Source: Bowmanella denitrificans (lineage in GTDB: Bacteria; Pseudomonadota; Gammaproteobacteria; Enterobacterales; Alteromonadaceae). From it: a stretch of DNA of 64,000 nt. The notes beneath the pieces were generated by a model that was not told the origin of the DNA, made no database searches, and saw nothing but the letters and a program-made list of their open reading frames with translations. The translations under genes were made by a program, and so were the position numbers. The stretch is taken from contig NZ_PEBU01000007.1 in assembly GCF_002887595.1 (NCBI RefSeq), forward strand, positions 62,001-126,000. Direction: 5' to 3'. How positions within the stretch are numbered: the stretch's first letter is position 1; every line of letters starts with the position of its first letter. This document shows, in pieces, positions 1-64,000 of the stretch.

Positions 1-273
1 GTGCGACCCGGTTACCAGTGGTAGCACCAATGACGGGGATAATACGTCCAGCTTATTGCCAACCAGGTTACGTGGCGCCTGCTCACCCAGTTTTGGGATC
101 TCATAATCTCTGCCGCGATTGGGCTGGTTCAACCCTTCGGGAATCTTAAGATCCACTCTCTGCTGTTCCTGCAGATAGTCAAAATTACCATTGGCGACAC
201 GCCTTTCCTGGGACGAGGTACAACCGCCCAAACTTGCTGCAAGAACAATCGTCAGCAGAGAATATCGAATCAT
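1..273 (-). CDS. bamC: BamC outer-membrane assembly lipoprotein, N-terminal part (partial at window edge)
   Basis: Ninety-one codons read on the minus strand from ATG at 273 to the window edge without a stop. The product opens with a short hydrophobic segment ending in a lipobox (Leu-Gly-Gly-Cys, Cys at about residue 18), then the conserved early BamC region with the YLQEQQR and IPEGLNQP stretches. BamC is a lipoprotein of the BAM complex that inserts beta-barrel proteins in the outer membrane. An AAGGAG ribosome site lies 5 nt upstream of the ATG. The gene starts 9 nt after the dapA stop on the same strand, the usual dapA-bamC operon. The C-terminus lies outside the window. Confidence 0.9.
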   Translation of the reverse strand, partial: MIRYSLLTIVLAASLGGCTSSQERRVANGNFDYLQEQQRVDLKIPEGLNQPNRGRDYEIPKLGEQAPRNLVGNKLDVLSPSLVLPLVTGSH

Positions 274-282
274 CGGCACTCC

Positions 283-1164
283 TTAGGATAACAGGCCAGC
301 ATTGTGCATGACTTGTTCGATAGCTTTTTGATGGATGAGTTCCGCTTCCACCATAGGTAATCTCAAGGCCGGGCTTGGAATCAACCCCATGCGGTACAGG
401 GCCCATTTAGGAATAACAGGGTTGGGCTCTATAAACAGCCCTTCATGCAGTGCAGCGAGCCCCGCATCAATCTCTCTTGCCAACTCGGCTTGGCCGCTTG
501 TCGCAGCAGCACAAAGTCTGGCCATCGCCTCAGGGGCAAGGTTGGCGGTAACAGAAATCACGCCATGGCCACCCGCCAGCATAAATTCACAGCCGGTGGC
601 ATCATCGCCGCTAAGCAATACGAAATCAGTTGGCAGTAAAGCCTGCATTTCACGCAACCGATTCAGGTCGCCGGTCGCATCTTTAAGACCGACAATACGT
701 GGATGCTTAGCCAATACAGCTACAGTCTCCGCTTGCATATCGGTAACGGTGCGTCCTGGCACATTATACAGCAGCAACGGCAGTCCACAGGCGTCTGCGA
801 CCTTTTCAAAGTGGGCAATAAGTCCGCGCTGTTGTGGTTTATTATAATAAGGGACAACGCTTAATAGCCCATCGGCACCCACTTCAGCAGAAGCCTGACT
901 TAACTCGATGGCTTCGTCTGTGGAGTTGGCTCCGCTACCTGAAATAACCGGAATGCGACCCGCAGCGTACTCCACTATTTTCTTAACCACATGAATATGT
1001 TCATCTATTGGCAGTGTGGCTGACTCTCCCGTGGTGCCCACAGCAACGATGCCGGCAGTGCCAGCTTTGATATGGAATTCGACCAGTTGCTGTAAGGAGG
1101 GATAATGGATTTCGCCCGTCTCGGTCATCGGCGTGACCAGCGCTACAATACTGCCTGTGAACAT
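283..1164 (-). CDS. dapA: 4-hydroxy-tetrahydrodipicolinate synthase
   Basis: DapA condenses pyruvate with aspartate semialdehyde, the first committed step of lysine and diaminopimelate synthesis in the cytoplasm. The 293-residue product starts MFTGSIVALVTPM like the enterobacterial enzyme. It has the GTTGES pyruvate-binding loop, a tyrosine in YNVPGRT and the Schiff-base lysine in VGLKDATG. I chose ATG 1164 rather than upstream in-frame starts because a GGGGAG ribosome site precedes it and the alignment to known DapA begins there. It is followed by bamC in one operon and is divergent from gcvR. Confidence 0.97.
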   Translation of the reverse strand: MFTGSIVALVTPMTETGEIHYPSLQQLVEFHIKAGTAGIVAVGTTGESATLPIDEHIHVVKKIVEYAAGRIPVISGSGANSTDEAIELSQASAEVGADGLLSVVPYYNKPQQRGLIAHFEKVADACGLPLLLYNVPGRTVTDMQAETVAVLAKHPRIVGLKDATGDLNRLREMQALLPTDFVLLSGDDATGCEFMLAGGHGVISVTANLAPEAMARLCAAATSGQAELAREIDAGLAALHEGLFIEPNPVIPKWALYRMGLIPSPALRLPMVEAELIHQKAIEQVMHNAGLLS

Positions 1165-1318
1165 TCTTGCTCCCCGGAAAATTAAGCGCCTAATGGTAAA
1201 GAGGTAGCCAGGCAAACACAAGCGCCATTTCATACCATTCAAGCCCTGTCAGATTGGATATTTAATCCTTAGGGGTTTGTGGTAGACTTCCGGGCCTTTA
1301 AACCCTGTAACGACTCAT

Positions 1319-1843
1319 ATGAAACAGCAACTTATCGTGACCATTCTGGGAACGGACAAGATAGGCATACTGAGTACTCTGGCTGCCACTGTGGGCGCCT
1401 GCAACTGTAACATTCTGGACAGCCGCCAGGCGGTTTATGGTCAAGACTTTTCCCTTACTATGATCCTCGAAGGTGTACAGAGCGCGATAATAAAGGCGGA
1501 GCTGCAAATTCCCCAGGTTTGTCAGCAGCATGATCTACTGTCCATGATGAAACGTACTAAGCAGCATAATCGGCAGGATCTGGCGTATCTGGCCGATGTG
1601 GAGGTGTCTGGTGTGGACTTTCTTGGCGTGATTCGCGAAATCACCGCATTCTTTGCCAACTTTGATATTACCGTTACCGCCTTTCGTCAGCATACCTATA
1701 CAGATGCAGAAAGTGGTGTGGAAATGGTGCAATGTAAGATGGTGGTAAGCATGCCCAATGAAACCAAACTGGATGACGTGCAAGCTGCGTTTAACACTAA
1801 ACTGGATGAGTTAAATCTGCAGGGAACCATCAAAAAACACTGA
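1319..1843 (+). CDS. gcvR: Glycine cleavage system transcriptional repressor GcvR-like ACT protein
   Basis: A 174-residue protein with two ACT-type halves: residues about 5-75 beginning VTILGTDKIGILSTLA, and about 92-165 containing VSGVDFLGVIREITAFF. GcvR in E. coli binds GcvA and represses glycine cleavage genes when glycine is low. The position between dapA and bcp is the same as in E. coli, which supports orthology. It is divergent from dapA with about 155 bp between the starts. The bcp ribosome site overlaps its stop region, so both are probably cotranscribed. The regulatory function is inferred from family and synteny. Confidence 0.9.
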   Translation: MKQQLIVTILGTDKIGILSTLAATVGACNCNILDSRQAVYGQDFSLTMILEGVQSAIIKAELQIPQVCQQHDLLSMMKRTKQHNRQDLAYLADVEVSGVDFLGVIREITAFFANFDITVTAFRQHTYTDAESGVEMVQCKMVVSMPNETKLDDVQAAFNTKLDELNLQGTIKKH

Positions 1844-1850
1844 GGAGCTT

Positions 1851-2312
1851 ATGAACAGGATGACCGAAGGCCAGAGCGCGCCCCGATTCACTTTACCTGA
1901 TCAAAACAACGAATTGGTCAATCTGGCTGATTTTAGTGGCCGTAAAGTGCTGGTGTATTTCTACCCTAAAGCCATGACCCCAGGTTGCACCGTTCAGGCA
2001 CAATGTCTGCGGGACAGCAAAGCTGAGTTGGATAAACACAATGTTGTGGTACTAGGCATCAGCCCGGATCCGGTTAAACGTTTACCTAAATTTATTGAAA
2101 AAGAAGGGCTGAATTTCACCCTGTTGTCTGATGAAGATCATGCGGTTGCAGACGCCTTTGGGGTATGGGGCCCGAAAAAGTTTATGGGCCGAGAGTTTGA
2201 TGGTATTCACAGAATCAGCTTTCTGATTGATGAACAAGGCAAAATTGAGAAAGTTTTTGATAAGTTTAAAACCAAAGACCACCATCAGGTGGTAATGGAT
2301 TATCTTGCTTGA
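1851..2312 (+). CDS. bcp: Thioredoxin-dependent peroxiredoxin Bcp
   Basis: Bcp is a cytoplasmic AhpC/TSA-family peroxidase that reduces hydrogen peroxide and lipid hydroperoxides with thioredoxin electrons. The 153-residue protein has the peroxidatic cysteine at residue 46 in TPGCTVQ, and a second cysteine at residue 52. In E. coli the resolving cysteine sits five residues after the first; here it is six after, in the form TVQAQC, so the resolving role is uncertain. The start is clear: a GAGGAG ribosome site 7 nt after the gcvR stop. A strong hairpin follows, shared with convergent perM. Confidence 0.95.
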   Translation: MNRMTEGQSAPRFTLPDQNNELVNLADFSGRKVLVYFYPKAMTPGCTVQAQCLRDSKAELDKHNVVVLGISPDPVKRLPKFIEKEGLNFTLLSDEDHAVADAFGVWGPKKFMGREFDGIHRISFLIDEQGKIEKVFDKFKTKDHHQVVMDYLA

Positions 2313-2325
2313 ACTGAAACCTAAC

Positions 2326-2347
2326 AAAGGCCGCTGAAGCGGCCTTT
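2326..2347. terminator. Bidirectional hairpin terminator between bcp and perM
   Basis: A 9-bp perfect stem (AAAGGCCGC / GCGGCCTTT) with a 4-nt loop, flanked by A and T residues, lies 13 bp after the bcp stop and about 50 bp after the perM stop on the other strand. Its position between convergent genes suggests it serves both. Confidence 0.75.
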
Positions 2348-2394
2348 GCTATCTGTGCTGTTTATCGCTTGAATATAGACTTATTAAATCTGAG

Positions 2395-3474
2395 CTAAGT
2401 GACCTGCCCTTCCGATTGTCGCGGTAAACTGTTTTCCGACCAGGCGTTAAACACGGCTTTGACTAAGGTAGCTAAGGGGATGGCGAAGAACACACCCCAG
2501 AATCCCCATAACCCACCAAAAAACAGGACAGCGATAATAATATAAACCGGGTGCAGGCTGACTGCTTCAGAGAACAGCAACGGCACCAACAGGTTGCCGT
2601 CCAACGCCTGAATAATCCCGTATGCAATCATCAGATACCAAAAATCGGCGGTTAATCCCCATTGGAACAAGGCTACAATGGCCACCGGAAAAGTGACCAC
2701 CGCTGCGCCAATATAGGGAATCAGCACTGAAAAACCGACCAACACACCAAGCAGCAGGGAGTAACGCAAGTCCATCAGGGCAAAAGTGATGGCCGATACT
2801 GTGCCCACAATCAGAATTTCGATGACTTTGCCACGAATATAGTTGACGATCTGTGTATTCATCTCCCGCCCCACTTGCTTCAGCAAACGTCGGTCTTTGG
2901 GCATAATACCGGCAAGATTGTTGAGTAACTCACCCCGATCTTTAAGGATAAAAAACACCATCAAAGGCACCAGAATAAAGTAGATCATCAGTGCCACCAG
3001 GCTGACAATAGAGCTTAAAGAAGCAGAAAGAATATCCTTGCCCAGGCTCACAACCCTCTCATTCACCCCTACCAGTGCCATATCTATATCCTGCTTGGAC
3101 AACAAGCCAGGGTAGGCATCGGGCAGTGTCAGCAACCATGTCTGGGTTTTAGACCAGAACAATGGCATTTCCGTTAATAAATTTACCCCCTGTTGCCAAA
3201 TTACTGGCACCAGGGCCACCATGAACAGCACGCTCAGGCTGATAAACAATGTCAGTACCAAACTTACCGCCCATGTCCTGCCCATGCCTAGTTTATCCAG
3301 CTTGTTTACCGGCCACTCAAGCAAATAGGCAACCACCACAGCAACCAGTACCGGGGCCAGCATAGCCCCCCAAAAAATCAGTACGGCAAAGGCCAGCACA
3401 ACCATCACCAACAACGTGGCGCTGGCCGGGTCAGAGAATTTTCTTTTATACCAGAGGTTTAACTGCTCTAACAT
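2395..3474 (-). CDS. perM: AI-2E transporter family membrane protein PerM
   Basis: A 359-residue inner-membrane protein with about eight hydrophobic segments and the conserved C-terminal blocks GFSVLIPYIGAAVVTFP and ALDGNLLVPLLFS of the AI-2E/PerM (UPF0118) family. Members export autoinducer-2 or act as sodium/proton antiporters; for PerM itself the substrate is unsettled. I chose the ATG at 3474 (MLEQLNLWYKRKF) because an AAGGA site precedes it, while an upstream in-frame start adds 23 atypical residues. In E. coli perM is likewise beside bepA and bcp. Here it is divergent from bepA. Confidence 0.9.
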   Translation of the reverse strand: MLEQLNLWYKRKFSDPASATLLVMVVLAFAVLIFWGAMLAPVLVAVVVAYLLEWPVNKLDKLGMGRTWAVSLVLTLFISLSVLFMVALVPVIWQQGVNLLTEMPLFWSKTQTWLLTLPDAYPGLLSKQDIDMALVGVNERVVSLGKDILSASLSSIVSLVALMIYFILVPLMVFFILKDRGELLNNLAGIMPKDRRLLKQVGREMNTQIVNYIRGKVIEILIVGTVSAITFALMDLRYSLLLGVLVGFSVLIPYIGAAVVTFPVAIVALFQWGLTADFWYLMIAYGIIQALDGNLLVPLLFSEAVSLHPVYIIIAVLFFGGLWGFWGVFFAIPLATLVKAVFNAWSENSLPRQSEGQVT

Positions 3475-3738
3475 GCAAAATCCTTGCAGGGAAATGACGC
3501 TGGAAATGAGATTGGTGTATACCCGGCCAATTATCCTCTGCATAGGGTGAAAGGATCAATGGGCTAACCCGGTATTTATCTGTTAATCAGCGTTTGATGC
3601 TAACCTGTTATCACGTTGGCGGCCATGCGACCATGGACCAATCTTTATCCCTTGTTTATGTAACATCAACCGATATCCATGGTCAGATACTTAAGAATAC
3701 GGTTATAGTTAGGTATTGGGCAATGACGCCCGAGGTGG

Positions 3739-3767
3739 GGAACTAAAGTAAGGTATCCCTAATCGAA
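3739..3767 (+). promoter_or_regulatory. Candidate sigma-E promoter for bepA
   Basis: GGAACTA at 3739-3745 and TCGAA at 3763-3767 are separated by 17 nt, close to the extracytoplasmic-stress sigma-E consensus (GGAACTT, about 16 nt, TCTGA/TCAAA). It lies about 30 bp upstream of the bepA ATG. E. coli bepA belongs to the sigma-E regulon, which makes the match plausible. This is a by-eye call. The rest of the 324-bp perM-bepA gap (3475-3798) shows no gene. Confidence 0.4.
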
Positions 3768-3798
3768 TCCATCCCGGTTCCTGAGAGTATTGGAAACT

Positions 3799-5247
3799 AT
3801 GCGAAGAAGTATCGTTCTGTGTCTGAGTCTGTTACCTGTTTTGTTGTCTGCCCAGGTCCGACTCAACAACGACAAGAATGAGTTGCCCGAAATAGGTGTG
3901 GTAGCCTCCAACGCCATCAGTATCGACAAAGAGCTGTTGGTGGGTGAGGCATTGATGCGTCAGCTACGTGGCCGTGCGCCCATCATCAATGATCCTTTAC
4001 TGGAAGAATACGTGCAAGATCTGGGTAACCGTCTGGTGGCCCAAGCAGACAATGCAAAATTCCCGTTTAAGTTTTTCCCTATTGGTAACAATGACATTAA
4101 CGCCTTTGCCTTTTATGGCGGGCACATTGGTATTCATACCGGGCTGATTGTTGAAGCAGACAGTGAAAGTGAACTCGCCTCTGTAATGGCCCACGAGATT
4201 GCACACGTGACACAACGTCATTTGGCCCGTAGCATCGAAGCCAGACAGAAAACCTCGCCTTTGCAGTTAGTGTCGATGCTGGGAGGCGTGCTTTTAGCGA
4301 TGGCCGATCCCGAAGCGGGGATTGCCGCCATTAGCGCCAGCCAGGCTGCGGGTGCGCAAGCCTCGATTAACTACACCCGTAGTAACGAAAAAGAAGCAGA
4401 CAGGGTGGGCATCGAGGTGCTTTCCCGCGCCGGTTATGATGCCGGGGCCGCCGCCGCTTTTTTCGGCAAGCTGGCCGCCAAATACCGTCATCAATCCAAG
4501 CCTCCGGCATTTTTACTTACTCACCCATTACCCGAAAGCCGTATTGCAGATGCCAGAGCCAGACAAGCTGCCTACCCTGATATCAATTTGCCACCTAGCC
4601 TGCACTTTCATCTGATTAAAGCCAGGATTCAGGCAAGATATACCGGCATCCGCACTTATGACGCCAGTTACTTTCAGGCCATGCTGGATAACACCAACCA
4701 CCCTGTACTGAAAAAAGCCGCACGCTACGGTTTGGCCCTGACCTTGCTTGACAACGATGAAGCAGACAAAGCAGAGCCGATTATTTCAGACTTGCTCAAA
4801 GATGACCCCGAGAATCTGTTTTATCTGGACACTTATACCGACATTGCCCTGGCACAAAAGCGCCCACAAGACGCTGTCGCACTGCTGTCAGAGCATAGCC
4901 GCAAACAACCCAGAAACCGCGTACTGGCTTTGAATCTGGCCAATGCCATGATCAAAAGTGGACAGAACAAAGAAGCGGTAAGAATCATCAAAGATTATCT
5001 ACTGGTTAACCCTGAACATCTGCTTTCCTATCAGCTCCTCAGTGAGGCCTATGGTGAAAACCGACAGATGCTGGAGATGCATCAGGCCAAAGCCGAGGTC
5101 TATGCATTAATTGCGGCCTACCCCAGGGCCATTGACGAGTTGCAAACTGCGTACAACTTTACCGCGGACTCAACGCTGGAGAAGCAGCGCATCCGAGCCA
5201 GAATTGAGCAGATGCGCGATGCCGACACCCGACTGCGCAATTTGTAA
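3799..5247 (+). CDS. bepA: Periplasmic M48 metalloprotease/chaperone BepA
   Basis: BepA helps LptD and other barrels assemble at the BAM complex and degrades stalled ones. The 482-residue protein has a signal peptide ending near VLLSAQ, the zinc motif HEIAH at about residues 132-136 and a downstream glutamate in NEKEADRVG near residue 199, then tetratricopeptide-like repeats from about 300 to the end. A TTG at 3790 is also in frame. The ATG at 3799 is preferred because the signal peptide then begins MRRSIVLCL. The neighbours perM and arsC match E. coli. A candidate sigma-E promoter lies upstream. Confidence 0.95.
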   Translation: MRRSIVLCLSLLPVLLSAQVRLNNDKNELPEIGVVASNAISIDKELLVGEALMRQLRGRAPIINDPLLEEYVQDLGNRLVAQADNAKFPFKFFPIGNNDINAFAFYGGHIGIHTGLIVEADSESELASVMAHEIAHVTQRHLARSIEARQKTSPLQLVSMLGGVLLAMADPEAGIAAISASQAAGAQASINYTRSNEKEADRVGIEVLSRAGYDAGAAAAFFGKLAAKYRHQSKPPAFLLTHPLPESRIADARARQAAYPDINLPPSLHFHLIKARIQARYTGIRTYDASYFQAMLDNTNHPVLKKAARYGLALTLLDNDEADKAEPIISDLLKDDPENLFYLDTYTDIALAQKRPQDAVALLSEHSRKQPRNRVLALNLANAMIKSGQNKEAVRIIKDYLLVNPEHLLSYQLLSEAYGENRQMLEMHQAKAEVYALIAAYPRAIDELQTAYNFTADSTLEKQRIRARIEQMRDADTRLRNL

Positions 5248-5287
5248 TCACATATCAACCGGCTTACCCCCAGTTGCACAGTGGATA

Positions 5288-5767
5288 TTAGCTGCGGGAT
5301 TGCAGAGCCTGGATTAACGCCAATAGGGTATCTGCATGTTGCTCCCCCATTAACTGCTTTATCAGTTTGCCGTCAGGCCCGATAATATAAGTGGCAGGCA
5401 AACTTTGTGGGCGCTGAAGTGGCAGTGAGGGAGTCGGCTCTGTTTGTATCAGAGGGAAGGCTATGGCGTATTTGTCTTTAAGGCTGGCAAGCTCACTTTG
5501 CTCTAATTGATCAAAACTTACCCCAAACAACTGGATTTGCTGGTTGTTGACCAACTCATTGAAGCGGTTCAGCTCAGGCATTTCTCTTAAGCAAGGTGCG
5601 CACCATTCGGCAAAATAGTTGATTACAACATATTGTCCACGAAGCTCCCGCCATTGATGTGCCTCACCATCCAGAGTATAAAAATCCGGCTTTAACCAGA
5701 TATAGCTGGAGAAGCCTGTCAGCATGGCAAGCACTGCCAGGACCAGGATCAGGGCTTTTTGCGGCAA
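5288..5767 (-). CDS. TlpA/ResA-family thiol-disulfide oxidoreductase, membrane anchored
   Basis: A 159-residue protein with an N-terminal hydrophobic anchor (about residues 4-20) and a thioredoxin fold carrying WCAPC near residue 55 and the cis-proline region SLPATYIIGPDGK. Such proteins act in the periplasm as thiol reductants or in redox signalling. The reading frame has no ATG near its start. A TTG at 5767 lies 7-8 nt after a strong GGAGGA site and is taken as the initiator. It is convergent with bepA and divergent from the arsC-wrbA genes. The exact client is unknown. Confidence 0.85.
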   Translation of the reverse strand: MPQKALILVLAVLAMLTGFSSYIWLKPDFYTLDGEAHQWRELRGQYVVINYFAEWCAPCLREMPELNRFNELVNNQQIQLFGVSFDQLEQSELASLKDKYAIAFPLIQTEPTPSLPLQRPQSLPATYIIGPDGKLIKQLMGEQHADTLLALIQALQSRS

Positions 5768-5833
5768 ACGGCTGTCCTCCTCGAAGTTGTCTGGGTAGAA
5801 TGTCCGATATTCATTGCTAATCCGTCAAGTCAG

Positions 5834-6187
5834 ATGTCAAAAATTACACTATTACATAACCCAAGATGCTCTAAAAGCCGCCAGGCACTGCAACTACTCC
5901 AGGATAACAATCTGCAGGTCGACGTCGTTGAATACCTGAAGACCCCTTTGTCTCTAGCACAACTAGCCGAATTACAAAAAAAGCTTGGGCTGCAGGATGT
6001 CAGGGACATGATGCGCAGCAAAGAAGATATATATAAGGAACTGGGTTTAAACGATTCAGCCATGACCAGTGAGCAATTGCACGCCGCTATTGCTGAGCAT
6101 CCAATATTACTGGAGCGCCCTATCGCCATTTTGGGTAATCAGGCGCGTATTGGTCGTCCACCTGAACTCGTACTGGAATTAATATAA
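5834..6187 (+). CDS. arsC: Arsenate reductase (ArsC/YfgD family) glutaredoxin-type
   Basis: A 117-residue protein starting MSKITLLHNPRCSKSR. It has the active cysteine of NPRCSKSR at about residue 12 and the family block RPIAILGNQARIGRPPE near the end, matching E. coli YfgD/ArsC. ArsC enzymes reduce arsenate with glutathione and glutaredoxin. The chromosomal YfgD branch has no arsenic operon around it, so the physiological substrate is not certain. It keeps the E. coli neighbourhood near bepA and hda and is followed 4 nt later by wrbA. Confidence 0.9.
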   Translation: MSKITLLHNPRCSKSRQALQLLQDNNLQVDVVEYLKTPLSLAQLAELQKKLGLQDVRDMMRSKEDIYKELGLNDSAMTSEQLHAAIAEHPILLERPIAILGNQARIGRPPELVLELI

Positions 6188-6191
6188 GCCA

Positions 6192-6788
6192 ATGGCCGAC
6201 GATCATTACGCGTTAGTGCTTTATTACAGTGTTGGCGGCAGTACCAGAAATCTGGCGTATAAAATTGCCCAGGGCATAGAACAGATGGGACTGGAGGCAC
6301 GGCTTCGCACGGTGGCCCCGGTAAGTAACGGTCTGGAAAAAAGAGACAGCGTACCCAGCAGCGGCGACCCCTATGTCAGTATTGAGGATTTACGCCAATG
6401 CAGCGCTTTGGCGCTAGGCAGCCCCACCCGGTTTGGCAATATGGCCAGCGCCATGAAGTATTTTTGGGACAGCACATCCAGCTTATGGCTGAGTGCTGAG
6501 CTGGCTGATAAACCTGCCTGTGTATTTACCTCCAGTGGCAGCCTGCATGGCGGACAGGAGTCCACCTTACTGACGATGATGTTACCACTGCTGCATCACG
6601 GTATGTTTATAATGGGCACGCCCTACTCCGTGTCAGAATTAAACAGCACCCAAAGTGGCGGAACACCTTACGGACCCAGTCATTATGCAGGTTTAAATAA
6701 CAGCATTGATTTAACGCCCCAAGAACAGGCTATTTGCGTAGCCCAGGGCAATCGTCTGGCTGCACTGGCACTGAAATTGAGAGATTAA
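6192..6788 (+). CDS. wrbA: NAD(P)H:quinone oxidoreductase, WrbA-type flavodoxin-like
   Basis: A 198-residue FMN-binding protein. The phosphate-binding loop is YYSVGGSTRNLA at residues 10-21. The blocks GSPTRFGNMASAMKYFWD and FTSSGSLHGGQE are WrbA signatures. WrbA performs two-electron reduction of quinones and protects against redox cycling. It begins 4 nt after arsC, with a DUF2069 gene right after it, so the three genes are likely an operon. The length fits the family. Confidence 0.93.
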   Translation: MADDHYALVLYYSVGGSTRNLAYKIAQGIEQMGLEARLRTVAPVSNGLEKRDSVPSSGDPYVSIEDLRQCSALALGSPTRFGNMASAMKYFWDSTSSLWLSAELADKPACVFTSSGSLHGGQESTLLTMMLPLLHHGMFIMGTPYSVSELNSTQSGGTPYGPSHYAGLNNSIDLTPQEQAICVAQGNRLAALALKLRD

Positions 6789-6790
6789 GA

Positions 6791-7186
6791 TTGAACCCGA
6801 AAACCCGCTTTTTCCGTATTCTTGCCCTGAGTTCTTACATAAGTTTATTGCTATTTAGCATATTGTGGCATTTTGTTCTTACCACTGAAGGACAATATTC
6901 CCTGCTATTTTTGTTTTTAATGTGGGTACTTCCCTTGCTTTTGCCACTGCGTGGTATTTTGCAAGGCAAACCTTATACTCATGCCTGGGCTAACTTTATT
7001 TTGATGTTTTATCTTCTGCATGGCCTGACGGGCATATATGCTTTGCAGCAGGAGTATTGGTACGCCGCCATCGAAGTCTTATTGGCATCACTGGCATTTA
7101 TTGGCTGTAGCTTCTTTGCCAGATTACGGGGACGGGAGCTTGGCCTTGGCTTGAAAAAGCTAAAGGAAAACAACAGTAAGGAATGA
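6791..7186 (+). CDS. DUF2069 family small inner-membrane protein
   Basis: A 131-residue protein with four hydrophobic segments (about residues 13-30, 40-57, 68-86 and 94-110) and the DUF2069 pattern LWHFVL, LLPLRGILQGKPYTHAWANFI and a short basic tail. Its function is not known. No ATG occurs near the true beginning; TTG 6791, 2 nt after the wrbA stop, is the likely start, coupled to wrbA. Its stop overlaps the start of the next gene in an ATGA arrangement. Known relatives also follow wrbA in Alteromonadales. Confidence 0.8.
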   Translation: MNPKTRFFRILALSSYISLLLFSILWHFVLTTEGQYSLLFLFLMWVLPLLLPLRGILQGKPYTHAWANFILMFYLLHGLTGIYALQQEYWYAAIEVLLASLAFIGCSFFARLRGRELGLGLKKLKENNSKE

Positions 7187-9039
7187 GGATGAAATACAGG
7201 CTGTGTTTGTCTTGCATAGGGATATTGACGGCTTGCGGTGGTGGCAGTAATAACTCGGCACCGCCTGCTCCGCCGCCAGTTGACAATAACAGCGCCAGTA
7301 TTAATGGACCACAAAGCGCCCGCGCGGGTGAGTCGGTGGCCCTTCTGTTATTAGCCGAGGGGATGCCGGGCCGAGTTAGTTGGCAGCAAACGGCCGGTCC
7401 GGATGTGTCCCTTGTCTCAGGTCAGAGTCAGGTGCTGGCTTTTGACGTGCCTGAAGCGGGCGATTTTGCATTCACGGTCAGTTTTGATACCAATCAGGGC
7501 CGCCGCTCTCTTGACTGGCAATTCAGTGCCGCTCCCTCTGATGAGGTTAAAACCAATGTAAGATTGGATCATCTGGCCGCAGAAGGCGCCAATGTATCTC
7601 TGCATGCTGACGCCAGTCAGGAGGTAAAATCGGTTACCTGGCAGCTGTTGTCCGGTCCCAATGTAACAACAGAGCTGAGTACGAATGGTCAGTACCTGTT
7701 CTATTCTGCGCCACAAGTTAACCAGGATACACTGATGCACTGGCAGGCTACCGTCACATTAGTCGATGGTAGCACTGATACGGATGATGCCTGGGTAATG
7801 GTTAAAAACGTTAACGCCAATTCCCAAGGGTTCTTCCCAAACTACAGAAATACCGTCAGTAGCGAAGCCCATGCCTACCTGCCTGATTCGCCCTACGCAG
7901 ACCATTTGGTGGATTGTACTTATAACAACCAGATTGCCAGTTCATGCCAATTTTCACGCCTGCCCATGCTGGGCACAGAACATCAGGCTCCAGCGATTCA
8001 GCAGGTGCTTGAACGTCTTGTGGTCACCCATGACTGGATGGGGGATAACTTTAAGCACTACCTGGAAGAGTCGGATCCTGAAGTCACAGCAGATATGCTT
8101 AAACTGCTGCGCGCCACCACCGCCGTGGTCATAGGTTATGATATCCGCCCCTCCTTCTATTGGACGGCAACGGGGGCGATTTATCTGGATGCAGCCAATT
8201 TATGGCTTAGCCCAGAACAACGCGACAGCCTCAACGATCAGCCTGATTATCGCAGTGATTTTGGCAATGATCTGCGCTTCTATATGCCGTGGCGCTACGT
8301 TAAGGACAATCAGTATTATCTGAGCAGTTATGCCAAATCACCACGCCAGCATCGGCGCTTTGCCGATATGCAGGCCAGCCTAACCTGGTTGCTTTACCAT
8401 GAATTGGCCCATGCCAATGACTTTTTCCCTTATCATAGCTGGAGTGCCCTGGCAGCGGGTGAGAGTCCTCTTGCCTATAGCAATGAACACGGCCCCTCCT
8501 CCGCAACCTTCAGCCAACGCTATCCCCTGCTGTCGGCACAGATGAAAGGATTGGCACAAGTCAGTTTTGCTGGGCAGACAGCCAATGCCACCCAAAGGGC
8601 TTATTTACCAGACGATGTGGCCAGTTTCTTCGCCCCGGATCGGGCGGTTGCCTACTACAGCTACTCCACAGAACGGGAAGATTTCGCCAATGCATTTGAG
8701 ATGTTTATGATGTCTTATCGCTTGGGCGTACAAGCAGATACCGGGGTGGTAGGTACAAAGGATAATCCACAGGATCTGGTTAGCTGGGGTCAGCGTAATC
8801 GTCAGAATCTTCCCGCCATTCAGCCCAGAGTCGATTTTTCCGTGCAAAACATTCTGCCACAGCTGAATATCGCCCAGGCACGGCAAAATATGCCAGCGGC
8901 AAGACTGCTGCCAGAGGGCGTAGCCTGGAGAGAGACGGTTGATCTGGATGGCAGCGCCGAGAACGTATCTGGGCTAAATGGGCATATCAAGAAAACTGTC
9001 AGGACACCAGCCGACCGCCCCGTCCCTTATCAACATTAG
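7183..9039 (+). CDS. Large lipoprotein with HExxH metallopeptidase-like motif, unknown function
   Basis: A 618-residue protein whose N-terminus is a lipoprotein signal ending ILTAC (Cys at about residue 18), followed by a Gly/Asn/Pro-rich linker. Residues about 40-210 look like two PKD/Ig-like beta domains. The second half carries HELAH near residue 406 and an EDFANAFE segment near residue 499 that could supply a third zinc ligand in the gluzincin manner. It is probably exported and anchored in the outer membrane. The ATG overlaps the DUF2069 stop by ATGA; a second ATG lies at 7189. I cannot name a family. Protease activity is inferred only from the motif. Confidence 0.8.
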   Translation: MRMKYRLCLSCIGILTACGGGSNNSAPPAPPPVDNNSASINGPQSARAGESVALLLLAEGMPGRVSWQQTAGPDVSLVSGQSQVLAFDVPEAGDFAFTVSFDTNQGRRSLDWQFSAAPSDEVKTNVRLDHLAAEGANVSLHADASQEVKSVTWQLLSGPNVTTELSTNGQYLFYSAPQVNQDTLMHWQATVTLVDGSTDTDDAWVMVKNVNANSQGFFPNYRNTVSSEAHAYLPDSPYADHLVDCTYNNQIASSCQFSRLPMLGTEHQAPAIQQVLERLVVTHDWMGDNFKHYLEESDPEVTADMLKLLRATTAVVIGYDIRPSFYWTATGAIYLDAANLWLSPEQRDSLNDQPDYRSDFGNDLRFYMPWRYVKDNQYYLSSYAKSPRQHRRFADMQASLTWLLYHELAHANDFFPYHSWSALAAGESPLAYSNEHGPSSATFSQRYPLLSAQMKGLAQVSFAGQTANATQRAYLPDDVASFFAPDRAVAYYSYSTEREDFANAFEMFMMSYRLGVQADTGVVGTKDNPQDLVSWGQRNRQNLPAIQPRVDFSVQNILPQLNIAQARQNMPAARLLPEGVAWRETVDLDGSAENVSGLNGHIKKTVRTPADRPVPYQH

Positions 9040-9053
9040 GTGGTCAGGGAGCG

Positions 9054-9755
9054 TTACAGTCCCAGTACTTTTTTTACAAAAGGTATGGTCAGTCTGTGTT
9101 TTTCCTGCAGGCTGGTGGCATCTAACTTGTCCAATACCGCTAACAATGCCGGCATATCACGATGACAATGCGTTAACAGAAATCGTGCCACCTCTTTGGG
9201 CATCGTCATGCCACGCCGATGCGCCCGGCTGCGCAGTGCCTCCATTCGCGATTCATCATCAAGCGGGCGCAAATGAAAACTCAGTCCCCAACTTAAACGA
9301 GAACGCAAATCAGCCAGTGCCAGAGGCAAGTGGGTGGGCCCTTGCAGGCCACTTACCAGAATGCGCCCGTCGCCCCGCTCCCGTACCCTATTGATCAGGT
9401 CAAATACCGCCGCTTGCCAGGCGGATTGTGCGTTAAGCAGGTGAATATCATCCAGACAAATCAGCGCCACATTTTCCAAATCGGCCAGTAAATCCGGGTG
9501 CAGCTCAGCCAGATTTTTAAAACCAATGTAGGCACAAGACAGGTTGTTACTTGCGGCAATACTGCAAACACTGTAATGCAGGTGGCTTTTACCTGTACCT
9601 GAGTCACCGCTGATATAAGTGATAAAAGGAGTGGGCTGCGGTTGCTCTAACCATTGTTGCAGGTGACTCACCACCTGTTGATTATCACCGGCAATAAAAC
9701 TATCCAAGGTTTCATCATCGGGTAACTGCAATGGCAGAAACAACTGCTTGTTCAT
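9054..9755 (-). CDS. hda: DnaA-homolog regulatory inactivator Hda
   Basis: Hda with the beta clamp stimulates ATP hydrolysis by DnaA after initiation and so prevents re-replication. The 233-residue AAA+ protein starts MNKQLFLPLQL, whose QLFLPL is a beta-clamp-binding motif, followed by Walker A GDSGTGKS near residue 50 and Walker B LICLDDIH. The start codon overlaps the stop of the upstream DUF2066 gene as TGATG, a translational-coupling arrangement. No good ribosome site is seen, which fits coupling. It is convergent with the lipoprotein gene. Confidence 0.95.
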   Translation of the reverse strand: MNKQLFLPLQLPDDETLDSFIAGDNQQVVSHLQQWLEQPQPTPFITYISGDSGTGKSHLHYSVCSIAASNNLSCAYIGFKNLAELHPDLLADLENVALICLDDIHLLNAQSAWQAAVFDLINRVRERGDGRILVSGLQGPTHLPLALADLRSRLSWGLSFHLRPLDDESRMEALRSRAHRRGMTMPKEVARFLLTHCHRDMPALLAVLDKLDATSLQEKHRLTIPFVKKVLGL

Positions 9756-10858
9756 CAGGGAACCCAATTATATTGCAAAGTATCAACGGGTTGACCGAAT
9801 TGGTCGGTTTGCCGCTGGAAGTGCCGTTCCAGACTAATGGCGTTAAGCAAATCCTGTTCACTGCCAAGTAACCGCACGGCAAATGTGCTGATAGCATCTT
9901 GCTGCTTAACCAGATTAACCTGCGATACCACAGATAAACTGGATAACAATTTGCTGACCTCAACGTACAAGCTCAGATCGTTAATGTTGTTAAACTGCAG
10001 AAGGACGACATTGCCTTGCACGGCTCCCTCGTTGTTAATGGCATAACGCAAAGCAAGCTTATCTGCATGCAAGTCCATTAACGCAGTCAACAGTTGCTCC
10101 GGATTATCAGCGGTTAAGCTCCCTGCATCCCTGTCCTGACCAAGCGCAAAATTCCAATCCAGTTGCCAGGTCATTGTCTGTCCGCTATTCACTACAGAGT
10201 CCACTTGCGCATTCTCGGCCTCAGGATTGCCCCTGTTGACATACAAACGGGCCAACAAAACAGCTTCAACCTGATATCTGCTGCTGGCATCTACCACTGA
10301 GTCTATAAATCGCCCCCAGACATCGTACACACCAATCTTTGAAAGATCGTCAAGGTCAAGAATAGGTAAGTGAACCGCAATGCCGCGCATCTGCACTGTA
10401 TCAAGAATTTGCTTACGATGGTCAGAGCTGGATTGTTCAGACAACAAACTGCGCTCCCCATTCTGAGGATTTTCCACCGCCAGCCACAGCAAACTGGAGG
10501 GGCGGCGACTGCCCCATACCGGAAATCCAGCAGAACGCACGAGTTCATCGATACGTTCGTTATCAAAGGTTGCCACGAAGTAACTTTGCCCTTCACGGTT
10601 ATCAAAACGATATTGACGGATAAAACTCTGCGCATCATCCACTTTGTTGCGGATGATTTGACTGTCAAGAATATCGCGATTGCCGCGCACTTTAACCAGC
10701 ACCTGCCGCATCGCATCACGACTGGCCTGTTGCTGGGCTTTGGGGGATTGTTGAGCTATTGGCACCCTGGCATCATACAGATTTGGCACCATGGCCGCCT
10801 GGACCGTCAACGCCACCCAGTACAAACAACCAATGCAAAGCAACCAAACCTTCTTCAT
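9755..10858 (-). CDS. DUF2066 domain exported protein
   Basis: A 367-residue protein beginning MKKVWLLCIGCLYW with a signal peptide, then the DUF2066 signature ARVPIAQQSPKAQQQASRDAMRQVLVKVRGNRD, and a repeated late region found in this family. No biochemical function is known. Earlier in-frame starts exist, but ATG 10858 gives the proper signal peptide. It lies directly upstream of hda, sharing one base, and divergent from purM, an arrangement typical of marine gammaproteobacteria. Confidence 0.85.
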   Translation of the reverse strand: MKKVWLLCIGCLYWVALTVQAAMVPNLYDARVPIAQQSPKAQQQASRDAMRQVLVKVRGNRDILDSQIIRNKVDDAQSFIRQYRFDNREGQSYFVATFDNERIDELVRSAGFPVWGSRRPSSLLWLAVENPQNGERSLLSEQSSSDHRKQILDTVQMRGIAVHLPILDLDDLSKIGVYDVWGRFIDSVVDASSRYQVEAVLLARLYVNRGNPEAENAQVDSVVNSGQTMTWQLDWNFALGQDRDAGSLTADNPEQLLTALMDLHADKLALRYAINNEGAVQGNVVLLQFNNINDLSLYVEVSKLLSSLSVVSQVNLVKQQDAISTFAVRLLGSEQDLLNAISLERHFQRQTDQFGQPVDTLQYNWVP

Positions 10859-11032
10859 GCCTTGATGTCTCCATTCCATAAAGGCGCTATTGTCATTGAA
10901 AAAGCAACAAATTTCATCTTTTCTTTGCCATAGCTGTGCTGGCTGTTCATACCACAAAGCCGATACCCAAAGCGTTGCTAAACTGCTAAAATCCGCTGCA
11001 AATTTTTCCCGCCAACTATTTTGAGGTCCATT

Positions 11033-12070
11033 GTGAGCGAGTCCAAACCCTCCCTGAGTTATAAAGACGCTGGTGTAGATATTGATGCTGGTAACCAATT
11101 GGTAGAACGCATCAAAAGCGTTACCAAGAAAACCCAGCGTCCTGAAGTGCGCGGTGGACTAGGTGGATTCGGCGCACTTTGCGCAATTCCGCAAAAATAC
11201 AAAAAGCCCCTGCTGGTATCAGGTACTGACGGTGTCGGCACTAAGCTGCGTCTGGCCATGGACCATAACCGTCATGACGGAGTGGGAATTGACCTGGTCG
11301 CCATGTGCGTCAACGACCTGATAGTACAAGGTGCTGAACCCCTGTTTTTCCTTGACTACTATGCAACAGGCAAACTCAATGTCGATACCGCCGCAGACGT
11401 GGTCACGGGCATTGGTAAGGGCTGCGAGCTGTCTGGTTGTGCGCTGATTGGTGGTGAAACCGCAGAAATGCCGGGTATGTACCATGGCGATGACTATGAT
11501 ATCGCCGGATTCTGTGTTGGCGTGGTTGAGGAAGAAAACCTGATTGATGGCAGCAAAGTGCAGGCAGGCGATGCCCTGATTGCCGTCGCATCATCTGGCC
11601 CGCATTCCAATGGGTTCTCCCTGGTACGGAAAATCCTGGAAGTCAGCCAGGCTAATCCTGCAGATGATCTGCAAGGCAAAGCCATTATAGATCATTTGCT
11701 TGAGCCAACCCGCATTTATGTCAAGCCTGTGCTGAAACTGATTGACGCACTTCCTGTGCATGCTATTTCACATATCACTGGTGGTGGTTTCTGGGAGAAC
11801 ATTCCGCGCGTATTGCCAGAAAACACCAAAGCGGTTATTGACGGCAGCAGCTGGCAATGGCCGGTTATTTTTAGTTGGCTGCAAGAGCAAGGCAATGTCA
11901 CCCAGCATGAGATGTACCGTACCTTCAACTGCGGCGTAGGTCTGGTCATCGCGGTACCTGCTGACAAAGCCGCAGAAGCGGTCTCGCTGTTAAACGCAGA
12001 GGGTGAAAATGCCTGGTTACTGGGTAAGGTAGAAAACACTCAGGATGCCAATCAGGTTGAGATCCGCTAA
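11033..12070 (+). CDS. purM: Phosphoribosylformylglycinamidine cyclo-ligase (AIR synthase)
   Basis: PurM closes the imidazole ring of aminoimidazole ribotide with ATP in purine synthesis. The 345-residue product carries [13 protein letters not shown] at its start, the ATP-loop [11 protein letters not shown] and the [11 protein letters not shown] block. The start is GTG at 11033, placed 6-7 nt after a GAGGT site; no ATG is available nearby. It is followed 3 nt later by purN, the conserved pair, and is divergent from the DUF2066-hda unit. Confidence 0.97.
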
Positions 12071-12073
12071 GCC

Positions 12074-12712
12074 ATGAAATCCATTGTTGTATTGATTTCC
12101 GGCAGCGGTACTAACCTGCAAGCTATTTTGGACAACATAGAGGCCGGCCGTATTCACGGCCGCGTCACAGCGGTCATTTCCAACCAGGCAGACGCTTATG
12201 GACTGGAGCGTGCTCGTCAGGCAGATGTACCGGCTTTAGTGTTGAGCCATAAAGATTACGCAGACAGAGAAAGCTATGATCAGGCTCTGATGGCCCAGAT
12301 TGACCAGTATCAACCTGATCTGGTGGTATTAGCTGGCTTTATGCGCATTCTCAGTGAACACTTTGTGCAGCATTATCTGGGCCGCATGCTAAACATACAC
12401 CCCTCTTTGCTGCCTAAATACAAAGGCTTACATACACATAGGCGCGCTATTGAAGCCAACGATACTGAGCATGGTGCCACAGTGCATTTTGTGACGCCTG
12501 AACTGGATGGTGGCCCGGTGATTATTCAGTCCAAAGTGCCGGTTTTTGCCACAGATAGTGAGGAAGAGCTGTCACTTCGGGTGCGGGAACAGGAACTCCA
12601 GCTCTATCCACTGGTCGTAAAGTGGTTCTGTCAGGACAGATTAAGGATGAATGATGGTCAAGTTCTGCTCGATGATAAACCTGTACCTGCCGAAGGCTAC
12701 GCTGCGGATTAA
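12074..12712 (+). CDS. purN: Phosphoribosylglycinamide formyltransferase
   Basis: PurN transfers the formyl group of 10-formyl-tetrahydrofolate to GAR in purine synthesis. The 212-residue protein shows LISGSGTNLQAI at the N-terminus and the catalytic NIHPSLLPKYKGLHTHRRAI block containing Asn, His and the later Asp of ELDGGPVI. It is coupled to purM with a 3-nt gap. The C-terminal 20 codons overlap the following DUF3108 gene in another frame. Confidence 0.97.
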   Translation: MKSIVVLISGSGTNLQAILDNIEAGRIHGRVTAVISNQADAYGLERARQADVPALVLSHKDYADRESYDQALMAQIDQYQPDLVVLAGFMRILSEHFVQHYLGRMLNIHPSLLPKYKGLHTHRRAIEANDTEHGATVHFVTPELDGGPVIIQSKVPVFATDSEEELSLRVREQELQLYPLVVKWFCQDRLRMNDGQVLLDDKPVPAEGYAAD

Positions 12713-13382
12713 TGTTTTACTGTTGGGACTGCTGATTCCGCAGTCCCTGTTGGCGCTCGAGCTAACCCCTTTTGAGGCGCATTACCAGGCAAGCCGCAGT
12801 GGCATGAACCTGGGTAAAGCCAGTCAAACCCTTACCCATCTGGGACGTAATCAGTATAAATTTGCTTATCATTCCGAAGCCTCTTTTCTGTTTTTAAGTG
12901 ATAAGCGTACAGAAGAAAGCTTATTTAGCCTGGTGGATGGCAAACTGGTGCCCTACAAGTACCATTTCAGTCGCTCCGGCACAGGTAAAGATAAAGCCAT
13001 CAGTCTGGTATTTGATGCACGTCGTCAGCAGATTCAGGTCAATGCTGACAACACTTTACCCTGGCAAGGTGAAATAGATAACCAGCTATATCAGTTGGAT
13101 GTGCGCAGCGGACTGGCCAAAGGCGAACAAGAATTTGCCTACCAGACCATCAATGATCGGGGCGAGCTGCGTCAACAGAAATTCCGGGTGGTTGGTAAAG
13201 AAACGTTAAAGTTGCCCTATGGTGAACTGGCTTGTATCAAGCTGGAAAAAGTCCGCGAAGACAGTCCCAGGGAAACCTTTATTTGGTTCGCTCCCAGTCT
13301 CGATTACCAGATGGTACGTCTGCAGCAATTTAAAGAGGGCGATGAACAAGCTGATATACAGTTGACGAAATTCAGCCGTTAG
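12654..13382 (+). CDS. DUF3108 domain exported protein
   Basis: A 242-residue protein with a hydrophobic signal (VLLLGLLIPQSLLA) and then the DUF3108 pattern LTPFEAHYQASRSGM through YGELACIKLEKVREDSPRETFIWFAP. The family is periplasmic and uncharacterised. The gene overlaps purN by 59 bp. ATG 12654 is 6 nt from an AAGGA site; ATGs at 12651 and 12672 are alternatives. The purM-purN-DUF3108 order is common in related bacteria. Confidence 0.82.
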   Translation: MVKFCSMINLYLPKATLRINVLLLGLLIPQSLLALELTPFEAHYQASRSGMNLGKASQTLTHLGRNQYKFAYHSEASFLFLSDKRTEESLFSLVDGKLVPYKYHFSRSGTGKDKAISLVFDARRQQIQVNADNTLPWQGEIDNQLYQLDVRSGLAKGEQEFAYQTINDRGELRQQKFRVVGKETLKLPYGELACIKLEKVREDSPRETFIWFAPSLDYQMVRLQQFKEGDEQADIQLTKFSR

Positions 13383-13562
13383 CCAGTGGTGTAGATTTGT
13401 CAGCCCTTCCCCGCTCAATTCGGACTTTGCACAAACCTTCCCTCAGCCCTGTATAAAGGGCCGACAAACTGTTGAAAAATCAGACTCAAAAGATCGGCAT
13501 GTTCTAAAATCAGCCTAATCCCACTTGATTTTTTGCGCTATTGAGCCTATTTTCTCGTTACA

Positions 13563-13580
13563 TCTGGTCAGACCTCTTAC
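13563..13580. promoter_or_regulatory. Candidate FadR operator upstream of fadE
   Basis: The core GGTCAGACC (13566-13574) is a perfect GGTC-N-GACC palindrome with CT on its left and TC/TT on its right, close to the FadR consensus (AACTGGTCNGACCAGTT). It ends 20 bp before the fadE ATG, a position suited to repression. Fatty-acid degradation genes are the known targets of FadR. Confidence 0.5.
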
Positions 13581-13593
13581 ATTTGGAGTTATC

Positions 13594-16056
13594 ATGCAAA
13601 GTCTATTCTGGCTGGTGCTGGTGATTGCGGCCCTGGGCGCAGCCAGCTACTGGCGATTAAAACTCAATATTGCCACCTTATTGGTGGCGGCTGTGCTGGC
13701 GGCAGGCAGTATCGCCGGCCAGGTTGGTCAGCTTAGCTGGATCCTGTTTTTACTGATCGCCCTGCCATTGAATATCAGTACCGTACGTAAGCAATATATC
13801 AGCGCCCCATTTTTAAAGATCTACCGTAAGATTATGCCTGAGATGTCACGTACTGAGCAGGAGGCCATTGATGCTGGTACGGTATGGTGGGATGGTGAAA
13901 TATTCAGTGGCAAACCTGACTGGCAAAAACTACATGCCATTCCGGCCGCCAGATTGTCAGCCGAGGAACAGGCCTTTTTGGATGGTCCGGTGGAAGAAGC
14001 CTGCCGAATGGCCGATGAGTGGGAAATTAACCATAAACGAGCCGACCTGCCGCCGGAGCTCTGGCAGTTCCTGAAAGACAATAAGTTTTTCGCCATGATC
14101 ATCAAAAAGGAATACGGTGGTCTGCAATTTTCAGCCTATGCCCAGTCCAGGGTACTGCAGAAACTGTCTGGTTCCGGCATCGTATTGGCCTCAACAGTAG
14201 GCGTGCCTAATTCTTTAGGCCCGGGTGAACTGCTGCAACACTATGGTACACAGGAACAGAAAGACCACTATCTGCCTCGCCTGGCCAAAGGTGAGGACAT
14301 TCCCTGCTTTGCCCTGACCAGCCCGGAAGCCGGCTCTGACGCAGGTGCTATTCCAGATGTGGGTATCGTTTGTAAAGGTATATGGGAAGGTGAAGAAGTA
14401 CTGGGCATGAAGCTCACCTTCAATAAGCGCTATATCACCCTGGCACCTGTTGCGACTATTGTCGGCCTGGCATTCAAACTGCAGGACCCTGAAGGTTTAC
14501 TGGGTAAAGAAAAAGATTTGGGTATCACCTGTGCGCTGATCCCTTCGGATCTGGAAGGCTTGGATATTGGTCGTCGTCATTTCCCATTGAATATTCCGTT
14601 TCAGAACGGACCGGTGCGCGGCAAAGACTTGTTTGTGCCACTGGATTTCATAATCGGTGGGCCAAAAATGGCTGGCCAGGGCTGGCGCATGCTGGTGGAA
14701 TGCTTGTCGGTTGGTCGTTGTATCACCCTGCCCTCAAACTCGGCAGGCGGCACCAAATCTGTGGCACTGGCCACCGGAGCCTATGCGCGCATTCGCCGTC
14801 AGTTCAAACTGCCGGTGGGTAAAATGGAAGGCGTTGAAGAAATGCTTGGTCGCATTGGTGGTAATGCCTATCTGATGGATGCCGTCACCAGCATGACCAC
14901 AAAAGCATTGGATATGGGTGAGAAACCTTCGGTTATCTCCGCTATCTGTAAGTATCACCTGACCGAGAAAATGCGTCAGGTAGTGAACGACGCTATGGAC
15001 GTACATGGTGGCAAAGGCATTATTCTTGGCCCCAACAACTATATTGGTCGCGGTTATCAGGGTGCTCCCATTGCTATTACGGTAGAAGGTGCCAATATCC
15101 TGACCCGCAACATGATGATCTTTGGTCAGGGCGCAATGCGCTGTCATCCTTACGTGCTGAAGGAATTGTACGCTGCTGCCAATGATGATCAACAACAGGC
15201 TTTGGAAGAGTTTGACGAAGCTCTGTTCGGTCATATCGGCTTTACCATCAGCAACAAAGTGCGCAGCTTTTGGTTTGCTCTGACGGGGGCCAGATTGGCC
15301 AGTGCACCTTTCAGCGATGAAACCAAGGGTTACTACCAATCCATTGAACGTTATGCCACTAACCTGGCGTTTTTGTCAGATGTTGCCATGGGAGTCTTGG
15401 GTGGTGAGTTAAAACGCCGTGAGCGCCTGTCAGCGCGCTTAGGCGATATACTCAGCTACTTATATCTGGCCACCGCGGTACTCAAACGTTACGACGATGA
15501 GGGCCGTCAGAAGGCGGATTTGCCACTGGTACATTGGGCGATGCAGGACAGTCTGTATCAGACCGAAGTGGCCATTGATGAATTACTGGATAACTTCCCG
15601 TCCAAATGGCTAGGCAAGGCTCTGCGACTGGTGGTGATGCCATTTGGTAAGAAATACGCCAGACCATCTGACAAGCTGGATCATCAGATTGCCCAGATCC
15701 TGCAAACCCCCTGTGACAGCCGTGACCGGTTAGGCAAAGGCCAGTTCTTGAGTCGCGAGGAAGGAAACCCTGCGGGCCTGCTGGAGCAAGCCCTGGATGA
15801 CATCCTGGCGTCTGAACCGCTTTACGATAAAGTGTGTAAAGCGGCCAAGGAGCGTCTGCCCTTTATGCAGCTAGATAAAGTGGCTGAACGAGGTCTGGAA
15901 CTGGGTGTATTGACCGAGCAGGAAGCTGAGCTGTTAAAACGTGCTGAAGCAGAGCGTCTGCGCACTATCAATGTAGATGATTTTGACAGTGTTGAACTAA
16001 TGGCAGATAAAAGTCTGCTGCAAACCGACAAAAAGAAATCGTCCAGAGCAGCGTAA
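13594..16056 (+). CDS. fadE: Acyl-CoA dehydrogenase FadE
   Basis: FadE catalyses the first dehydrogenation of beta-oxidation. The 820-residue protein is close to the long enterobacterial form (about 814). Two N-terminal membrane segments occupy residues about 3-60. The acyl-CoA dehydrogenase core includes [18 protein letters not shown] and [25 protein letters not shown], and the C-terminal DUF1974 region follows. ATG 13594 is preceded by GGAG; an upstream in-frame start gives non-homologous residues. A FadR-like palindrome lies just upstream and a strong terminator follows. Confidence 0.95.
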
Positions 16057-16075
16057 ACTGCACAAGCATTGCCAG

Positions 16076-16102
16076 GCCCCGCTTTGATGCGGGGCTTTTT
16101 TT
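16076..16102 (+). terminator. Rho-independent terminator of fadE
   Basis: A 7-bp GC stem (GCCCCGC / GCGGGGC) with a 6-nt loop is followed by seven T residues, 20 bp after the fadE stop. Confidence 0.9.
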
Positions 16103-16303
16103 GCAATCGCTATAAGAATAAGATGCAAAGCGCGCTGCATTCTGTGACAAGCGCGATAAGTCAAATGGCCGTACAGACCATTCACGACAGCTCGTCTGTT
16201 TACACACGCCATCTGCATGACGCAGCAATCAGATTATGACCACGAACCCGGCTGTATAACTACCAGTACTTAAGAATTTAGTTTGAGAGGAATAACAGGA
16301 AAG

Positions 16304-16380
16304 TGGCGGAGCGGACGGGACTCGAACCCGCGACCCCCGGCGTGACAGGCCGGTATTCTAACCAACTGAACTACCGCTCC
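16304..16380 (-). tRNA. tRNA-Asp (GTC)
   Basis: Read on the minus strand this is a 77-nt cloverleaf beginning GGAGCGGTAGTTCAGTTGG, with anticodon loop CTGTCAC (anticodon GTC), the TTCGAGT T-loop and an encoded CCA end. It stands alone between fadE and the TIGR03503 gene. The flanking 16381-16571 holds no gene. Confidence 0.97.
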
Positions 16381-16571
16381 ACTTCCTTTTTAAAATCAAT
16401 CAGTTAAACACTGGCGTTTGCTCCCGTGCTCAACTGGGCGCAGATATTACGGGTTCCCCTTGGGTGAGTCAACCGCTTTTTCGCACTTTTTATGACAAAA
16501 AAGCCTTTCCCCATGCCGTTTGCAGCTTATTTAAGCAAACTGCATAAATAGCCAACAGCAGCGTGCAGATT

Positions 16572-17936
16572 TCAGGCTTTAGGTGGCGTTTCCGCTTTGG
16601 GTTTGCGTTTTGGAAGCTTTACCGACGGCATTCTGAGCTTAAACTTTACCGGCGATTTAGAACCGCCTTTTTTTCGCCCCAGAGTCAGCCAAATTGCCAG
16701 ACCACCAACTATCAGCAACAGCACATTAGCCACGATGATGGTTGCCCATATATTACTTTGACTTTGTTGGTCGACACCCAGATCATCAATGGGTGTATTT
16801 GTAATAGGTTGTTCGTCAGCCGGCACAGGTTGTAACTCTGCCGCCCCCTCTCCCGGCACAACACTCGTATCCAGGGCAGCTAATTCGGGTTCTTCAGACA
16901 AGAAACTGAACTCAGGTACATCCAGAATAAAGTCGCGCCCATCGGTGGTATTACCGTAGGCTGTAATTTTGACCCTGAATACACCATATTCGATATTCAG
17001 AATTTCATGCATTCTGGCCTGTTCAGAGCTATCAGTAATAGAAAAACTCTGCACGTCACCATTTGGATAACGAATCTTACCATCCACCAGCAAACTTCGG
17101 ATGTCCACCAATTCCCGGTCAACGTCAATTGACAGTCGGTGTCGCCCATCCCCTTGATCTTTCTCCACTGCCATCCTGACAGGATTAGGATGCAAAACCA
17201 GTGGCTCTTTGACCTCTTCGCGGGTAAACATTGGCGTGCTGACCCGATAAATGGGCTTCCACTGCCCTTCGGTAATATTCAGATTAAATTGCCCCGTGAA
17301 TATGCCATCCATAGGGTATTCATCCATGCCCATGCCATTATCTTCGTAGCGGGCCACCAACTGGGCGTCGGCACCAAAGTTGGTGAAATTGGGGTTATTG
17401 GTACTAATAAACTCCACTGTTAATTCCACCACATCACGAAACTCTTTGTACTCAATGGGCTTACCGCCATTGGTTAGATGCGCTTTGAGTTTGATGATTT
17501 CGCCGGAAAACAACAGGCTGGGTAAAGGATCTGCCTGAAGCTGAATATCACTGACAACCATTACGCGACTGTCTGGCAACATCTGTCCAACGGCCTGCCA
17601 GGGGCCGGGCATCGGCTGCTTGATCCTGACCATGTCATAGGTGGCATCGTCATACCACTCAATACTGTCGGGATGTTCATCACCCTGGAATATTTTGCTG
17701 CCATCCGGCCTGACCAGCACGATAGGTGCAGTACCGTATTCGCGGAAGAAGATCATGGTGATTTCATCCACCTGATAGTCAATGCGAAAGCGGTTTTGCA
17801 GCAACTGGATACTATTAAGATACTCATTCCCCAACATCGTCAGCGGGGAAGGTTTAGCGGGCTCAATAGCCGGGGATTGTTGGGCCCATACAGGTGCACA
17901 GGCCAGACAGAGCAGCAGAATACTGTTTTTTAGCAT
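16572..17936 (-). CDS. TIGR03503 family membrane-anchored exported protein
   Basis: A 454-residue protein with a signal peptide (MLKNSILLLCLACAPVWA), a large periplasmic region with repeated beta-rich segments, one transmembrane segment near residues 400-422 (IWATIIVANVLLLIVGGLAIWL region) and a Lys/Pro-rich cytoplasmic tail. It matches the uncharacterised TIGR03503 family of Alteromonadales and Vibrionales. ATG 17936 sits 1 nt after the dnaQ stop on the same strand, so both are cotranscribed. The function is unknown. Confidence 0.75.
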   Translation of the reverse strand: MLKNSILLLCLACAPVWAQQSPAIEPAKPSPLTMLGNEYLNSIQLLQNRFRIDYQVDEITMIFFREYGTAPIVLVRPDGSKIFQGDEHPDSIEWYDDATYDMVRIKQPMPGPWQAVGQMLPDSRVMVVSDIQLQADPLPSLLFSGEIIKLKAHLTNGGKPIEYKEFRDVVELTVEFISTNNPNFTNFGADAQLVARYEDNGMGMDEYPMDGIFTGQFNLNITEGQWKPIYRVSTPMFTREEVKEPLVLHPNPVRMAVEKDQGDGRHRLSIDVDRELVDIRSLLVDGKIRYPNGDVQSFSITDSSEQARMHEILNIEYGVFRVKITAYGNTTDGRDFILDVPEFSFLSEEPELAALDTSVVPGEGAAELQPVPADEQPITNTPIDDLGVDQQSQSNIWATIIVANVLLLIVGGLAIWLTLGRKKGGSKSPVKFKLRMPSVKLPKRKPKAETPPKA

Positions 17937-17937
17937 A

Positions 17938-18648
17938 TTAGTCCGCAGGTTGACGCCACAAGCAAGCGCCGCCCTTGGCTTCAATCAGATCCAAACGGCG
18001 CTCGTGTTCTTCCAGTTCATCGGCCGAAGCGCGCAGAACCTTTAGCGGCTTTCTATCTGCACTTAACAAGCGCATCACTTCTCCCTGGTTGTCACTGCCT
18101 CCGCTATTACCACTAAGATTTAAATTTGTTTGCCCACCTGTCATTAGCAAATAGACGTCGGCCAGAATCTCCGCATCCAACAAAGCGCCGTGCAGGGTTC
18201 GATGGGAGTTGTCTATGCCGTAGCGGCGGCACAGGGCGTCCAGGTTGTTTTTCTGCCCGGGGTGTAATTGCCTGGCCAGTTGCAGCGTATCCAGCACTGA
18301 GCAGATGCTGTGGGTAAAACCAGCGGGTTTGCCCAGCATGGCATATTCGTGATCCATAAAGCCTACGTCAAACGCGGCATTGTGAATCACCAACTGAGCA
18401 CCACGAATAAAGTCTTCAAATTCCTGAGCAATGTCCCGGTACAGCGGCTTGTCTGCCAGCATTTCATTGGTAATGCCGTGGACCTCAATGGCTTCCTGCT
18501 CCACTTCACGCTGCGGATTGATATACACATGGAAGTGATTGCCGGTCAGGCGTCTATTGATCACTTCTACACAGCCAATTTCAATGATTCGATGTCCCTG
18601 CTTGGGATCGATGCCGGTAGTTTCCGTATCCAGTACTATTTGTCTCAT
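17938..18648 (-). CDS. dnaQ: DNA polymerase III epsilon subunit (3'-5' proofreading exonuclease)
   Basis: DnaQ proofreads for the replicative polymerase. The 236-residue product has Exo I DTETTG at residues 7-12, Exo II HNAAFDVGFMDHEY and Exo III HGALLDAEI, which carry the DEDDh catalytic residues. The C-terminal third is the linker for polymerase alpha binding. It is divergent from rnhA, the classic dnaQ/rnhA arrangement, and leads into the TIGR03503 gene. Confidence 0.97.
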   Translation of the reverse strand: MRQIVLDTETTGIDPKQGHRIIEIGCVEVINRRLTGNHFHVYINPQREVEQEAIEVHGITNEMLADKPLYRDIAQEFEDFIRGAQLVIHNAAFDVGFMDHEYAMLGKPAGFTHSICSVLDTLQLARQLHPGQKNNLDALCRRYGIDNSHRTLHGALLDAEILADVYLLMTGGQTNLNLSGNSGGSDNQGEVMRLLSADRKPLKVLRASADELEEHERRLDLIEAKGGACLWRQPAD

Positions 18649-18761
18649 GGGCGATGGCCGTTAACACTATGCATTACAGATTGGGCTTATTATACTGCTC
18701 CCTTTTGCCCTGTCTCGGCAAATCTTGCTGAAGACATCTTCCCATGGGCGGATGGACGAAC

Positions 18762-19226
18762 ATGAAGAAAGTACAGATTTTTACCGACGGTTCATGCCTG
18801 GGTAACCCAGGCCCGGGCGGCTATGGCGCGGTTATGCGCTATGGCAGCCATTTAAAAGAGCTCAGTGCCGGTTACCAGCTCACGACCAACAACAGAATGG
18901 AAATGCTGGCCGCGGTTGCTGCCCTGCGTATTCTTAAGGAGCGTTGTGAGGTAGAGCTGACCACAGATAGCCAATATCTGCGTCAGGGCATCACGCAATG
19001 GATAAAAAACTGGAAAAAAAACGGCTGGCGTACCGCTGACAAGAAGCCGGTCAAAAATGTCGACCTGTGGCAGGCGCTGGATGAACAGGCCAGCAAGCAC
19101 AAGATCCAATGGCATTGGGTTAAAGGCCATGCCGGTCACCCGGAAAATGAACGCTGTGATGAACTGGCCCGTCATGCCGCGCAAGGCAAAAAGCTGCAGG
19201 AAGACAAGGGGTTTCAGTCCCAGTAG
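18762..19226 (+). CDS. rnhA: Ribonuclease HI
   Basis: RNase HI cuts RNA in RNA:DNA hybrids, including R-loops and primers. The 154-residue protein shows [16 protein letters not shown] with the first catalytic Asp, NNRMEMLAA with Glu, TTDSQYL with Asp, and the final Asp in [12 protein letters not shown] 18762 gives the usual length; a start 18 nt upstream is in frame. The last 13 bp overlap the 3' end of the convergent oxidoreductase gene. Confidence 0.97.
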
Positions 19227-20188
19227 CCGATGAGTTTTCCCATATTCAGATTCTGCTCCAGTCGTTGGTGGGCAGTATTGAGCTCAGGAGCGGCATACAC
19301 AGTGTCTACGCAGACCTTAAGTTGCCCTGTTGCCAAAGCATCTGAAAACGCGTTCCAGAAGCTCTGGATTAACTCAGACTTATAAGCATCGCTGCGATTG
19401 CGCAGCGTTGATGCCATCAAACTCGCTCGTTTCGCCAGCATCATCGCCATATCGAACTTTTCCGTGTAGCGTCCCCCCAGCAGGGCAAGCTGCACGATAC
19501 GCCCATCCATATTCAGACACCTAACATTGGCATTCAGGTAATCGCCAGCCACGACATCGACAATCAGATCCACGCCTTGCCAGCTTGCCTTTACAGTATC
19601 AGTAAACACTTCAGTGCGGTAATTGACTAACAGCTCCGCGCCCAGTCCCTGGCAAAAACTAAGCTTTTTTTCATCGGATGCAGTGACAGCCACTCTTGCG
19701 CCTGAATGGCTGGCAAGCTGAATGGCGGCACTGCCCACGCCACTGGCGCCGGCATGAATCAGTACCTTTTCTCCGGCCTTTAATCGGCCTAATGTGAACA
19801 GAGCCTGGTAGGCTGTCAAAAACACCTCAGCACAGCCGGCAGCCTGATACATATCCATTGTCGCTGGCACAGCCATCAAATGTTCGGCATGCACTGCCAC
19901 ATATTGGGCATAGCCACCACCTGCCACCAAACCAAAGACCTTATCACCAGGTTGCCATCTACTTGTCGCACCGCCCGATTTAACCACCTCGCCTGAGATT
20001 TCCAGGCCTAATACCAGGCTTTCTCCCTTGGGAGGTGGATATTTGCCTTGTCGCTGCAGGGTATCGGCCCGGTTAAGGCCAAAGGCATGCACTTTAACCA
20101 GCACCTGATGGGGGGCTATCTGTGGAAACTCAGCCGATTCAATACACAAGGTGTGATCCGGAGTCTCGTGCGTAATCTGCAGCATCAT
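19214..20188 (-). CDS. NAD(P)H quinone oxidoreductase, zinc-free MDR (PIG3-like)
   Basis: A 324-residue medium-chain dehydrogenase/reductase without structural zinc cysteines. It has [21 protein letters not shown] near residue 35, the nucleotide-binding [15 protein letters not shown] at about 143-157 and the C-terminal INRFxL-like block of the PIG3/TIGR02824 group. Such enzymes reduce quinones with NADPH. The start ATG at 20188 overlaps the stop of the acylphosphatase gene (ATGATG), so the two are translationally coupled. The 3' end overlaps rnhA by 13 bp. Confidence 0.9.
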
Positions 20189-20487
20189 AGAACCTCAAAT
20201 CCTGTCAGAGATTGGCACGCCACCTCAGTTTGATTTGTGTGGGTTACCTCACTGCCGGGAGGCCCACCTTGCACAAAATCACATAGAGACATAACGGCTT
20301 TAGGCTCGCCACAAGCCAGCACTTCCACAGAACCGTCGGGTAGATTCCTGGCAAAACCCGTCAGTCCCAGTTCAAGCGCCCGCTTCTGGGTATTTTTACG
20401 AAAAAATACCCCCTGAACTTTGCCCTCAACTTGTATTCTTATGCATAGCTTCGCCAAGTGCGGATTCCTTCTGTACAATGCCGGCAA
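20185..20487 (-). CDS. acyP: Acylphosphatase
   Basis: A small enzyme hydrolysing carboxyl-phosphate bonds such as acetyl or carbamoyl phosphate. The 100-residue product has the signature GKVQGVFFRKNTQKRALELGLTGFARNLPDGSVEV with the catalytic Arg and Asn, here about ten residues longer at the N-terminus than usual. ATG 20487 is the only ATG; TTG at 20457 would give the usual length of about 90. It is divergent from rlmI and coupled to the oxidoreductase downstream. Confidence 0.92.
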   Translation of the reverse strand: MPALYRRNPHLAKLCIRIQVEGKVQGVFFRKNTQKRALELGLTGFARNLPDGSVEVLACGEPKAVMSLCDFVQGGPPGSEVTHTNQTEVACQSLTGFEVL

Positions 20488-20529
20488 AATTGGCGGTAAC
20501 CCGCCGCCGTTGAATTTATGGATTATGCT

Positions 20530-21717
20530 ATGTCATCCACTTTAATTTTGCATCCGGAGCGGGACAAATCCCTGCTCAGACGCCACCCCTGGATTTTCGC
20601 CAGTGCTATCAAGTCACAAAGAGGTCGCATGCGTCCAGGCGATACCGTTGATGTGCTCAACCATGATGGCAAGTGGCTGGCCCGCGCTGCCTGGTCACCA
20701 CAATCTCAGATCCAGGCCAGGGTCTGGACTTTTGACCAGCATGAAGTTATTGATAACGCATTTTTTCTGCGCCGCATTCAAACTGCCCTGCAGGGGCGTC
20801 AGGAACTGATCGGCCGTCAGGGACTCAGCGGATTTCGTCTGATTGCCGCCGAGTCAGACGGTCTGCCCGGCGTTACCATAGATAAGTACGACCATGTGCT
20901 GGTTTGCCAACTCCTTAGCGCAGGTGCTGATAAACATCGGGACAAGATTGTCTGGGCATTACAGAAGTGTTTTCCCGAATGCGCCATCTTGGAGCGCTCT
21001 GATGTGGCGGTCAGAAACAAAGAAGGACTGGAGCCGCTGGTTCAGGTGCTGTCCGGTGAGGTACCAGAGGAAGTCGTGATTGAAGAAAATGGCGTCAAGA
21101 TTCTGGTCAATCCCTTTACCGGACACAAAACCGGTTTTTATCTGGATCAACGTGACAACCGCGCCATTGCAGGACGCTATGCCAAAGATAAGGACGTACT
21201 GAACTGCTTTAGTTATACCGGAACTTTCGGCAGCTATGCGCTAGCCGCCGGAGCCAGACATGTCACCAATCTGGATGTCTCTGAACCGGCCCTGGCCCTG
21301 GCCCGGCGCAATGTCCAAATCAACGACCTGGATCTAGCCAAATGCGACTTTATTCAGGTCGATGTATTTCAGGCGCTGCGGGACTACGTACAACAGGGAA
21401 AGCAGTTTGACCAGATTATTCTGGATCCCCCCAAGTTTGTTGACAGCAAAGCCAGCCTGAATCGGGCCTGTCGTGGCTACAAGGACATCAATATGCATGC
21501 TATGCAGATTATCCGACCGGGCGGTATCCTTTGCACATTTTCCTGTTCAGGCCTGATGCCTACGGACTTGTTCCATAAGGTGGTGGCAGATGCCGCGCTG
21601 GACGCGGGCAGACAGGTACAATTTCTGGAGAGGCTGGGACAGGCCGCCGACCACCCGGTTGCCAGCACCTATCCCGAAGGATTCTACCTAAAAGGCCTGG
21701 TTTGCCGGGTTATCTGA
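20530..21717 (+). CDS. rlmI: 23S rRNA m5C1962 methyltransferase RlmI
   Basis: RlmI methylates C1962 of 23S rRNA using S-adenosylmethionine. The 395-residue protein has an N-terminal PUA domain (about 1-80), the [13 protein letters not shown] block, the methyltransferase motif [21 protein letters not shown], the IILDPPKF motif and the catalytic TFSCSG cysteine near the end. ATG 20530 matches the E. coli length; an in-frame ATG lies at 20518. It is divergent from acylphosphatase. Confidence 0.95.
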
Positions 21718-21746
21718 CCGCGAAGGGGTGTTTAAACCGCCCCTTA

Positions 21747-22046
21747 TCAGCTCATCTCAATAATCTCTACACCCACCATATAGCTGCTGTCAGAACTGGC
21801 GGTACAGCGCACCACTCTGGCTTTGGCATTCAGGGAGGGGATCTGGCTGTTACTTGATTCCAGTAACGCCTGCACCATAGTGCCGGGCTCAATGGACTCT
21901 TCCACCTCGAACGACATACCTGTTGCACTGAGATCCTTGCAAATCGCAGATAAAGAACGACTGGACTCATCGTCCGTCAGTTTTAATTCGCAGGCGGTAT
22001 TGACCATCATACGAAAGAAATCGCGCTTATCGTCGTAGCCCAGCAT
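21747..22046 (-). CDS. PilZ domain protein
   Basis: A 99-residue single-domain protein starting MLGYDDKRDFFRM and containing the D-x-S-x-x-G motif (DLSATGMSFEV) of PilZ, a c-di-GMP-binding domain. The upstream RxxxR element is represented by KRDFFR at the start. ATG 22046 is 6 nt after a GAGGGG site; an earlier ATG at 22052 abuts that site and is unlikely. It is convergent with rlmI. The target is unknown; another c-di-GMP-related protein (the EAL-HDOD protein at 42.7 kb) is in the window. Confidence 0.85.
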   Translation of the reverse strand: MLGYDDKRDFFRMMVNTACELKLTDDESSRSLSAICKDLSATGMSFEVEESIEPGTMVQALLESSNSQIPSLNAKARVVRCTASSDSSYMVGVEIIEMS

Positions 22047-22124
22047 CACCATCCCCTCAGGTTATAAATTAACTCAATTCTTTATATTGTGCCGTTTGAG
22101 CCTTGTCAATCTCGGCTGACAAAA

Positions 22125-25100
22125 CTATAGCTGATCCAAATGATTGAGGATGCGTTTTTCCGATATTGGATACGCAGTACCCAATTGTTGAGCAAACAGT
22201 GATACCCGCAATTCCTGGATCATCCATTTCACCTCAAGCAGCCCCTGGCTCGCTGGTTGCCCCTTGGGAAGCTTGTTCAACTTAGCCTGCCATTGCTCCT
22301 CCACCCTGCTCACGATAAGCTGCTGCTGTCGGTCACGACTGGGATCTACCGGCAATTTCTCCAGACGTTTAGCAATCGCTTGCAAATAACGGTTCCAGTC
22401 ATCCAGCCTGGCAGTGCCTATGTCGGTAACAAAGCCAGCATACACCAATGCATCCAGATTCGCTTTGATATCCCCCACGGCGTTGATCATATTCAGGGGC
22501 ACATTGCCCTTGAGCTTCTTATGTATTTCATGCGCCAGAGTCAGGCCTTTCTCCACTTTGATGGCAATGGCCAGCACAGTGTCGTTCAGTTCCCCGCGTA
22601 TAATTTCATGCAACTGCTCAAATTGCTGCGGCTCCCGGATTTGCTCAGGGTTATTCCCCATCAACTGGTCAATGGCAGCACTGATGCAGTCGTCAATCAG
22701 CGCCTTAATCTGCCCGAATGGGTTAAAATACAAACCCAGTTTGGCCTTGTTGGGTAACTTATCCTGCAGGTACTTGATCGGCGATGGTAAGTTTAATAGC
22801 AACAACCGCCTTAATCCGCTTCTGTGCGCGTCATTCGCCACATGCGGCTGATCAAAGAGTTTAATCGCCACACTTTGTTTATTGTCCACCAGCGCCGGGT
22901 AAGCCTTAACCTGAAAACTGGCTTGCTTATTGACAAACACTTCACTTAATTTGCCAAAGGACCAGTTGGTCAGGTCCTGCTGTTCCACTTCAGGGGTGGC
23001 CGCTTTTTGCAATGTTTTGCTCAGCTTACCCTGCAGTTTTGCCTGCAATTCCGGCAAATCCCGCCCTTGTGCAATCAACTTTCCATCTGGGTCCAGTACC
23101 TTAAAATTGATGCGAAGGTGATTCGGCAGTTCCTGCAGTTGCCATTCTTCTTCATCCACCTCGACCCCGGTCATCTTGCGTAGCTTGTTTGATAAGGCCT
23201 GCAGAAAAGGCTGCTCATTCTGGCTTAAATCGGCCACACAAGCCCTGGCATAATCAGGGGCCGGCACAAAATTGCGTCTCAGGCGCTTAGGCAAGGATTT
23301 GATCAGGCTCACCACCAGCTCTTCACGAAGACCAGGTACCAACCAGTCAAACCCTGTTGGTTGGACTTGATTCAATAACGGCAGAGGGATTAGCACGCTG
23401 ACACCATCATCAATATCTTTTGGCTCAAAGTGGTAATCAAGGGCCAGGCTAAGGTTACCCTGATGCCAATTAGCCGGGTAATCCAGCTCGCTGACATGGC
23501 TGGCGTCCTGGCGCATTAACTGCTCAATATCAAAATTCAGCAGTGTTTTATCCTGCTGTTTGCCCCACCATTTACGTAACTGTGCTTCGGTGCAGATAGT
23601 CGCTGGCAGTAAACGCTGATAAAAAGCGACTAGATCTTCTTCATCCACCAATATGTCGCGGCGACGGGACTTGGCTTCCAATTCTTCGATTTGTTCCACC
23701 AGCGCCTGATTATGCTTAAGAAAGGCGTAATCCAGTTTGGTATCCAGATTAACCAGAGCTTCGCGAATAAAAAGCTCGCGGCAGGCAGCAGGGTCAATCT
23801 TGCTGTAATTTACCCGCCTGTCACGCACAATATCCAGGCCAAATAAACTGATACGCAATGACGCCATCACCGCGCCCTGCTTCTTCGACCAGTAAGGTTC
23901 ACTATAATGGGATTTGGCCAAATGACCGGACAGTGACTCCAGCCAGGCAGGATCAATTTTAGCCACATCGCGGGCAAACAAACGTGACGTTTCAACCAGC
24001 TCGGCAGCCATTACCCACTTAGGCGCCGCCTTAGCCACACCAGAGCCAGGAAAAATCATAAAACGGCTGCTTCTGGCCCCCAGATATTCCCGCTCCTTAT
24101 CTTTAAAGCCGATATGCGAAAGCAGTCCACTGGCGATAGCCTGATGGATAGGTTCATATTCAGCCGCCTGACTGTTAAGGCGAAAGCCCAGGTCGACAAT
24201 CGCCTGCTTAAGCTGACTGACAATATCCTGCCATTCCCGCATGCGCAGATAATTCAGAAAGTGTTCGCGACACCATTTGCGCAACTGATTGTTGGTTAGC
24301 GCTTTTTGCTGCTGGCGAAATGCCTGCCACAATTGGTAATAAGAGAGAAAATCCGACTCTTTGTTGTGAAACACGCTGTGCGCCTGATCGGCAGCTTGAC
24401 GTTTATCCTGAGGGCGTTCCCTGGGATCCTGAATGCTCAGGGCGGCGGCAATCACCATCACTTCCTGTAACGCCCCTAAGCTTGCCGCCTCCACCAACAT
24501 GCGGGCGTAACGGGGATCCACCGGCAGCCTGGCTATCTGTCGCCCCAATTCCGTCAGTCTGGCCCGTTGCTCACCCTTGGCATCCTGAATGGCTCCCAGT
24601 TCCTGTAACAGCCTGAAACCGTCATTCACATTGCGTGAATCCGGCGCCTGAACAAAGGGAAAGGCGTCGATATTGCCAAGGCCCAACGCCAACATTTGCA
24701 GGATTACTGAAGCCAGGTTGGTGCGCAGAATCTCAGGATCGGTAAATTCAGGACGGCCCAGATAGTCCTGCTCGCTGTATAGTCGAATGCAAATCCCTTC
24801 ACTGACCCGGCCACAGCGCCCGGCACGCTGGTTCGCTGAAGCCTGAGATATGGCTTCAATGGGCAGCCGCTGCACTTTACTGCGGGCACTGTAACGTGAC
24901 AAACGGGCAAAGCCAGGGTCAATGACATACTTAATTCCTGGCACCGTCAGTGAGGTTTCTGCCACATTGGTGGCCAGCACAATACGTCTGCCGCCATGGG
25001 GCGCAAAAATACGATTCTGCTCAGCCGCCGACAATCTGGCATACAACGGCAAGATTTCAGTGGCGCGTAACTGGGCTTTTTGCAATGCGTCTGCGGTATC

Positions 25101-25991
25101 GCGAATTTCCCGTTCACCACTTAAAAATACCAATATATCGCCGCTGCTTTCCCGGCCCAATTCGTTCACGGCATCCAATATACCCTGAATTTGATCGCGG
25201 TCTTCCTCACCCTCATCCAGCGGCCGGTAGCGCACTTCTACCGGGTAGGTGCGACCGCTGACCTGTATTACCGGGGCATGATTAAAGTGACGGGAAAAAC
25301 GTTCCGGATCGATAGTGGCACTGGTAATAATCAGTTTAAGATCGGGGCGCCGCGGCAACAGTTGTTTCAGATAGCCCAGAATAAAATCAATATTCAGGCT
25401 TCGCTCGTGGGCCTCGTCAATAATAATGGTGTCATACTGATTTAAAAACCTGTCCTGCTGCATCTCGGCCAGCAAAATACCGTCGGTCATCAGTTTAACG
25501 TAGGTTTGCTCACTCACCTGATCGGTAAACCGCACTTTATAGCCTACCGCCTGCCCCATTTGGCTTTGCAGTTCCTCTGCAATACGGTTCGCCACACTAC
25601 GAGCGGCCAGCCGCCTGGGCTGGGTATGTCCGATCAGGCCGCGCACACCCCGGCCCAGTTCCAGACAAATTTTTGGTAATTGAGTGGTTTTCCCAGAGCC
25701 GGTTTCACCGGCCACAATAACCACCTGATGTTCGGCAATGGCTTTAGCAATTTCATCCCGGTGCTCACTGACCGGCAGATCAGGATAATCAATCTTCGGC
25801 ACACCGTCTTTGCGTAGCTGACTGCGTTGTACCGATTGCAACACCTCATCGGTGAATGCCGCTAACACCTGAGATTCAGAAGACAGTTTCTGCAGGCGTC
25901 GCCAGAATCGGTGCCTGTCCACTTGCATGGATTGATTAATTAGCGCTTTTAGATTGGCAATAGACAAAGGTAAAGGGATCCGCACGTGCAA
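22125..25991 (-). CDS. hrpA: ATP-dependent RNA helicase HrpA (DEAH box)
   Basis: A 1288-residue protein similar in length to E. coli HrpA (1300), a DEAH helicase that rescues stalled or collided ribosomes. Visible motifs are GETGSGKTT (Walker A, near residue 95), DEAHERSLN, SATID, QRAGRCGR and the long C-terminal DUF3418 region. The start is non-ATG: TTG 25991 or GTG 25985 both keep the family N-terminal helix, whereas the first ATG (25928) would cut into the conserved LxxxDRxRFxRRL segment. No strong ribosome site is visible. It lies between the PilZ and CBS genes on the same strand. Confidence 0.95.
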   Translation of the reverse strand: MHVRIPLPLSIANLKALINQSMQVDRHRFWRRLQKLSSESQVLAAFTDEVLQSVQRSQLRKDGVPKIDYPDLPVSEHRDEIAKAIAEHQVVIVAGETGSGKTTQLPKICLELGRGVRGLIGHTQPRRLAARSVANRIAEELQSQMGQAVGYKVRFTDQVSEQTYVKLMTDGILLAEMQQDRFLNQYDTIIIDEAHERSLNIDFILGYLKQLLPRRPDLKLIITSATIDPERFSRHFNHAPVIQVSGRTYPVEVRYRPLDEGEEDRDQIQGILDAVNELGRESSGDILVFLSGEREIRDTADALQKAQLRATEILPLYARLSAAEQNRIFAPHGGRRIVLATNVAETSLTVPGIKYVIDPGFARLSRYSARSKVQRLPIEAISQASANQRAGRCGRVSEGICIRLYSEQDYLGRPEFTDPEILRTNLASVILQMLALGLGNIDAFPFVQAPDSRNVNDGFRLLQELGAIQDAKGEQRARLTELGRQIARLPVDPRYARMLVEAASLGALQEVMVIAAALSIQDPRERPQDKRQAADQAHSVFHNKESDFLSYYQLWQAFRQQQKALTNNQLRKWCREHFLNYLRMREWQDIVSQLKQAIVDLGFRLNSQAAEYEPIHQAIASGLLSHIGFKDKEREYLGARSSRFMIFPGSGVAKAAPKWVMAAELVETSRLFARDVAKIDPAWLESLSGHLAKSHYSEPYWSKKQGAVMASLRISLFGLDIVRDRRVNYSKIDPAACRELFIREALVNLDTKLDYAFLKHNQALVEQIEELEAKSRRRDILVDEEDLVAFYQRLLPATICTEAQLRKWWGKQQDKTLLNFDIEQLMRQDASHVSELDYPANWHQGNLSLALDYHFEPKDIDDGVSVLIPLPLLNQVQPTGFDWLVPGLREELVVSLIKSLPKRLRRNFVPAPDYARACVADLSQNEQPFLQALSNKLRKMTGVEVDEEEWQLQELPNHLRINFKVLDPDGKLIAQGRDLPELQAKLQGKLSKTLQKAATPEVEQQDLTNWSFGKLSEVFVNKQASFQVKAYPALVDNKQSVAIKLFDQPHVANDAHRSGLRRLLLLNLPSPIKYLQDKLPNKAKLGLYFNPFGQIKALIDDCISAAIDQLMGNNPEQIREPQQFEQLHEIIRGELNDTVLAIAIKVEKGLTLAHEIHKKLKGNVPLNMINAVGDIKANLDALVYAGFVTDIGTARLDDWNRYLQAIAKRLEKLPVDPSRDRQQQLIVSRVEEQWQAKLNKLPKGQPASQGLLEVKWMIQELRVSLFAQQLGTAYPISEKRILNHLDQL

Positions 25992-26063
25992 CAGTGGGCG
26001 CAGATCCTAGAAGAAGGACGCATAGATTTCCAGACCTTATGCAGGTCAGTCGTGTAATTCCTG

Positions 26064-26483
26064 CTACACCGCCCGTTTATAACCGGCCTGCAGTTGTATA
26101 TCTATGGCATGCAACACATCGGCGCGGGTAATGGCTCCCATCAGAAGCCCATCATCATCCACCACCGGGTAAACCTTGGGCTTTTCACCCAGCATTTTTT
26201 GTGCAAGTTCGATAATCGACATATAGGGCTTAATAGACAATACTTCTTGGCGCATAATGTCTGACACTCTGGCTACTTGTTCACGATAAAAACTCGATTC
26301 AAGCATTCTGGCCAGACAATCCTGCTCAGACAGAAAACCCACCAGCCGGCGCTCTGCATCCACCACGGGGCCACCTGTTTGGCGACTGTGCAACAACCTT
26401 TCCACCGCCTCTGCCACCGTCATATGCGGGGCAAAGGTCACTGGCCGACGATTCATATAATCACTGACTTGCAAGGACTCCAT
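26064..26483 (-). CDS. CBS-pair domain protein
   Basis: A 139-residue protein made of two CBS motifs (about residues 8-60 and 74-128), beginning MESLQVSDYMNRRPVTF and containing VVDAERRLVGFLSEQDCL and VVDDDGLLMGAITRADVL. CBS pairs bind adenosyl nucleotides and act as energy sensors, but the partner here is unknown. ATG 26483 is backed by a GGGGAGG site 6 nt upstream. It is followed by hrpA after 72 bp. Confidence 0.88.
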   Translation of the reverse strand: MESLQVSDYMNRRPVTFAPHMTVAEAVERLLHSRQTGGPVVDAERRLVGFLSEQDCLARMLESSFYREQVARVSDIMRQEVLSIKPYMSIIELAQKMLGEKPKVYPVVDDDGLLMGAITRADVLHAIDIQLQAGYKRAV

Positions 26484-26659
26484 AAAGCCTCCCCTTTTGT
26501 TTTGAAGCACAGTGCCTAGCAACTGGTAGAGTAGCCGCCAACTGAACGACTATCACGCAGCAAAGCCAACCCAGCTAAGTCGCTGAAATAAGTTGGTATA
26601 AGTTAAGAGTAGACCCACAAATCAGGTTATTCACAGTGGCGGGCTAAAAAATTGATGAA

Positions 26660-26691
26660 ACCGACAGGTCGCCGTTATTCAGCCTGTCGGT
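26660..26691 (-). terminator. Possible terminator of the isoaspartyl peptidase gene
   Basis: A perfect 9-bp stem (ACCGACAGG / CCTGTCGGT) with a 14-nt loop lies about 20 bp after the peptidase stop. On the minus strand it is followed by TTTCATCAATTTTTT, a loose T-rich run, so termination efficiency is uncertain. Confidence 0.5.
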
Positions 26692-26711
26692 AACGCCAAA
26701 CGAAAGAGTAG

Positions 26712-27731
26712 TTACTGTGCTGACTCATCAGCAAAAATAGCGACTTGTACCTTACCATTTACATCCACACTGGCCCGGTACATTCCCTGCGTGTTAAACG
26801 GCATACTGATTTCGCCCTGATTATCCACCAGGATAACGCCACCGCTGCCGCCGGCATTTTTCAGCACATTGTGGATAACAGACTGCGCCGCCACTTTGGC
26901 GGGAATATTCAAATACTGGCTTCTGGCACAAATATCTGCAGCCACATTGTAACGGATAAAATATTCGCCATGACCGGTGGAGGATACGGCGCAGCTTTGA
27001 TTGTCAGCAAAGGTTCCGGCCCCAATAATAGGAGAATCTCCAATTCTTCCCCAGCGTTTCGCGGTCATGCCGCCGGTGGACGTGGCTGCCGCCAGGTTGC
27101 CTTGTTTATCCAATGCCACCGCACCCACCGTACCAAACTTGTAATCCAGCATATCCGGGCGGGAAAAAGCAGTCTTATCCTGTTTCAGGGTTTCTTTGGC
27201 TTTGTCCAGTTGCTGGCGCCTGGCATCGGAGTCGAAATAGCTATTTTCCACTTTCTCCAATCCCTGGGTGTCAGCGAAATCTTCTGCTCCCTGGCCACTT
27301 AAAATGACATGATGGGATTTTTCCATCACCGCCCGAGCCAGAGCAATAGGGCTCTTAACGGTTTTCACCCCAGCCACTGCACCAGCAGCACGGGTTTTCC
27401 CTTCCATAATCGAGGCATCCAGTTCGTGCTCACCGTTATAGGTATACACCGATCCCCGGCCGGCATTAAATAGCGGTGAGTCTTCCAGTATCTGCACAGA
27501 TGCCACCACGGCATCCAGGCTGGACGCGCCATTTTGCAAGAGTGCATAACCAGCCGTCACCGCCTCTTCCAGCTTCGCCCGATACTGTTGTTCACGTTCT
27601 GGGGTTAATTGGGCTTTACTGATGGTGCCTGCACCACCATGAATGGCAATAGCTATGGGAGAATGGTCCTGGGCCTGGGTAGATAATGTCATGGCGGTTA
27701 AACTCAGCAAGATGGCGAGATTGCGCTTCAT
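26712..27731 (-). CDS. Isoaspartyl peptidase/L-asparaginase, exported
   Basis: A 339-residue Ntn-hydrolase of the plant-type asparaginase family. After a signal peptide (MKRNLAILLSLTAMTLSTQA) come AIHGGAGT, the NAGRGSVYTYNGEHELDASIM block and the autoprocessing site GTVGAVALD with the nucleophilic Thr near residue 200, then GDSPIIGAGTFAD and STGHGEYFIR. These enzymes remove isoaspartyl dipeptides and hydrolyse L-asparagine. The signal peptide suggests a periplasmic role. It is divergent from sbcB. Confidence 0.93.
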   Translation of the reverse strand: MKRNLAILLSLTAMTLSTQAQDHSPIAIAIHGGAGTISKAQLTPEREQQYRAKLEEAVTAGYALLQNGASSLDAVVASVQILEDSPLFNAGRGSVYTYNGEHELDASIMEGKTRAAGAVAGVKTVKSPIALARAVMEKSHHVILSGQGAEDFADTQGLEKVENSYFDSDARRQQLDKAKETLKQDKTAFSRPDMLDYKFGTVGAVALDKQGNLAAATSTGGMTAKRWGRIGDSPIIGAGTFADNQSCAVSSTGHGEYFIRYNVAADICARSQYLNIPAKVAAQSVIHNVLKNAGGSGGVILVDNQGEISMPFNTQGMYRASVDVNGKVQVAIFADESAQ

Positions 27732-28057
27732 ATAGGGTGTCCTGTCGTTATTGTATATTGACCAAACAGTTTGTTGGAGCAGCGAGCCTAACAGAATTTT
27801 TTCCGATAGGCTTGTCGGCCGTCCCTACAATAGCAGTCTTTAACGAATGCCATGCCAGGGGCAATAACTTAAACCTTGTAAGCTCTCAAATTTTCAGGCA
27901 CCCATTTATAGTCAATAAATGGTTGTGGATAGCCGTTCCTTCATTAGTATCAGTACGCCGATATCTATCCAGTATAAACGGCTAATCAGTTGAGTTTCGG
28001 CTAATAATCTGCTGAGATTCATGCCATCTACTCAACTGGCTATTGGAAGGTTATTGT
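27732..28057. other. Gene-free divergent region between isoaspartyl peptidase and sbcB
   Basis: About 325 bp with no convincing reading frame on either strand. It presumably contains the promoters of both flanking genes. I see no strong palindrome or repeat in it. Confidence 0.6.
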
Positions 28058-29488
28058 TTGTCCGGTTCGACTATTTTTTGGCACGACTACGAGACCTGGG
28101 GTGCCAACCCACAGAAAGATCATCCCGCTCAGTTTGCCGGAATACGCACGGATCTGGAGTTAAACCCCATAGGCAAGCCAGTCAAACTGTACTGTCAGAT
28201 CCCCAGTGATTACCTGCCCCATCCACAGGCCTGCCTGATTACCGGGATTACACCGCAGCTCACACTGCGCGATGGTTTACCGGAATCCCAGTTTATGGCC
28301 CGGATCCATCAGGAATTCAGTCAGCCGAACACTTGTGTGGCAGGCTATAACAGCATTCGCTTTGACGACGAAGTCACCCGTTACAGCCTGTACCGTAATT
28401 TTTACGATCCCTATGCGCGAGAATGGCAACAGGGTAATAGTCGCTGGGACATTATCGATATGGTTCGGGCCTGCTACGCCCTGCGCCCGGATGGTATCAA
28501 TTGGCCGGAAAAAGAGGATGGCACGCCAAGTTTCCGGCTCGAGGATCTGACCCAGGCAAACGGTATCAGCCATGAATCCGCCCACGATGCCATGTCCGAT
28601 GTATATGCGACTATTGCGCTGGCAAAACTGGTAAAAGAAAAGCAGCCCAAACTTTATAATTATCTGTTTGATTTGCGTAACAAGAAGAAAGTCCAGGCAC
28701 ACCTAGACTGCTATCGTATGACCCCGGTAGTGCATATCTCTTCCAAGCTCCCGGCGCATCAGGGTTGCTGCACTTGGGTGGCACCAGTTTGTCAGCATCC
28801 GGTTAATCGCAATGCAGTGGTGGTATTGAATCTGGCACTCGACCCAACCCCTCTGGCCGAGCTGAACAGTGAGCAACTGCGTGAAAAACTTTATCAAAGC
28901 TCGAGTATGCTGGAAGAAGGCGAACAGCGCCTGCCGATAAAGCTGATTCACCTAAACAAGTGCCCGGTGGTGGCACCGGCTAAAACCCTGAGCCCGGAAA
29001 ACGCCGAACGCCTGGGTATTGACCGTGACGCGTGCCTGCAAAACCTGGAGCGTATTCGCGCTATTCCCAACCTGGTACAAAAACTCCAGGAATTGTTTGA
29101 CACTTCAAGCCCACAGGATGCACAGGATCCAGATTACGCGCTGTATAGCGGGGGCTTTTTATCAGATGCAGATCGCGCCCGTTGCGATCAGGTCAGGCAA
29201 GCCAACGCCGATCAGTTGGCCGCGCTGGACTGGCAGTTTGATGACCCAAGGCTTAAAACATTGCTGTTTCGCTACCGGGCAAGAAACTTTCCGGCCAGTC
29301 TGAGTGCCGATGAAGTACAAAAATGGCAGGAGCATCGCCGCACAAAATTACTGGATAACGCAGCACAAGCCAGTATCCATATGGAAGAATACCTGCAGGA
29401 GCTGGAAAAATTAGGGCAACAATATCAACAGGACAGTAACAAGCTGGCAATTTTACGCGCCCTGTATCAATATGCGCAGAGCATTTAG
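28058..29488 (+). CDS. sbcB: Exodeoxyribonuclease I
   Basis: ExoI degrades single-stranded DNA 3' to 5' in recombination and mismatch repair. The 476-residue protein has HDYETWG with the DxE pair, AGYNSIRFDDEV, and the last catalytic residues in SAHDAMSDVYA, followed by the SH3-like and helical C-terminal domains. No ATG opens the frame. TTG 28058 lies 7 nt after a GGAAGG site, giving MSGSTIFWHDYETWG and an N-terminus similar to E. coli. An in-frame TTG at 28043 is the alternative. Confidence 0.93.
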   Translation: MSGSTIFWHDYETWGANPQKDHPAQFAGIRTDLELNPIGKPVKLYCQIPSDYLPHPQACLITGITPQLTLRDGLPESQFMARIHQEFSQPNTCVAGYNSIRFDDEVTRYSLYRNFYDPYAREWQQGNSRWDIIDMVRACYALRPDGINWPEKEDGTPSFRLEDLTQANGISHESAHDAMSDVYATIALAKLVKEKQPKLYNYLFDLRNKKKVQAHLDCYRMTPVVHISSKLPAHQGCCTWVAPVCQHPVNRNAVVVLNLALDPTPLAELNSEQLREKLYQSSSMLEEGEQRLPIKLIHLNKCPVVAPAKTLSPENAERLGIDRDACLQNLERIRAIPNLVQKLQELFDTSSPQDAQDPDYALYSGGFLSDADRARCDQVRQANADQLAALDWQFDDPRLKTLLFRYRARNFPASLSADEVQKWQEHRRTKLLDNAAQASIHMEEYLQELEKLGQQYQQDSNKLAILRALYQYAQSI

Positions 29489-29577
29489 CATCCAGTAGCA
29501 GACAGCGCCAGTAAGATATGGTAAATGTTAATTTATTGTTGTCGATAACAAGGCAATGGCATTAACAGGGTGGAAGT

Positions 29578-31233
29578 ATGAAGGGTATAACCCTAGTCCT
29601 GGAAGACAGTGGCAAATTTCTCAGGCTGAATGTTCACACCGAACAAGTGGACAGTAGTCCCGACGCCAAGCAGTTGATTCAACTGATTAAAGACAGTGAG
29701 CATGGCAAGTTGTTTGTACTGGAAGATACCCTGGTTAAGATTCAGCAGGATATCCACAAAGCTAAAGAAAACAACAGCCACCGGGAAATCAATGAGCGAG
29801 TGGCCGAGCGTCGCGATGCCGAAGTAAAATTCAAACTCCTTGATTCTGATATGCTGGCTGAGCTCAGCCTGACCAGCGCCTGCGGCGGTGCCAACCCTAA
29901 TTACCCGCAGTTATTGAAGATGGCCCGTAACGCCGATATTAAACGCGGCCTGTCGAGAAAACGCCTGAAAATAGCCTTGCAGTTAGCCGCCACAGAGCCC
30001 CCTGGCACACAAATAAAAGAAGTGGTCGCCAAAGGTTTACCCATGCGACCTGGCCGCAATTCCAGAATGTTACCCCTGGTTCCGAATGCCCTTGAACGCA
30101 TTTTACGTCCACAGGAAATCAGTGTATCCAGAGTGGATATGCGCGATTTGGGCGATGTTATCTGTGTAAAAGCCGGTACGCCGTTGTTGCGCCGCACTCC
30201 GCCAAGCCAGGGCCGCACTGGCTTTACGGTCAGGGGCGAGAGTTTGCAGCCGACGCCAGGTGAATGGCAACCCCTAAAGCCTGGCAGCGGCACTATGGTC
30301 AGCCCGGACGATGAAAATCTGTTGCTGGCTGAAATCGCTGGCATGCCCAAGTTTAACCAGGGTGATATGTGGGTAGATGAAACCTTTGTGTGCAAGGGTG
30401 TAAACGTCGGCACTGGTAATGTCAATTATGACGGCGCAGTCATCGTCAACGGGGATGTTACCGAAAAGATGATCATTACCGCTGCCGGTGATGTCACCAT
30501 TAACGGCTTTGTTGAGTCCGCCATTATCCAGGCTGGCGGCGATATCATTATCACACAAGGTGCGATGGGCAAGCAGAGTGAAAATGGCAGAAATGAATAC
30601 AGCACCAAGCTCTCTGCGCAAGGCAGTATTCATGTGCAACACGGCCAGGGTTTAGATATTACCTGTAACGGCAATGTGACGGTGGGTAAACAGTTGGCCC
30701 ACAGCCTGATCGTCTGTCGGGGCAGTGTTACGGTAGGCCCTATTGATAATCCCAACGGCAATCTGTTTGGCTGCGAAATCCAGTGTCAGGGACCAATCCA
30801 GGCAGGTACTATTGGCGCGGTCTCCGGCTCTAATCTGTTTGTGGATTACAGCGAGGGTTTTAATTTTCTGGTTGAACGCATCGATGTAATGGATGAGATG
30901 CTTAAACAGATACAAGACAATTACTATCGTCATAAAGGCCGGATGGAGATAATAAAAAAGAAGCGCTTGCCCAGTGATCTCGCCAGGAAAGTCAATATGG
31001 CGGTAAAACTGTATAAAAGTGAAGAGCAGTTACTGGCTTGGGTCACCAAGAAAGTGGAAGAATTGCGCAAGGCAAAAGAGCAATATCAAAATATTATTGG
31101 TATGTCCGCCAGCAAAAAGCTGCACGCAGGGGTTATCGTCAAACTGAATAACCGCACCTGGAAGGCCGACCGCGATTATTCACGCGGTCGGGTGCATTAT
31201 TTTGAGCACCAATGGCATTTTGAGCCCAAATAA
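29578..31233 (+). CDS. DUF342/FapA-family polymer-forming protein
   Basis: A 551-residue protein with an N-terminal region of charged helices (about 1-90) and a long DUF342 (FapA) domain of right-handed beta-helix type with repeated VNGDVTEKMIITAAGDVTINGFVESAII-like turns at about 295-440, then a C-terminal coiled coil (about 430-510). FapA proteins affect flagellar assembly or cell-surface processes in Vibrio and others, but no flagellar genes are nearby, so the role is open. A GGTGGAAG site supports ATG 29578. It is convergent with the next gene, 3 bp away. Confidence 0.85.
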   Translation: MKGITLVLEDSGKFLRLNVHTEQVDSSPDAKQLIQLIKDSEHGKLFVLEDTLVKIQQDIHKAKENNSHREINERVAERRDAEVKFKLLDSDMLAELSLTSACGGANPNYPQLLKMARNADIKRGLSRKRLKIALQLAATEPPGTQIKEVVAKGLPMRPGRNSRMLPLVPNALERILRPQEISVSRVDMRDLGDVICVKAGTPLLRRTPPSQGRTGFTVRGESLQPTPGEWQPLKPGSGTMVSPDDENLLLAEIAGMPKFNQGDMWVDETFVCKGVNVGTGNVNYDGAVIVNGDVTEKMIITAAGDVTINGFVESAIIQAGGDIIITQGAMGKQSENGRNEYSTKLSAQGSIHVQHGQGLDITCNGNVTVGKQLAHSLIVCRGSVTVGPIDNPNGNLFGCEIQCQGPIQAGTIGAVSGSNLFVDYSEGFNFLVERIDVMDEMLKQIQDNYYRHKGRMEIIKKKRLPSDLARKVNMAVKLYKSEEQLLAWVTKKVEELRKAKEQYQNIIGMSASKKLHAGVIVKLNNRTWKADRDYSRGRVHYFEHQWHFEPK

Positions 31234-31236
31234 CGA

Positions 31237-32100
31237 TTAGCGTTTTAACCTGGCCAATAAACTGGATGTATCCCAGCGATTACCGCCCATGGCCTGCACG
31301 TCGGCATAGAACTGATCAACCAGCGCGGTAACCGGCAAGGTCACGCCAAGCTCCCGGCCTTGTTGCAGGGCAATGCCTAAGTCCTTACGCATCCAATCCA
31401 CAGCAAAACCAAAATCGTATTCACCTGCCAGCATGGTCTTATGGCGGTTTTCCATTTGCCAGGACTGCGCGGCACCTTTGCTGATCACCTCAACCACGGC
31501 CTCACAATCCAGTCCGGCCTGCTGCCCAAAATTCATGGCTTCTGCCAGTCCTTGGACCACACCAGCGATACAGATTTGGTTCATCATTTTCGCCAGTTGT
31601 CCGGTTCCGCAATCGCCCAGCAACCGACAAAAACGCGCATAGCTTTGCATCACCGGCTCGGCTTTTTGGTAGGCCGCTTGCTTGCCCCCGACCATAATAG
31701 TTAACTGACCATTTTCAGCACCGGCCTGCCCGCCAGATACTGGTGCATCTAAAAAGCCCACCTGCTTTTCGGCACATAGAGCTTCCAGTTCGCGCGCCAC
31801 GCTGGCTGATGCGGTGGTGTGATCTACCAATACTGTATTAGCCTGCATGCCAGCCAACGCACCATGTTCACCCAGCACCACGCTGCGCAGATCATCATCA
31901 TTCCCCACACAAACAAACACCAGTTGCGCATCAGAAGCAGCTTGTTTAGGGGTGTCGGCCAGGGTGCCCTGATATTGCTTTACCCATTCCCCGGCTTTTT
32001 GCCGGGTTCGGTTGTATACACAGACATCGAAACCTGCCTTTTGCAAATGTCCGGCCATGGGATAGCCCATCACCCCCAATCCGATAAAACTCACCTTCAT
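31237..32100 (-). CDS. NAD-binding beta-hydroxyacid dehydrogenase (3-hydroxyisobutyrate dehydrogenase-like)
   Basis: A 287-residue protein starting MKVSFIGLGVMGYPMAGHL (dinucleotide-binding GLGVMG), with the substrate-binding FLDAPVSGGQAGAENGQLTIMVGG block and the catalytic lysine in AKMMNQ near residue 170. The family includes 3-hydroxyisobutyrate dehydrogenase, tartronate semialdehyde reductase and related reductases; which one cannot be said from sequence alone. ATG 32100 has an AAGGG site. It is divergent from the glutathione peroxidase gene and convergent with the FapA gene. Confidence 0.9.
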   Translation of the reverse strand: MKVSFIGLGVMGYPMAGHLQKAGFDVCVYNRTRQKAGEWVKQYQGTLADTPKQAASDAQLVFVCVGNDDDLRSVVLGEHGALAGMQANTVLVDHTTASASVARELEALCAEKQVGFLDAPVSGGQAGAENGQLTIMVGGKQAAYQKAEPVMQSYARFCRLLGDCGTGQLAKMMNQICIAGVVQGLAEAMNFGQQAGLDCEAVVEVISKGAAQSWQMENRHKTMLAGEYDFGFAVDWMRKDLGIALQQGRELGVTLPVTALVDQFYADVQAMGGNRWDTSSLLARLKR

Positions 32101-32186
32101 GAAAACAGCCCTTTTGTTGCTTGGCGAAACTAACATTTTATGCTGACATAGCTCAGGCCCATGGCAGATTATCCTCAGGAGAACTC

Positions 32187-32675
32187 ATGACAACGTCAGT
32201 GCATGATTTTGACATGCAACTAAGCAACGGCCAAACGCAAAAGCTGTCCGATTATCGCGGTAAGGTGCTACTTATCGTTAATACTGCCAGCCAATGTGGA
32301 TTCACCCCGCAGTATGCCGGATTACAACACCTTTACCAGCAACTTGGACCTGAGGGTTTTGAGATCCTGGCGTTTCCATGCAACCAGTTTGGACAGCAGG
32401 AGCCAGGCTCTAATACGGATATTCAACAATTCTGTGACCTGAAGTTTAATGTCAGTTTTCCCCTGTTTGCTAAAGTGGAGGTCAATGGTCAGCATGCCGC
32501 TCCGCTGTATCAATATTTAAAAGACCAGGCTCCGGGGATCTTAGGTAGTAAAAGTATTAAGTGGAATTTCACTAAGTTTCTGGTGGATAAGCAGGGCAAG
32601 GTAGTAAAACGCTACGCCAGTACCACTAAACCAGACGCCATGCGGGCTGATATTCAAGCGCTGCTATCAAAGTGA
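32187..32675 (+). CDS. Glutathione peroxidase (BtuE/GPx family)
   Basis: A 162-residue thiol peroxidase. It contains NTASQCGFTPQY (peroxidatic Cys near residue 37), FPCNQFGQQEPG and KWNFTKFL (catalytic Gln and Trp/Asn), the standard GPx tetrad. Bacterial members usually draw electrons from thioredoxin or glutathione. ATG 32187 follows a CAGGAGA site. ldhA begins 17 nt downstream, so they probably form an operon. Confidence 0.93.
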   Translation: MTTSVHDFDMQLSNGQTQKLSDYRGKVLLIVNTASQCGFTPQYAGLQHLYQQLGPEGFEILAFPCNQFGQQEPGSNTDIQQFCDLKFNVSFPLFAKVEVNGQHAAPLYQYLKDQAPGILGSKSIKWNFTKFLVDKQGKVVKRYASTTKPDAMRADIQALLSK

Positions 32676-32692
32676 ATAAATAAGGAGATTTT

Positions 32693-33679
32693 ATGCAAGT
32701 TGCCGTGTTTAGTGCCAAGGCCTATGACGAACAGTACTTAAACCAGGCCAGAGGCGACATATCACTAACCTTTATCGAATCCCGGTTGAATAAGCAAACC
32801 GTCAGTCTGGCAAAGGGCTTTGACGCGGTCTGTGTGTTTGTTAATGATCAGTTGGATAAAGAGGTTCTGAGCGCCCTGCATTCACAAGGTGTACGGCATA
32901 TTGCCCTGCGCTGTGCTGGTTTTAATAATGTCGATTTAGACAGTGCTAAGGCGCTGGGAATTGGGGTTTCCAGAGTTCCGGCCTACTCCCCGGAAGCAGT
33001 AGCAGAACATACCCTGGCCCTGGTCCTTACCCTTAACCGTAAGTTACACAAGGCCTATAACCGTATCAAAGAAGGCAATTTCTCTTTGGACGGCCTATTG
33101 GGCTTTAATCTGCATGGCAAAACGATTGGCCTGATCGGCACAGGGCGTATAGGTATCGCTACTGCCAGACTGTTTCATGGGTTTGGCTGCCAGTTGCTAT
33201 GCCACGACCCTTACCCCAGTGCGGAAGTTATACAGCTTGGCGGGCAATATGTTGCTATGGATGAATTATGTGAGCGAGCAGATATTATCAGCCTGCATTG
33301 TCCGCTGACCCCGGATACCCGTCACCTGATAGATGCCAAGCGGCTGGCCAAAATGAAAAACGGTGTGATGCTGATCAACACATCCAGAGGCGCCTTAGTG
33401 GACACGCAGGCGGTGATCCAGGCGCTGAAAAGCCAGAAAATTGGTTTTCTGGGCCTGGACGTGTATGAAATGGAGGGGGATTTGTTCTTTGAAGATCTGT
33501 CTAATCAGATTATTCAGGATGACGTCTTCCAGCGCTTGTGCACCTTTCCCAATGTGCTGATCACTGGTCATCAGGGCTTTTTTACCCAGGAAGCCTTGTG
33601 TCAGATTGCCGCGGTGACACTGAACAATTTGCGCCTGGCCGGGCAAGGTAAAAGTGACGATCTTACCCGCCTGGCTTGA
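32693..33679 (+). CDS. ldhA: D-2-hydroxyacid dehydrogenase (D-lactate dehydrogenase type)
   Basis: A 328-residue NAD-dependent dehydrogenase similar to fermentative D-lactate dehydrogenase LdhA. It shows [15 protein letters not shown], the Rossmann motif [19 protein letters not shown] with the substrate Arg, the catalytic Glu region [17 protein letters not shown] and [12 protein letters not shown] with the catalytic His. It reduces pyruvate to D-lactate in the cytoplasm. The TAAGGAG site is strong. The last 17 bp overlap the convergent cmoM gene. Confidence 0.92.
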
Positions 33680-34427
33680 TGGCTATCAAATGGAAGTAAC
33701 GACCAAGCCATAAATACGGATGACGGGTGCCGTATTCCAGTTCTTTGGCTTTAATCTGCTCATAGTGACTGGTTTGAATGCTTTTATCCCGCACATAGTC
33801 GTGGAAACAACGAATCCCGGCTTTGTGCACCACCTGCAAGCCGCTGGCTTGCAGGAAGTCCAGCACCTGGCTGGGGCACACCGCATTATTGGGATTCAGG
33901 CGCACACGGTTAGGTACAACAAAATCCTTATCAATATAGTCAAAGTTGCCATAAATCAGATTACTGAATACGTGCGCGTCGCGATTAAAAAAGCTCAGAG
34001 ACAATTGGCCGCCCGGAGCCAGATTTTGCAGCAGCGAATCCAATGCATCCAAAGGACGACTCAGCCATTCCAGAACCGCATGACAAAGCACTAACTCAAA
34101 CTCGCCCAGTTCTGTTAGTGCCTGCAACGGCCCGCAGTGGTAGGAAACCTGCGGGTAATTGGCCAGCTTTTGCCTGGCAATAGCCAGGGCATCTTCTGAG
34201 ACGTCATTCAGTGTTACCTGATGGCCTAGCTCAGCCAGAGTCTGGGTCATGACCCCGGTACCGCCACCGGCATCCAGCACCCGCACCGGTGTTTTTGGCA
34301 AATGTTGGTGCAGATAATGCTCTAGCAATTCATGGCGCAACCGACCTTTGGTGGTGCCATAGATATTTTTCTCAAACTTTTCGGCGATGCGATCAAAACT
34401 TTGATCCTGGCTGTACTGTTTATGCAT
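33663..34427 (-). CDS. cmoM: tRNA 5-carboxymethoxyuridine methyltransferase CmoM
   Basis: CmoM (formerly SmtA) methylates cmo5U34 in tRNA to mcmo5U. The 254-residue SAM-dependent enzyme opens with [24 protein letters not shown] and has the DAGGGTGVM methyltransferase motif and the [11 protein letters not shown] block of the family. It starts 10 nt after the Nif3-like gene, so both form an operon. cmoA and cmoB, making the precursor, are 11 kb away in this window. Confidence 0.93.
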
Positions 34428-34437
34428 CCGTCTTACC

Positions 34438-35196
34438 TCAGGCCGGATTGGCTATATCAATAAAGCGCACCTGCAAACCCAGTTCAGCCGCCAGATGCTC
34501 TCCCAGCGCTTTGGCACCATATCGTTCCGTGGCGTGGTGACCGGCAGCAAAAAAGGCGATTCCACACTCCCGTGCCACGTGAATGGTCTGCTCAGACACC
34601 TCACCGGTGATAAATGCGTCGATGCCCTGCTCTGCTGCCATATCAATAAAGCTCTGTCCGCCACCAGTACACCAGGCCACGGTGTTAATGGGCTTGTTGC
34701 TGGCTTCTACCAGGGGTTTTCGGCCCAGCCTCTCTTCAATCCGGCTGGCTAATGTTTGTGCATCCAACGCTTGCGCAAAACGGCCCCGCATCGCAACAGA
34801 CTGAGGATTATTTATCTCTAAAGCACCTTCCACCTGAATCTCCAGCAATTGTGCAAGCTGCGCGTTGTTGCCCAGTTCAGGATGAATATCCAATGGCAGA
34901 TGATAGGCAAGCAGGTTGATATCGGCTTTTAGTAAGGTTGCCAGACGCTGCCTTCGCATGCCACGAATGGTGGCATCTTCACCGCGCCAGAAATAGCCAT
35001 GATGCACAATAATCGCATCGGCATTCTCTTCAACGGCGGCATCCAGCAGGGCCTGACTGGCCGTCACACCAGTGACCACCCGGGTTATCTGTTCGCAACC
35101 CTCAACCTGCAATCCATTCGGGCAGTAATCCTTAATTCGCGCCGGGCTGAGCAATTGGTCAAGATAATCGATGAGCTGTTGTCTGCTGATAGTCAT
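34438..35196 (-). CDS. ybgI: Nif3-like dinuclear metal centre protein (YbgI family)
   Basis: A 252-residue hexameric metal-binding protein of the NIF3/YbgI family. Metal ligands are seen in IIVHHGYFW and GHHATERYGAKALGEHL, with KDYCPNGLQVEG near the start. Its biochemical activity is disputed (GTP cyclohydrolase-like fold or metal handling). ATG 35196 gives MTISRQQLIDYLDQLL; longer in-frame starts extend into non-coding sequence. cmoM follows in the same operon. Confidence 0.9.
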   Translation of the reverse strand: MTISRQQLIDYLDQLLSPARIKDYCPNGLQVEGCEQITRVVTGVTASQALLDAAVEENADAIIVHHGYFWRGEDATIRGMRRQRLATLLKADINLLAYHLPLDIHPELGNNAQLAQLLEIQVEGALEINNPQSVAMRGRFAQALDAQTLASRIEERLGRKPLVEASNKPINTVAWCTGGGQSFIDMAAEQGIDAFITGEVSEQTIHVARECGIAFFAAGHHATERYGAKALGEHLAAELGLQVRFIDIANPA

Positions 35197-35325
35197 GAAT
35201 CGCCTGTTTTTGTAACAAAAGGGTTGAAAATTAGACATTAAATAGCAAAGAAGGTATAACAATGCATTCTGCTGTTTTAAGTGCCCAAAAGCACTAAGTT
35301 TAATGTATTGGGAGAGTCCCCGAGT

Positions 35326-35667
35326 ATGAGTAAGTTGGATAAAGACGAGATTATCGCCAAATTCACTGAAGCCTACCAGGCCGCCCATGGCAAGGCTCCG
35401 GTAATTGAGGCCAAAGGTGGGTGGTACTCCGTTGATGGTGGTAAGAACCTGCGCCTGGCACAACTGGAAGAAATGATCGGCGAATTAGGTGGTGCCAAGG
35501 CAGCCCCCGCAGCCAAGACCGAGAAAAAGGCCACTTCCACAGCCAAGCCTGCCGCCAAAAAGCCTGCAGCGACCAAAGCCAAGGCCAAACAATCCTCTTT
35601 TAACGTTAAGGCCTATTGGGCAGAGCAACTGGCGGCCAAAGACCATTTGTGCCGCGAACCACGTTAA
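35326..35667 (+). CDS. Small protein with Lys/Ala-rich histone H1-like tail, unknown function
   Basis: A 113-residue protein with a folded N-terminal half (about 1-53, with KGGWYSVDGGKNLRLAQLEEM) and then a low-complexity Ala/Lys/Pro tail (about 54-90) resembling a histone H1 or nucleoid-protein tail, followed by NVKAYWAEQLAAK. The tail suggests nucleic acid binding, but no family was recognised. A GGAGAG site precedes ATG 35326. A bidirectional terminator follows. Confidence 0.75.
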   Translation: MSKLDKDEIIAKFTEAYQAAHGKAPVIEAKGGWYSVDGGKNLRLAQLEEMIGELGGAKAAPAAKTEKKATSTAKPAAKKPAATKAKAKQSSFNVKAYWAEQLAAKDHLCREPR

Positions 35668-35686
35668 TTGGCCAAAGCCAAGGTTT

Positions 35687-35714
35687 AAAAAAGCGACCAT
35701 CAGGTCGCTTTTTT
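35687..35714. terminator. Bidirectional terminator between the Lys/Ala-rich gene and phrB
   Basis: Six A residues, a 6-bp stem GCGACC / GGTCGC with a 4-nt loop, and six T residues form a symmetric terminator that works on either strand. It overlaps the phrB stop codon at 35700-35702. Confidence 0.88.
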
Positions 35715-37139
35715 GTGCATATCTAAAAATTGTCCGAACCTTTCCTTAGTGCTGCTTACCGCTTGTTTATGCTCCACTATGGGGGGTGGATAGTTGAGAG
35801 ACGATGCAGCTTGCCATTTCTGTGGCTCATGCAGATATCTCTTAGGTACCGTCTTGAGTTCTGGCAACCACTGCAGCAGAAACTCGCCGTCCGGATCATA
35901 GCGTTGTCCCTGGGTGGTGGGATTAAAGATCCTGAAATAAGGGGCTGCATCAGTGCCCACTGAAGCACTCCACTGCCACCCACCGTTATTTGAGGCAAAA
36001 TCTCCGTCGATTAACCTCGACATAAAATACTCCTCACCCCAGCGCCATGGCAGCAGCAGATGTTTACATAGAAAGCTTGCCACAATCATACGTAACCTGT
36101 TGTGCATCCAGCCTGTGGTATTTAAACAGCGCATGGCCGCATCCACTATGGGGTAACCGGTTTGCCCCTGACACCAGGCGTCAAATAAATTCCGGTCATC
36201 ACACCAATTGAAGGCATCATACTTTTCGATAAAGCAGCGATGCATGCACAGATGTGGAAAATGAAACATCACATAGCGGTAAAAATCACGCCAGGCCAGT
36301 TCACGCAACCATACATGTGCGCCCCCCGAACCATCCAGCATGGTCTCGCCAAACCGAATCAGCATGCTGTGCGCCAGTTGTCTTGGTGCCACCGCCCCGA
36401 TACTTAAATAGGGCGACAAGCCACTAGTGCCATGCTGTGCGGGGAAATCCCGGCTTTGCGCATAACTGCTGACAGCGTCGGTCAGAAAATCATCTATTTT
36501 TTCATCAAGTGCACTTGATGCAGCGGGCCATCCCGACTCATCCGCATTTTGCATATAGCGCTGGATACTGTTGTCTGAGTCAAGAAGTGCATCGGGCAAC
36601 GAGAGGGTAAGCTGCACAGCTTGCCAGGGCTGGCTGTGCGGCAGACCGTCTCTTAGGTGTGCCAGCCATTGATTAAAATAAGGGGTAAAAACCTTGTAGG
36701 GTTTACCTTCTTTATTCAACAGTTGATCGGGCCGCACCATGCAGGTGTCATGAAAAATGCCGGTAACAATCCCCTGCTCAGCCAGTAAGGCTTTAACTTT
36801 CTGGTCACGGCGCCGTTCATCCAGTTCATATTCAGCATTGAGATACAGATGTGTTATACGCTGCTCGGTGCATATAGCCTTTAATTTTTCAGGAATCGCT
36901 GCAAAATCAGCGACCTGCATGATATTAAGACACACACCTTTATCGGCCAGTTCCTGCTTTAGCTGCAACAGCCTACGTACTAACAAGTCAAGCTTTATCG
37001 GTGCCAAACCGTAGTGTTGCCACTGCTGTGGCGTGATAAAAAATACCGCCGTCACTGTCTGGTGATTAGCCACTGCGTAAGTTAAAGGACTATGCCAGAC
37101 GCCGCGTAGATCACTGCGAAACCATACTAATGCACTCAA
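35700..37139 (-). CDS. phrB: Deoxyribodipyrimidine photolyase
   Basis: PhrB repairs UV-made cyclobutane pyrimidine dimers with blue light. The 479-residue protein has the N-terminal Rossmann domain (MSALVWFRSDLR) for the antenna cofactor and the C-terminal FAD domain with LRELAWRDFYRYVMFHFPH, CLNTTGWMHNRLRMIVASF and the later WQWSASVGTDAAPYFRIFNP. It starts 3 nt after the DUF523-DUF1722 gene on the same strand, as ybgA-phrB in E. coli, with which it is presumably co-expressed. Confidence 0.95.
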   Translation of the reverse strand: MSALVWFRSDLRGVWHSPLTYAVANHQTVTAVFFITPQQWQHYGLAPIKLDLLVRRLLQLKQELADKGVCLNIMQVADFAAIPEKLKAICTEQRITHLYLNAEYELDERRRDQKVKALLAEQGIVTGIFHDTCMVRPDQLLNKEGKPYKVFTPYFNQWLAHLRDGLPHSQPWQAVQLTLSLPDALLDSDNSIQRYMQNADESGWPAASSALDEKIDDFLTDAVSSYAQSRDFPAQHGTSGLSPYLSIGAVAPRQLAHSMLIRFGETMLDGSGGAHVWLRELAWRDFYRYVMFHFPHLCMHRCFIEKYDAFNWCDDRNLFDAWCQGQTGYPIVDAAMRCLNTTGWMHNRLRMIVASFLCKHLLLPWRWGEEYFMSRLIDGDFASNNGGWQWSASVGTDAAPYFRIFNPTTQGQRYDPDGEFLLQWLPELKTVPKRYLHEPQKWQAASSLNYPPPIVEHKQAVSSTKERFGQFLDMHKKAT

Positions 37140-37142
37140 AAA

Positions 37143-38075
37143 TCAGGCCCTCAATCCCAATTCCTGCGGATAGGGAGAAAAATACGATTGCTGCGCTAAA
37201 TAGTCGTTAGGAAAGTGACGTAAATGATGCTTAAGCAAGGTAATGGGGGCCATCAACGGCAGTTGGCCTAACCTGAAGTGTTCAATTTGCTCGGTGAGTT
37301 CCCGCTTGTCAGCCGGTTTGAGATGACGTTTAAAGTACCCCTGCATATGCATCAGTACATTGGTATGTTTGCGCCGGTTGGTTGGTTTGGACAAGGCTTT
37401 CATAATCAGCGCCAGGTAGGCTTCTGCCGTTGTATGCTCAGCGCCTTTTGCCTTGGCCACTAATCTGCCTAATGCTTGATAAAGCTGCGGATTATAGGCC
37501 ATCACCAATAGTTTATGCCGACTGTGAAAGGTCACCAGTCCATGCACACTGGGATTGTTCATCACCTTATCGCGAAATTCCTGATACACAAAGACCCGGG
37601 TGATGAAACTTTCCCTTAAACCTGCATCATTCAGTCGCCCATCCTCTTCCATGGGCAGATGCGGAAAATGCTTGTGCAGTAGCTGCACGAACAATCCCTG
37701 CCCCTGGCGGTGCAATAACTGGCCGTTCTCATCGTAGACTTTAATGCGTTCCATACCACAACTGGGGCTTTTGGCCGCCAGAATATAGCCATCCAATTTT
37801 TCCAGCTTAGGTAATTGCTGAATAAAGAAAGATTGCAGTGCCTCGGTATGATCAAGCATGCCATTGCGGGAATCGGTAAGATGCAGGCCATCCGCCATCT
37901 CGCGCAAATGTATAGTCGGCCTTGGTACTGGCAGACCAATGCCGACTTCGGGGCAAATTGGTTGAAAGATGACATGAGCATGTAGCTGACGGGTTACAAA
38001 GGTACTTTGCTTATGACCACCGTCATACCTCACTTTGTCACCCATCACACATGCGCTTACGCCAATTCGGGGCAT
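37143..38075 (-). CDS. DUF523 (TudS-like) fused to DUF1722 (YbgA-like)
   Basis: A 310-residue protein. The N-terminal domain (about 1-140) has conserved cysteines at 9 (SACVMG), 41 (PICPEVG) and 106 (SPSCGM), the arrangement of the TudS [4Fe-4S] thiouracil desulfidase family. The C-terminal DUF1722 (about 170-290) contains VHGLVTFHSRHKLLVMAYNP and NVLMHMQGYFKRHL. The function of DUF1722 is unknown. The gene lies 3 nt before phrB. The desulfidase role is inferred from the family, not shown here. Confidence 0.9.
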   Translation of the reverse strand: MPRIGVSACVMGDKVRYDGGHKQSTFVTRQLHAHVIFQPICPEVGIGLPVPRPTIHLREMADGLHLTDSRNGMLDHTEALQSFFIQQLPKLEKLDGYILAAKSPSCGMERIKVYDENGQLLHRQGQGLFVQLLHKHFPHLPMEEDGRLNDAGLRESFITRVFVYQEFRDKVMNNPSVHGLVTFHSRHKLLVMAYNPQLYQALGRLVAKAKGAEHTTAEAYLALIMKALSKPTNRRKHTNVLMHMQGYFKRHLKPADKRELTEQIEHFRLGQLPLMAPITLLKHHLRHFPNDYLAQQSYFSPYPQELGLRA

Positions 38076-38138
38076 GGTTTAACCTCGTTGATTACATACC
38101 CCTAGTACTACGCTAGATTAGCGGTTTGGGATCAATGG

Positions 38139-38372
38139 CTATTTAGCGCGTTTTTTCCTGTTACTGCGCCGCCCGGCAATGATTTGATCCCGGTTAACCA
38201 TAATCAGATGTTCCCCCAGATCTTCTCCCCCAATCTGATAACTGTCAGGGTTAATCTGGCGCAATACTTTGGCTTTGCGTCCCTGATAGGGGCCGCGTTT
38301 AATATACACACAGCGTCCAAGTAAACTGGCTGGCGGGCTGGGTAAATCGACCTGAGCTTTAGGTAGTGGCAT
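38139..38372 (-). CDS. Small KOW-motif protein
   Basis: A 77-residue basic protein with a KOW-like segment (GRCVYIKRGPYQGRKAKVLR, about residues 19-38), a short loop and a Lys/Arg-rich C-terminus (GRRSNRKKRAK). KOW motifs bind RNA or ribosomal partners. No specific family is recognised. ATG 38372 is preferred over an in-frame ATG at 38387, but neither has a clear ribosome site. It lies 63 bp upstream of the DUF523 gene on the same strand and could belong to that operon. Confidence 0.6.
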   Translation of the reverse strand: MPLPKAQVDLPSPPASLLGRCVYIKRGPYQGRKAKVLRQINPDSYQIGGEDLGEHLIMVNRDQIIAGRRSNRKKRAK

Positions 38373-38456
38373 GCGAACCTCATACAAAAATCACTATTCG
38401 GATGCCGCCCCTGACAACTCAGGTTCAACAACATCCAGTTCAAATTGCAATTCGCA

Positions 38457-38476
38457 TTTGTCTGGGACCAGACAAA
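38457..38476. promoter_or_regulatory. 20-bp palindrome upstream of the KOW gene
   Basis: TTTGTCTGG and CCAGACAAA form 9-bp perfect inverted arms around GA, about 85 bp before the KOW gene start. It has the shape of an operator for a dimeric regulator, but no regulator is identified. Confidence 0.35.
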
Positions 38477-38585
38477 AAGGAGTGGCTGCACTGCGATTAA
38501 TTTTAATCTAAACCGACAAAAACCACAGGCCAATTGGATATGCATTCACATATCCTGATATATCAATCCATACCTATGACGGCAT

Positions 38586-38612
38586 AAAAAAACGCAGGAG
38601 TTACCCTGCGTT
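38586..38612 (-). terminator. Terminator of the pheS-pheT-ihfA operon
   Basis: On the minus strand AACGCAGG and CCTGCGTT form an 8-bp stem with a 6-nt loop, followed by a run of Ts (As at 38586-38590 and beyond on the plus strand). It lies about 10 bp after the ihfA stop. Confidence 0.88.
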
Positions 38613-38622
38613 CTTCCTGTCA

Positions 38623-38919
38623 TCAGTCCAGCGGTTTGGAATGCTCAACCCGACTTTTAAGCTTCTGCCCGGGTCTGAAAGTCACTACACGCCTGGCTTT
38701 GATCGGAATATCTTCACCAGTCTTGGGGTTTCGCCCGGGACGCTCATTTTTCTGGCGCAGATCAAAGTTGCCGAAACCGGACAACTTCACCTGTTCACCT
38801 GATTCGAGAGCTTCCCTGACCTCTTCGAAGAAGGCTTCCACCATATCTTTTGCGTCGCGTTTATTGATGCCCAGCTTTTCGAACAAATGTTCAGCCATAT
38901 CGGCTTTGGTCAGCGCCAT
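38623..38919 (-). CDS. ihfA: Integration host factor subunit alpha
   Basis: A 98-residue DNA-bending protein, forming IHF with IhfB. It shows [24 protein letters not shown], the [22 protein letters not shown] beta-arm and the [10 protein letters not shown] tail. It lies 4 nt after pheT on the minus strand, the conserved pheS-pheT-ihfA operon, and ends at a strong terminator. Confidence 0.97.
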
Positions 38920-38923
38920 AAAC

Positions 38924-41311
38924 TCAATCCCTCAGAGATGCCTCAAATTGCTCTGACAACGCGGCCAGAATTTTCTCTACCACAGCTTGAATCTCGTGCT
39001 CTTCAAGGGTTCTCGCTGGGTCCTGCAGTATTAAGGAAATCGCCAGGCTCTTATACCCATCCGCAATGCCCTTTCCTCTGTAGAGGTCAAACAAGTTTAG
39101 GCCAACTAGCTGATTTCCACCAAATTTTTCTATGCAAGCAAGTATGTCAGCGACAGTATGGCTGTCCTTCACCAGCAATGCAATATCCCTGCGATTGGCA
39201 GGATAGCGGGAAATCTCCCTGGCCTGGGGTAAACGACGCTCACTCAGCGCGTCTAATTCAAGCTCAAACACATAGGTACGGCCATTCAGTTTAAGCTCTT
39301 TTTCAAACTGTGGATGCACCGCCCCAAGCAGTCCCACTTGCTTGCCATTGCGCAAAACGGCTGCAGCCTGACCAGGGTGCAAAGCGCTGTGTTCAATAGC
39401 CTGGAAGCTAAATTCCTGTGGCGCTGCAGTGGTGGCGATCAAGGCTTCCACTGCGGCCTTGGCATCGAAGAAGTCAACCGCGGTAGTCTCCATATCCCAA
39501 TGTTCTGCCTGTCGCTGGCCTGCCAGTACACCACCTATTACCGGCTGTTGTGACACACCAGCCGCTTCGCTGGCATCAGGCAAAAAACGCAAACCGGTTT
39601 CAAACAGCGCAATCTGGCTTTGCTGACGTTTCTGGTTATAAGAAACCGCCTGCAGCAAGCCTGGCCACAGGCTTAGCCGCATGGATGACATCTCAACCGA
39701 GATGGGATGCGGCAGTTCCAAGGCATCAAAGTCAGGGAACAGACTTTTTTGTACCTTCGGGTCAACAAACGAATAAGTAATGGCTTCCTGGAAACCCAGG
39801 CTGACCAAACGCTGCTTCATCAACATCAGTGGCGTGGATTGTTCACGATGACTGGACATTTCCAACCGCCCGATGGGCGACGCCGAAGGAATATTGTGAT
39901 AGCCATAAACCCTGGCCACTTCTTCAATTAAATCCTCGGCAATAGCGATATCAAAGCGGTAGCTGGGCACATCCACTGTCCAGGTATCGTTAGCATAAGT
40001 GACATCAAGACCCAGTCGCTGGAAAATATCTGTGACTTTATCGCTATCGATATGAATACCAATCAAGCGATCCAATCGGTTCCGATGCAGTTCAACGCGC
40101 TTATCGGTGGGCAAGTCTGCCTGACTGACCGCTTCGACCACGGGGCCAGGTTGACCGCCGACGATAGACAAAAGGAGTGCCGTGGCCCGCTCCATCGCAT
40201 CACGCTGCAACTTATAATCCACCCCACGCTCATAACGGTGCGACGCATCAGTGTGCAGACCATACTGGCGAGCCCGCCCTTTGATGGCTTCCGGGGTAAA
40301 AAACGCACTTTCCAAAAAGATATGCTTGGTCGAAGCGGTAACGCCAGAGGCTTTACCACCAAAAATACCGCCCATGGCCAGGGCTTTTTGTTCATCGGCA
40401 ATCAATAATGTGTTTGACGCCAGTTCAACTTCTTCGCCATCCAGTAATACCAGCTTTTCTTTATCGTCGGCCAGCCTGACATGCACGTCACCTTGCAGAA
40501 CATCATTGTCAAAAGCGTGCATTGGGTGGCCCAGTTCCAACAATACATAGTTGGTCACATCCACCACCGGGTCAATGCTGCGCACACCGCTACGGCGTAA
40601 ACGCTCTTTCATCCAGGTTGGGGTTTTGGCCTGCATGTTGACGTTTTCAATCACCCGGCCAAGATAGCGAGGACAGGCCTGCGGTGCGTCCAGCACGATA
40701 TTGCGACTAACATCAGTCGTTGCTTCAACCGGGTTGATGGCGAGGCTGTTTACCGCCAGTTGGTTTAACACCCCCACTTCACGGGCCAGGCCTTTGATGC
40801 CCAGGCAGTCGGCACGATTCGGGGTTAAATCCACTTCGACAGTGACATCGTCAAGCTGCAGATAATCACGAATATCCTGGCCGATTGGTGCATCGAGTGG
40901 CAGCTCAATAATGCCATCGTGGTCTTCTGATAAACCCAGCTCTGACGCAGAACACAGCATGCCATGAGACGGTTGACCACGCAGTTTGGCTTTCTTAATC
41001 TTAAAATCGCCCGGCAGTACTGCACCAACCACAGCTACCGCTACCTTTAAGCCAAGACGGCAGTTGGGGGCACCGCAAACGATGTCTAATAATTCATCAC
41101 CACCTACGCTAACTTTAGTTACGCGTAACTTGTCGGCATCAGGATGCTGGCCACATTCCACCACTTCCCCCACCAGTACACCACTGAAGTCTGGTGCTAC
41201 GGCTTCCACACCATCGACTTCCAGGCCGGCCATGGATAACTGCTCAGACAACGCCTCGGTGGAAATAGCAGGGTTAACCCATTCTCTTAACCACTTTTCA
41301 CTGAATTTCAT
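38924..41311 (-). CDS. pheT: Phenylalanyl-tRNA synthetase beta subunit
   Basis: PheT with PheS charges tRNA-Phe. The 795-residue protein has the N-terminal tRNA-binding domain ([18 protein letters not shown], about 50-70), the B3/B4 editing and B5 domains ([39 protein letters not shown]), the catalytic-like core and the C-terminal FDX-ACB domain ([15 protein letters not shown]). It lies 14 nt after pheS. Confidence 0.97.
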
Positions 41312-41325
41312 GCTGCTATTTATTC

Positions 41326-42751
<1,426 letters not shown>

Positions 42752-43975
42752 ATGAAAGTCTACACAGCACGGCAGGCAATTCTTAACCGACGGCAACAAA
42801 CCGTGGCCTATGAGTTGTTTTTCCGCGACGGCATTGAAAATGTCTTTCCCCGCCATGTCAAACCTGACGTCGCCACCAGTCGGCTGGTTTTGAATCAGCA
42901 CCTGAATCTGGGCTTTAAGACATTAAGCCGCAATAAAAAGGCCTTAATTAACTTTTCCCAGCAAAGCCTGCTGGATCAGACGCCGGCACTGTTACCCCCG
43001 GGTGATATTGTGATTGAGGTACTGGAGGATGTGGAACCCAGTGATGAGATCTACCAGGCCTGCCGGAACCTCTTCCATGCGGGTTACCGGTTTGCACTGG
43101 ATGATTTTGTTTATCATCCGGACTGGGAGCGTTTTCTTAATTTCGCCAAGCTGATCAAATTCGATATTCGTCGCACCAGCTTTGCTGAAATCGCTAATAT
43201 TTTGCCAACCCTGCGCCGTCGCAAAGGCGTGCGTTTCCTGGCGGAAAAAATTGAAAGCCACGAAGAGTTTGAACAAGCCAAGGATCTCGGCTTTGACTTT
43301 TTCCAGGGCTACTTTTTTTGCGTACCGGAAATGCTGGAGCATCAGGACATCGAAGCTCAGCACCATATGATCCTGGCGATTTATCTGGAAGTACTTAAAC
43401 CCAATTTCAGTTACAGCAAGCTGGCCATGTATTTTGAACGCGATTTGTCTCTGTCATACAAGTTATTGCGTTTTATTAATTCAGGGCTGTTTGACGTACG
43501 CGAGCCAATTAGTTCGATTAAGCAGGCGTTGATTTATTTGGGTGAAGAGCAAGCCAGAAAGTTTATCTGCTTAATTGCCACGGCGCATCTGGGTGGCAAT
43601 AACAAGCCACTGGAACTGATCCGAATGTCCATTCTACGCGCCCGATTCTGTGAGCTGGTCTGTGAAAAAACCGCACCAGGCTTATCTGGTATGGCATTTC
43701 TAACCGGCCTGTTTTCTTTGGTGGACGCCCTGCTCGGCTCGCCAATGGACAAAGTGCTGGAAAGACTGCCGTTGGAAGCAGACGTTAAACAGGCCCTGTT
43801 GGCAGAGCCTGGTATGCTTGGTTCCATTCTTGAACTGGTAAAAGCGTACGAAAGCGGCAGTTGGTTCTGGACACAAAAAGGCTGTTCGGCTCTGAATATC
43901 AAAGAAGAGCCGTTACCCGACCTCTACACCAGAGCGATAAAATGGTCAGAGGATTTTGAAACCAATACCGTCTGA
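42752..43975 (+). CDS. EAL-HDOD signalling protein (YuxH/CdgJ type)
   Basis: A 407-residue protein with an N-terminal EAL-like domain (about 1-190) and a C-terminal HDOD domain (about 200-400). The EAL motif is degenerate: it reads ELFFRDG in place of EALLR, and later phosphodiesterase motifs are changed (FALDDF, EKIES). It is therefore probably not an active c-di-GMP phosphodiesterase. In Vibrio, CdgJ of this type affects motility. It stands alone with a long leader. Confidence 0.88.
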   Translation: MKVYTARQAILNRRQQTVAYELFFRDGIENVFPRHVKPDVATSRLVLNQHLNLGFKTLSRNKKALINFSQQSLLDQTPALLPPGDIVIEVLEDVEPSDEIYQACRNLFHAGYRFALDDFVYHPDWERFLNFAKLIKFDIRRTSFAEIANILPTLRRRKGVRFLAEKIESHEEFEQAKDLGFDFFQGYFFCVPEMLEHQDIEAQHHMILAIYLEVLKPNFSYSKLAMYFERDLSLSYKLLRFINSGLFDVREPISSIKQALIYLGEEQARKFICLIATAHLGGNNKPLELIRMSILRARFCELVCEKTAPGLSGMAFLTGLFSLVDALLGSPMDKVLERLPLEADVKQALLAEPGMLGSILELVKAYESGSWFWTQKGCSALNIKEEPLPDLYTRAIKWSEDFETNTV

Positions 43976-43990
43976 CCCTGTCGCACAGCG

Positions 43991-44917
43991 TTACGCCATC
44001 TGCCTAAGCATATATCCCAGCGCCCCCTGTATTGCCGCCACCTGTGCCACAATACATTGCTCAGGGGTGGCGTTGTCGCTGTCAGGATAAACTTCAGTCG
44101 TGGTTACCCATCTGGCATCGGTGACACCGGCGCACAGCCCGAGCTTTTTGGTGTCATAATTCACCACCCCATGCTGCACCAGTGGTGAGCCAATCAACCG
44201 ATTGTTTTCATCTGCATCGGCAATATGGGTAACCTTTTCAACCGCATCCAGCACGGCGCGCTGGAAATCCGCTTCCGCTTTGTGGCTGTCTCCTACCAGA
44301 TAAAAGCCATCCGGAATATTCCAGTTGTCATGGCAAGTGCCGTCACGAGCCGCCAATGCCGGTCTGAATTCAGAATTATCGGTATCGGTGGTTTCGTGCA
44401 AATCAATATGCAACAGGATCGGCTCAGCGATCGTGCCCAGCAGTTTGATTAGCGCAGCCGACTCTCCCGCCGGGCTCTCGGCATAAAAAGAGCGGTTAGG
44501 GTCAATAGCTGATGGGTTCCAGCGGTTAATGGTTTCGTATCCCCAGGGGCTGATGCAAGGCACAATCAGCAGATTCATTTGTCCGGCATAGTCATCGGCA
44601 TGCGCTTGTGCAAAACGCAGAGCACCATGTACACCGCTGGTTTCATAGCCATGTACACCACCGGTAATCAGCGCCACCGGCTTGTTGCTTTGCCACTGAG
44701 CGGACTTGAGCGCAAATAGCGGGTAGGTCGCAGCACCGTATTGCAATTGTCCATATTGCAGCAGTGCTAACCTCGACTGCATGGTCTCTAGCGGCTGAAC
44801 AACATCAGTCTGGTAACTGCGCTTTACCGACTGGAGCGCCAGCCATTGCTGTTTGTCACTGTTATTCCAGGGCGTGCCTGGTGTACCTATAGGGTAAGGG
44901 TGTGCTGCTGCATTCAT
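43991..44917 (-). CDS. M14-family zinc carboxypeptidase-like protein
   Basis: A 308-residue protein with the zinc motif GGVHGYE (HxxE), INRWNPSAIDPNRSF and the third ligand in HIDLHE, as in M14 carboxypeptidases and succinylglutamate desuccinylase-like proteins. The product has no signal peptide, so it is probably cytoplasmic. It could act on a peptide or an N-acyl amino acid; the substrate is unknown. It lies convergent with the EAL-HDOD gene and divergent from cmoA. Confidence 0.8.
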   Translation of the reverse strand: MNAAAHPYPIGTPGTPWNNSDKQQWLALQSVKRSYQTDVVQPLETMQSRLALLQYGQLQYGAATYPLFALKSAQWQSNKPVALITGGVHGYETSGVHGALRFAQAHADDYAGQMNLLIVPCISPWGYETINRWNPSAIDPNRSFYAESPAGESAALIKLLGTIAEPILLHIDLHETTDTDNSEFRPALAARDGTCHDNWNIPDGFYLVGDSHKAEADFQRAVLDAVEKVTHIADADENNRLIGSPLVQHGVVNYDTKKLGLCAGVTDARWVTTTEVYPDSDNATPEQCIVAQVAAIQGALGYMLRQMA

Positions 44918-45065
44918 TTTTATTGATTACCAAGTTAGCCATATATTTATGGTCGCCTATGGTAGCAAATACGCACACAGTGTCATCCTCCGCCCTGTCA
45001 TAACATGGCTATTACACACGCCTTAGGCTAGAATAAGCGCCCTTTTTAAATCAGCCCCTTACAGC

Positions 45066-45800
45066 ATGATCTCATCAGGTAAAGACGCCATCTATTCCAG
45101 CCCGCTGGCACAAGTTTCTGATTTTCGCTTTGACGAAAATGTGGCCGAGGTGTTCCCGGATATGATCCAGCGTTCGGTACCGGGTTACAGCACCATAGTG
45201 GATGCGATTGGTCAGATGGCTGGCAAATATATGCAGGCCGGCGCACAACTTTATGATTTAGGTTGTTCCCTTGGCGCGGTGAGTCTGGCCGCCAGTCGCT
45301 ATATTCAGGCCCCGGGATGTCAGATTATCGGCGTGGATAACTCCCAGGCCATGATCGAACGTTGCCAGCGACATATTCAGGCGTTTAAGTCCGACGTGCC
45401 GATTCAACTGGTATGTGATGATTTACAGAATATCCGCATTACCAATGCCGCTATGGTAGTGATGAATTTCACCCTGCAGTTTATTGCACCACCACAGCGC
45501 CTGGATATCTTGCAAGGTATTTATCAGGGGCTGAATCCTGGTGGCATTCTGGTCTTGTCGGAAAAGATCCGTCACCCCAGCGAAGCTGGCAATGAGCTTC
45601 TGATTGAGCTGCATCACGAGTTTAAGCGCCGCAATGGTTACAGCGAACTGGAAATCAGCCAGAAGCGTACAGCGCTGGAAAATGTGATGCTCACCGACAG
45701 TTTCAGCCAGCACGAACAACGCCTTAAGCAGGCAGGTTTCAGTGATGTGCTGCTGTGGTTTAAGTGCTTTAATTTTGCGTCACTGGTGGCCATTAAATAA
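45066..45800 (+). CDS. cmoA: Carboxy-SAM synthase CmoA
   Basis: CmoA makes carboxy-S-adenosyl-methionine from SAM and prephenate for tRNA wobble uridine modification. The 244-residue protein shows DFRFDENVAEVFPDMIQRSVPGY, YDLGCSLGAVSLA and the LSEKIRH block, all conserved. It is followed after 57 bp by cmoB, its partner. Confidence 0.96.
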   Translation: MISSGKDAIYSSPLAQVSDFRFDENVAEVFPDMIQRSVPGYSTIVDAIGQMAGKYMQAGAQLYDLGCSLGAVSLAASRYIQAPGCQIIGVDNSQAMIERCQRHIQAFKSDVPIQLVCDDLQNIRITNAAMVVMNFTLQFIAPPQRLDILQGIYQGLNPGGILVLSEKIRHPSEAGNELLIELHHEFKRRNGYSELEISQKRTALENVMLTDSFSQHEQRLKQAGFSDVLLWFKCFNFASLVAIK

Positions 45801-45857
45801 TGGTGCAACAGCTTGGTTTCTAAGTCGTATCAACAGCAGTAAGTCAGAAGGTTGAGC

Positions 45858-46820
45858 ATGCAACAGTTTCAGGAGTTTTACCGCCGCATTGCCGGTACAT
45901 CACACAGTCACTGGCTGGAAGTGCTGCCCGCCCAACTGGCAGACTGGCAAGGGCAAAACAAAGCCGACCTGGACAAATGGCAAAAACTGCTGGCAAAACT
46001 CCCTGCCACCTCCCCTGCAGACGTAGACTTGCTCAGTCAGGTACGTATTGGCAGTGCGGCGGATATCAATGACTACACCCAGAAACAGATAATTGGCTTG
46101 TTGCAGCAATTCAAACCCTGGCGCAAAGGCCCCTTTCACCTGCATGGTATTCACCTGGATACCGAGTGGCGCTCTGACTGGAAATGGGATCGCGTGTTAC
46201 CGCATCTAAGCCCCCTTGCCGGTCGAAGTGTGCTGGATGTGGGCTGTGGCAGTGGCTATCACCTGTGGCGTATGCGCGGTCAGGGTGCTGAGTTGGTGGT
46301 GGGGGTGGACCCCTACCCGTTGTTTCTGATGCAGTTTCTGATCATGCAGCACTTTATTCAGGATCAGCAGGTCTTCCAGTTACCCCTGGGTATCGAAGCC
46401 TTACCGGCCCTTAACAGTTTTGATACGGTTTTTTCCATGGGCGTACTTTATCACCGTAAAAGCCCGCTGGATTTTTTGCAGCAGCTTAAGAGTCTGCTCA
46501 GAAAAGGCGGTGAGCTGGTGCTGGAAACCCTGGTAGTAGAGGGTGACGAGCACCAGGTTTTTCTGCCCGGCGAGCGCTATGCGCAAATGCGTAATGTCTG
46601 GTTTATTCCCAGCGTAAAGGCGCTGGAAAGCTGGTTGCAACGCCTGGGTTTTAAACATATTCGCACCGTGGATGTGTCCACCACCAGCGTCGATGAACAG
46701 CGCAGTACCCAGTGGATGACCACCCATTCACTCAAAGACTTTCTCGACCCTGAAGATCCCAGCAAGACCATTGAAGGCTACCCCGCACCGGTGCGCGCTG
46801 TCACTATTGCCACAGCCTAG
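45858..46820 (+). CDS. cmoB: tRNA U34 carboxymethyltransferase CmoB
   Basis: CmoB transfers the carboxymethyl group from carboxy-SAM to 5-hydroxyuridine 34 of tRNA. The 320-residue protein contains [27 protein letters not shown], the SAM motif [13 protein letters not shown], and [18 protein letters not shown] 45858 lies 7 nt from an AGAAGG site; an in-frame TTG at 45852 is less likely. It is paired with cmoA. Confidence 0.96.
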
Positions 46821-46845
46821 ACACTCATTGCTGCTTGACTAATTT

Positions 46846-47130
46846 CTATACAGCTGACGGCTTTTTATCGGCATGGCCCAGTGACTTATCCGGTGCAATG
46901 GCGTCACGCACGGCCTGCTTTAGTTCGGTAATCTCCGGAAATCTGCCCTGCTGTTTTCGGCTCCATACCAATTGCCCATTGGCGCTTACCTCAAAAATAC
47001 CGCCGCTGGCAGGAAGCAGTGACAGCTCGGTGATTTCCTGTTCGAACGTGCTTAACAGTTCCTGCGCCATCCAGGCAGAACGCAGCAACCAGCGGCACTG
47101 GGTACAATATTTGATTTCAACTTTTGCCAT
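46846..47130 (-). CDS. SelT/SelW/Rdx-family thioredoxin-like protein
   Basis: A 94-residue protein beginning MAKVEIKYCTQCRWLLR, with a CxxC in place of the selenocysteine-containing motif of the selenoprotein W family, and the later GGIFEVSANGQLVWSRKQQGRFPE segment. Such Rdx proteins are small redox proteins of unknown partner. It is convergent with cmoB. Confidence 0.85.
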   Translation of the reverse strand: MAKVEIKYCTQCRWLLRSAWMAQELLSTFEQEITELSLLPASGGIFEVSANGQLVWSRKQQGRFPEITELKQAVRDAIAPDKSLGHADKKPSAV

Positions 47131-47189
47131 ATTTTCTCTTTATGGACGGTGATCTGGCGTATTCAATAGCCGGGATGCGGACCGCACTC

Positions 47190-47747
47190 TTAGCCCGCAT
47201 TGTCGTATGCAGCTTTTATCCAGGCAATCACTTCATCGTCCACTTGTTCTGGATGGCTAAGCTTAACCCGATACTGGCACATCTGCCCGGCAGGTAGCTT
47301 TTCAAGACGTGGGGATTCTGGCAAGGCCTTTATATTCAACCCCAGTTCTACCCGGGTATTGGTGGCAGGTCCAATCATGGCAAATTGCTTGTTGCGACGA
47401 TAGCTGACATATTTTTGTTTTGCTGCCGTGTCAAACGGGCCAAACTGATTCATATGCTGCAAAAGGCTGTCGTGAATATCACGCAGGGCCGCCTTAGGTC
47501 CGGTGTACAAGGCATCCAGTGGGTTGGATTCACTTGCGGCTGTTGTCGTACTTTCCTTGGCAAAATGCGCCAGGGTATTGGCGTGTCCATGGCCCAGAGC
47601 GAACACATCCTTTAGCATTTTAACAATCTCGGTATGCTTGGTCAGGTTGCTCTGTTTAATAATGGCCTTAAGTTCATCCAGCGACTTTCCTGTAAGTTCT
47701 TCAATATTGTTAAGCTGGGTTGCCAGCGCCTTTTGCATATCGGCCAT
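47190..47747 (-). CDS. DUF4287 and DUF5655 domain protein
   Basis: A 185-residue protein. Residues about 1-65 match DUF4287 (KALATQLNNIEELTGKSLDELKAII, GHGHANTLAHFAK). Residues about 80-180 match DUF5655 (LYTGPKAALRDIHDSLLQHM, YVSYRRNKQFAMIGPATNTRVELGLNIK). The functions are unknown; the DUF5655 part resembles a DUF1801-type phosphate or nucleic acid-binding fold. It lies upstream of the SelW-like gene on the same strand. Confidence 0.82.
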   Translation of the reverse strand: MADMQKALATQLNNIEELTGKSLDELKAIIKQSNLTKHTEIVKMLKDVFALGHGHANTLAHFAKESTTTAASESNPLDALYTGPKAALRDIHDSLLQHMNQFGPFDTAAKQKYVSYRRNKQFAMIGPATNTRVELGLNIKALPESPRLEKLPAGQMCQYRVKLSHPEQVDDEVIAWIKAAYDNAG

Positions 47748-47808
47748 TATTCGCTCCTGTTGTTTATATGCAGTATAGAAAAGAGCTCGCCATTGTTGTT
47801 ATGGTTTA

Positions 47809-48360
47809 TCAGTCCGGGATGGCCTCGGGTGCAGACAAGGCTTTACTGTAAAACCCGGAAGGATCAAAACAGCAGACACGTTTTTTACCACTGGCCAGCA
47901 TATCGCAGGCATCACTGATGCGCTTTGCACGGGTTTTGGCCTGTTTAGCCGTGGTGATCCAGTGGATCCAATCCACGCGAGCCAATGTGGTGGTGGCCTG
48001 CCAGGTGGCCATCGCCTCGGGCGCCGATATCAGCGCGGCCTGTAAGTCAGCTGGAAGTTCTGGTTCTGGTTCAATCTCCACGGGTTTGACTTTAAACTCA
48101 GCTTCATCGCCCATGGTGACACCGGCAGCCTGCATCAGTTTTTGATCAATACGCAGCCAGTGGCTTTTCTTACCATCCGGCTCCAATAGTGCGGTAAAAG
48201 GCGCGTTATTCACTGTGCCTTCTATGCTGGTACGGCCCCGCCTGGGCAGAATGTCACTCACCGCCATCGGCAATACCACAAAAGCCCAGGGCTCGTTATC
48301 TGACGTATTGGCTTGTCGCAATTTGGCCTGAAATTTTGCCAGGCTATTTTGTTGTTCCAT
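47809..48360 (-). CDS. DUF1905/YdeI (OmpD-associated) domain protein
   Basis: A 183-residue protein with a DUF1905 beta domain (about 20-95, ending in EFKVKPVEIEPEPE) and the YdeI/OmpD-associated helical domain (about 105-170, with IHWITTAKQAKTRAKRI). These families are widespread and uncharacterised. ATG 48360 follows a GGAGG site at 5 nt. It precedes the DUF4287 gene on the same strand with a 61-bp gap. Confidence 0.82.
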   Translation of the reverse strand: MEQQNSLAKFQAKLRQANTSDNEPWAFVVLPMAVSDILPRRGRTSIEGTVNNAPFTALLEPDGKKSHWLRIDQKLMQAAGVTMGDEAEFKVKPVEIEPEPELPADLQAALISAPEAMATWQATTTLARVDWIHWITTAKQAKTRAKRISDACDMLASGKKRVCCFDPSGFYSKALSAPEAIPD

Positions 48361-48408
48361 CTTTACCTCCATTCTTGTTCACCCTCTTGTTGCACAGCCC
48401 ATATTAAC

Positions 48409-48661
48409 TCACTGTTGCCAGGGGTAGAAAACACTAAGTGGCGCGACACGATAGTTAAAAATTCCGCCACTCACCCCAGGATCGGCATCCATGATCGCTT
48501 TCGCTTCTTGCTCTGAGGCCACACGAAATACCAGGCGGCACATAACTGCGCCAGGCTGGGCCGGTTTCAATATGCACCACAAATAACGGCGATGGCGGTT
48601 GTTCACCCGCCAGGGCCGGCCAGCTTAACAATATTATCAGCAACAGATAAACCCTGTTCAT
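48409..48661 (-). pseudogene. Exported YciI-family protein, broken by internal deletion and frameshift
   Basis: From ATG 48661 the frame encodes a signal peptide (MNRVYLLLIILLSWPALA) and the start of an exported YCII protein, PLFVVHIETGPAW. After that it runs into unrelated residues. A second minus-strand frame gives the YCII C-terminus LVFRVASEQEAKAIMDADPGVSGGIFNYRVAPLSVFYPW, ending at 48409. Intact relatives have roughly 45-50 residues between these two parts, so a central segment is missing and the frame is lost. The gene is therefore very likely dead. The neighbours are intact. Confidence 0.75.
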
Positions 48662-48837
48662 GTTCAGGCTCCGGTTGAGAAGTGCAATAGCTGCGACGCT
48701 ATACAAACCGCTGCGCAGACTATGCCGTTAACTGTATCTTGGGCCCATCCTTTGTACAAACCAGTGCCACGCCTTAAAACACATCATGTTCGCCTGGTTC
48801 TCCTATACTGGATAGGTTATTCCTGTTGGAGCCTATG

Positions 48838-50151
48838 ATGCATCGCCGCACTTTTCTGACTGGAGCAGGCCTGGCCGTTGCCGCCACCAGCCTGAGTCAG
48901 CTGACCCTGGCAGACAATACGCAGCCACCGCAGAGCGGTGTGACTCCCCCTATTGCCCCGGCAGATTGGCAGGGGCTGAGAAAGCTGTTTCCGCTCACCT
49001 ATGACTATATTCATCTGGCCACTTTTCTACTGGCGTCACACCCCAAACCCGTGGCCGATGCCATTGAGGCACACCGGCGTGCCTTTGACAGTAACCCGGC
49101 AGATTACTGGCACGCTCATTTTATGACTATAGACGGGCAAATATGTGCAAGTGCCGCCGGCTATATGGGGGTTCGGGCTGAACAAATCGCCCTGACCGAC
49201 AGCACCACTATGGGGCTGGCACTGGTATACAGCGGCCTGAAACTGGCCGCCGATGACGAAATTCTGCAAAGCGTACATGACCATTACTCTACCGATTTGT
49301 CGTTGCAACTGCGCGCCGACCGCACCGGTGCCAAGGTCAAACGTATTGCACTGTATAAACACCCCGCAGCGGTTAGCGAACCAGAAGTGCTGGCAAATTT
49401 AAAAGCCGGTATTTCAGACAGGACCCGTGTCGTGGCAGTCACCTGGGTACACTCCTCTACCGGAGTTAAATTACCTGTTCGTGCCATGGCCGATGCCATA
49501 GCAAAAATCAATGCCAAACGCAGTGAATCACAACAGATTCTGTTTTTAGTGGACGGCGTACATGGTTTTGGTATTGAAGATCAGGATATCAGCCAACTGG
49601 GCTGTGACTTTTTTATTGCTGGTACCCATAAATGGATCTTTGGCCCTCGTGGCACCGGCGTGATTTGGGGCAACGGACGGGCCTGGCAAAGCAGTAATGC
49701 GGTTATCCCCAGCTTTAGTCAGTCATACGATGTGTGGTTGGGCAACAGCAGCCAGGACCAGGTGCCGATTGGTGAACATATGTCACCTGGTGGTTTTCAT
49801 TCGTTTGAGCATCGCTGGGCCTTACCCCAGGCCTTTGCTTTGCATCTGCAACTGGGCAAGGCCAATGTGCAAAAACGCATTCATCAACTTAATAGTCAGA
49901 CCAAACAGGGTCTGGCCAAGATGCCGCATGTGACACTTTATACCCCGATGGATCCCGGGCTTTCCAGCGGCCTGGTTTGTTTTGATGTAAAAGGTATGTC
50001 AGCAGATGATGTAGTAAAGGCCTTGCACAGTAAGGGGATTATTATGAGCGCAACCCCTTACCGACAATCTTATGCGCGCTTTGCTCCCAGTCTGATTAAT
50101 AATGAACAGGAAATAGAGCGGGCTTTGGCTGCAATTGCTGCACTGGCTTGA
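48838..50151 (+). CDS. Tat-exported class V aminotransferase-like PLP enzyme
   Basis: A 437-residue protein with a Tat-type signal (MHRRTFLTGAGLAVAATSLSQ) and an aminotransferase class V fold. The PLP lysine is in AGTHKWIFGPRGTG, with FLVDGVHGFG supplying the ring Asp. Relatives include isopenicillin-N epimerase-like and cysteine-desulfurase-like proteins. Export as a folded, cofactor-loaded enzyme fits Tat. The substrate is unknown. Adjacent ATGs at 48835 and 48838 follow a TTGGAG site. Confidence 0.88.
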   Translation: MHRRTFLTGAGLAVAATSLSQLTLADNTQPPQSGVTPPIAPADWQGLRKLFPLTYDYIHLATFLLASHPKPVADAIEAHRRAFDSNPADYWHAHFMTIDGQICASAAGYMGVRAEQIALTDSTTMGLALVYSGLKLAADDEILQSVHDHYSTDLSLQLRADRTGAKVKRIALYKHPAAVSEPEVLANLKAGISDRTRVVAVTWVHSSTGVKLPVRAMADAIAKINAKRSESQQILFLVDGVHGFGIEDQDISQLGCDFFIAGTHKWIFGPRGTGVIWGNGRAWQSSNAVIPSFSQSYDVWLGNSSQDQVPIGEHMSPGGFHSFEHRWALPQAFALHLQLGKANVQKRIHQLNSQTKQGLAKMPHVTLYTPMDPGLSSGLVCFDVKGMSADDVVKALHSKGIIMSATPYRQSYARFAPSLINNEQEIERALAAIAALA

Positions 50152-50170
50152 GGTGTTAATGGCTTGTTCA

Positions 50171-50644
50171 CCGCCGAGGCGCAGAGAGCGCAGAGTTTTT
50201 AAAAAATCATTTGAATTCACTCCTGATTTTCTCTGTGAACTCGGCGACTCTGCGGTGACAAATATCCTGCTTCTGCCGTTAGTTGTTTTATTGCATCTGG
50301 ATGATCATATTTCACCACAGAGGCACAGAGAACACGGAGTTTGAAGTGTTACCCCTTAGCGAGCGGTTTTCACACCTCCTCGTTTATGCGAGAAGACTTT
50401 TTGATTACCGCCGAGGCGCAGAGAGCGCAGAATTTTTAAAAAATCATTTGATTTCACTCCTGATTTTCTCTGTGAACTCGGCGACTCTGCGGTGACAAAT
50501 ATCCTGCTTCTGCCCTTTGTTGCTTTATTGCAACTGGATAATCATGTTTCACCACAGAGGCACAGAGAACACGGAGTTTGAAGTGTTAACCCTCAGCGTG
50601 CTGTTCTTGGCGCCTCCGCGTCTTTGCGAGAAGCCTTTTTAATT
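50171..50644. repeat. Two tandem copies of a 237-bp palindromic repeat unit
   Basis: Unit 1 (50171-50407) and unit 2 (50408-50644) share a starting CCGCCGAGGCGCAGAGAGCG. The first 180 bp are nearly identical and the last 55 bp diverge. Each unit holds an imperfect inverted repeat, with arms beginning near the CCGCCGAGGCG block and ending near GACTCTGCGGTG about 85 bp on. A second block follows, with CACCACAGAGGCACAGAG on one side and a GCG-TCTTTGCGAG arm on the other. This is the widespread degenerate repeat of proteobacterial intergenic DNA. Short frames inside it are not genes. The rest of 50152-50763 shows nothing else. Confidence 0.85.
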
Positions 50645-50763
50645 ACCACCTGGGCAATATTTCCAAGCTCGCCAACAACATACATCTGCACAAAGACTTA
50701 CATCATCGCAATTGCCTAAATAGTAGACTGTCTGCTTAAACATCAGATACAGGGAAGGGTTTT

Positions 50764-51927
50764 ATGCTGCTAATTGCCGGGGCAGTCGTCGCGCTGGTAG
50801 TGGGTCTGTTTATCTTTTTTGAATACCGGGTACTAAGCCTGCCCGATTTTAGTGCGGTGGAACAAGCCACGCCAAACACAAAGCACCAGGCCTTGTCACA
50901 GTGGTTAGATGCCCTGGCCCATCAGCGCAAATTCAATGGCAGTATAGTAATTGCGCAAAACGGCAATATTCTGTTTCAGCGCAATATCGGCAACACCAAT
51001 ATTCATGGGCAGCCTATCAGTGACACTACGGCCTTTAATCTCGCCTCGGTATCCAAGCATATCACCGCCTTTGCCGTTTTAATGCTCGAACATCAAGGAC
51101 GGCTGTCACGCCAGGATCTTGTTAGCCAACATATTGCGGAGCTTAGCCACTATCAGCATGTCTCCTTAGATCATCTGCTGAAAAATATATCTGGCATACC
51201 AGACTATGCCCGCAGCCGCACCTTAGCAGCGTTATTAAAGAAGCAAAGAACAGTGTTCACCCCGCAGCACCTGATTAGCTGGCTGGCCGCGCCGGCACAA
51301 AAGCTTAAATTCACACCAGGGCAACAGGACGACTACTCCAACAGCAACTATGTATTGTTGGCCGAAGTTATCAGCCGGGTTACGGGTCAGTCTTTTTCTG
51401 ATTATTTACAGTCTGACATTTTTGCGCCGCTGGGTATGAATAGCACCGCGGTGGTCAATAAATGCGTTAATACAGACAAGTTAAAAGACCGGGCCTATGG
51501 TTTTAGCAAACAGTTTTTCTACTTTGGTCTCGCCGTGGAACAGGATCTAAATCATTTCGATGGCGTGGCCGGTGACGGCAATATTTATGCTAGTGCGCAC
51601 GACTTGGTTATCTGGGATCAGGCCCTGCGGGACGGTACTCTGTTGCCCAAAGAGATTTATCAGCAGGCCTATCAACCTACCCGGCTAGACAATGGTTTAT
51701 GGGTGGAGGAAAAAGTCGCAGGTCAAGTTATTGTGCCGGGACTTGGCTGGAATGTTCAGGATTTTCCGCGGGTTAGTAGTTATGGGGTGTGGCAGGCGTT
51801 TAATAATTTTTACTGGCGCGACTTACAGCATAACACCGTGGTGGTTGTGCTGAGTAATTCAGGCTATTTTTTGCGTACCGCTATGATTGGTGAGCGGTTG
51901 GTTAAGTTTGCTGAGACTTTGGACTAA
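50764..51927 (+). CDS. Serine hydrolase of the beta-lactamase/penicillin-binding (class C-like) family
   Basis: A 387-residue protein with an N-terminal membrane anchor (about residues 2-20), the SxxK motif in ASVSKHITAF near residue 98, the YSN motif in DDYSNSNYV near residue 197, and late GVWQAFNNF. It is membrane-tethered with the catalytic domain outside. These proteins include esterases, D-aminopeptidases and PBP-like enzymes, so a beta-lactam resistance role must not be assumed. A GGGAAGGG site precedes ATG 50764. Repeat material flanks the gene on both sides. Confidence 0.88.
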   Translation: MLLIAGAVVALVVGLFIFFEYRVLSLPDFSAVEQATPNTKHQALSQWLDALAHQRKFNGSIVIAQNGNILFQRNIGNTNIHGQPISDTTAFNLASVSKHITAFAVLMLEHQGRLSRQDLVSQHIAELSHYQHVSLDHLLKNISGIPDYARSRTLAALLKKQRTVFTPQHLISWLAAPAQKLKFTPGQQDDYSNSNYVLLAEVISRVTGQSFSDYLQSDIFAPLGMNSTAVVNKCVNTDKLKDRAYGFSKQFFYFGLAVEQDLNHFDGVAGDGNIYASAHDLVIWDQALRDGTLLPKEIYQQAYQPTRLDNGLWVEEKVAGQVIVPGLGWNVQDFPRVSSYGVWQAFNNFYWRDLQHNTVVVVLSNSGYFLRTAMIGERLVKFAETLD

Positions 51928-51936
51928 AAGCTTGGA

Positions 51937-51964
51937 TTCACCACAGAGGCACAGAGAACACGGA
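51937..51964. repeat. Partial copy of the palindromic repeat
   Basis: TTCACCACAGAGGCACAGAG and a following AACACGGA match the second block of the 237-bp repeat at 50.3 and 50.55 kb. It lies 10 bp after the serine hydrolase stop, so repeat material brackets that gene. Confidence 0.7.
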
Positions 51965-52041
51965 AAAGAAGAGAAGAAAGAACAAGTACGCAGTAATGGG
52001 GTATTTGTTGGTTAAACGATTTTGCCGTCTTAACAATAATA

Positions 52042-52097
52042 AAGCCGCAGCCGCGGCTTCTGGTGCTCGCTGGGTCACGGCCACGGCCGTGACCCAG
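52042..52097. repeat. Paired palindromes in gene-free DNA
   Basis: AAGCCGC/GCGGCTT (52042-52059) is a 7-bp hairpin. CTGGGTCACGGCC and GGCCGTGACCCAG (52070-52082 and 52085-52097) are 13-bp perfect arms around AC. No T run follows, so a terminator is unlikely. The 555-bp stretch 51928-52482 contains no gene, only these palindromes, the repeat remnant and the tRNA fragment. Confidence 0.6.
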
Positions 52098-52266
52098 GCC
52101 TAAGCTAAAGAAACTCTTAATCTAAAGCTTTTATATTGCAAATCGAGTTTCACGGGCATTCTCCTGTATAGATAACACTTCACTCAACTGACTACATTTT
52201 GACCTGAGCAATTCAGCATAGGTTCCAATGGTAGATAGTAAAACTACAGGATGGGCAATAATTTAT

Positions 52267-52345
52267 AGCTAAGAATTTGATTTTAAATGGTTACCTGGGT
52301 CAGACTTGAACCGGCACGGCGTTACCGCCGAGGGATTTTAAATCC
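52267..52345 (-). repeat. 3' remnant of a tRNA-Leu gene with its 3' flank (island boundary)
   Basis: This segment repeats 55610-55688. A block of 43 bp (52303-52345) is identical to the intact tRNA-Leu from the anticodon stem to the T arm. The acceptor part has five changes, and 13 bp just beyond the CCA end (GATTTTAAATGGT) match again, with AGCTAAG also shared at equal spacing. The 5' third of the tRNA is absent, so it cannot be functional. Confidence 0.85.
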
Positions 52346-52482
52346 TGCCAAAGTAACAATAAAAACAGTAACTTACTGTCTCATAAAGAAGTTTAACGAA
52401 CATAAGACCACCAGCTATATTAGCGTGGTTACAATGTGGCTATCTATTCCACTTATTTACATGTGATTATTAGACGTACTTT

Positions 52483-54165
52483 CTATCTGAATTTAATATT
52501 TAGCTCTTTACTAATTTTAGAGTCCAAATGGGATGATTTTAACTCCGCATTCAAGTCTTTCTCATCACTGACAACGTTTAGCAGAATATCAAATGATTTT
52601 CTAGTAAAGTCGTCAAAGTTAACCATTCCATCTTGTATCTTTGAAATTTCACTGTCCATTTTATTAGTATCTATCCATGAATCAGATCCTCTAAATAAAA
52701 ATGAGGCTATTCTAGATATATGAAATGAGGCATTTTTAGCAATGTAACGGCGCTTTTCATTTGAATCCTTTACGTACGATTCATGCTTCAGTGAATCTTT
52801 CACATTGGAATAAATCAACGAAGACAGTACAAACGGCTGTACAATATCACCAGTGAATATTTTATCATAGAACTCACTCCAGACTTTATACTTGCGGCTT
52901 CTTGCATCACTGCATCTTTTAAGTACAACTGCTAGGTATGAAGTCGCGGCTATGTCATTTGATATCACGCTTGCCTTTTGAATGCCTTCAATACTATCAT
53001 ACTGCCTTGGCTTTCTTTCATAGTACAAATTATAGAATTCAAAGCCTCTTTCAATGTCAACTTGAACCAAATCATTTGACCTTAGATTTCGGCCTGATAT
53101 TTTATTTTGATTATTTGTAGTTAAAACTATGCGATCAACAAGATCAATGTCTTCTGTCTGATATATCCTTACAATAACCCTTGCATCTTTCTGTAGCTCT
53201 CCATTGGTACCTGCTCTAGCCAAAGAAGATGCTGTCTGACAGCCATTCACAATTTGCATATTTGTAAGTTTCACATGGGGATCATCGGGGTCAGTAACTG
53301 GGTCGACTTTATCACAAACTATCGTAATTCCATTGTTTAAAAACCAAAAAAGATAGCTAGTTTCCGCATTTGAACATGTAGACAATATTTCTGGATTAAC
53401 GCTACCTCTATTGCCTAGATATTTTCTTATATTTAGATCAAATACATAGCCATTTACATCTTCATTAACTATCCTAGAAATTTCGGTAGCCGGAACAGAA
53501 CATACAATACCTGTCAAACCTTGCGTTTGATATTTTATCAATGATGGTGCGTTAGCATCGTATCTCATCTTAATATCAGCGCTAATTTTCTTATTCTTTT
53601 TTTCAAGTGCGTTAATGCGATCGACTATTTCCTCTGCACTCCAATACTCAAATTTAAATGAAGCAAAGACTTCATTATCATATTCATCCGTTATGCTTTT
53701 TTCTTCTTCAATACATTCATTGGAAATGACTTTTCTTGGTGCATTTGTTATATAGGCCACTTTAACATGGATATTTGATGGACCTATTGAAGACTGCAAA
53801 GCTCTATAACTCAATATTTGATCTTTAAGATTTGTATTTGATAATGCAGAAATATCCGCTCTAGATTTATTAAAAACCCATTGCAACCCATTTCTTAGCT
53901 GAACAAGTATATTTGAAGAAAATGATTGTGTATTTTTAACTTGTAAGATATAAACGTAAGCTTCATCGTTTTCATCAAAAATTGAAATTACATCTATTTG
54001 TTTATCTTGACCACCATCAACCAATTCTCGCTCTTCAAATGAATGAAGACTTTGGTCTGTTACCAGAGAATGAGCCAGTCTTGTAAAAGCAGCATCCTCC
54101 TCAATTTCCAAATGAATTGCAGTTTTCTCAATATTACTCTGAACTATTTGCTGCCTAATATTCAT
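52483..54165 (-). CDS. AIPR-family (abortive infection phage resistance) protein with nuclease-like N-terminus
   Basis: A 560-residue protein with two visible parts. The N-terminus (about 1-130) has a PD-(D/E)xK-like pattern with GGQDKQID at Asp58 and ILQVK at Gln75/Lys77, a Q-for-E variant. The middle (about 240-400) carries the AIPR signature: YLFWFLNNGITIVCD, MQIVNGCQTASSLA and TTNNQNKISGRNLRSND. The gene is strikingly AT-rich relative to its neighbours, a sign of transfer. ATG 54165 is taken; GTG 54174 is in frame. It lies in the tRNA-Leu-bounded island and is presumably an antiphage gene, inferred from the family. Confidence 0.85.
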   Translation of the reverse strand: MNIRQQIVQSNIEKTAIHLEIEEDAAFTRLAHSLVTDQSLHSFEERELVDGGQDKQIDVISIFDENDEAYVYILQVKNTQSFSSNILVQLRNGLQWVFNKSRADISALSNTNLKDQILSYRALQSSIGPSNIHVKVAYITNAPRKVISNECIEEEKSITDEYDNEVFASFKFEYWSAEEIVDRINALEKKNKKISADIKMRYDANAPSLIKYQTQGLTGIVCSVPATEISRIVNEDVNGYVFDLNIRKYLGNRGSVNPEILSTCSNAETSYLFWFLNNGITIVCDKVDPVTDPDDPHVKLTNMQIVNGCQTASSLARAGTNGELQKDARVIVRIYQTEDIDLVDRIVLTTNNQNKISGRNLRSNDLVQVDIERGFEFYNLYYERKPRQYDSIEGIQKASVISNDIAATSYLAVVLKRCSDARSRKYKVWSEFYDKIFTGDIVQPFVLSSLIYSNVKDSLKHESYVKDSNEKRRYIAKNASFHISRIASFLFRGSDSWIDTNKMDSEISKIQDGMVNFDDFTRKSFDILLNVVSDEKDLNAELKSSHLDSKISKELNIKFR

Positions 54166-54327
54166 CCCATTCACTCAACATGAAATTGCAAATAAAATAT
54201 CAACATCTACATAAAACTGATTACATCTTGCTTTGATACATATAGTTATATTTAACTTGAACTCTACCTAATCCAGTTTAAATGTAATTTATATATGCTC
54301 GCTGTCATGAATTTGCAAGGAGCAACG

Positions 54328-54507
54328 ATGTATCAAAACAGAACCTTTTGCTTTACCAACAGTGACTTGATTCGATACTTCCATATCAAAGATAACCTAA
54401 GGGGTTATCAGCAGCTATGCGCTTTGGATGTGTGGGAACGGGAAATGCGAAAACGCCTGACGGCCATTACGCCGAACCTTTCTGTTGCTTCTCTGCGTCC
54501 AACTTAG
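54328..54507 (+). CDS. Unknown 59-residue protein in the island
   Basis: A short frame starting MYQNRTFCFTNSDLIRYFHI, rich in aromatic and charged residues, ending in VASLRPT. ATG 54328 has a strong AAGGAG site 6 nt upstream, which is the main support; a longer in-frame start is at 54295. I do not recognise it. It could be a small defence or antitoxin-like protein, or a truncated gene. It lies divergent from the AIPR gene. Confidence 0.5.
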   Translation: MYQNRTFCFTNSDLIRYFHIKDNLRGYQQLCALDVWEREMRKRLTAITPNLSVASLRPT

Positions 54508-54927
54508 CGCCCTGCCCTTCTAATTCTCGAATCTGAAAATGCGTCTGGGTATAAAGTGTCTGATCAAGGGCTTTCCTGACACTTATATTGTTAATTCCGC
54601 TTATCTGTGCGCATGTTTAATCTGACCAGGTCGCCAGGTGAACTTGCCGCTCACATCTTTACAAAAATCTAGCAGATGGTTTGGCTGATTGATACCTAAA
54701 TTTCCCTATTACTTCAGACCGTTAGGTTATCTGTTTGGCTCAGCGGTGCCGCAGTGGCCTTAATGTCCCTGATGCTTCCGCTGGTCAAATATGCATAACA
54801 CTAAACCACCAGATTGACCGCTATGGATATCTGCTTGGCATCCGGCGTCGCTGCGCTTTTCAATTGGTCATTCAGTACGTCGATGCTATATTCTTTAATA
54901 GCCAATTTGAATACAGCAGAGGTGACT
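54508..54927. other. Gene debris between the small island gene and parD
   Basis: About 420 bp without an intact gene, but with short coding-looking runs in several frames. On the minus strand there is one ending in a stop near 54503 (with IRELEGQGAKLDAEKQQ), and in another frame one around 54620-54700 (HLLDFCKDVSGKFTWRPGQ). On the plus strand there is a hydrophobic run near 54700-54797 (VWLSGAAVALMSLMLPLV). They suggest decayed genes; I cannot identify the parents. Confidence 0.35.
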
Positions 54928-55182
54928 ATGGCCAATACCAGCCTGACTCTTGGTGAACACTGGGAAGGCTTTATCAAAGCAGAAATAACCAGTGGCCGTT
55001 ATGGTACCGCCAGCGAAGTAGTGCGCGACGCTTTGCGTACCCTGGAAGAGAAGAAAATTAAGCTTGCTGCGCTGCGAGTTCATTTGGATGAAGGCGCTGT
55101 ACAGGCACAACGTGGCGAGTTTGTTAATCAATCTGAACAGGAGATGCTTAGCGAGTTTAAAGCACAGCGCAATGGCAAATAG
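54928..55182 (+). CDS. parD: Type II antitoxin, ParD/CopG-Arc family
   Basis: An 84-residue protein starting MANTSLTLGEHWEGFIK with the ParD fold. A ribbon-helix-helix N-terminus (SLTLGEHW, then IKAEITSGRYGTASEVVRDALRTLEEKK) binds operator DNA, and a C-terminal helix neutralises the toxin. ATG 54928 follows AGAGGTGA. It overlaps parE by 11 bp, in the usual antitoxin-toxin order. ParD typically represses its own operon. Confidence 0.92.
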   Translation: MANTSLTLGEHWEGFIKAEITSGRYGTASEVVRDALRTLEEKKIKLAALRVHLDEGAVQAQRGEFVNQSEQEMLSEFKAQRNGK

Positions 55183-55483
55183 CTTTCAAATTACCCCCAG
55201 AGCAAAAGGTGATTTATACGATGCCTGGCTTTATACCCTTGAAACCTGGGGGGAGCATCAGGCCGATACTTATATACAAGCCTTATTCTCACGCTTTGCC
55301 TGGCTGGCTGAACAACCTTCGGCAGGTCGACACAGAACAGATATTGCGAAAGGATACTATTGTTTCGCTCAAGGCCAGCATCTGGTGTTTTATCAGATTC
55401 TGCAAACCGATATCGCCATTATCGGCGTACCGCATCAATCAATGGATATAGAACATTACTTTGATAGGCCATTAGGGTTATAG
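55172..55483 (+). CDS. parE: Type II toxin, RelE/ParE family
   Basis: A 103-residue toxin with the RelE/ParE fold: ITPRAKGDLYDAWLYTLETWGEHQADTYIQALFSRFAWLAEQPSAGRHR and HLVFYQILQTDIAIIGVPHQSMDIEHYF. ParE toxins poison DNA gyrase; the branch here cannot be proved. ATG 55172 is inside the parD stop region. The pair sits beside the tRNA-Leu and stabilises the island, a common role. Confidence 0.92.
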   Translation: MANSFQITPRAKGDLYDAWLYTLETWGEHQADTYIQALFSRFAWLAEQPSAGRHRTDIAKGYYCFAQGQHLVFYQILQTDIAIIGVPHQSMDIEHYFDRPLGL

Positions 55484-55630
55484 GATAACTATCAGGCTAA
55501 ATTGTCTTTCGTTGCAGCCTCACCTTGGCAAACAGCATAATTTTTTTGAGTGTAGCCAAAATGCAGTCAAATGAGGATAACTGAAGACAGAATTCAGATT
55601 AAGAGATGCAGCTAAGTGCAAGATTTTAAA

Positions 55631-55717
55631 TGGTGCCCGGGGCCGGACTTGAACCGGCACGGCGTTACCGCCGAGGGATTTTAAATCCCTTGTGTCTACC
55701 AATTTCACCACCCGGGC
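55631..55717 (-). tRNA. tRNA-Leu (TAA)
   Basis: Read on the minus strand it is an 87-nt tRNA starting GCCCGGGTGGTGAAATTGGT. The anticodon loop is TTTAAAA (anticodon TAA), the long variable arm is CGGCGGTAACGCCG, the T loop is TTCAAGT and CCA is encoded. It is the last tRNA of the Gly-Cys-Leu cluster. Fragments of a second tRNA-Leu gene lie on both sides of it. Confidence 0.96.
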
Positions 55718-55834
55718 ATCGGGGGATATGTAGCTGTTATTGCTGCTACCAGCATTCTTAACTGCCTTTGGGCAGTTTCCTTGTGGTCGCTACCGGCTTC
55801 CCGCCTCTCGCGACACTTGTACTTCCTGCACATC

Positions 55835-55865
55835 GTCTACCTGTTTCACCACCCGGGCATCGGGG
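55835..55865 (-). repeat. 5' remnant of a tRNA-Leu gene
   Basis: Thirty-one bp matching 55694-55724 with two mismatches, 141 bp away. It includes the tRNA 5' end through about position 24 and 7 bp of the upstream flank (ATCGGGG in minus-strand complement). No continuation of the tRNA follows, so it is non-functional. With the 3' remnant at 52267-52345 it would nearly make one complete gene. The 110 bp between it and the intact tRNA hold only a short AACTGCC/GGCAGTT hairpin. Confidence 0.8.
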
Positions 55866-55930
55866 TTTCTCTCAGCCGTCAGATTATTAAGCGACTTGCT
55901 TTCGAGAAATCAACGCATTGCGTTGAGAGA

Positions 55931-56004
55931 TGGAGGCGGAACCCGGAGTCGAACCGAGATACACGGATTTGCAATCCGCTGCATAGCCATTCTGCCATTC
56001 CGCC
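55931..56004 (-). tRNA. tRNA-Cys (GCA)
   Basis: A 74-nt cloverleaf on the minus strand starting GGCGGAATGGCAGAATGGC. The anticodon loop is TTGCAAA (anticodon GCA), the T loop is TTCGACT and CCA is encoded. It lies 4 bp after tRNA-Gly, as cysT in E. coli. Confidence 0.97.
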
Positions 56005-56008
56005 AATT

Positions 56009-56084
<76 letters not shown>

Positions 56085-56237
56085 ATTTTTCTATCGGTTA
56101 GGAAAGTCTTGCCTTACTGGGCTGCCTCCCTAAACGTGGGCTGAATTCTACCGTCACCGCCTTGGCTGTCAACCACAAAAGTGTCATTTTCGTGTCGACT
56201 GCCGAAATTTTGACTCAAACGCCCTATTTTCCAACAG

Positions 56238-56819
56238 TCAGGCCGCTGTCAGATGCTTCCAGGCCGCCTTCAGATAAATACACATTGACCATACCGACAA
56301 CACAGTGGCGATAATCAGCAGGATTTTGCCCAGCGTCACCCAATAAATGGGAAAGCCCATAAAGTATTCCAGTTCCGATAACAGGCCGATCAATGCCAGC
56401 ATTTGTGCCATAGTTTTGGCTTTACCAATAAAAGACACCTGCACGGTATCGCGCTTGCCTGACTCGGCCATCCATTCCCGCAGCGCTGAGACAAAGATTT
56501 CCCGTGACATTAACAGCACCGCCGAGATGGTGATCCAGGCACTGTCGTAGCTATGCGCAATCATAATCAGCGCAGCCCCCACTATCAGCTTGTCGGCCAC
56601 CGGGTCGAGAAAGGCGCCAAAGGCGGTAGATTGCCCCAGTTTGCGGGCCAGATAGCCGTCGAACCAATCGGTAATCGCGGCAAACCAGAAGATAAAGGCC
56701 GCCGTTTGGTGCGCCCACTGCCAATCAAGAAAATACACAATCACAAAAACCGGAATTAACAACACTCGAAGGGAGGTGAGGATATTGGGGATGGTCCACA
56801 TACTGCTTGTCACATTCAT
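56238..56819 (-). CDS. pgsA: CDP-diacylglycerol-glycerol-3-phosphate 3-phosphatidyltransferase
   Basis: PgsA makes phosphatidylglycerophosphate, the precursor of phosphatidylglycerol and cardiolipin, in the inner membrane. The 193-residue product has the CDP-alcohol motif, here ITDWFDGYLARKLGQSTAFGAFLDPVADK, and several hydrophobic helices. ATG 56819 or 56801 (MWTIPNILTSLRV) could be the start; the shorter matches the E. coli N-terminus. It lies between uvrC and the tRNA cluster as in E. coli. Confidence 0.95.
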   Translation of the reverse strand: MNVTSSMWTIPNILTSLRVLLIPVFVIVYFLDWQWAHQTAAFIFWFAAITDWFDGYLARKLGQSTAFGAFLDPVADKLIVGAALIMIAHSYDSAWITISAVLLMSREIFVSALREWMAESGKRDTVQVSFIGKAKTMAQMLALIGLLSELEYFMGFPIYWVTLGKILLIIATVLSVWSMCIYLKAAWKHLTAA

Positions 56820-56862
56820 ACCGGTTCTGTTTTTCTGCGCGTCATCTTACACCAATTTGCCC

Positions 56863-58683
56863 TTATAAATGCAGGTGTTCATGGATAATCAATGCCAGTT
56901 CTTCACTAATCCCTGGCACTTTGGCTATTTCTTCAGCACTGGCACTTAACACTTCCTGCATGCCCCCCATATATTTAAGCAGGCTTTGCCGACGTTTGGC
57001 CCCCACGCCGGGAATGTTTTCCAGTTTGGACTGGGTTTTGACTTTTTGTCGTCTGGCCCGATGGCCGGTAATAGCAAAACGGTGCGCTTCGTCGCGGATA
57101 TGCTGAATCAGATGCAGCGCCGCAGAATCGGCCTGCATCGGAATAGTGGCATGGCTACCAGCCAGAATCAGGGTTTCCAGGCCGGGTTTACGACTGGTGC
57201 CTTTAGCGACACCAATCAGCATCGGCATCTTGCTATGTGGCCAGTTTTCAAAGCAGGCTTCGGCCTGCGCCAGTTGCCCTTTGCCCCCGTCGATAAACAG
57301 AATATCCGGTATCTTGTTTTCATCGGTTATTTTGCTGTAACGGCGGCGCAAGGCCTGATCCATCGCCGCATAATCATCCCCTGGAGTAATCCCTTCAATG
57401 TTGTAGCGCCGGTAATCACTTTTAAATGGCCCTTCACGATTAAACACCACGCAGGATGCCACCGTCTGCTGCCCGGATGTATGGCTGATATCAAAACATT
57501 CCATACGTTGCACCGGGCTGTCCAGCTCCAACACCTGTTCCAGTTCAAGATAGCGGGCAAACACCGATTTCTGGCTGCTCTGCTGAGCCTCCAGCGCGGC
57601 TTCGGCATTGGTATTGGCCAGTTTTAAATAGCGGCGCTTTTCGTCTCTGGCCCCCTGGAAAAACTGCACTTTATGTCCGGCCTGACGACTCAACAGCTCC
57701 TCAATGGCCTGACTGTCTTCCAGCACCATCGGCACAACAATTTGCCGGGGCACCGATTTATTACCCGCCAGATAATATTGCAGCAGAAACGACTGAAACA
57801 CTTCCTGCGGGCCGATATCAGCCGGTACCTTGGGGAAATAACTCTTGCTGCCCAGTAGTTTGTTATCGCGAATAAAGAAGCCCTGAATACTGGCAATGCC
57901 GTTACGGTAGGCAAAACCAAACACATCCATTTCCGGCTGGTCGCCACTGACCCACTGCTGTTCCTGTACTTTTCTGAGCGCCGAGATCTGATCCCGGTAG
58001 CGGGCGGCCGCTTCAAACTTCAGGTCGATACTGGCCTGCTCCATCTTTTTAACCAGTGCATCGATCACTTCGGCATTCTTGCCTTTGAGGAACAGCCGTG
58101 CCAGTTGCACCTGCTGGTCGTATTCCTGGTCGCTAACCAGCCCTTCAACACAAGGGCCGGCACAGCGTTTAAGCTGGTATTGCAGACAAGGGCGGGTGCG
58201 CGCTTTGTAGTAACTGTCTTCGCATTGGCGCACCGGAAATAGCTTTTGCATGGTGCGCAGGCTTTCCCGCACAGCCCAGGCACTGGGGTAAGGGCCAAAA
58301 TACTCGCCTTTGGGCTTTCTGCCGCCCCGATGCAGCGTCAGACGTGGATGCTGATGGTCGGTTAGCAAAATAAAAGGGTAGCTTTTGTCATCCCGCAGCA
58401 GCACGTTGTAGCGTGGTCGGTACTTTTTTATGTAGTTGTTTTCAAGAATAAAGGCTTCGGTTTCGGTATGGGTAACCGTCACATCCATATGCTGGATTTG
58501 CCGGACCAGAGACTGGGTTTTTACACTGTCCAGATTGCTGCGAAAATAACTGGATACACGCTTTTTTAAATTCTTAGCCTTACCGACATAGATCACCTCG
58601 TCTTTTTGATTGTACATACGATAAACCCCGGGTTGTCCCGTCAGGTTTTTCAAAAAGGCTTTGTGATCAAAGGCGCTGGTCAT
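56863..58683 (-). CDS. uvrC: Excinuclease ABC subunit C
   Basis: UvrC makes both incisions in nucleotide excision repair. The 606-residue protein has the GIY-YIG nuclease domain ([26 protein letters not shown], residues about 18-43), a UvrB-binding UVR motif (near residue 205), the RNase H-like C-terminal nuclease ([12 protein letters not shown]) and a helix-hairpin-helix tail ([15 protein letters not shown]). uvrY lies upstream and pgsA downstream on the same strand. Confidence 0.97.
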
Positions 58684-58771
58684 GCGTTGGCAGTGGGTCT
58701 CTGTTTATATGAATCAATCGCATTGCGGCAGCTTTACACTCTGGCAAAACTACCGGCAGGTTGGCAATACC

Positions 58772-59416
58772 TCAGATTTGTTCCGGGCTGATTAACTTGT
58801 GGCGTAAGGCCAGATGCGTCAGTTCCACATCCCCGGTAACGCCAAGCTTTTCAAACATACGATAACGGTAGGTGTTGACGGTTTTAGCGCTGATACTTAA
58901 ACGGGTGGCGATATCCGGCACTTTCTCACCTTTAGTGAGCATAATCATAATTTGCAGTTCACGTTCAGACAGCTCCCTGAACGGATCGGTCTGGTTACCA
59001 TCAATTTTACCCAGGGCAATCTGTTGGGCCACATCCGGAGCTATATATTTCTGCCCGGAACAAACCTGGAAAATCGCCCGGATCATCTCCCGCGGCTCAG
59101 CGTCTTTAGTGACAAAACCCCAGGCACCCACCTGCATCACTTTGGCCGGAATAGGGTTTTCTTTGTGCATAGAGAGAAATATCACCTTAACCTGAGGGTT
59201 ATGGCGCAGAATTTTTTTGGTTGCTTCCAGGCCGCCGATGCCTGGCATGTTCATATCCATCATCACGATATCAGGGTGCTGGGTACGGCAAAACTTTACC
59301 GCTTCCTCACCGCTGTCGGCTTCACCAATTACTTCAAAGGACTTCTCGGAGTCCAAAATCAACCTGATACCGGTTCGTACCAGATCATGGTCGTCAACCA
59401 GAAAAATCTTAATCAA
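58772..59416 (-). CDS. uvrY: Response regulator UvrY/GacA
   Basis: A 214-residue NarL-family regulator: a receiver domain with IVMMDMNMPG (phosphorylation Asp near residue 54) and a LuxR-type helix-turn-helix at the end (LSERELQIMIMLTKG, LSISAKTVNTYRYRMFEKLGV). UvrY/GacA, with sensor BarA/GacS, activates CsrB/RsmY-type small RNAs that titrate CsrA. It lies 88 bp upstream of uvrC. Its upstream region 59417-59629 holds no other gene. Confidence 0.95.
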   Translation of the reverse strand: MIKIFLVDDHDLVRTGIRLILDSEKSFEVIGEADSGEEAVKFCRTQHPDIVMMDMNMPGIGGLEATKKILRHNPQVKVIFLSMHKENPIPAKVMQVGAWGFVTKDAEPREMIRAIFQVCSGQKYIAPDVAQQIALGKIDGNQTDPFRELSERELQIMIMLTKGEKVPDIATRLSISAKTVNTYRYRMFEKLGVTGDVELTHLALRHKLISPEQI

Positions 59417-59629
59417 AGGAATAGCTCCAGGCGTTTTTTTGTTGTTGTGAGCTTAAAGTGTTCCGTTACCTGAAATCCTCGCACTTCGAGTTCCGCTTCG
59501 AGTGTCGTTTTTTTTTACCATCTAGTGCCAGCTATCATACTCCAATCATTGGCTATACACATCAGTAAAATAGCGCCTTAGCAAAAGGGCTGTTAGCGGC
59601 TGAAGCCATCGCTGCTCAGCATTTGTCCG

Positions 59630-59815
59630 CTACCGATAGAAATGGCTGGCAAGACGGTTCCAGCCTTGTATCACATGCACGCGGCCCTGCCCGGTATTAC
59701 GTGCCTGGCAAACCTTAATCTGGCATGCAATCGTCCAGCGATCTTTACAGCCAGGTACGGCAACTAAAGGGCCTGGTTGACCGCCGCATCGACACTTCTG
59801 CGCCCGTATATCCAC
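59630..59815 (-). CDS. Small zinc-ribbon protein similar to Lar restriction-alleviation proteins
   Basis: A 61-residue frame starting at GTG 59815, 5-6 nt after an AGGGGG site. The pattern C8-x-C10-GG, PGC at 23, W-x-I-x-C at 31, C at 36 and a final IQGWNR follows the Lar/restriction-alleviation zinc-ribbon layout. The first cysteine pair is C-x-C rather than the more usual C-x-x-C. No ATG is available. It follows the DUF5916 gene after 63 bp on the same strand. The function is inferred only from this pattern. Confidence 0.55.
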   Translation of the reverse strand: MDIRAQKCRCGGQPGPLVAVPGCKDRWTIACQIKVCQARNTGQGRVHVIQGWNRLASHFYR

Positions 59816-59878
59816 CCTGCCCCCTGTGTTTTAACTGTGTGGCTTTGTTTTACCATATTTGCCAGCCAAACCGATATG

Positions 59879-62143
59879 CTAAATAAACCAGGCGTAGGAC
59901 ATCTTCATAAAAGCGGTTCGTCGATCTGCACGCAGGCTGAGCAGCTCGTCGTTCTGACTGGCATATTCTGAATAGCCGAGGAAAAACACCGTTTGTGGAT
60001 TCACCTCATATGAGTACAGCAACTGCGAGGACAACCCTTGTTCACGGCGGTACAAACCTTCTCTGGCTACCGGGTTAAAATGCGCCAGGCCCAGATGGGT
60101 GTCATCCAATATCATGGTCAGGCGCAACGCCGAATGGCTGGAAAACTGGTAAGTCAGGCGCAAGTCGGTAAGATTGGCGTCCAACACGTCATTGCCCTGG
60201 TCTTTCAGCCGCGTGTATTCATTGCGTACCTGCAATTGCAGGTTGCGGTTAAAGGCGACTTTGGCCTCAGACTCCATATACAACAAATCAGACAACCTGT
60301 TGTTGTACAGGTCCAGTTCGTCGCCCTTCTCCACATACACACTCAGGTAAGTACTGGATAACGGGCTGGCTTCGATAAAAAATGTAAGGCCTTTTTCGTC
60401 GAATCGCCCGGCATTACCCGTTATCGTCAACAGGTTGTGATTGGTACGCGGTCCGGCTCGCTCACGGCGGAAGAAGCCCAATTCAATCGCGCTGTCCCAC
60501 AGACTGTCCAGGCCGATACTACCTTCCCATTCCCGCTCCAGCAGTTCATTGGCCTGATTATGGGTAATGTCCCAATCCAGATAGAAGTGCAGTGCACTCC
60601 ACCAACTTGGCTGCTGCGGATACAGGCTATGCCCGCCCCCTACCACGCTGCGTTTCCAGTCAGCTTGAGGCATAAAGCCCAAATCAGCGCGAAAATCCTC
60701 GCCAATATTTTCATGTTCAATAAACACATTGCCATTTTGGAAACTATGCTCGTAATGCAAATACCAGGCATGGTCTGACTGGGCCGGTTGACTGGCGCGA
60801 ACGACGGTTTCATCCCAGAGTAAGGACGATAACTGTGCCGGGTTATCCGTTTCTGAATGCGCCACTAGCAAGGTCAGCGTGTCCTGTTCGGTGAAACGAT
60901 AGTTCAGATCCAGTGCCCCCAGACGATTCGCATAGTCATCGGCCTGACGATAAGTGGTCATTGCGCCCAGTGTTAGCTGTTTGGTCAGATTGTGCGCATA
61001 GCGGGCTGCCAGGTTTTTACTTTTTTCGGCTAACGTGGCAGACGCAGAGCCCAGGTTGCCGGGCACAATAAATGACGTGCTGTCATCATCGGCGACAAAC
61101 AAGCCAAAGGTATGCTCTGCCACCCGCCCGGTTACTTTTACCCCCAACGAAGGAGCTAACAGGTTACGGGTGTGGACTAAATCCCAGGGGGATGTGAAAT
61201 AGTCAGCATTTTCGGTAAAAAATGGGCGTTTCTCGTCGAAAAATAAGTTAAATGACTCGTTTACCGCCAATTGTGCCGAATCCGCCTCAACCTGCGAAAA
61301 GTCGGGATTCAGGGTAGCGTTCAGCGTCACGTCTTCGCTGATACTCCATTTCAGGTCCAGCCCTAACTGCTGTTGCCGTTGACGTTGCCAGGCTGAATTT
61401 GTGCTGCGGTCCCGGCTGTCTTCAATGCTGCTGACCAAGGCCGGGGCCAGCACCAGGCTTTGCGTTGAACGAATATCGGCAAAGCCGGTATACAAAGGCA
61501 TCTGGCATACCCAGCATTCGTTGGCATGGCTGATATCCACGCTGGAAATACGTTGTTCCTGATCTCTGGGCCAGAACCGCACAAATTCCATGGCCCATTG
61601 CTTCGGCCCCTGAATATTAGGGAAATTCATAATATGCAAGGGGATCGCCACTTCCACCTGATAACCCTGCTCGGTAATATGACCGACCGCCTGCCAGTGG
61701 CCATCCCAACCGGATGATTCATCGCCGGTTACAGCATTCTCAATCACATCAGCCTGGCTGCCCAAAGCATTGGCAAAAAACTGATAGGCCAGCCTGTGGT
61801 TACCATAGGTATCAATTTTCACCCCGACGATGTCGTCGCCCCAGATATTGTCGCGCTTTCGATAGGCCGCTCTGATGTGCTGTGGGTTTGGGTCCTTGGC
61901 GTCAAAGGCAAGATATAAATACTCACCATTTTCAAATACCCTGACGCTGGTTTGCACCTCTGCTTCGCCCTGATCGGACGGCTCAGTAATGTGGTAGATA
62001 GCAATAGTTTTGGCCTGTTGCCAGATGGCTTCGTCAAACCAGCCATCCAGTTCAATGGGCTGATTTAGATGCGGAATGGTCTCGTCGGCCAGCACACTCA
62101 GGCTAAGTAGCCCAAGCATGACGGTTAGTCTGGCTTGTTGCAT
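59879..62143 (-). CDS. DUF5916/CBM9-type exported outer-membrane protein
   Basis: A 754-residue protein with a signal peptide (LTVMLGLLSLSVLA), an N-terminal CBM9-like carbohydrate-binding domain (about 20-200, with LDGWFDEAIWQQAK and GDDIVGVKIDTYGNHRLAYQFFANALGS) and a long DUF5916 beta-barrel region (about 230-754, with DFSQVEADSAQLAVNESFNLFFDEKRPFFTENADYF). It is expected in the outer membrane. Relatives are often near proteases or polysaccharide genes; here a DUF885 peptidase is upstream. The precise role is unknown. ATG 62143 matches the signal peptide. Confidence 0.85.
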   Translation of the reverse strand: MQQARLTVMLGLLSLSVLADETIPHLNQPIELDGWFDEAIWQQAKTIAIYHITEPSDQGEAEVQTSVRVFENGEYLYLAFDAKDPNPQHIRAAYRKRDNIWGDDIVGVKIDTYGNHRLAYQFFANALGSQADVIENAVTGDESSGWDGHWQAVGHITEQGYQVEVAIPLHIMNFPNIQGPKQWAMEFVRFWPRDQEQRISSVDISHANECWVCQMPLYTGFADIRSTQSLVLAPALVSSIEDSRDRSTNSAWQRQRQQQLGLDLKWSISEDVTLNATLNPDFSQVEADSAQLAVNESFNLFFDEKRPFFTENADYFTSPWDLVHTRNLLAPSLGVKVTGRVAEHTFGLFVADDDSTSFIVPGNLGSASATLAEKSKNLAARYAHNLTKQLTLGAMTTYRQADDYANRLGALDLNYRFTEQDTLTLLVAHSETDNPAQLSSLLWDETVVRASQPAQSDHAWYLHYEHSFQNGNVFIEHENIGEDFRADLGFMPQADWKRSVVGGGHSLYPQQPSWWSALHFYLDWDITHNQANELLEREWEGSIGLDSLWDSAIELGFFRRERAGPRTNHNLLTITGNAGRFDEKGLTFFIEASPLSSTYLSVYVEKGDELDLYNNRLSDLLYMESEAKVAFNRNLQLQVRNEYTRLKDQGNDVLDANLTDLRLTYQFSSHSALRLTMILDDTHLGLAHFNPVAREGLYRREQGLSSQLLYSYEVNPQTVFFLGYSEYASQNDELLSLRADRRTAFMKMSYAWFI

Positions 62144-62298
62144 TGTGAATTTGTCCTTACGGCCATGCATTCTGTGGCAGGCTCGTCGTTGGGCTGAGTG
62201 CCCTTCCCCTGAAAATTAAGGCGCTGATCTTCAACTATTTTGTGATGCCAGGCAAGTCTCTGCTGCCGCGACGACAGTACATAAACAACAAGTCTGTA

Positions 62299-62324
62299 TA
62301 AAAAAGCCGACCAGCAGGTCGGCT
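62299..62324 (-). terminator. Terminator of the DUF885 gene
   Basis: AGCCGACC and GGTCGGCT form an 8-bp stem with a 4-nt loop. On the minus strand six T residues follow. It lies about 10 bp after the peptidase stop. Confidence 0.88.
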
Positions 62325-62333
62325 ATATTCAGC

Positions 62334-64000
62334 TTATAGCCCTGCGGCCCAACGCTTGAGTTTGGCTTCCAGTACCGGCATCGGCATGGCACCGTCAATC
62401 AGCACCTGGGTATGGAACTTCCGCACATCAAATGTATCGCCAAGCTGGGCAGCCAGTTGTTCCCGCAACTCGCGGATTTTACGCTGACCAATTTTGTAGG
62501 ACAGGGCCTGACCGGGTATGGCGATATAGCGCTCCACTTCGGCCTCGATATCTGCCTCGCCCATGGAAGAATTCTGGCGCATAAAGTCGATGGCCTGTTC
62601 ACGGGTCCAGCCCTTGGCATGCAGGCCGGTATCTACCACCAGGCGCATGGCGCGTAGCTGTTCATCTGACAACCTGCCGTACCACATGTAGGGATCAGTA
62701 AACAGGCCCAGCTCTTTACCCAGACTTTCCGCATAGAGTGCCCAGCCTTCGGCAAACACGGTATAAAACTCGTATTTACGAAAATCCGGAAGCGCGTCCA
62801 CTTCCTGCTGTATGGCGATCTGGAAATGATGGCCCGGCGCCGCTTCGTGAATACTTAAGGTCTCCACCAGGTATTTGGGCTGCGACTTTAAATCATGGGT
62901 ATTAATATAAAAAATCCCCGGTCTGGAGCCATCTGGTGCGGGCTGCTGATAACTGGCACCAGCCGATGACGCGGCCCGGTAAGCTTCCACCGCTTTCACC
63001 TCGTAGTCGGCCTTGGGAAATACCTCAAACAGGGCTGGCAAACGACTATTGATATCGGCTTTGACCTGCTCATAAGCCTGGATCACCTGTTCTTCACTGC
63101 TAAAGAAAAATTGCGGGTCGGTTTTAAGGTGTGTAAAAAATGCCTGCAAATCACCACTAAAGCCTACCTGTTGGCGCACTTTATTCATTTCGCTGCGAAT
63201 TCTGGCCACTTCGTTTAAGCCGTATTGGTGAATCTCATCCGCACTTAATGGTAACGTGGTGTTCACCGCTATCATATGTTCGTACCAGGCCTTTCCATCC
63301 GCCAGGGCTGACAATCCAACGGATTCACGCCCCGCAGGCAGGTACTCGTTCAACATAAAATCATAAGTACGCTGATAAGCAGGCACAATGACCTGCATGA
63401 TCATCTTATTGTAAGCTTCACTGATACTGGCTTTTTGCGCCGGACTGAGCTGGGCATTGCTGTCCAGCATCTTAACCGGGCCATAAAACACGCTGTCCTG
63501 GGGGTTGCTGACAATATGCGCCTGCAACTGCGGCAGCACCTTGACGATCAGGCTTTTAGGTAACACAACCTGCTTTTGTATCCCTTCACGCATGGCCGCA
63601 ATGGCACTGTCCATATAAGTCGCAAAGCCCTGGCTACGCTGAATAAAGTTGTTGTAATCGGCTTCGCTGTTAAATGGTTGGGCACTGCTGCCAGAGCCCA
63701 GCATTGGGTAAAAATTCTGTACTCCCCACATCTGGTTAAAGGGCATCAGATGGCTGGGAAACCGCAGACCGTCCACCGCCTGCTGGCGGGCATACAGGAA
63801 AATCTCATGGCTTAGGCGATCCTGTCCTTGCAACTGACTGGCATCGATCTGCTTGGCCAGAGCCAGATATTTACGTTCAAAGGCGGCTGTTTTCGCCAGA
63901 CTTTCAGCACTGATAGGCGCGCTAAACAGGTGGTTGTAATCCATCACCCCCACCATGGTGGCGGACAGCGGGTTCATCGCCAGGTTTTCATTAAAGTAGT
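62334..64000 (-). CDS. DUF885 family zinc metallopeptidase, 5' end outside the window
   Basis: At least 555 residues are visible; the frame remains open to the window edge (codons before ATG 63977 read YFNENLA), so the true N-terminus is beyond it. The zinc motif EAAPGHHFQ (HEAAPGHH) lies about residue 378 counted from 63977. FAEGWALYAESLG supplies the later glutamate. The family is M3-like dipeptidase/carboxypeptidase of little-known substrate; members are often exported. It leads into the DUF5916 gene on the same strand with a terminator between. Confidence 0.88.
   Translation of the reverse strand, partial: YFNENLAMNPLSATMVGVMDYNHLFSAPISAESLAKTAAFERKYLALAKQIDASQLQGQDRLSHEIFLYARQQAVDGLRFPSHLMPFNQMWGVQNFYPMLGSGSSAQPFNSEADYNNFIQRSQGFATYMDSAIAAMREGIQKQVVLPKSLIVKVLPQLQAHIVSNPQDSVFYGPVKMLDSNAQLSPAQKASISEAYNKMIMQVIVPAYQRTYDFMLNEYLPAGRESVGLSALADGKAWYEHMIAVNTTLPLSADEIHQYGLNEVARIRSEMNKVRQQVGFSGDLQAFFTHLKTDPQFFFSSEEQVIQAYEQVKADINSRLPALFEVFPKADYEVKAVEAYRAASSAGASYQQPAPDGSRPGIFYINTHDLKSQPKYLVETLSIHEAAPGHHFQIAIQQEVDALPDFRKYEFYTVFAEGWALYAESLGKELGLFTDPYMWYGRLSDEQLRAMRLVVDTGLHAKGWTREQAIDFMRQNSSMGEADIEAEVERYIAIPGQALSYKIGQRKIRELREQLAAQLGDTFDVRKFHTQVLIDGAMPMPVLEAKLKRWAAGL

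What the first reader, a model, noticed from the sequence alone, without database searches (positions are those of the whole stretch)
52267..55865. A small defence island inserted in, and split by, a tRNA-Leu gene
Three tRNA-Leu pieces are seen: a 3' two-thirds remnant with flank (52267-52345), an intact gene (55631-55717) and a 5' third remnant with flank (55835-55865). The two remnants together would nearly restore one gene; they stop at about tRNA positions 24 and 30. This suggests an insertion into tRNA-Leu, about 3.5 kb long, that carries its own intact tRNA-Leu copy. Inside are an AT-rich AIPR protein gene, an unknown 59-residue gene, debris and ParDE. No integrase is visible, so the element is decayed, mobilised in trans, or lost its recombinase. 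tRNA-targeted islands with antiphage genes are known; this precise split is inferred.
Basis: partly seen in the sequence, partly recalled or inferred. Interest (0 to 1): 0.75.

Follow-up and report, generated by a model that had tools for sequence, protein, structure and literature searches.

The report
Two tRNA scars, one defence insert
A leucine tRNA gene carries two scars of different age: a small block with an anti-phage-type gene behind it, and an older gene-doubling hairpin unit in front of it that turns up at the same spot in other bacteria.

Summary
The three tRNA-Leu pieces are real, but they are not one split gene. The intact tRNA-Leu(UAA) (55631-55717) and the 3' fragment (52267-52345) fit the classic tRNA-island signature: a 79-nt repeat starting at tRNA nt 30, in the anticodon stem, encloses 3.3 kb with an AbiU/AIPR gene (34% GC) and parDE, and no detectable recombinase. 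AbiU is patchy: 3 of 196 family genomes. Same-genus relatives have one intact gene and no insert in the stretches read.

The 5' fragment (55835-55865) is older. Three of four same-genus relatives without the insert keep it, so the two remnants do not restore one gene. It heads a roughly 140-nt unit: tRNA nt 1-24, a 56-nt two-hairpin element with covarying stems and mostly GGA loops, a third hairpin, then the intact gene. I examined this element upstream of tRNA-Leu(UAA) or (CAA) at 18 sites, with GTAGAC directly before it at 14, and found one more at a tRNA-Arg.

The same hairpin family lies in or beside type I restriction-modification genes, and class-wide in many other genes. The islet is an ordinary new member of a known kind. 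The tRNA-seated hairpin unit is the less expected part.

The parts
55631..55717 (-). Intact tRNA-Leu(UAA), last gene of the pgsA - tRNA-Gly - tRNA-Cys - tRNA-Leu cluster; its 3' part (from about nt 30) would be supplied by the islet (inferred)
55610..55688 (-). Direct repeat copy at the intact gene (attL-like): tRNA nt 30-87 plus 21 nt of 3' flank
52267..52345 (-). Displaced 3' tRNA-Leu fragment (attR-like), 69 of 79 nt identical to 55610-55688
52346..55609 (.). Islet body, about 3.3 kb; GC 38% for 52346-55630 (window 50%)
   Evidence: no homology in same-genus stretches read
52483..54174 (-). AbiU-type AIPR protein, 563 aa, GC 34%; invariant D61...Q78-x-K80 near the N terminus
   Evidence: PADLOC AbiU 2.4e-76 over residues 8-559, Pfam AIPR 1.4e-40, alignment A2
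54928..55182 (+). ParD antitoxin, 84 aa
   Evidence: Pfam ParD_antitoxin on the longer ORF, TIGR02606
55172..55483 (+). ParE toxin, 103 aa, overlapping parD by 11 nt
   Evidence: Pfam ParE_toxin on the longer ORF, PHROGs; no NCBIfam match
54175..54927 (.). Unassigned stretch with short ORFs; no family match above a curated cut-off, no other copy in the genome
55835..55865 (-). Truncated 5' tRNA-Leu piece: 7 nt of flank plus tRNA nt 1-24; not part of the islet
   Evidence: kept in relatives without the islet
55779..55834 (-). Hairpin element B: two hairpins with GGA in their loops, starting directly after tRNA nt 24
55760..55777 (-). Third hairpin of the unit (AACTGCC CAAA GGCAGTT)
   Evidence: sequence, fold
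52287..52466 (+). 59-aa ORF antisense to the tRNA fragment; probably not a gene

Best explanation
The locus carries two independent scars at one tRNA-Leu(UAA). (1) Older, upstream: the tRNA-Leu 5' end was duplicated, and a hairpin element sits directly after nt 24 of the spare copy; one full gene was kept downstream. Relatives share this arrangement. (2) Younger, downstream: a 3.3-kb islet with abiU and parDE entered at the anticodon stem-loop of the intact gene, most likely by a tyrosine integrase acting in trans or since lost. The incoming DNA carried tRNA nt ~30 to the 3' end plus ~21 nt, so the gene was restored and its old 3' end was displaced 3.3 kb downstream. AbiU would act as a phage-triggered effector, probably a nuclease; ParDE would stabilise the block. 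Shown: the repeats, the gene content, the insert's absence and the 5' piece's presence in relatives. Inferred: the integrase, the molecular steps, and AbiU and ParDE function.
For: 79-nt repeat beginning inside the anticodon stem and running through the 3' end, the layout most common in Islander (PMC4383910, abstract and passages: of 3919 islands 3760 have a 3' fragment and 2083 an anticodon-centred site). Relatives G001, G002, G003, G004: one tRNA-Leu(UAA) in the stretch read and no abiU; no other 3' piece within 8.0, 8.0, 1.6 and 0.2 kb downstream, nor in 11 more distant 7.9-8.0 kb stretches (best scores 11-28, against 91 for the window's own fragment and 109-124 for full copies). AbiU is patchy (3 of 196 family genomes, the other two at 27-28% identity); the closest relatives that a pattern-based scan returned are in Flavobacterium (57-58%). 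GC is 34% in abiU against 50% in the window. The 5' piece with element B is present in G001, G002 and (shortened) G004, absent in G003.
Against: No recombinase or recombinase debris was found. The exact empty-site junction is not shown: beyond the first 22 nt after the tRNA neither the intact gene's flank nor the fragment's flank aligns with G001 or G002 better than shuffles (p 0.20-0.40), whereas G001 and G002 do align with each other, and downstream genes differ between species. Gly/Cys/Leu tRNA arrays with extra full tRNA-Leu(UAA) copies occur in 6 of 28 loci read, so a decayed tandem copy could also leave a 3' fragment.
Confidence: 0.72

Rival explanations
1. Tandem decay: the cluster once held two or more tRNA-Leu copies; one lost its 3' part (with hairpins), another lost its 5' part, and abiU-parDE was inserted between copies by some other route.
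For: Full extra tRNA-Leu(UAA) copies exist in 6 of 28 family or order loci; the 5' piece itself looks like a decayed tandem copy; the downstream fragment's flank (21 nt) is duplicated too.
Against: The 3' fragment starts in the anticodon stem, a standard integrase subsite. No same-genus relative shows an extra 3' piece in the stretches read. A patchy AT-rich gene lies between the repeats.
Confidence: 0.2
2. One reading: one insertion split one tRNA-Leu into the 5' and 3' remnants and brought its own intact copy.
For: The remnants end at nt 24 and start at nt 30, so they are nearly complementary.
Against: The 5' piece with the same hairpins is present in three relatives that lack the insert, and equivalent units sit at tRNA-Leu(CAA) and in other genera. 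An island with a regenerated target leaves one displaced fragment.
Confidence: 0.03
3. For the 5' unit: a passive REP-like repeat that landed in a dead tandem tRNA copy and was then inherited, with no targeting and no function.
For: The repeat superfamily is widespread and multi-copy in the class, lies in many genes, and short palindromic repeats inside genes are described (PMC3733652, passages).
Against: GTAGAC directly precedes the element at 14 of 18 tRNA-Leu sites, for two isoacceptors, in eight genera of three families; a tRNA-Arg unit outside the order has the same layout and spacing.
Confidence: 0.45

Closest known systems
Genomic islands in tRNA genes (Islander, PMC4383910)
   Same: Regenerated tRNA plus displaced 3' fragment at the ends, anticodon-loop subsite, length above 2 kb
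   Different: No integrase found; only 3.3 kb; Islander's integrase filter would reject it
AbiU / AIPR abortive-infection proteins (PADLOC AbiU, Pfam PF10592)
   Same: Full-length match to AbiU (residues 8-559 of 563)
   Different: PMC3506569 (passages) describes an N-terminal HEPN domain in AIPR proteins; here the N-terminal part shows invariant D61...Q78-x-K80, and the second PDB match of the whole model is HamA (8vxy, probability 0.93, E 0.08, TM 0.14 by query; aligned region not given), weak hints of a PD-(D/E)xK-type nuclease
ParDE type II toxin-antitoxin
   Same: Both families matched, overlapping ORFs
   Different: Nothing notable
Short palindromic repeats inside genes (REPs; Rickettsia palindromic elements)
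   Same: Short palindromic, intragenic, open reading frame kept in protein genes (PMC3733652 passages; Rickettsia elements partly recalled)
   Different: Two or three hairpins, mostly GGA loops; seated at a fixed place in truncated tRNA copies next to an intact gene; several type I restriction-modification genes among its sites
E. coli glyW-cysT-leuZ operon and its 3'ETS-leuZ RNA (PMC7154689 passages)
   Same: Same tRNA order Gly-Cys-Leu; that operon is the precursor of 3'ETS-leuZ, co-purified with the sRNA RyhB (its sponge role is recalled)
   Different: Here the extra RNA would lie between Cys and Leu; no function shown

Membership tests
tRNA-integrated genomic island (Islander criteria) | Full tRNA gene plus a fragment of it at the other end of the insert | tested here: met
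tRNA-integrated genomic island (Islander criteria) | Fragment is an end fragment, crossover at anticodon loop or T-loop/acceptor junction | tested here: met
   Repeat starts at nt 30 and runs to the 3' end
tRNA-integrated genomic island (Islander criteria) | Integrase gene inside or overlapping | tested here: not met
   Family scans of the ORFs, including nine short frames, found none
tRNA-integrated genomic island (Islander criteria) | Empty site in relatives (my added test) | tested here: inconclusive
   Relatives have one intact gene and no insert in the stretches read, but flanks diverge after ~22 nt
AbiU | Full-length profile match | tested here: met
AbiU | Anti-phage activity | not testable with these tools
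   needs phage challenge
ParDE | ParD and ParE domains in adjacent overlapping ORFs | tested here: met
REP / CGTC- or GTAG-tagged palindromic repeats | Unpaired GTAG or CGTC tag at one end, one stem-loop of given size | tested here: inconclusive
   Element B mostly starts GAYG (CGTC on the other strand in part of the copies) but has two hairpins; compared by eye with PMC3733652 passages
REP / CGTC- or GTAG-tagged palindromic repeats | Linked transposase (for GTAG elements) | not tested
   no search made

The most novel reading that the evidence does not exclude
The 5' pieces are made by a mobile hairpin unit that enters tRNA genes at a fixed point in the D-arm (after nt 24 of tRNA-Leu, after nt 21 of a tRNA-Arg) and duplicates the tRNA 5' end so that the gene stays intact. 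The same hairpin family spreads with open frame through protein genes, type I restriction-modification genes among them. In the tRNA precursor the GGA-loop hairpins could bind a CsrA/RsmA protein and act as a decoy.
Probability: 0.25. Interest if true: 0.72.

Novelty: new variant of a known kind. Interest (0 to 1): 0.42.

Why it matters
For the islet: it is a minimal case of defence-type genes parked at a tRNA without a recombinase of their own, which integrase-based island finders would miss. For the 5' unit: a selfish or regulatory hairpin that repeatedly sits at the same nucleotide of different tRNA genes while the gene survives would be an unusual way for short repeats to live beside essential genes. 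It would also put structured RNA into a tRNA precursor whose E. coli counterpart yields a known spacer RNA.

Tried and rejected
Tried without result: the islet DNA against plasmids and element B against plasmids, phages and, as one exact pattern, viral contigs gave no match. tRNA scans of 15 AbiU loci (some short) found no tRNA-Leu beside abiU; one had a tRNA-Cys. A profile search of AbiU against solved structures gave no match; Foldseek gave nothing at E<=0.001. Flank alignments could not decide which flank of the islet is native. Synteny was only partial: the gene at 45852-46820 lies 5 kb from the single tRNA-Leu in G009 but on a different contig from pgsA in G001-G004, G026 and G034.

Considered and rejected: element B as confined to tRNA-Leu and type I RM genes. 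In 17 chosen genomes all 21 matches at E<1e-6 were of those two kinds (12 at tRNA-Leu; 9 from 5 RM loci), but the 394-genome order search and the 369-genome class search show it in intergenic sites and many other genes. The CsrA idea rests only on the GGA-loop hairpins and is kept as speculation: the published SELEX consensus RUACARGGAUGU, with ACA and GGA fully conserved (PMC7652899 passages), is not matched in full by the element's loops, and two copies lack GGA in one loop (G001 second loop; G409 first loop).

Results against the covariation reading: one of five measures, further pair types, is reached by 146 of 500 shuffles; the structure was drawn by me from these same sequences, which favours it.

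Rows dropped: 9 of 15 AbiU loci entered alignment A2. In one search, L061 was skipped (no tRNA-Leu(UAA) in 8.9 kb); L037 and L040 were flagged there as relics but hold full extra copies, and L056 scored below the cut although its short 5' piece is visible. So 4 of those 28 loci have truncated 5' pieces (L054, L055, L056, L060). Of 27 matches, 6 weak ones (E 0.006-0.04) were left out of the context count; three were read and lie in neither context, and none of the six has a tRNA near it. In one search the repeat in G026 was measured on the piece before a second element, and in G112 and G002 C1 the 5' piece is decayed (12 of 13 and 19 of 23 nt identical). G645's second tandem unit was not counted.

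Literature: 10 of 10 searches used, listings only unless passages are named. None listed a hairpin unit in truncated tRNA copies, but the library holds open papers only.
Full report
What is there. The window lies in a 5.48-Mb, 39-contig genome (G000:C7:62001-126000). On the minus strand run pgsA, tRNA-Gly, tRNA-Cys, a truncated 5' tRNA-Leu piece, and the intact tRNA-Leu(UAA). Behind these lie parD and parE (plus strand), an unassigned stretch, abiU (minus strand) and the 3' tRNA-Leu fragment (pgsA is named by recall). Scores of 127 and 59 against the intact gene with flank compare with a maximum of 44 in up to 400 random stretches of the window.

The downstream scar. The 79-nt repeat begins at tRNA nt 30 in the anticodon stem and includes 21 nt of 3' flank. 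A regenerated gene with a displaced fragment is the published signature of tRNA islands; in Islander, of 3919 candidate islands, 3760 have a 3' fragment, 159 a 5' fragment, and 2083 an anticodon-centred site (PMC4383910, abstract and passages read). Between the repeats lie 3.3 kb at 38% GC against 50% in the window, with abiU at 34% and parDE at 47%. AbiU matches the PADLOC AbiU profile over residues 8-559 at 2.4e-76 and Pfam AIPR at 1.4e-40. It occurs in 3 of 196 family genomes at E<=1e-20, this one included, the other two at 27-28% identity. A pattern-based scan of GTDB species contigs returned 15 loci at 45-58% identity, the best in two Flavobacterium species. No ORF scanned matches an integrase.

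Relatives. I fetched 16 loci downstream of pgsA. Fifteen of the 16 have an intact tRNA-Leu(UAA); L061 has none in 8.9 kb. In the same genus, G002 and G001 align with the window from pgsA to 55610 at 86% and 81% and then stop. None of the 16 loci has a homologue of abiU, parD or parE at E<=1e-8. G001 and G002 hold no second 3' piece in their next 8 kb; G003 could be read for only 1.6 kb and G004 for 0.2 kb, where their contigs end. The best 3'-piece scores in the same-genus and 11 longer loci are 11-28, against 91 for the window's own fragment. This supports absence of the islet, but the junction itself cannot be reconstructed: flanks diverge after about 22 nt and the downstream genes differ. 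A decayed tandem copy remains possible, since 6 of 28 loci carry full extra tRNA-Leu(UAA) copies.

The upstream scar is older. G001, G002 and G004 carry the 5' piece (only about 10 nt of tRNA in G004) and its hairpins in front of their intact gene although they lack the islet; G003 does not. The 5' piece is therefore not the other half of the gene split by the islet. The hairpin stretch is 94% identical to G002 and 85% to G001 over about 81 nt.

Anatomy of the upstream unit. Directly after tRNA nt 24 comes a 56-nt element of two hairpins, then a third hairpin, then a short spacer and the intact gene. In 15 aligned copies, 93.9% of cells in the 12 proposed pairs are paired and 6 pairs show changes on both sides. 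For four of five measures 0 of 500 shuffles reach the observed value; for the fifth (further pair types) 146 of 500 do. Relatedness inflates such tests, and I drew the structure from these sequences. AGGA of the first loop is invariant in the 15 aligned copies, but the unaligned G409 copy has AGCA there, and G001 lacks GGA in its second loop. Of eleven units folded alone, nine form the first two hairpins; the own copy lacks the first and G119 both in the minimum-energy fold, and G409 has no third hairpin directly behind.

Recurrence. Eighteen tRNA-Leu-linked copies were examined, from eight genera in three families. GTAGAC stands directly before the element in 14 of 18. Of the 17 with an intact tRNA-Leu in reach, the repeat ends at nt 22-27 in 15; the exceptions are G004 (nt 10) and G512 (decayed). 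Both UAA and CAA genes are hit. From element start to the intact gene is 101-129 nt in 12 of 17 and 195-286 nt in 5. The duplicated stretch starts inside the gene in two decayed cases (G002 C1, G112) and otherwise 1 to at least 87 nt upstream of it. In G119 it is 54 of 54 identical, and G645 has two tandem units, so some are recent. Outside the order, G772 has the same layout at a tRNA-Arg: a 5' piece ending at nt 21, the element, a hairpin, and the intact gene 115 nt on.

Where else the element goes. In 17 chosen genomes the covariance model gave 27 matches at E<=0.05. All 21 with E<1e-6 were at tRNA-Leu (12) or in or beside type I restriction-modification genes (9 matches at 5 loci). Pfam confirms hsdM in the own genome, G108, G111, G421 and G408, hsdR in G001, and an hsdM/hsdS junction in G093; G573 has it inside an ORF next to hsdM that reads as hsdS by eye. 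G108 holds four tandem copies with a 51-nt period in one open frame. These genomes were mostly picked because of earlier hits, so the figure is biased. In the order search 32 of 394 genomes have a match at E<=1e-4 and the weaker ones are often intergenic. In the class search 68 of 369 have one at E<=1e-5, with a capped match list. Of 29 class loci read, three lie in type I RM genes by Pfam (L187, L199, L200), a fourth (L207) resembles L200 by eye but has no Pfam match at 1e-10, and others lie in reading frames of dnaG, topA, metE, murD and a UvrD-type helicase. The element is thus a branch of a broad hairpin repeat family, not a tRNA-only one.

How the islet probably works. Inferred: a tyrosine integrase joined an attP carrying the tRNA-Leu 3' part to the anticodon loop, restoring the gene. 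AbiU would sense infection and cut nucleic acid. In 10 of 10 aligned AbiU proteins D61, Q78 and K80 are invariant. The AlphaFold model has mean pLDDT 80 but pTM 0.41, and its second PDB match is HamA of the Hachiman system (E 0.08, probability 0.93; the first match is an unrelated-looking ORC complex at probability 0.12; none reaches E 0.001). This is weak support for a PD-(D/E)xK-type nuclease (motif recalled) and disagrees with a published statement that AIPR proteins have an N-terminal HEPN domain (PMC3506569, passages).

How the upstream unit may work. The safest reading is a repeat settled in a spare tRNA copy. Bolder: a targeted hairpin unit, possibly a CsrA decoy in the tRNA precursor. 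GGA in a hairpin loop is typical of CsrA sites (PMC7652899 passages), though the full consensus is not matched, and the E. coli glyW-cysT-leuZ precursor yields the 3'ETS-leuZ RNA (PMC7154689 passages). I had no expression data.

Verdict. The islet is a small, integrase-less member of a known kind. The split-gene reading fails for the 5' piece. The tRNA-seated hairpin unit is a recurrent variant of short palindromic repeats that I did not find described, within the limits of ten searches of an open-access library.

Noticed in passing
L011:652-725 (own contig C1, about 222151-222224), L060:1023-1096, L100:1366-1438: A second palindromic element (CAAATTTG..AACAAATTTGAACAG..GTGACGAATA) sits inside the D-loop of truncated tRNA-Leu copies at the same position in three genomes.
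   Followed up: partly
L005/L012, L104, L105, L126, L133, L147, L152, L180, L187, L199, L200: Element B lies in or beside hsdM, hsdS or hsdR genes with the frame kept open, with four tandem copies in one hsdM.
   Followed up: partly
L214:1476-1692: A 5' tRNA-Arg piece plus element B precedes an intact tRNA-Arg(UCG) in a genome outside the order.
   Followed up: partly
L108 (G002, tRNA-Leu(CAA) locus): A 5' tRNA-Leu(CAA) half cut in the anticodon loop lies upstream of the intact gene, and a stretch matching the 3' half from the anticodon loop lies roughly 110 nt downstream (by eye); L103 has the same 5' half with a similar spacer.
   Followed up: no
window 55622-55631 and 55677-55686 (also 52279-52288 and 52334-52343): The 3' end and flank of tRNA-Leu repeat the anticodon-loop word ATTTAAAATC right after CC of CCA, also in G001 and G002.
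   Followed up: no
L058 and L067, between tRNA-Gly and tRNA-Cys: What look like decayed tRNA-Gly 3' pieces mixed with palindromes (by eye).
   Followed up: no
L061 (G006): tRNA-Leu(UAA) is missing within 8.9 kb and an integrase-like reading frame starts soon after tRNA-Cys (by eye, no profile search), suggesting an island at this locus.
   Followed up: no
L034, L036, L037, L040, L042, L043: The Gly-Cys-Leu cluster is expanded to two to four tRNA-Leu(UAA) copies.
   Followed up: partly
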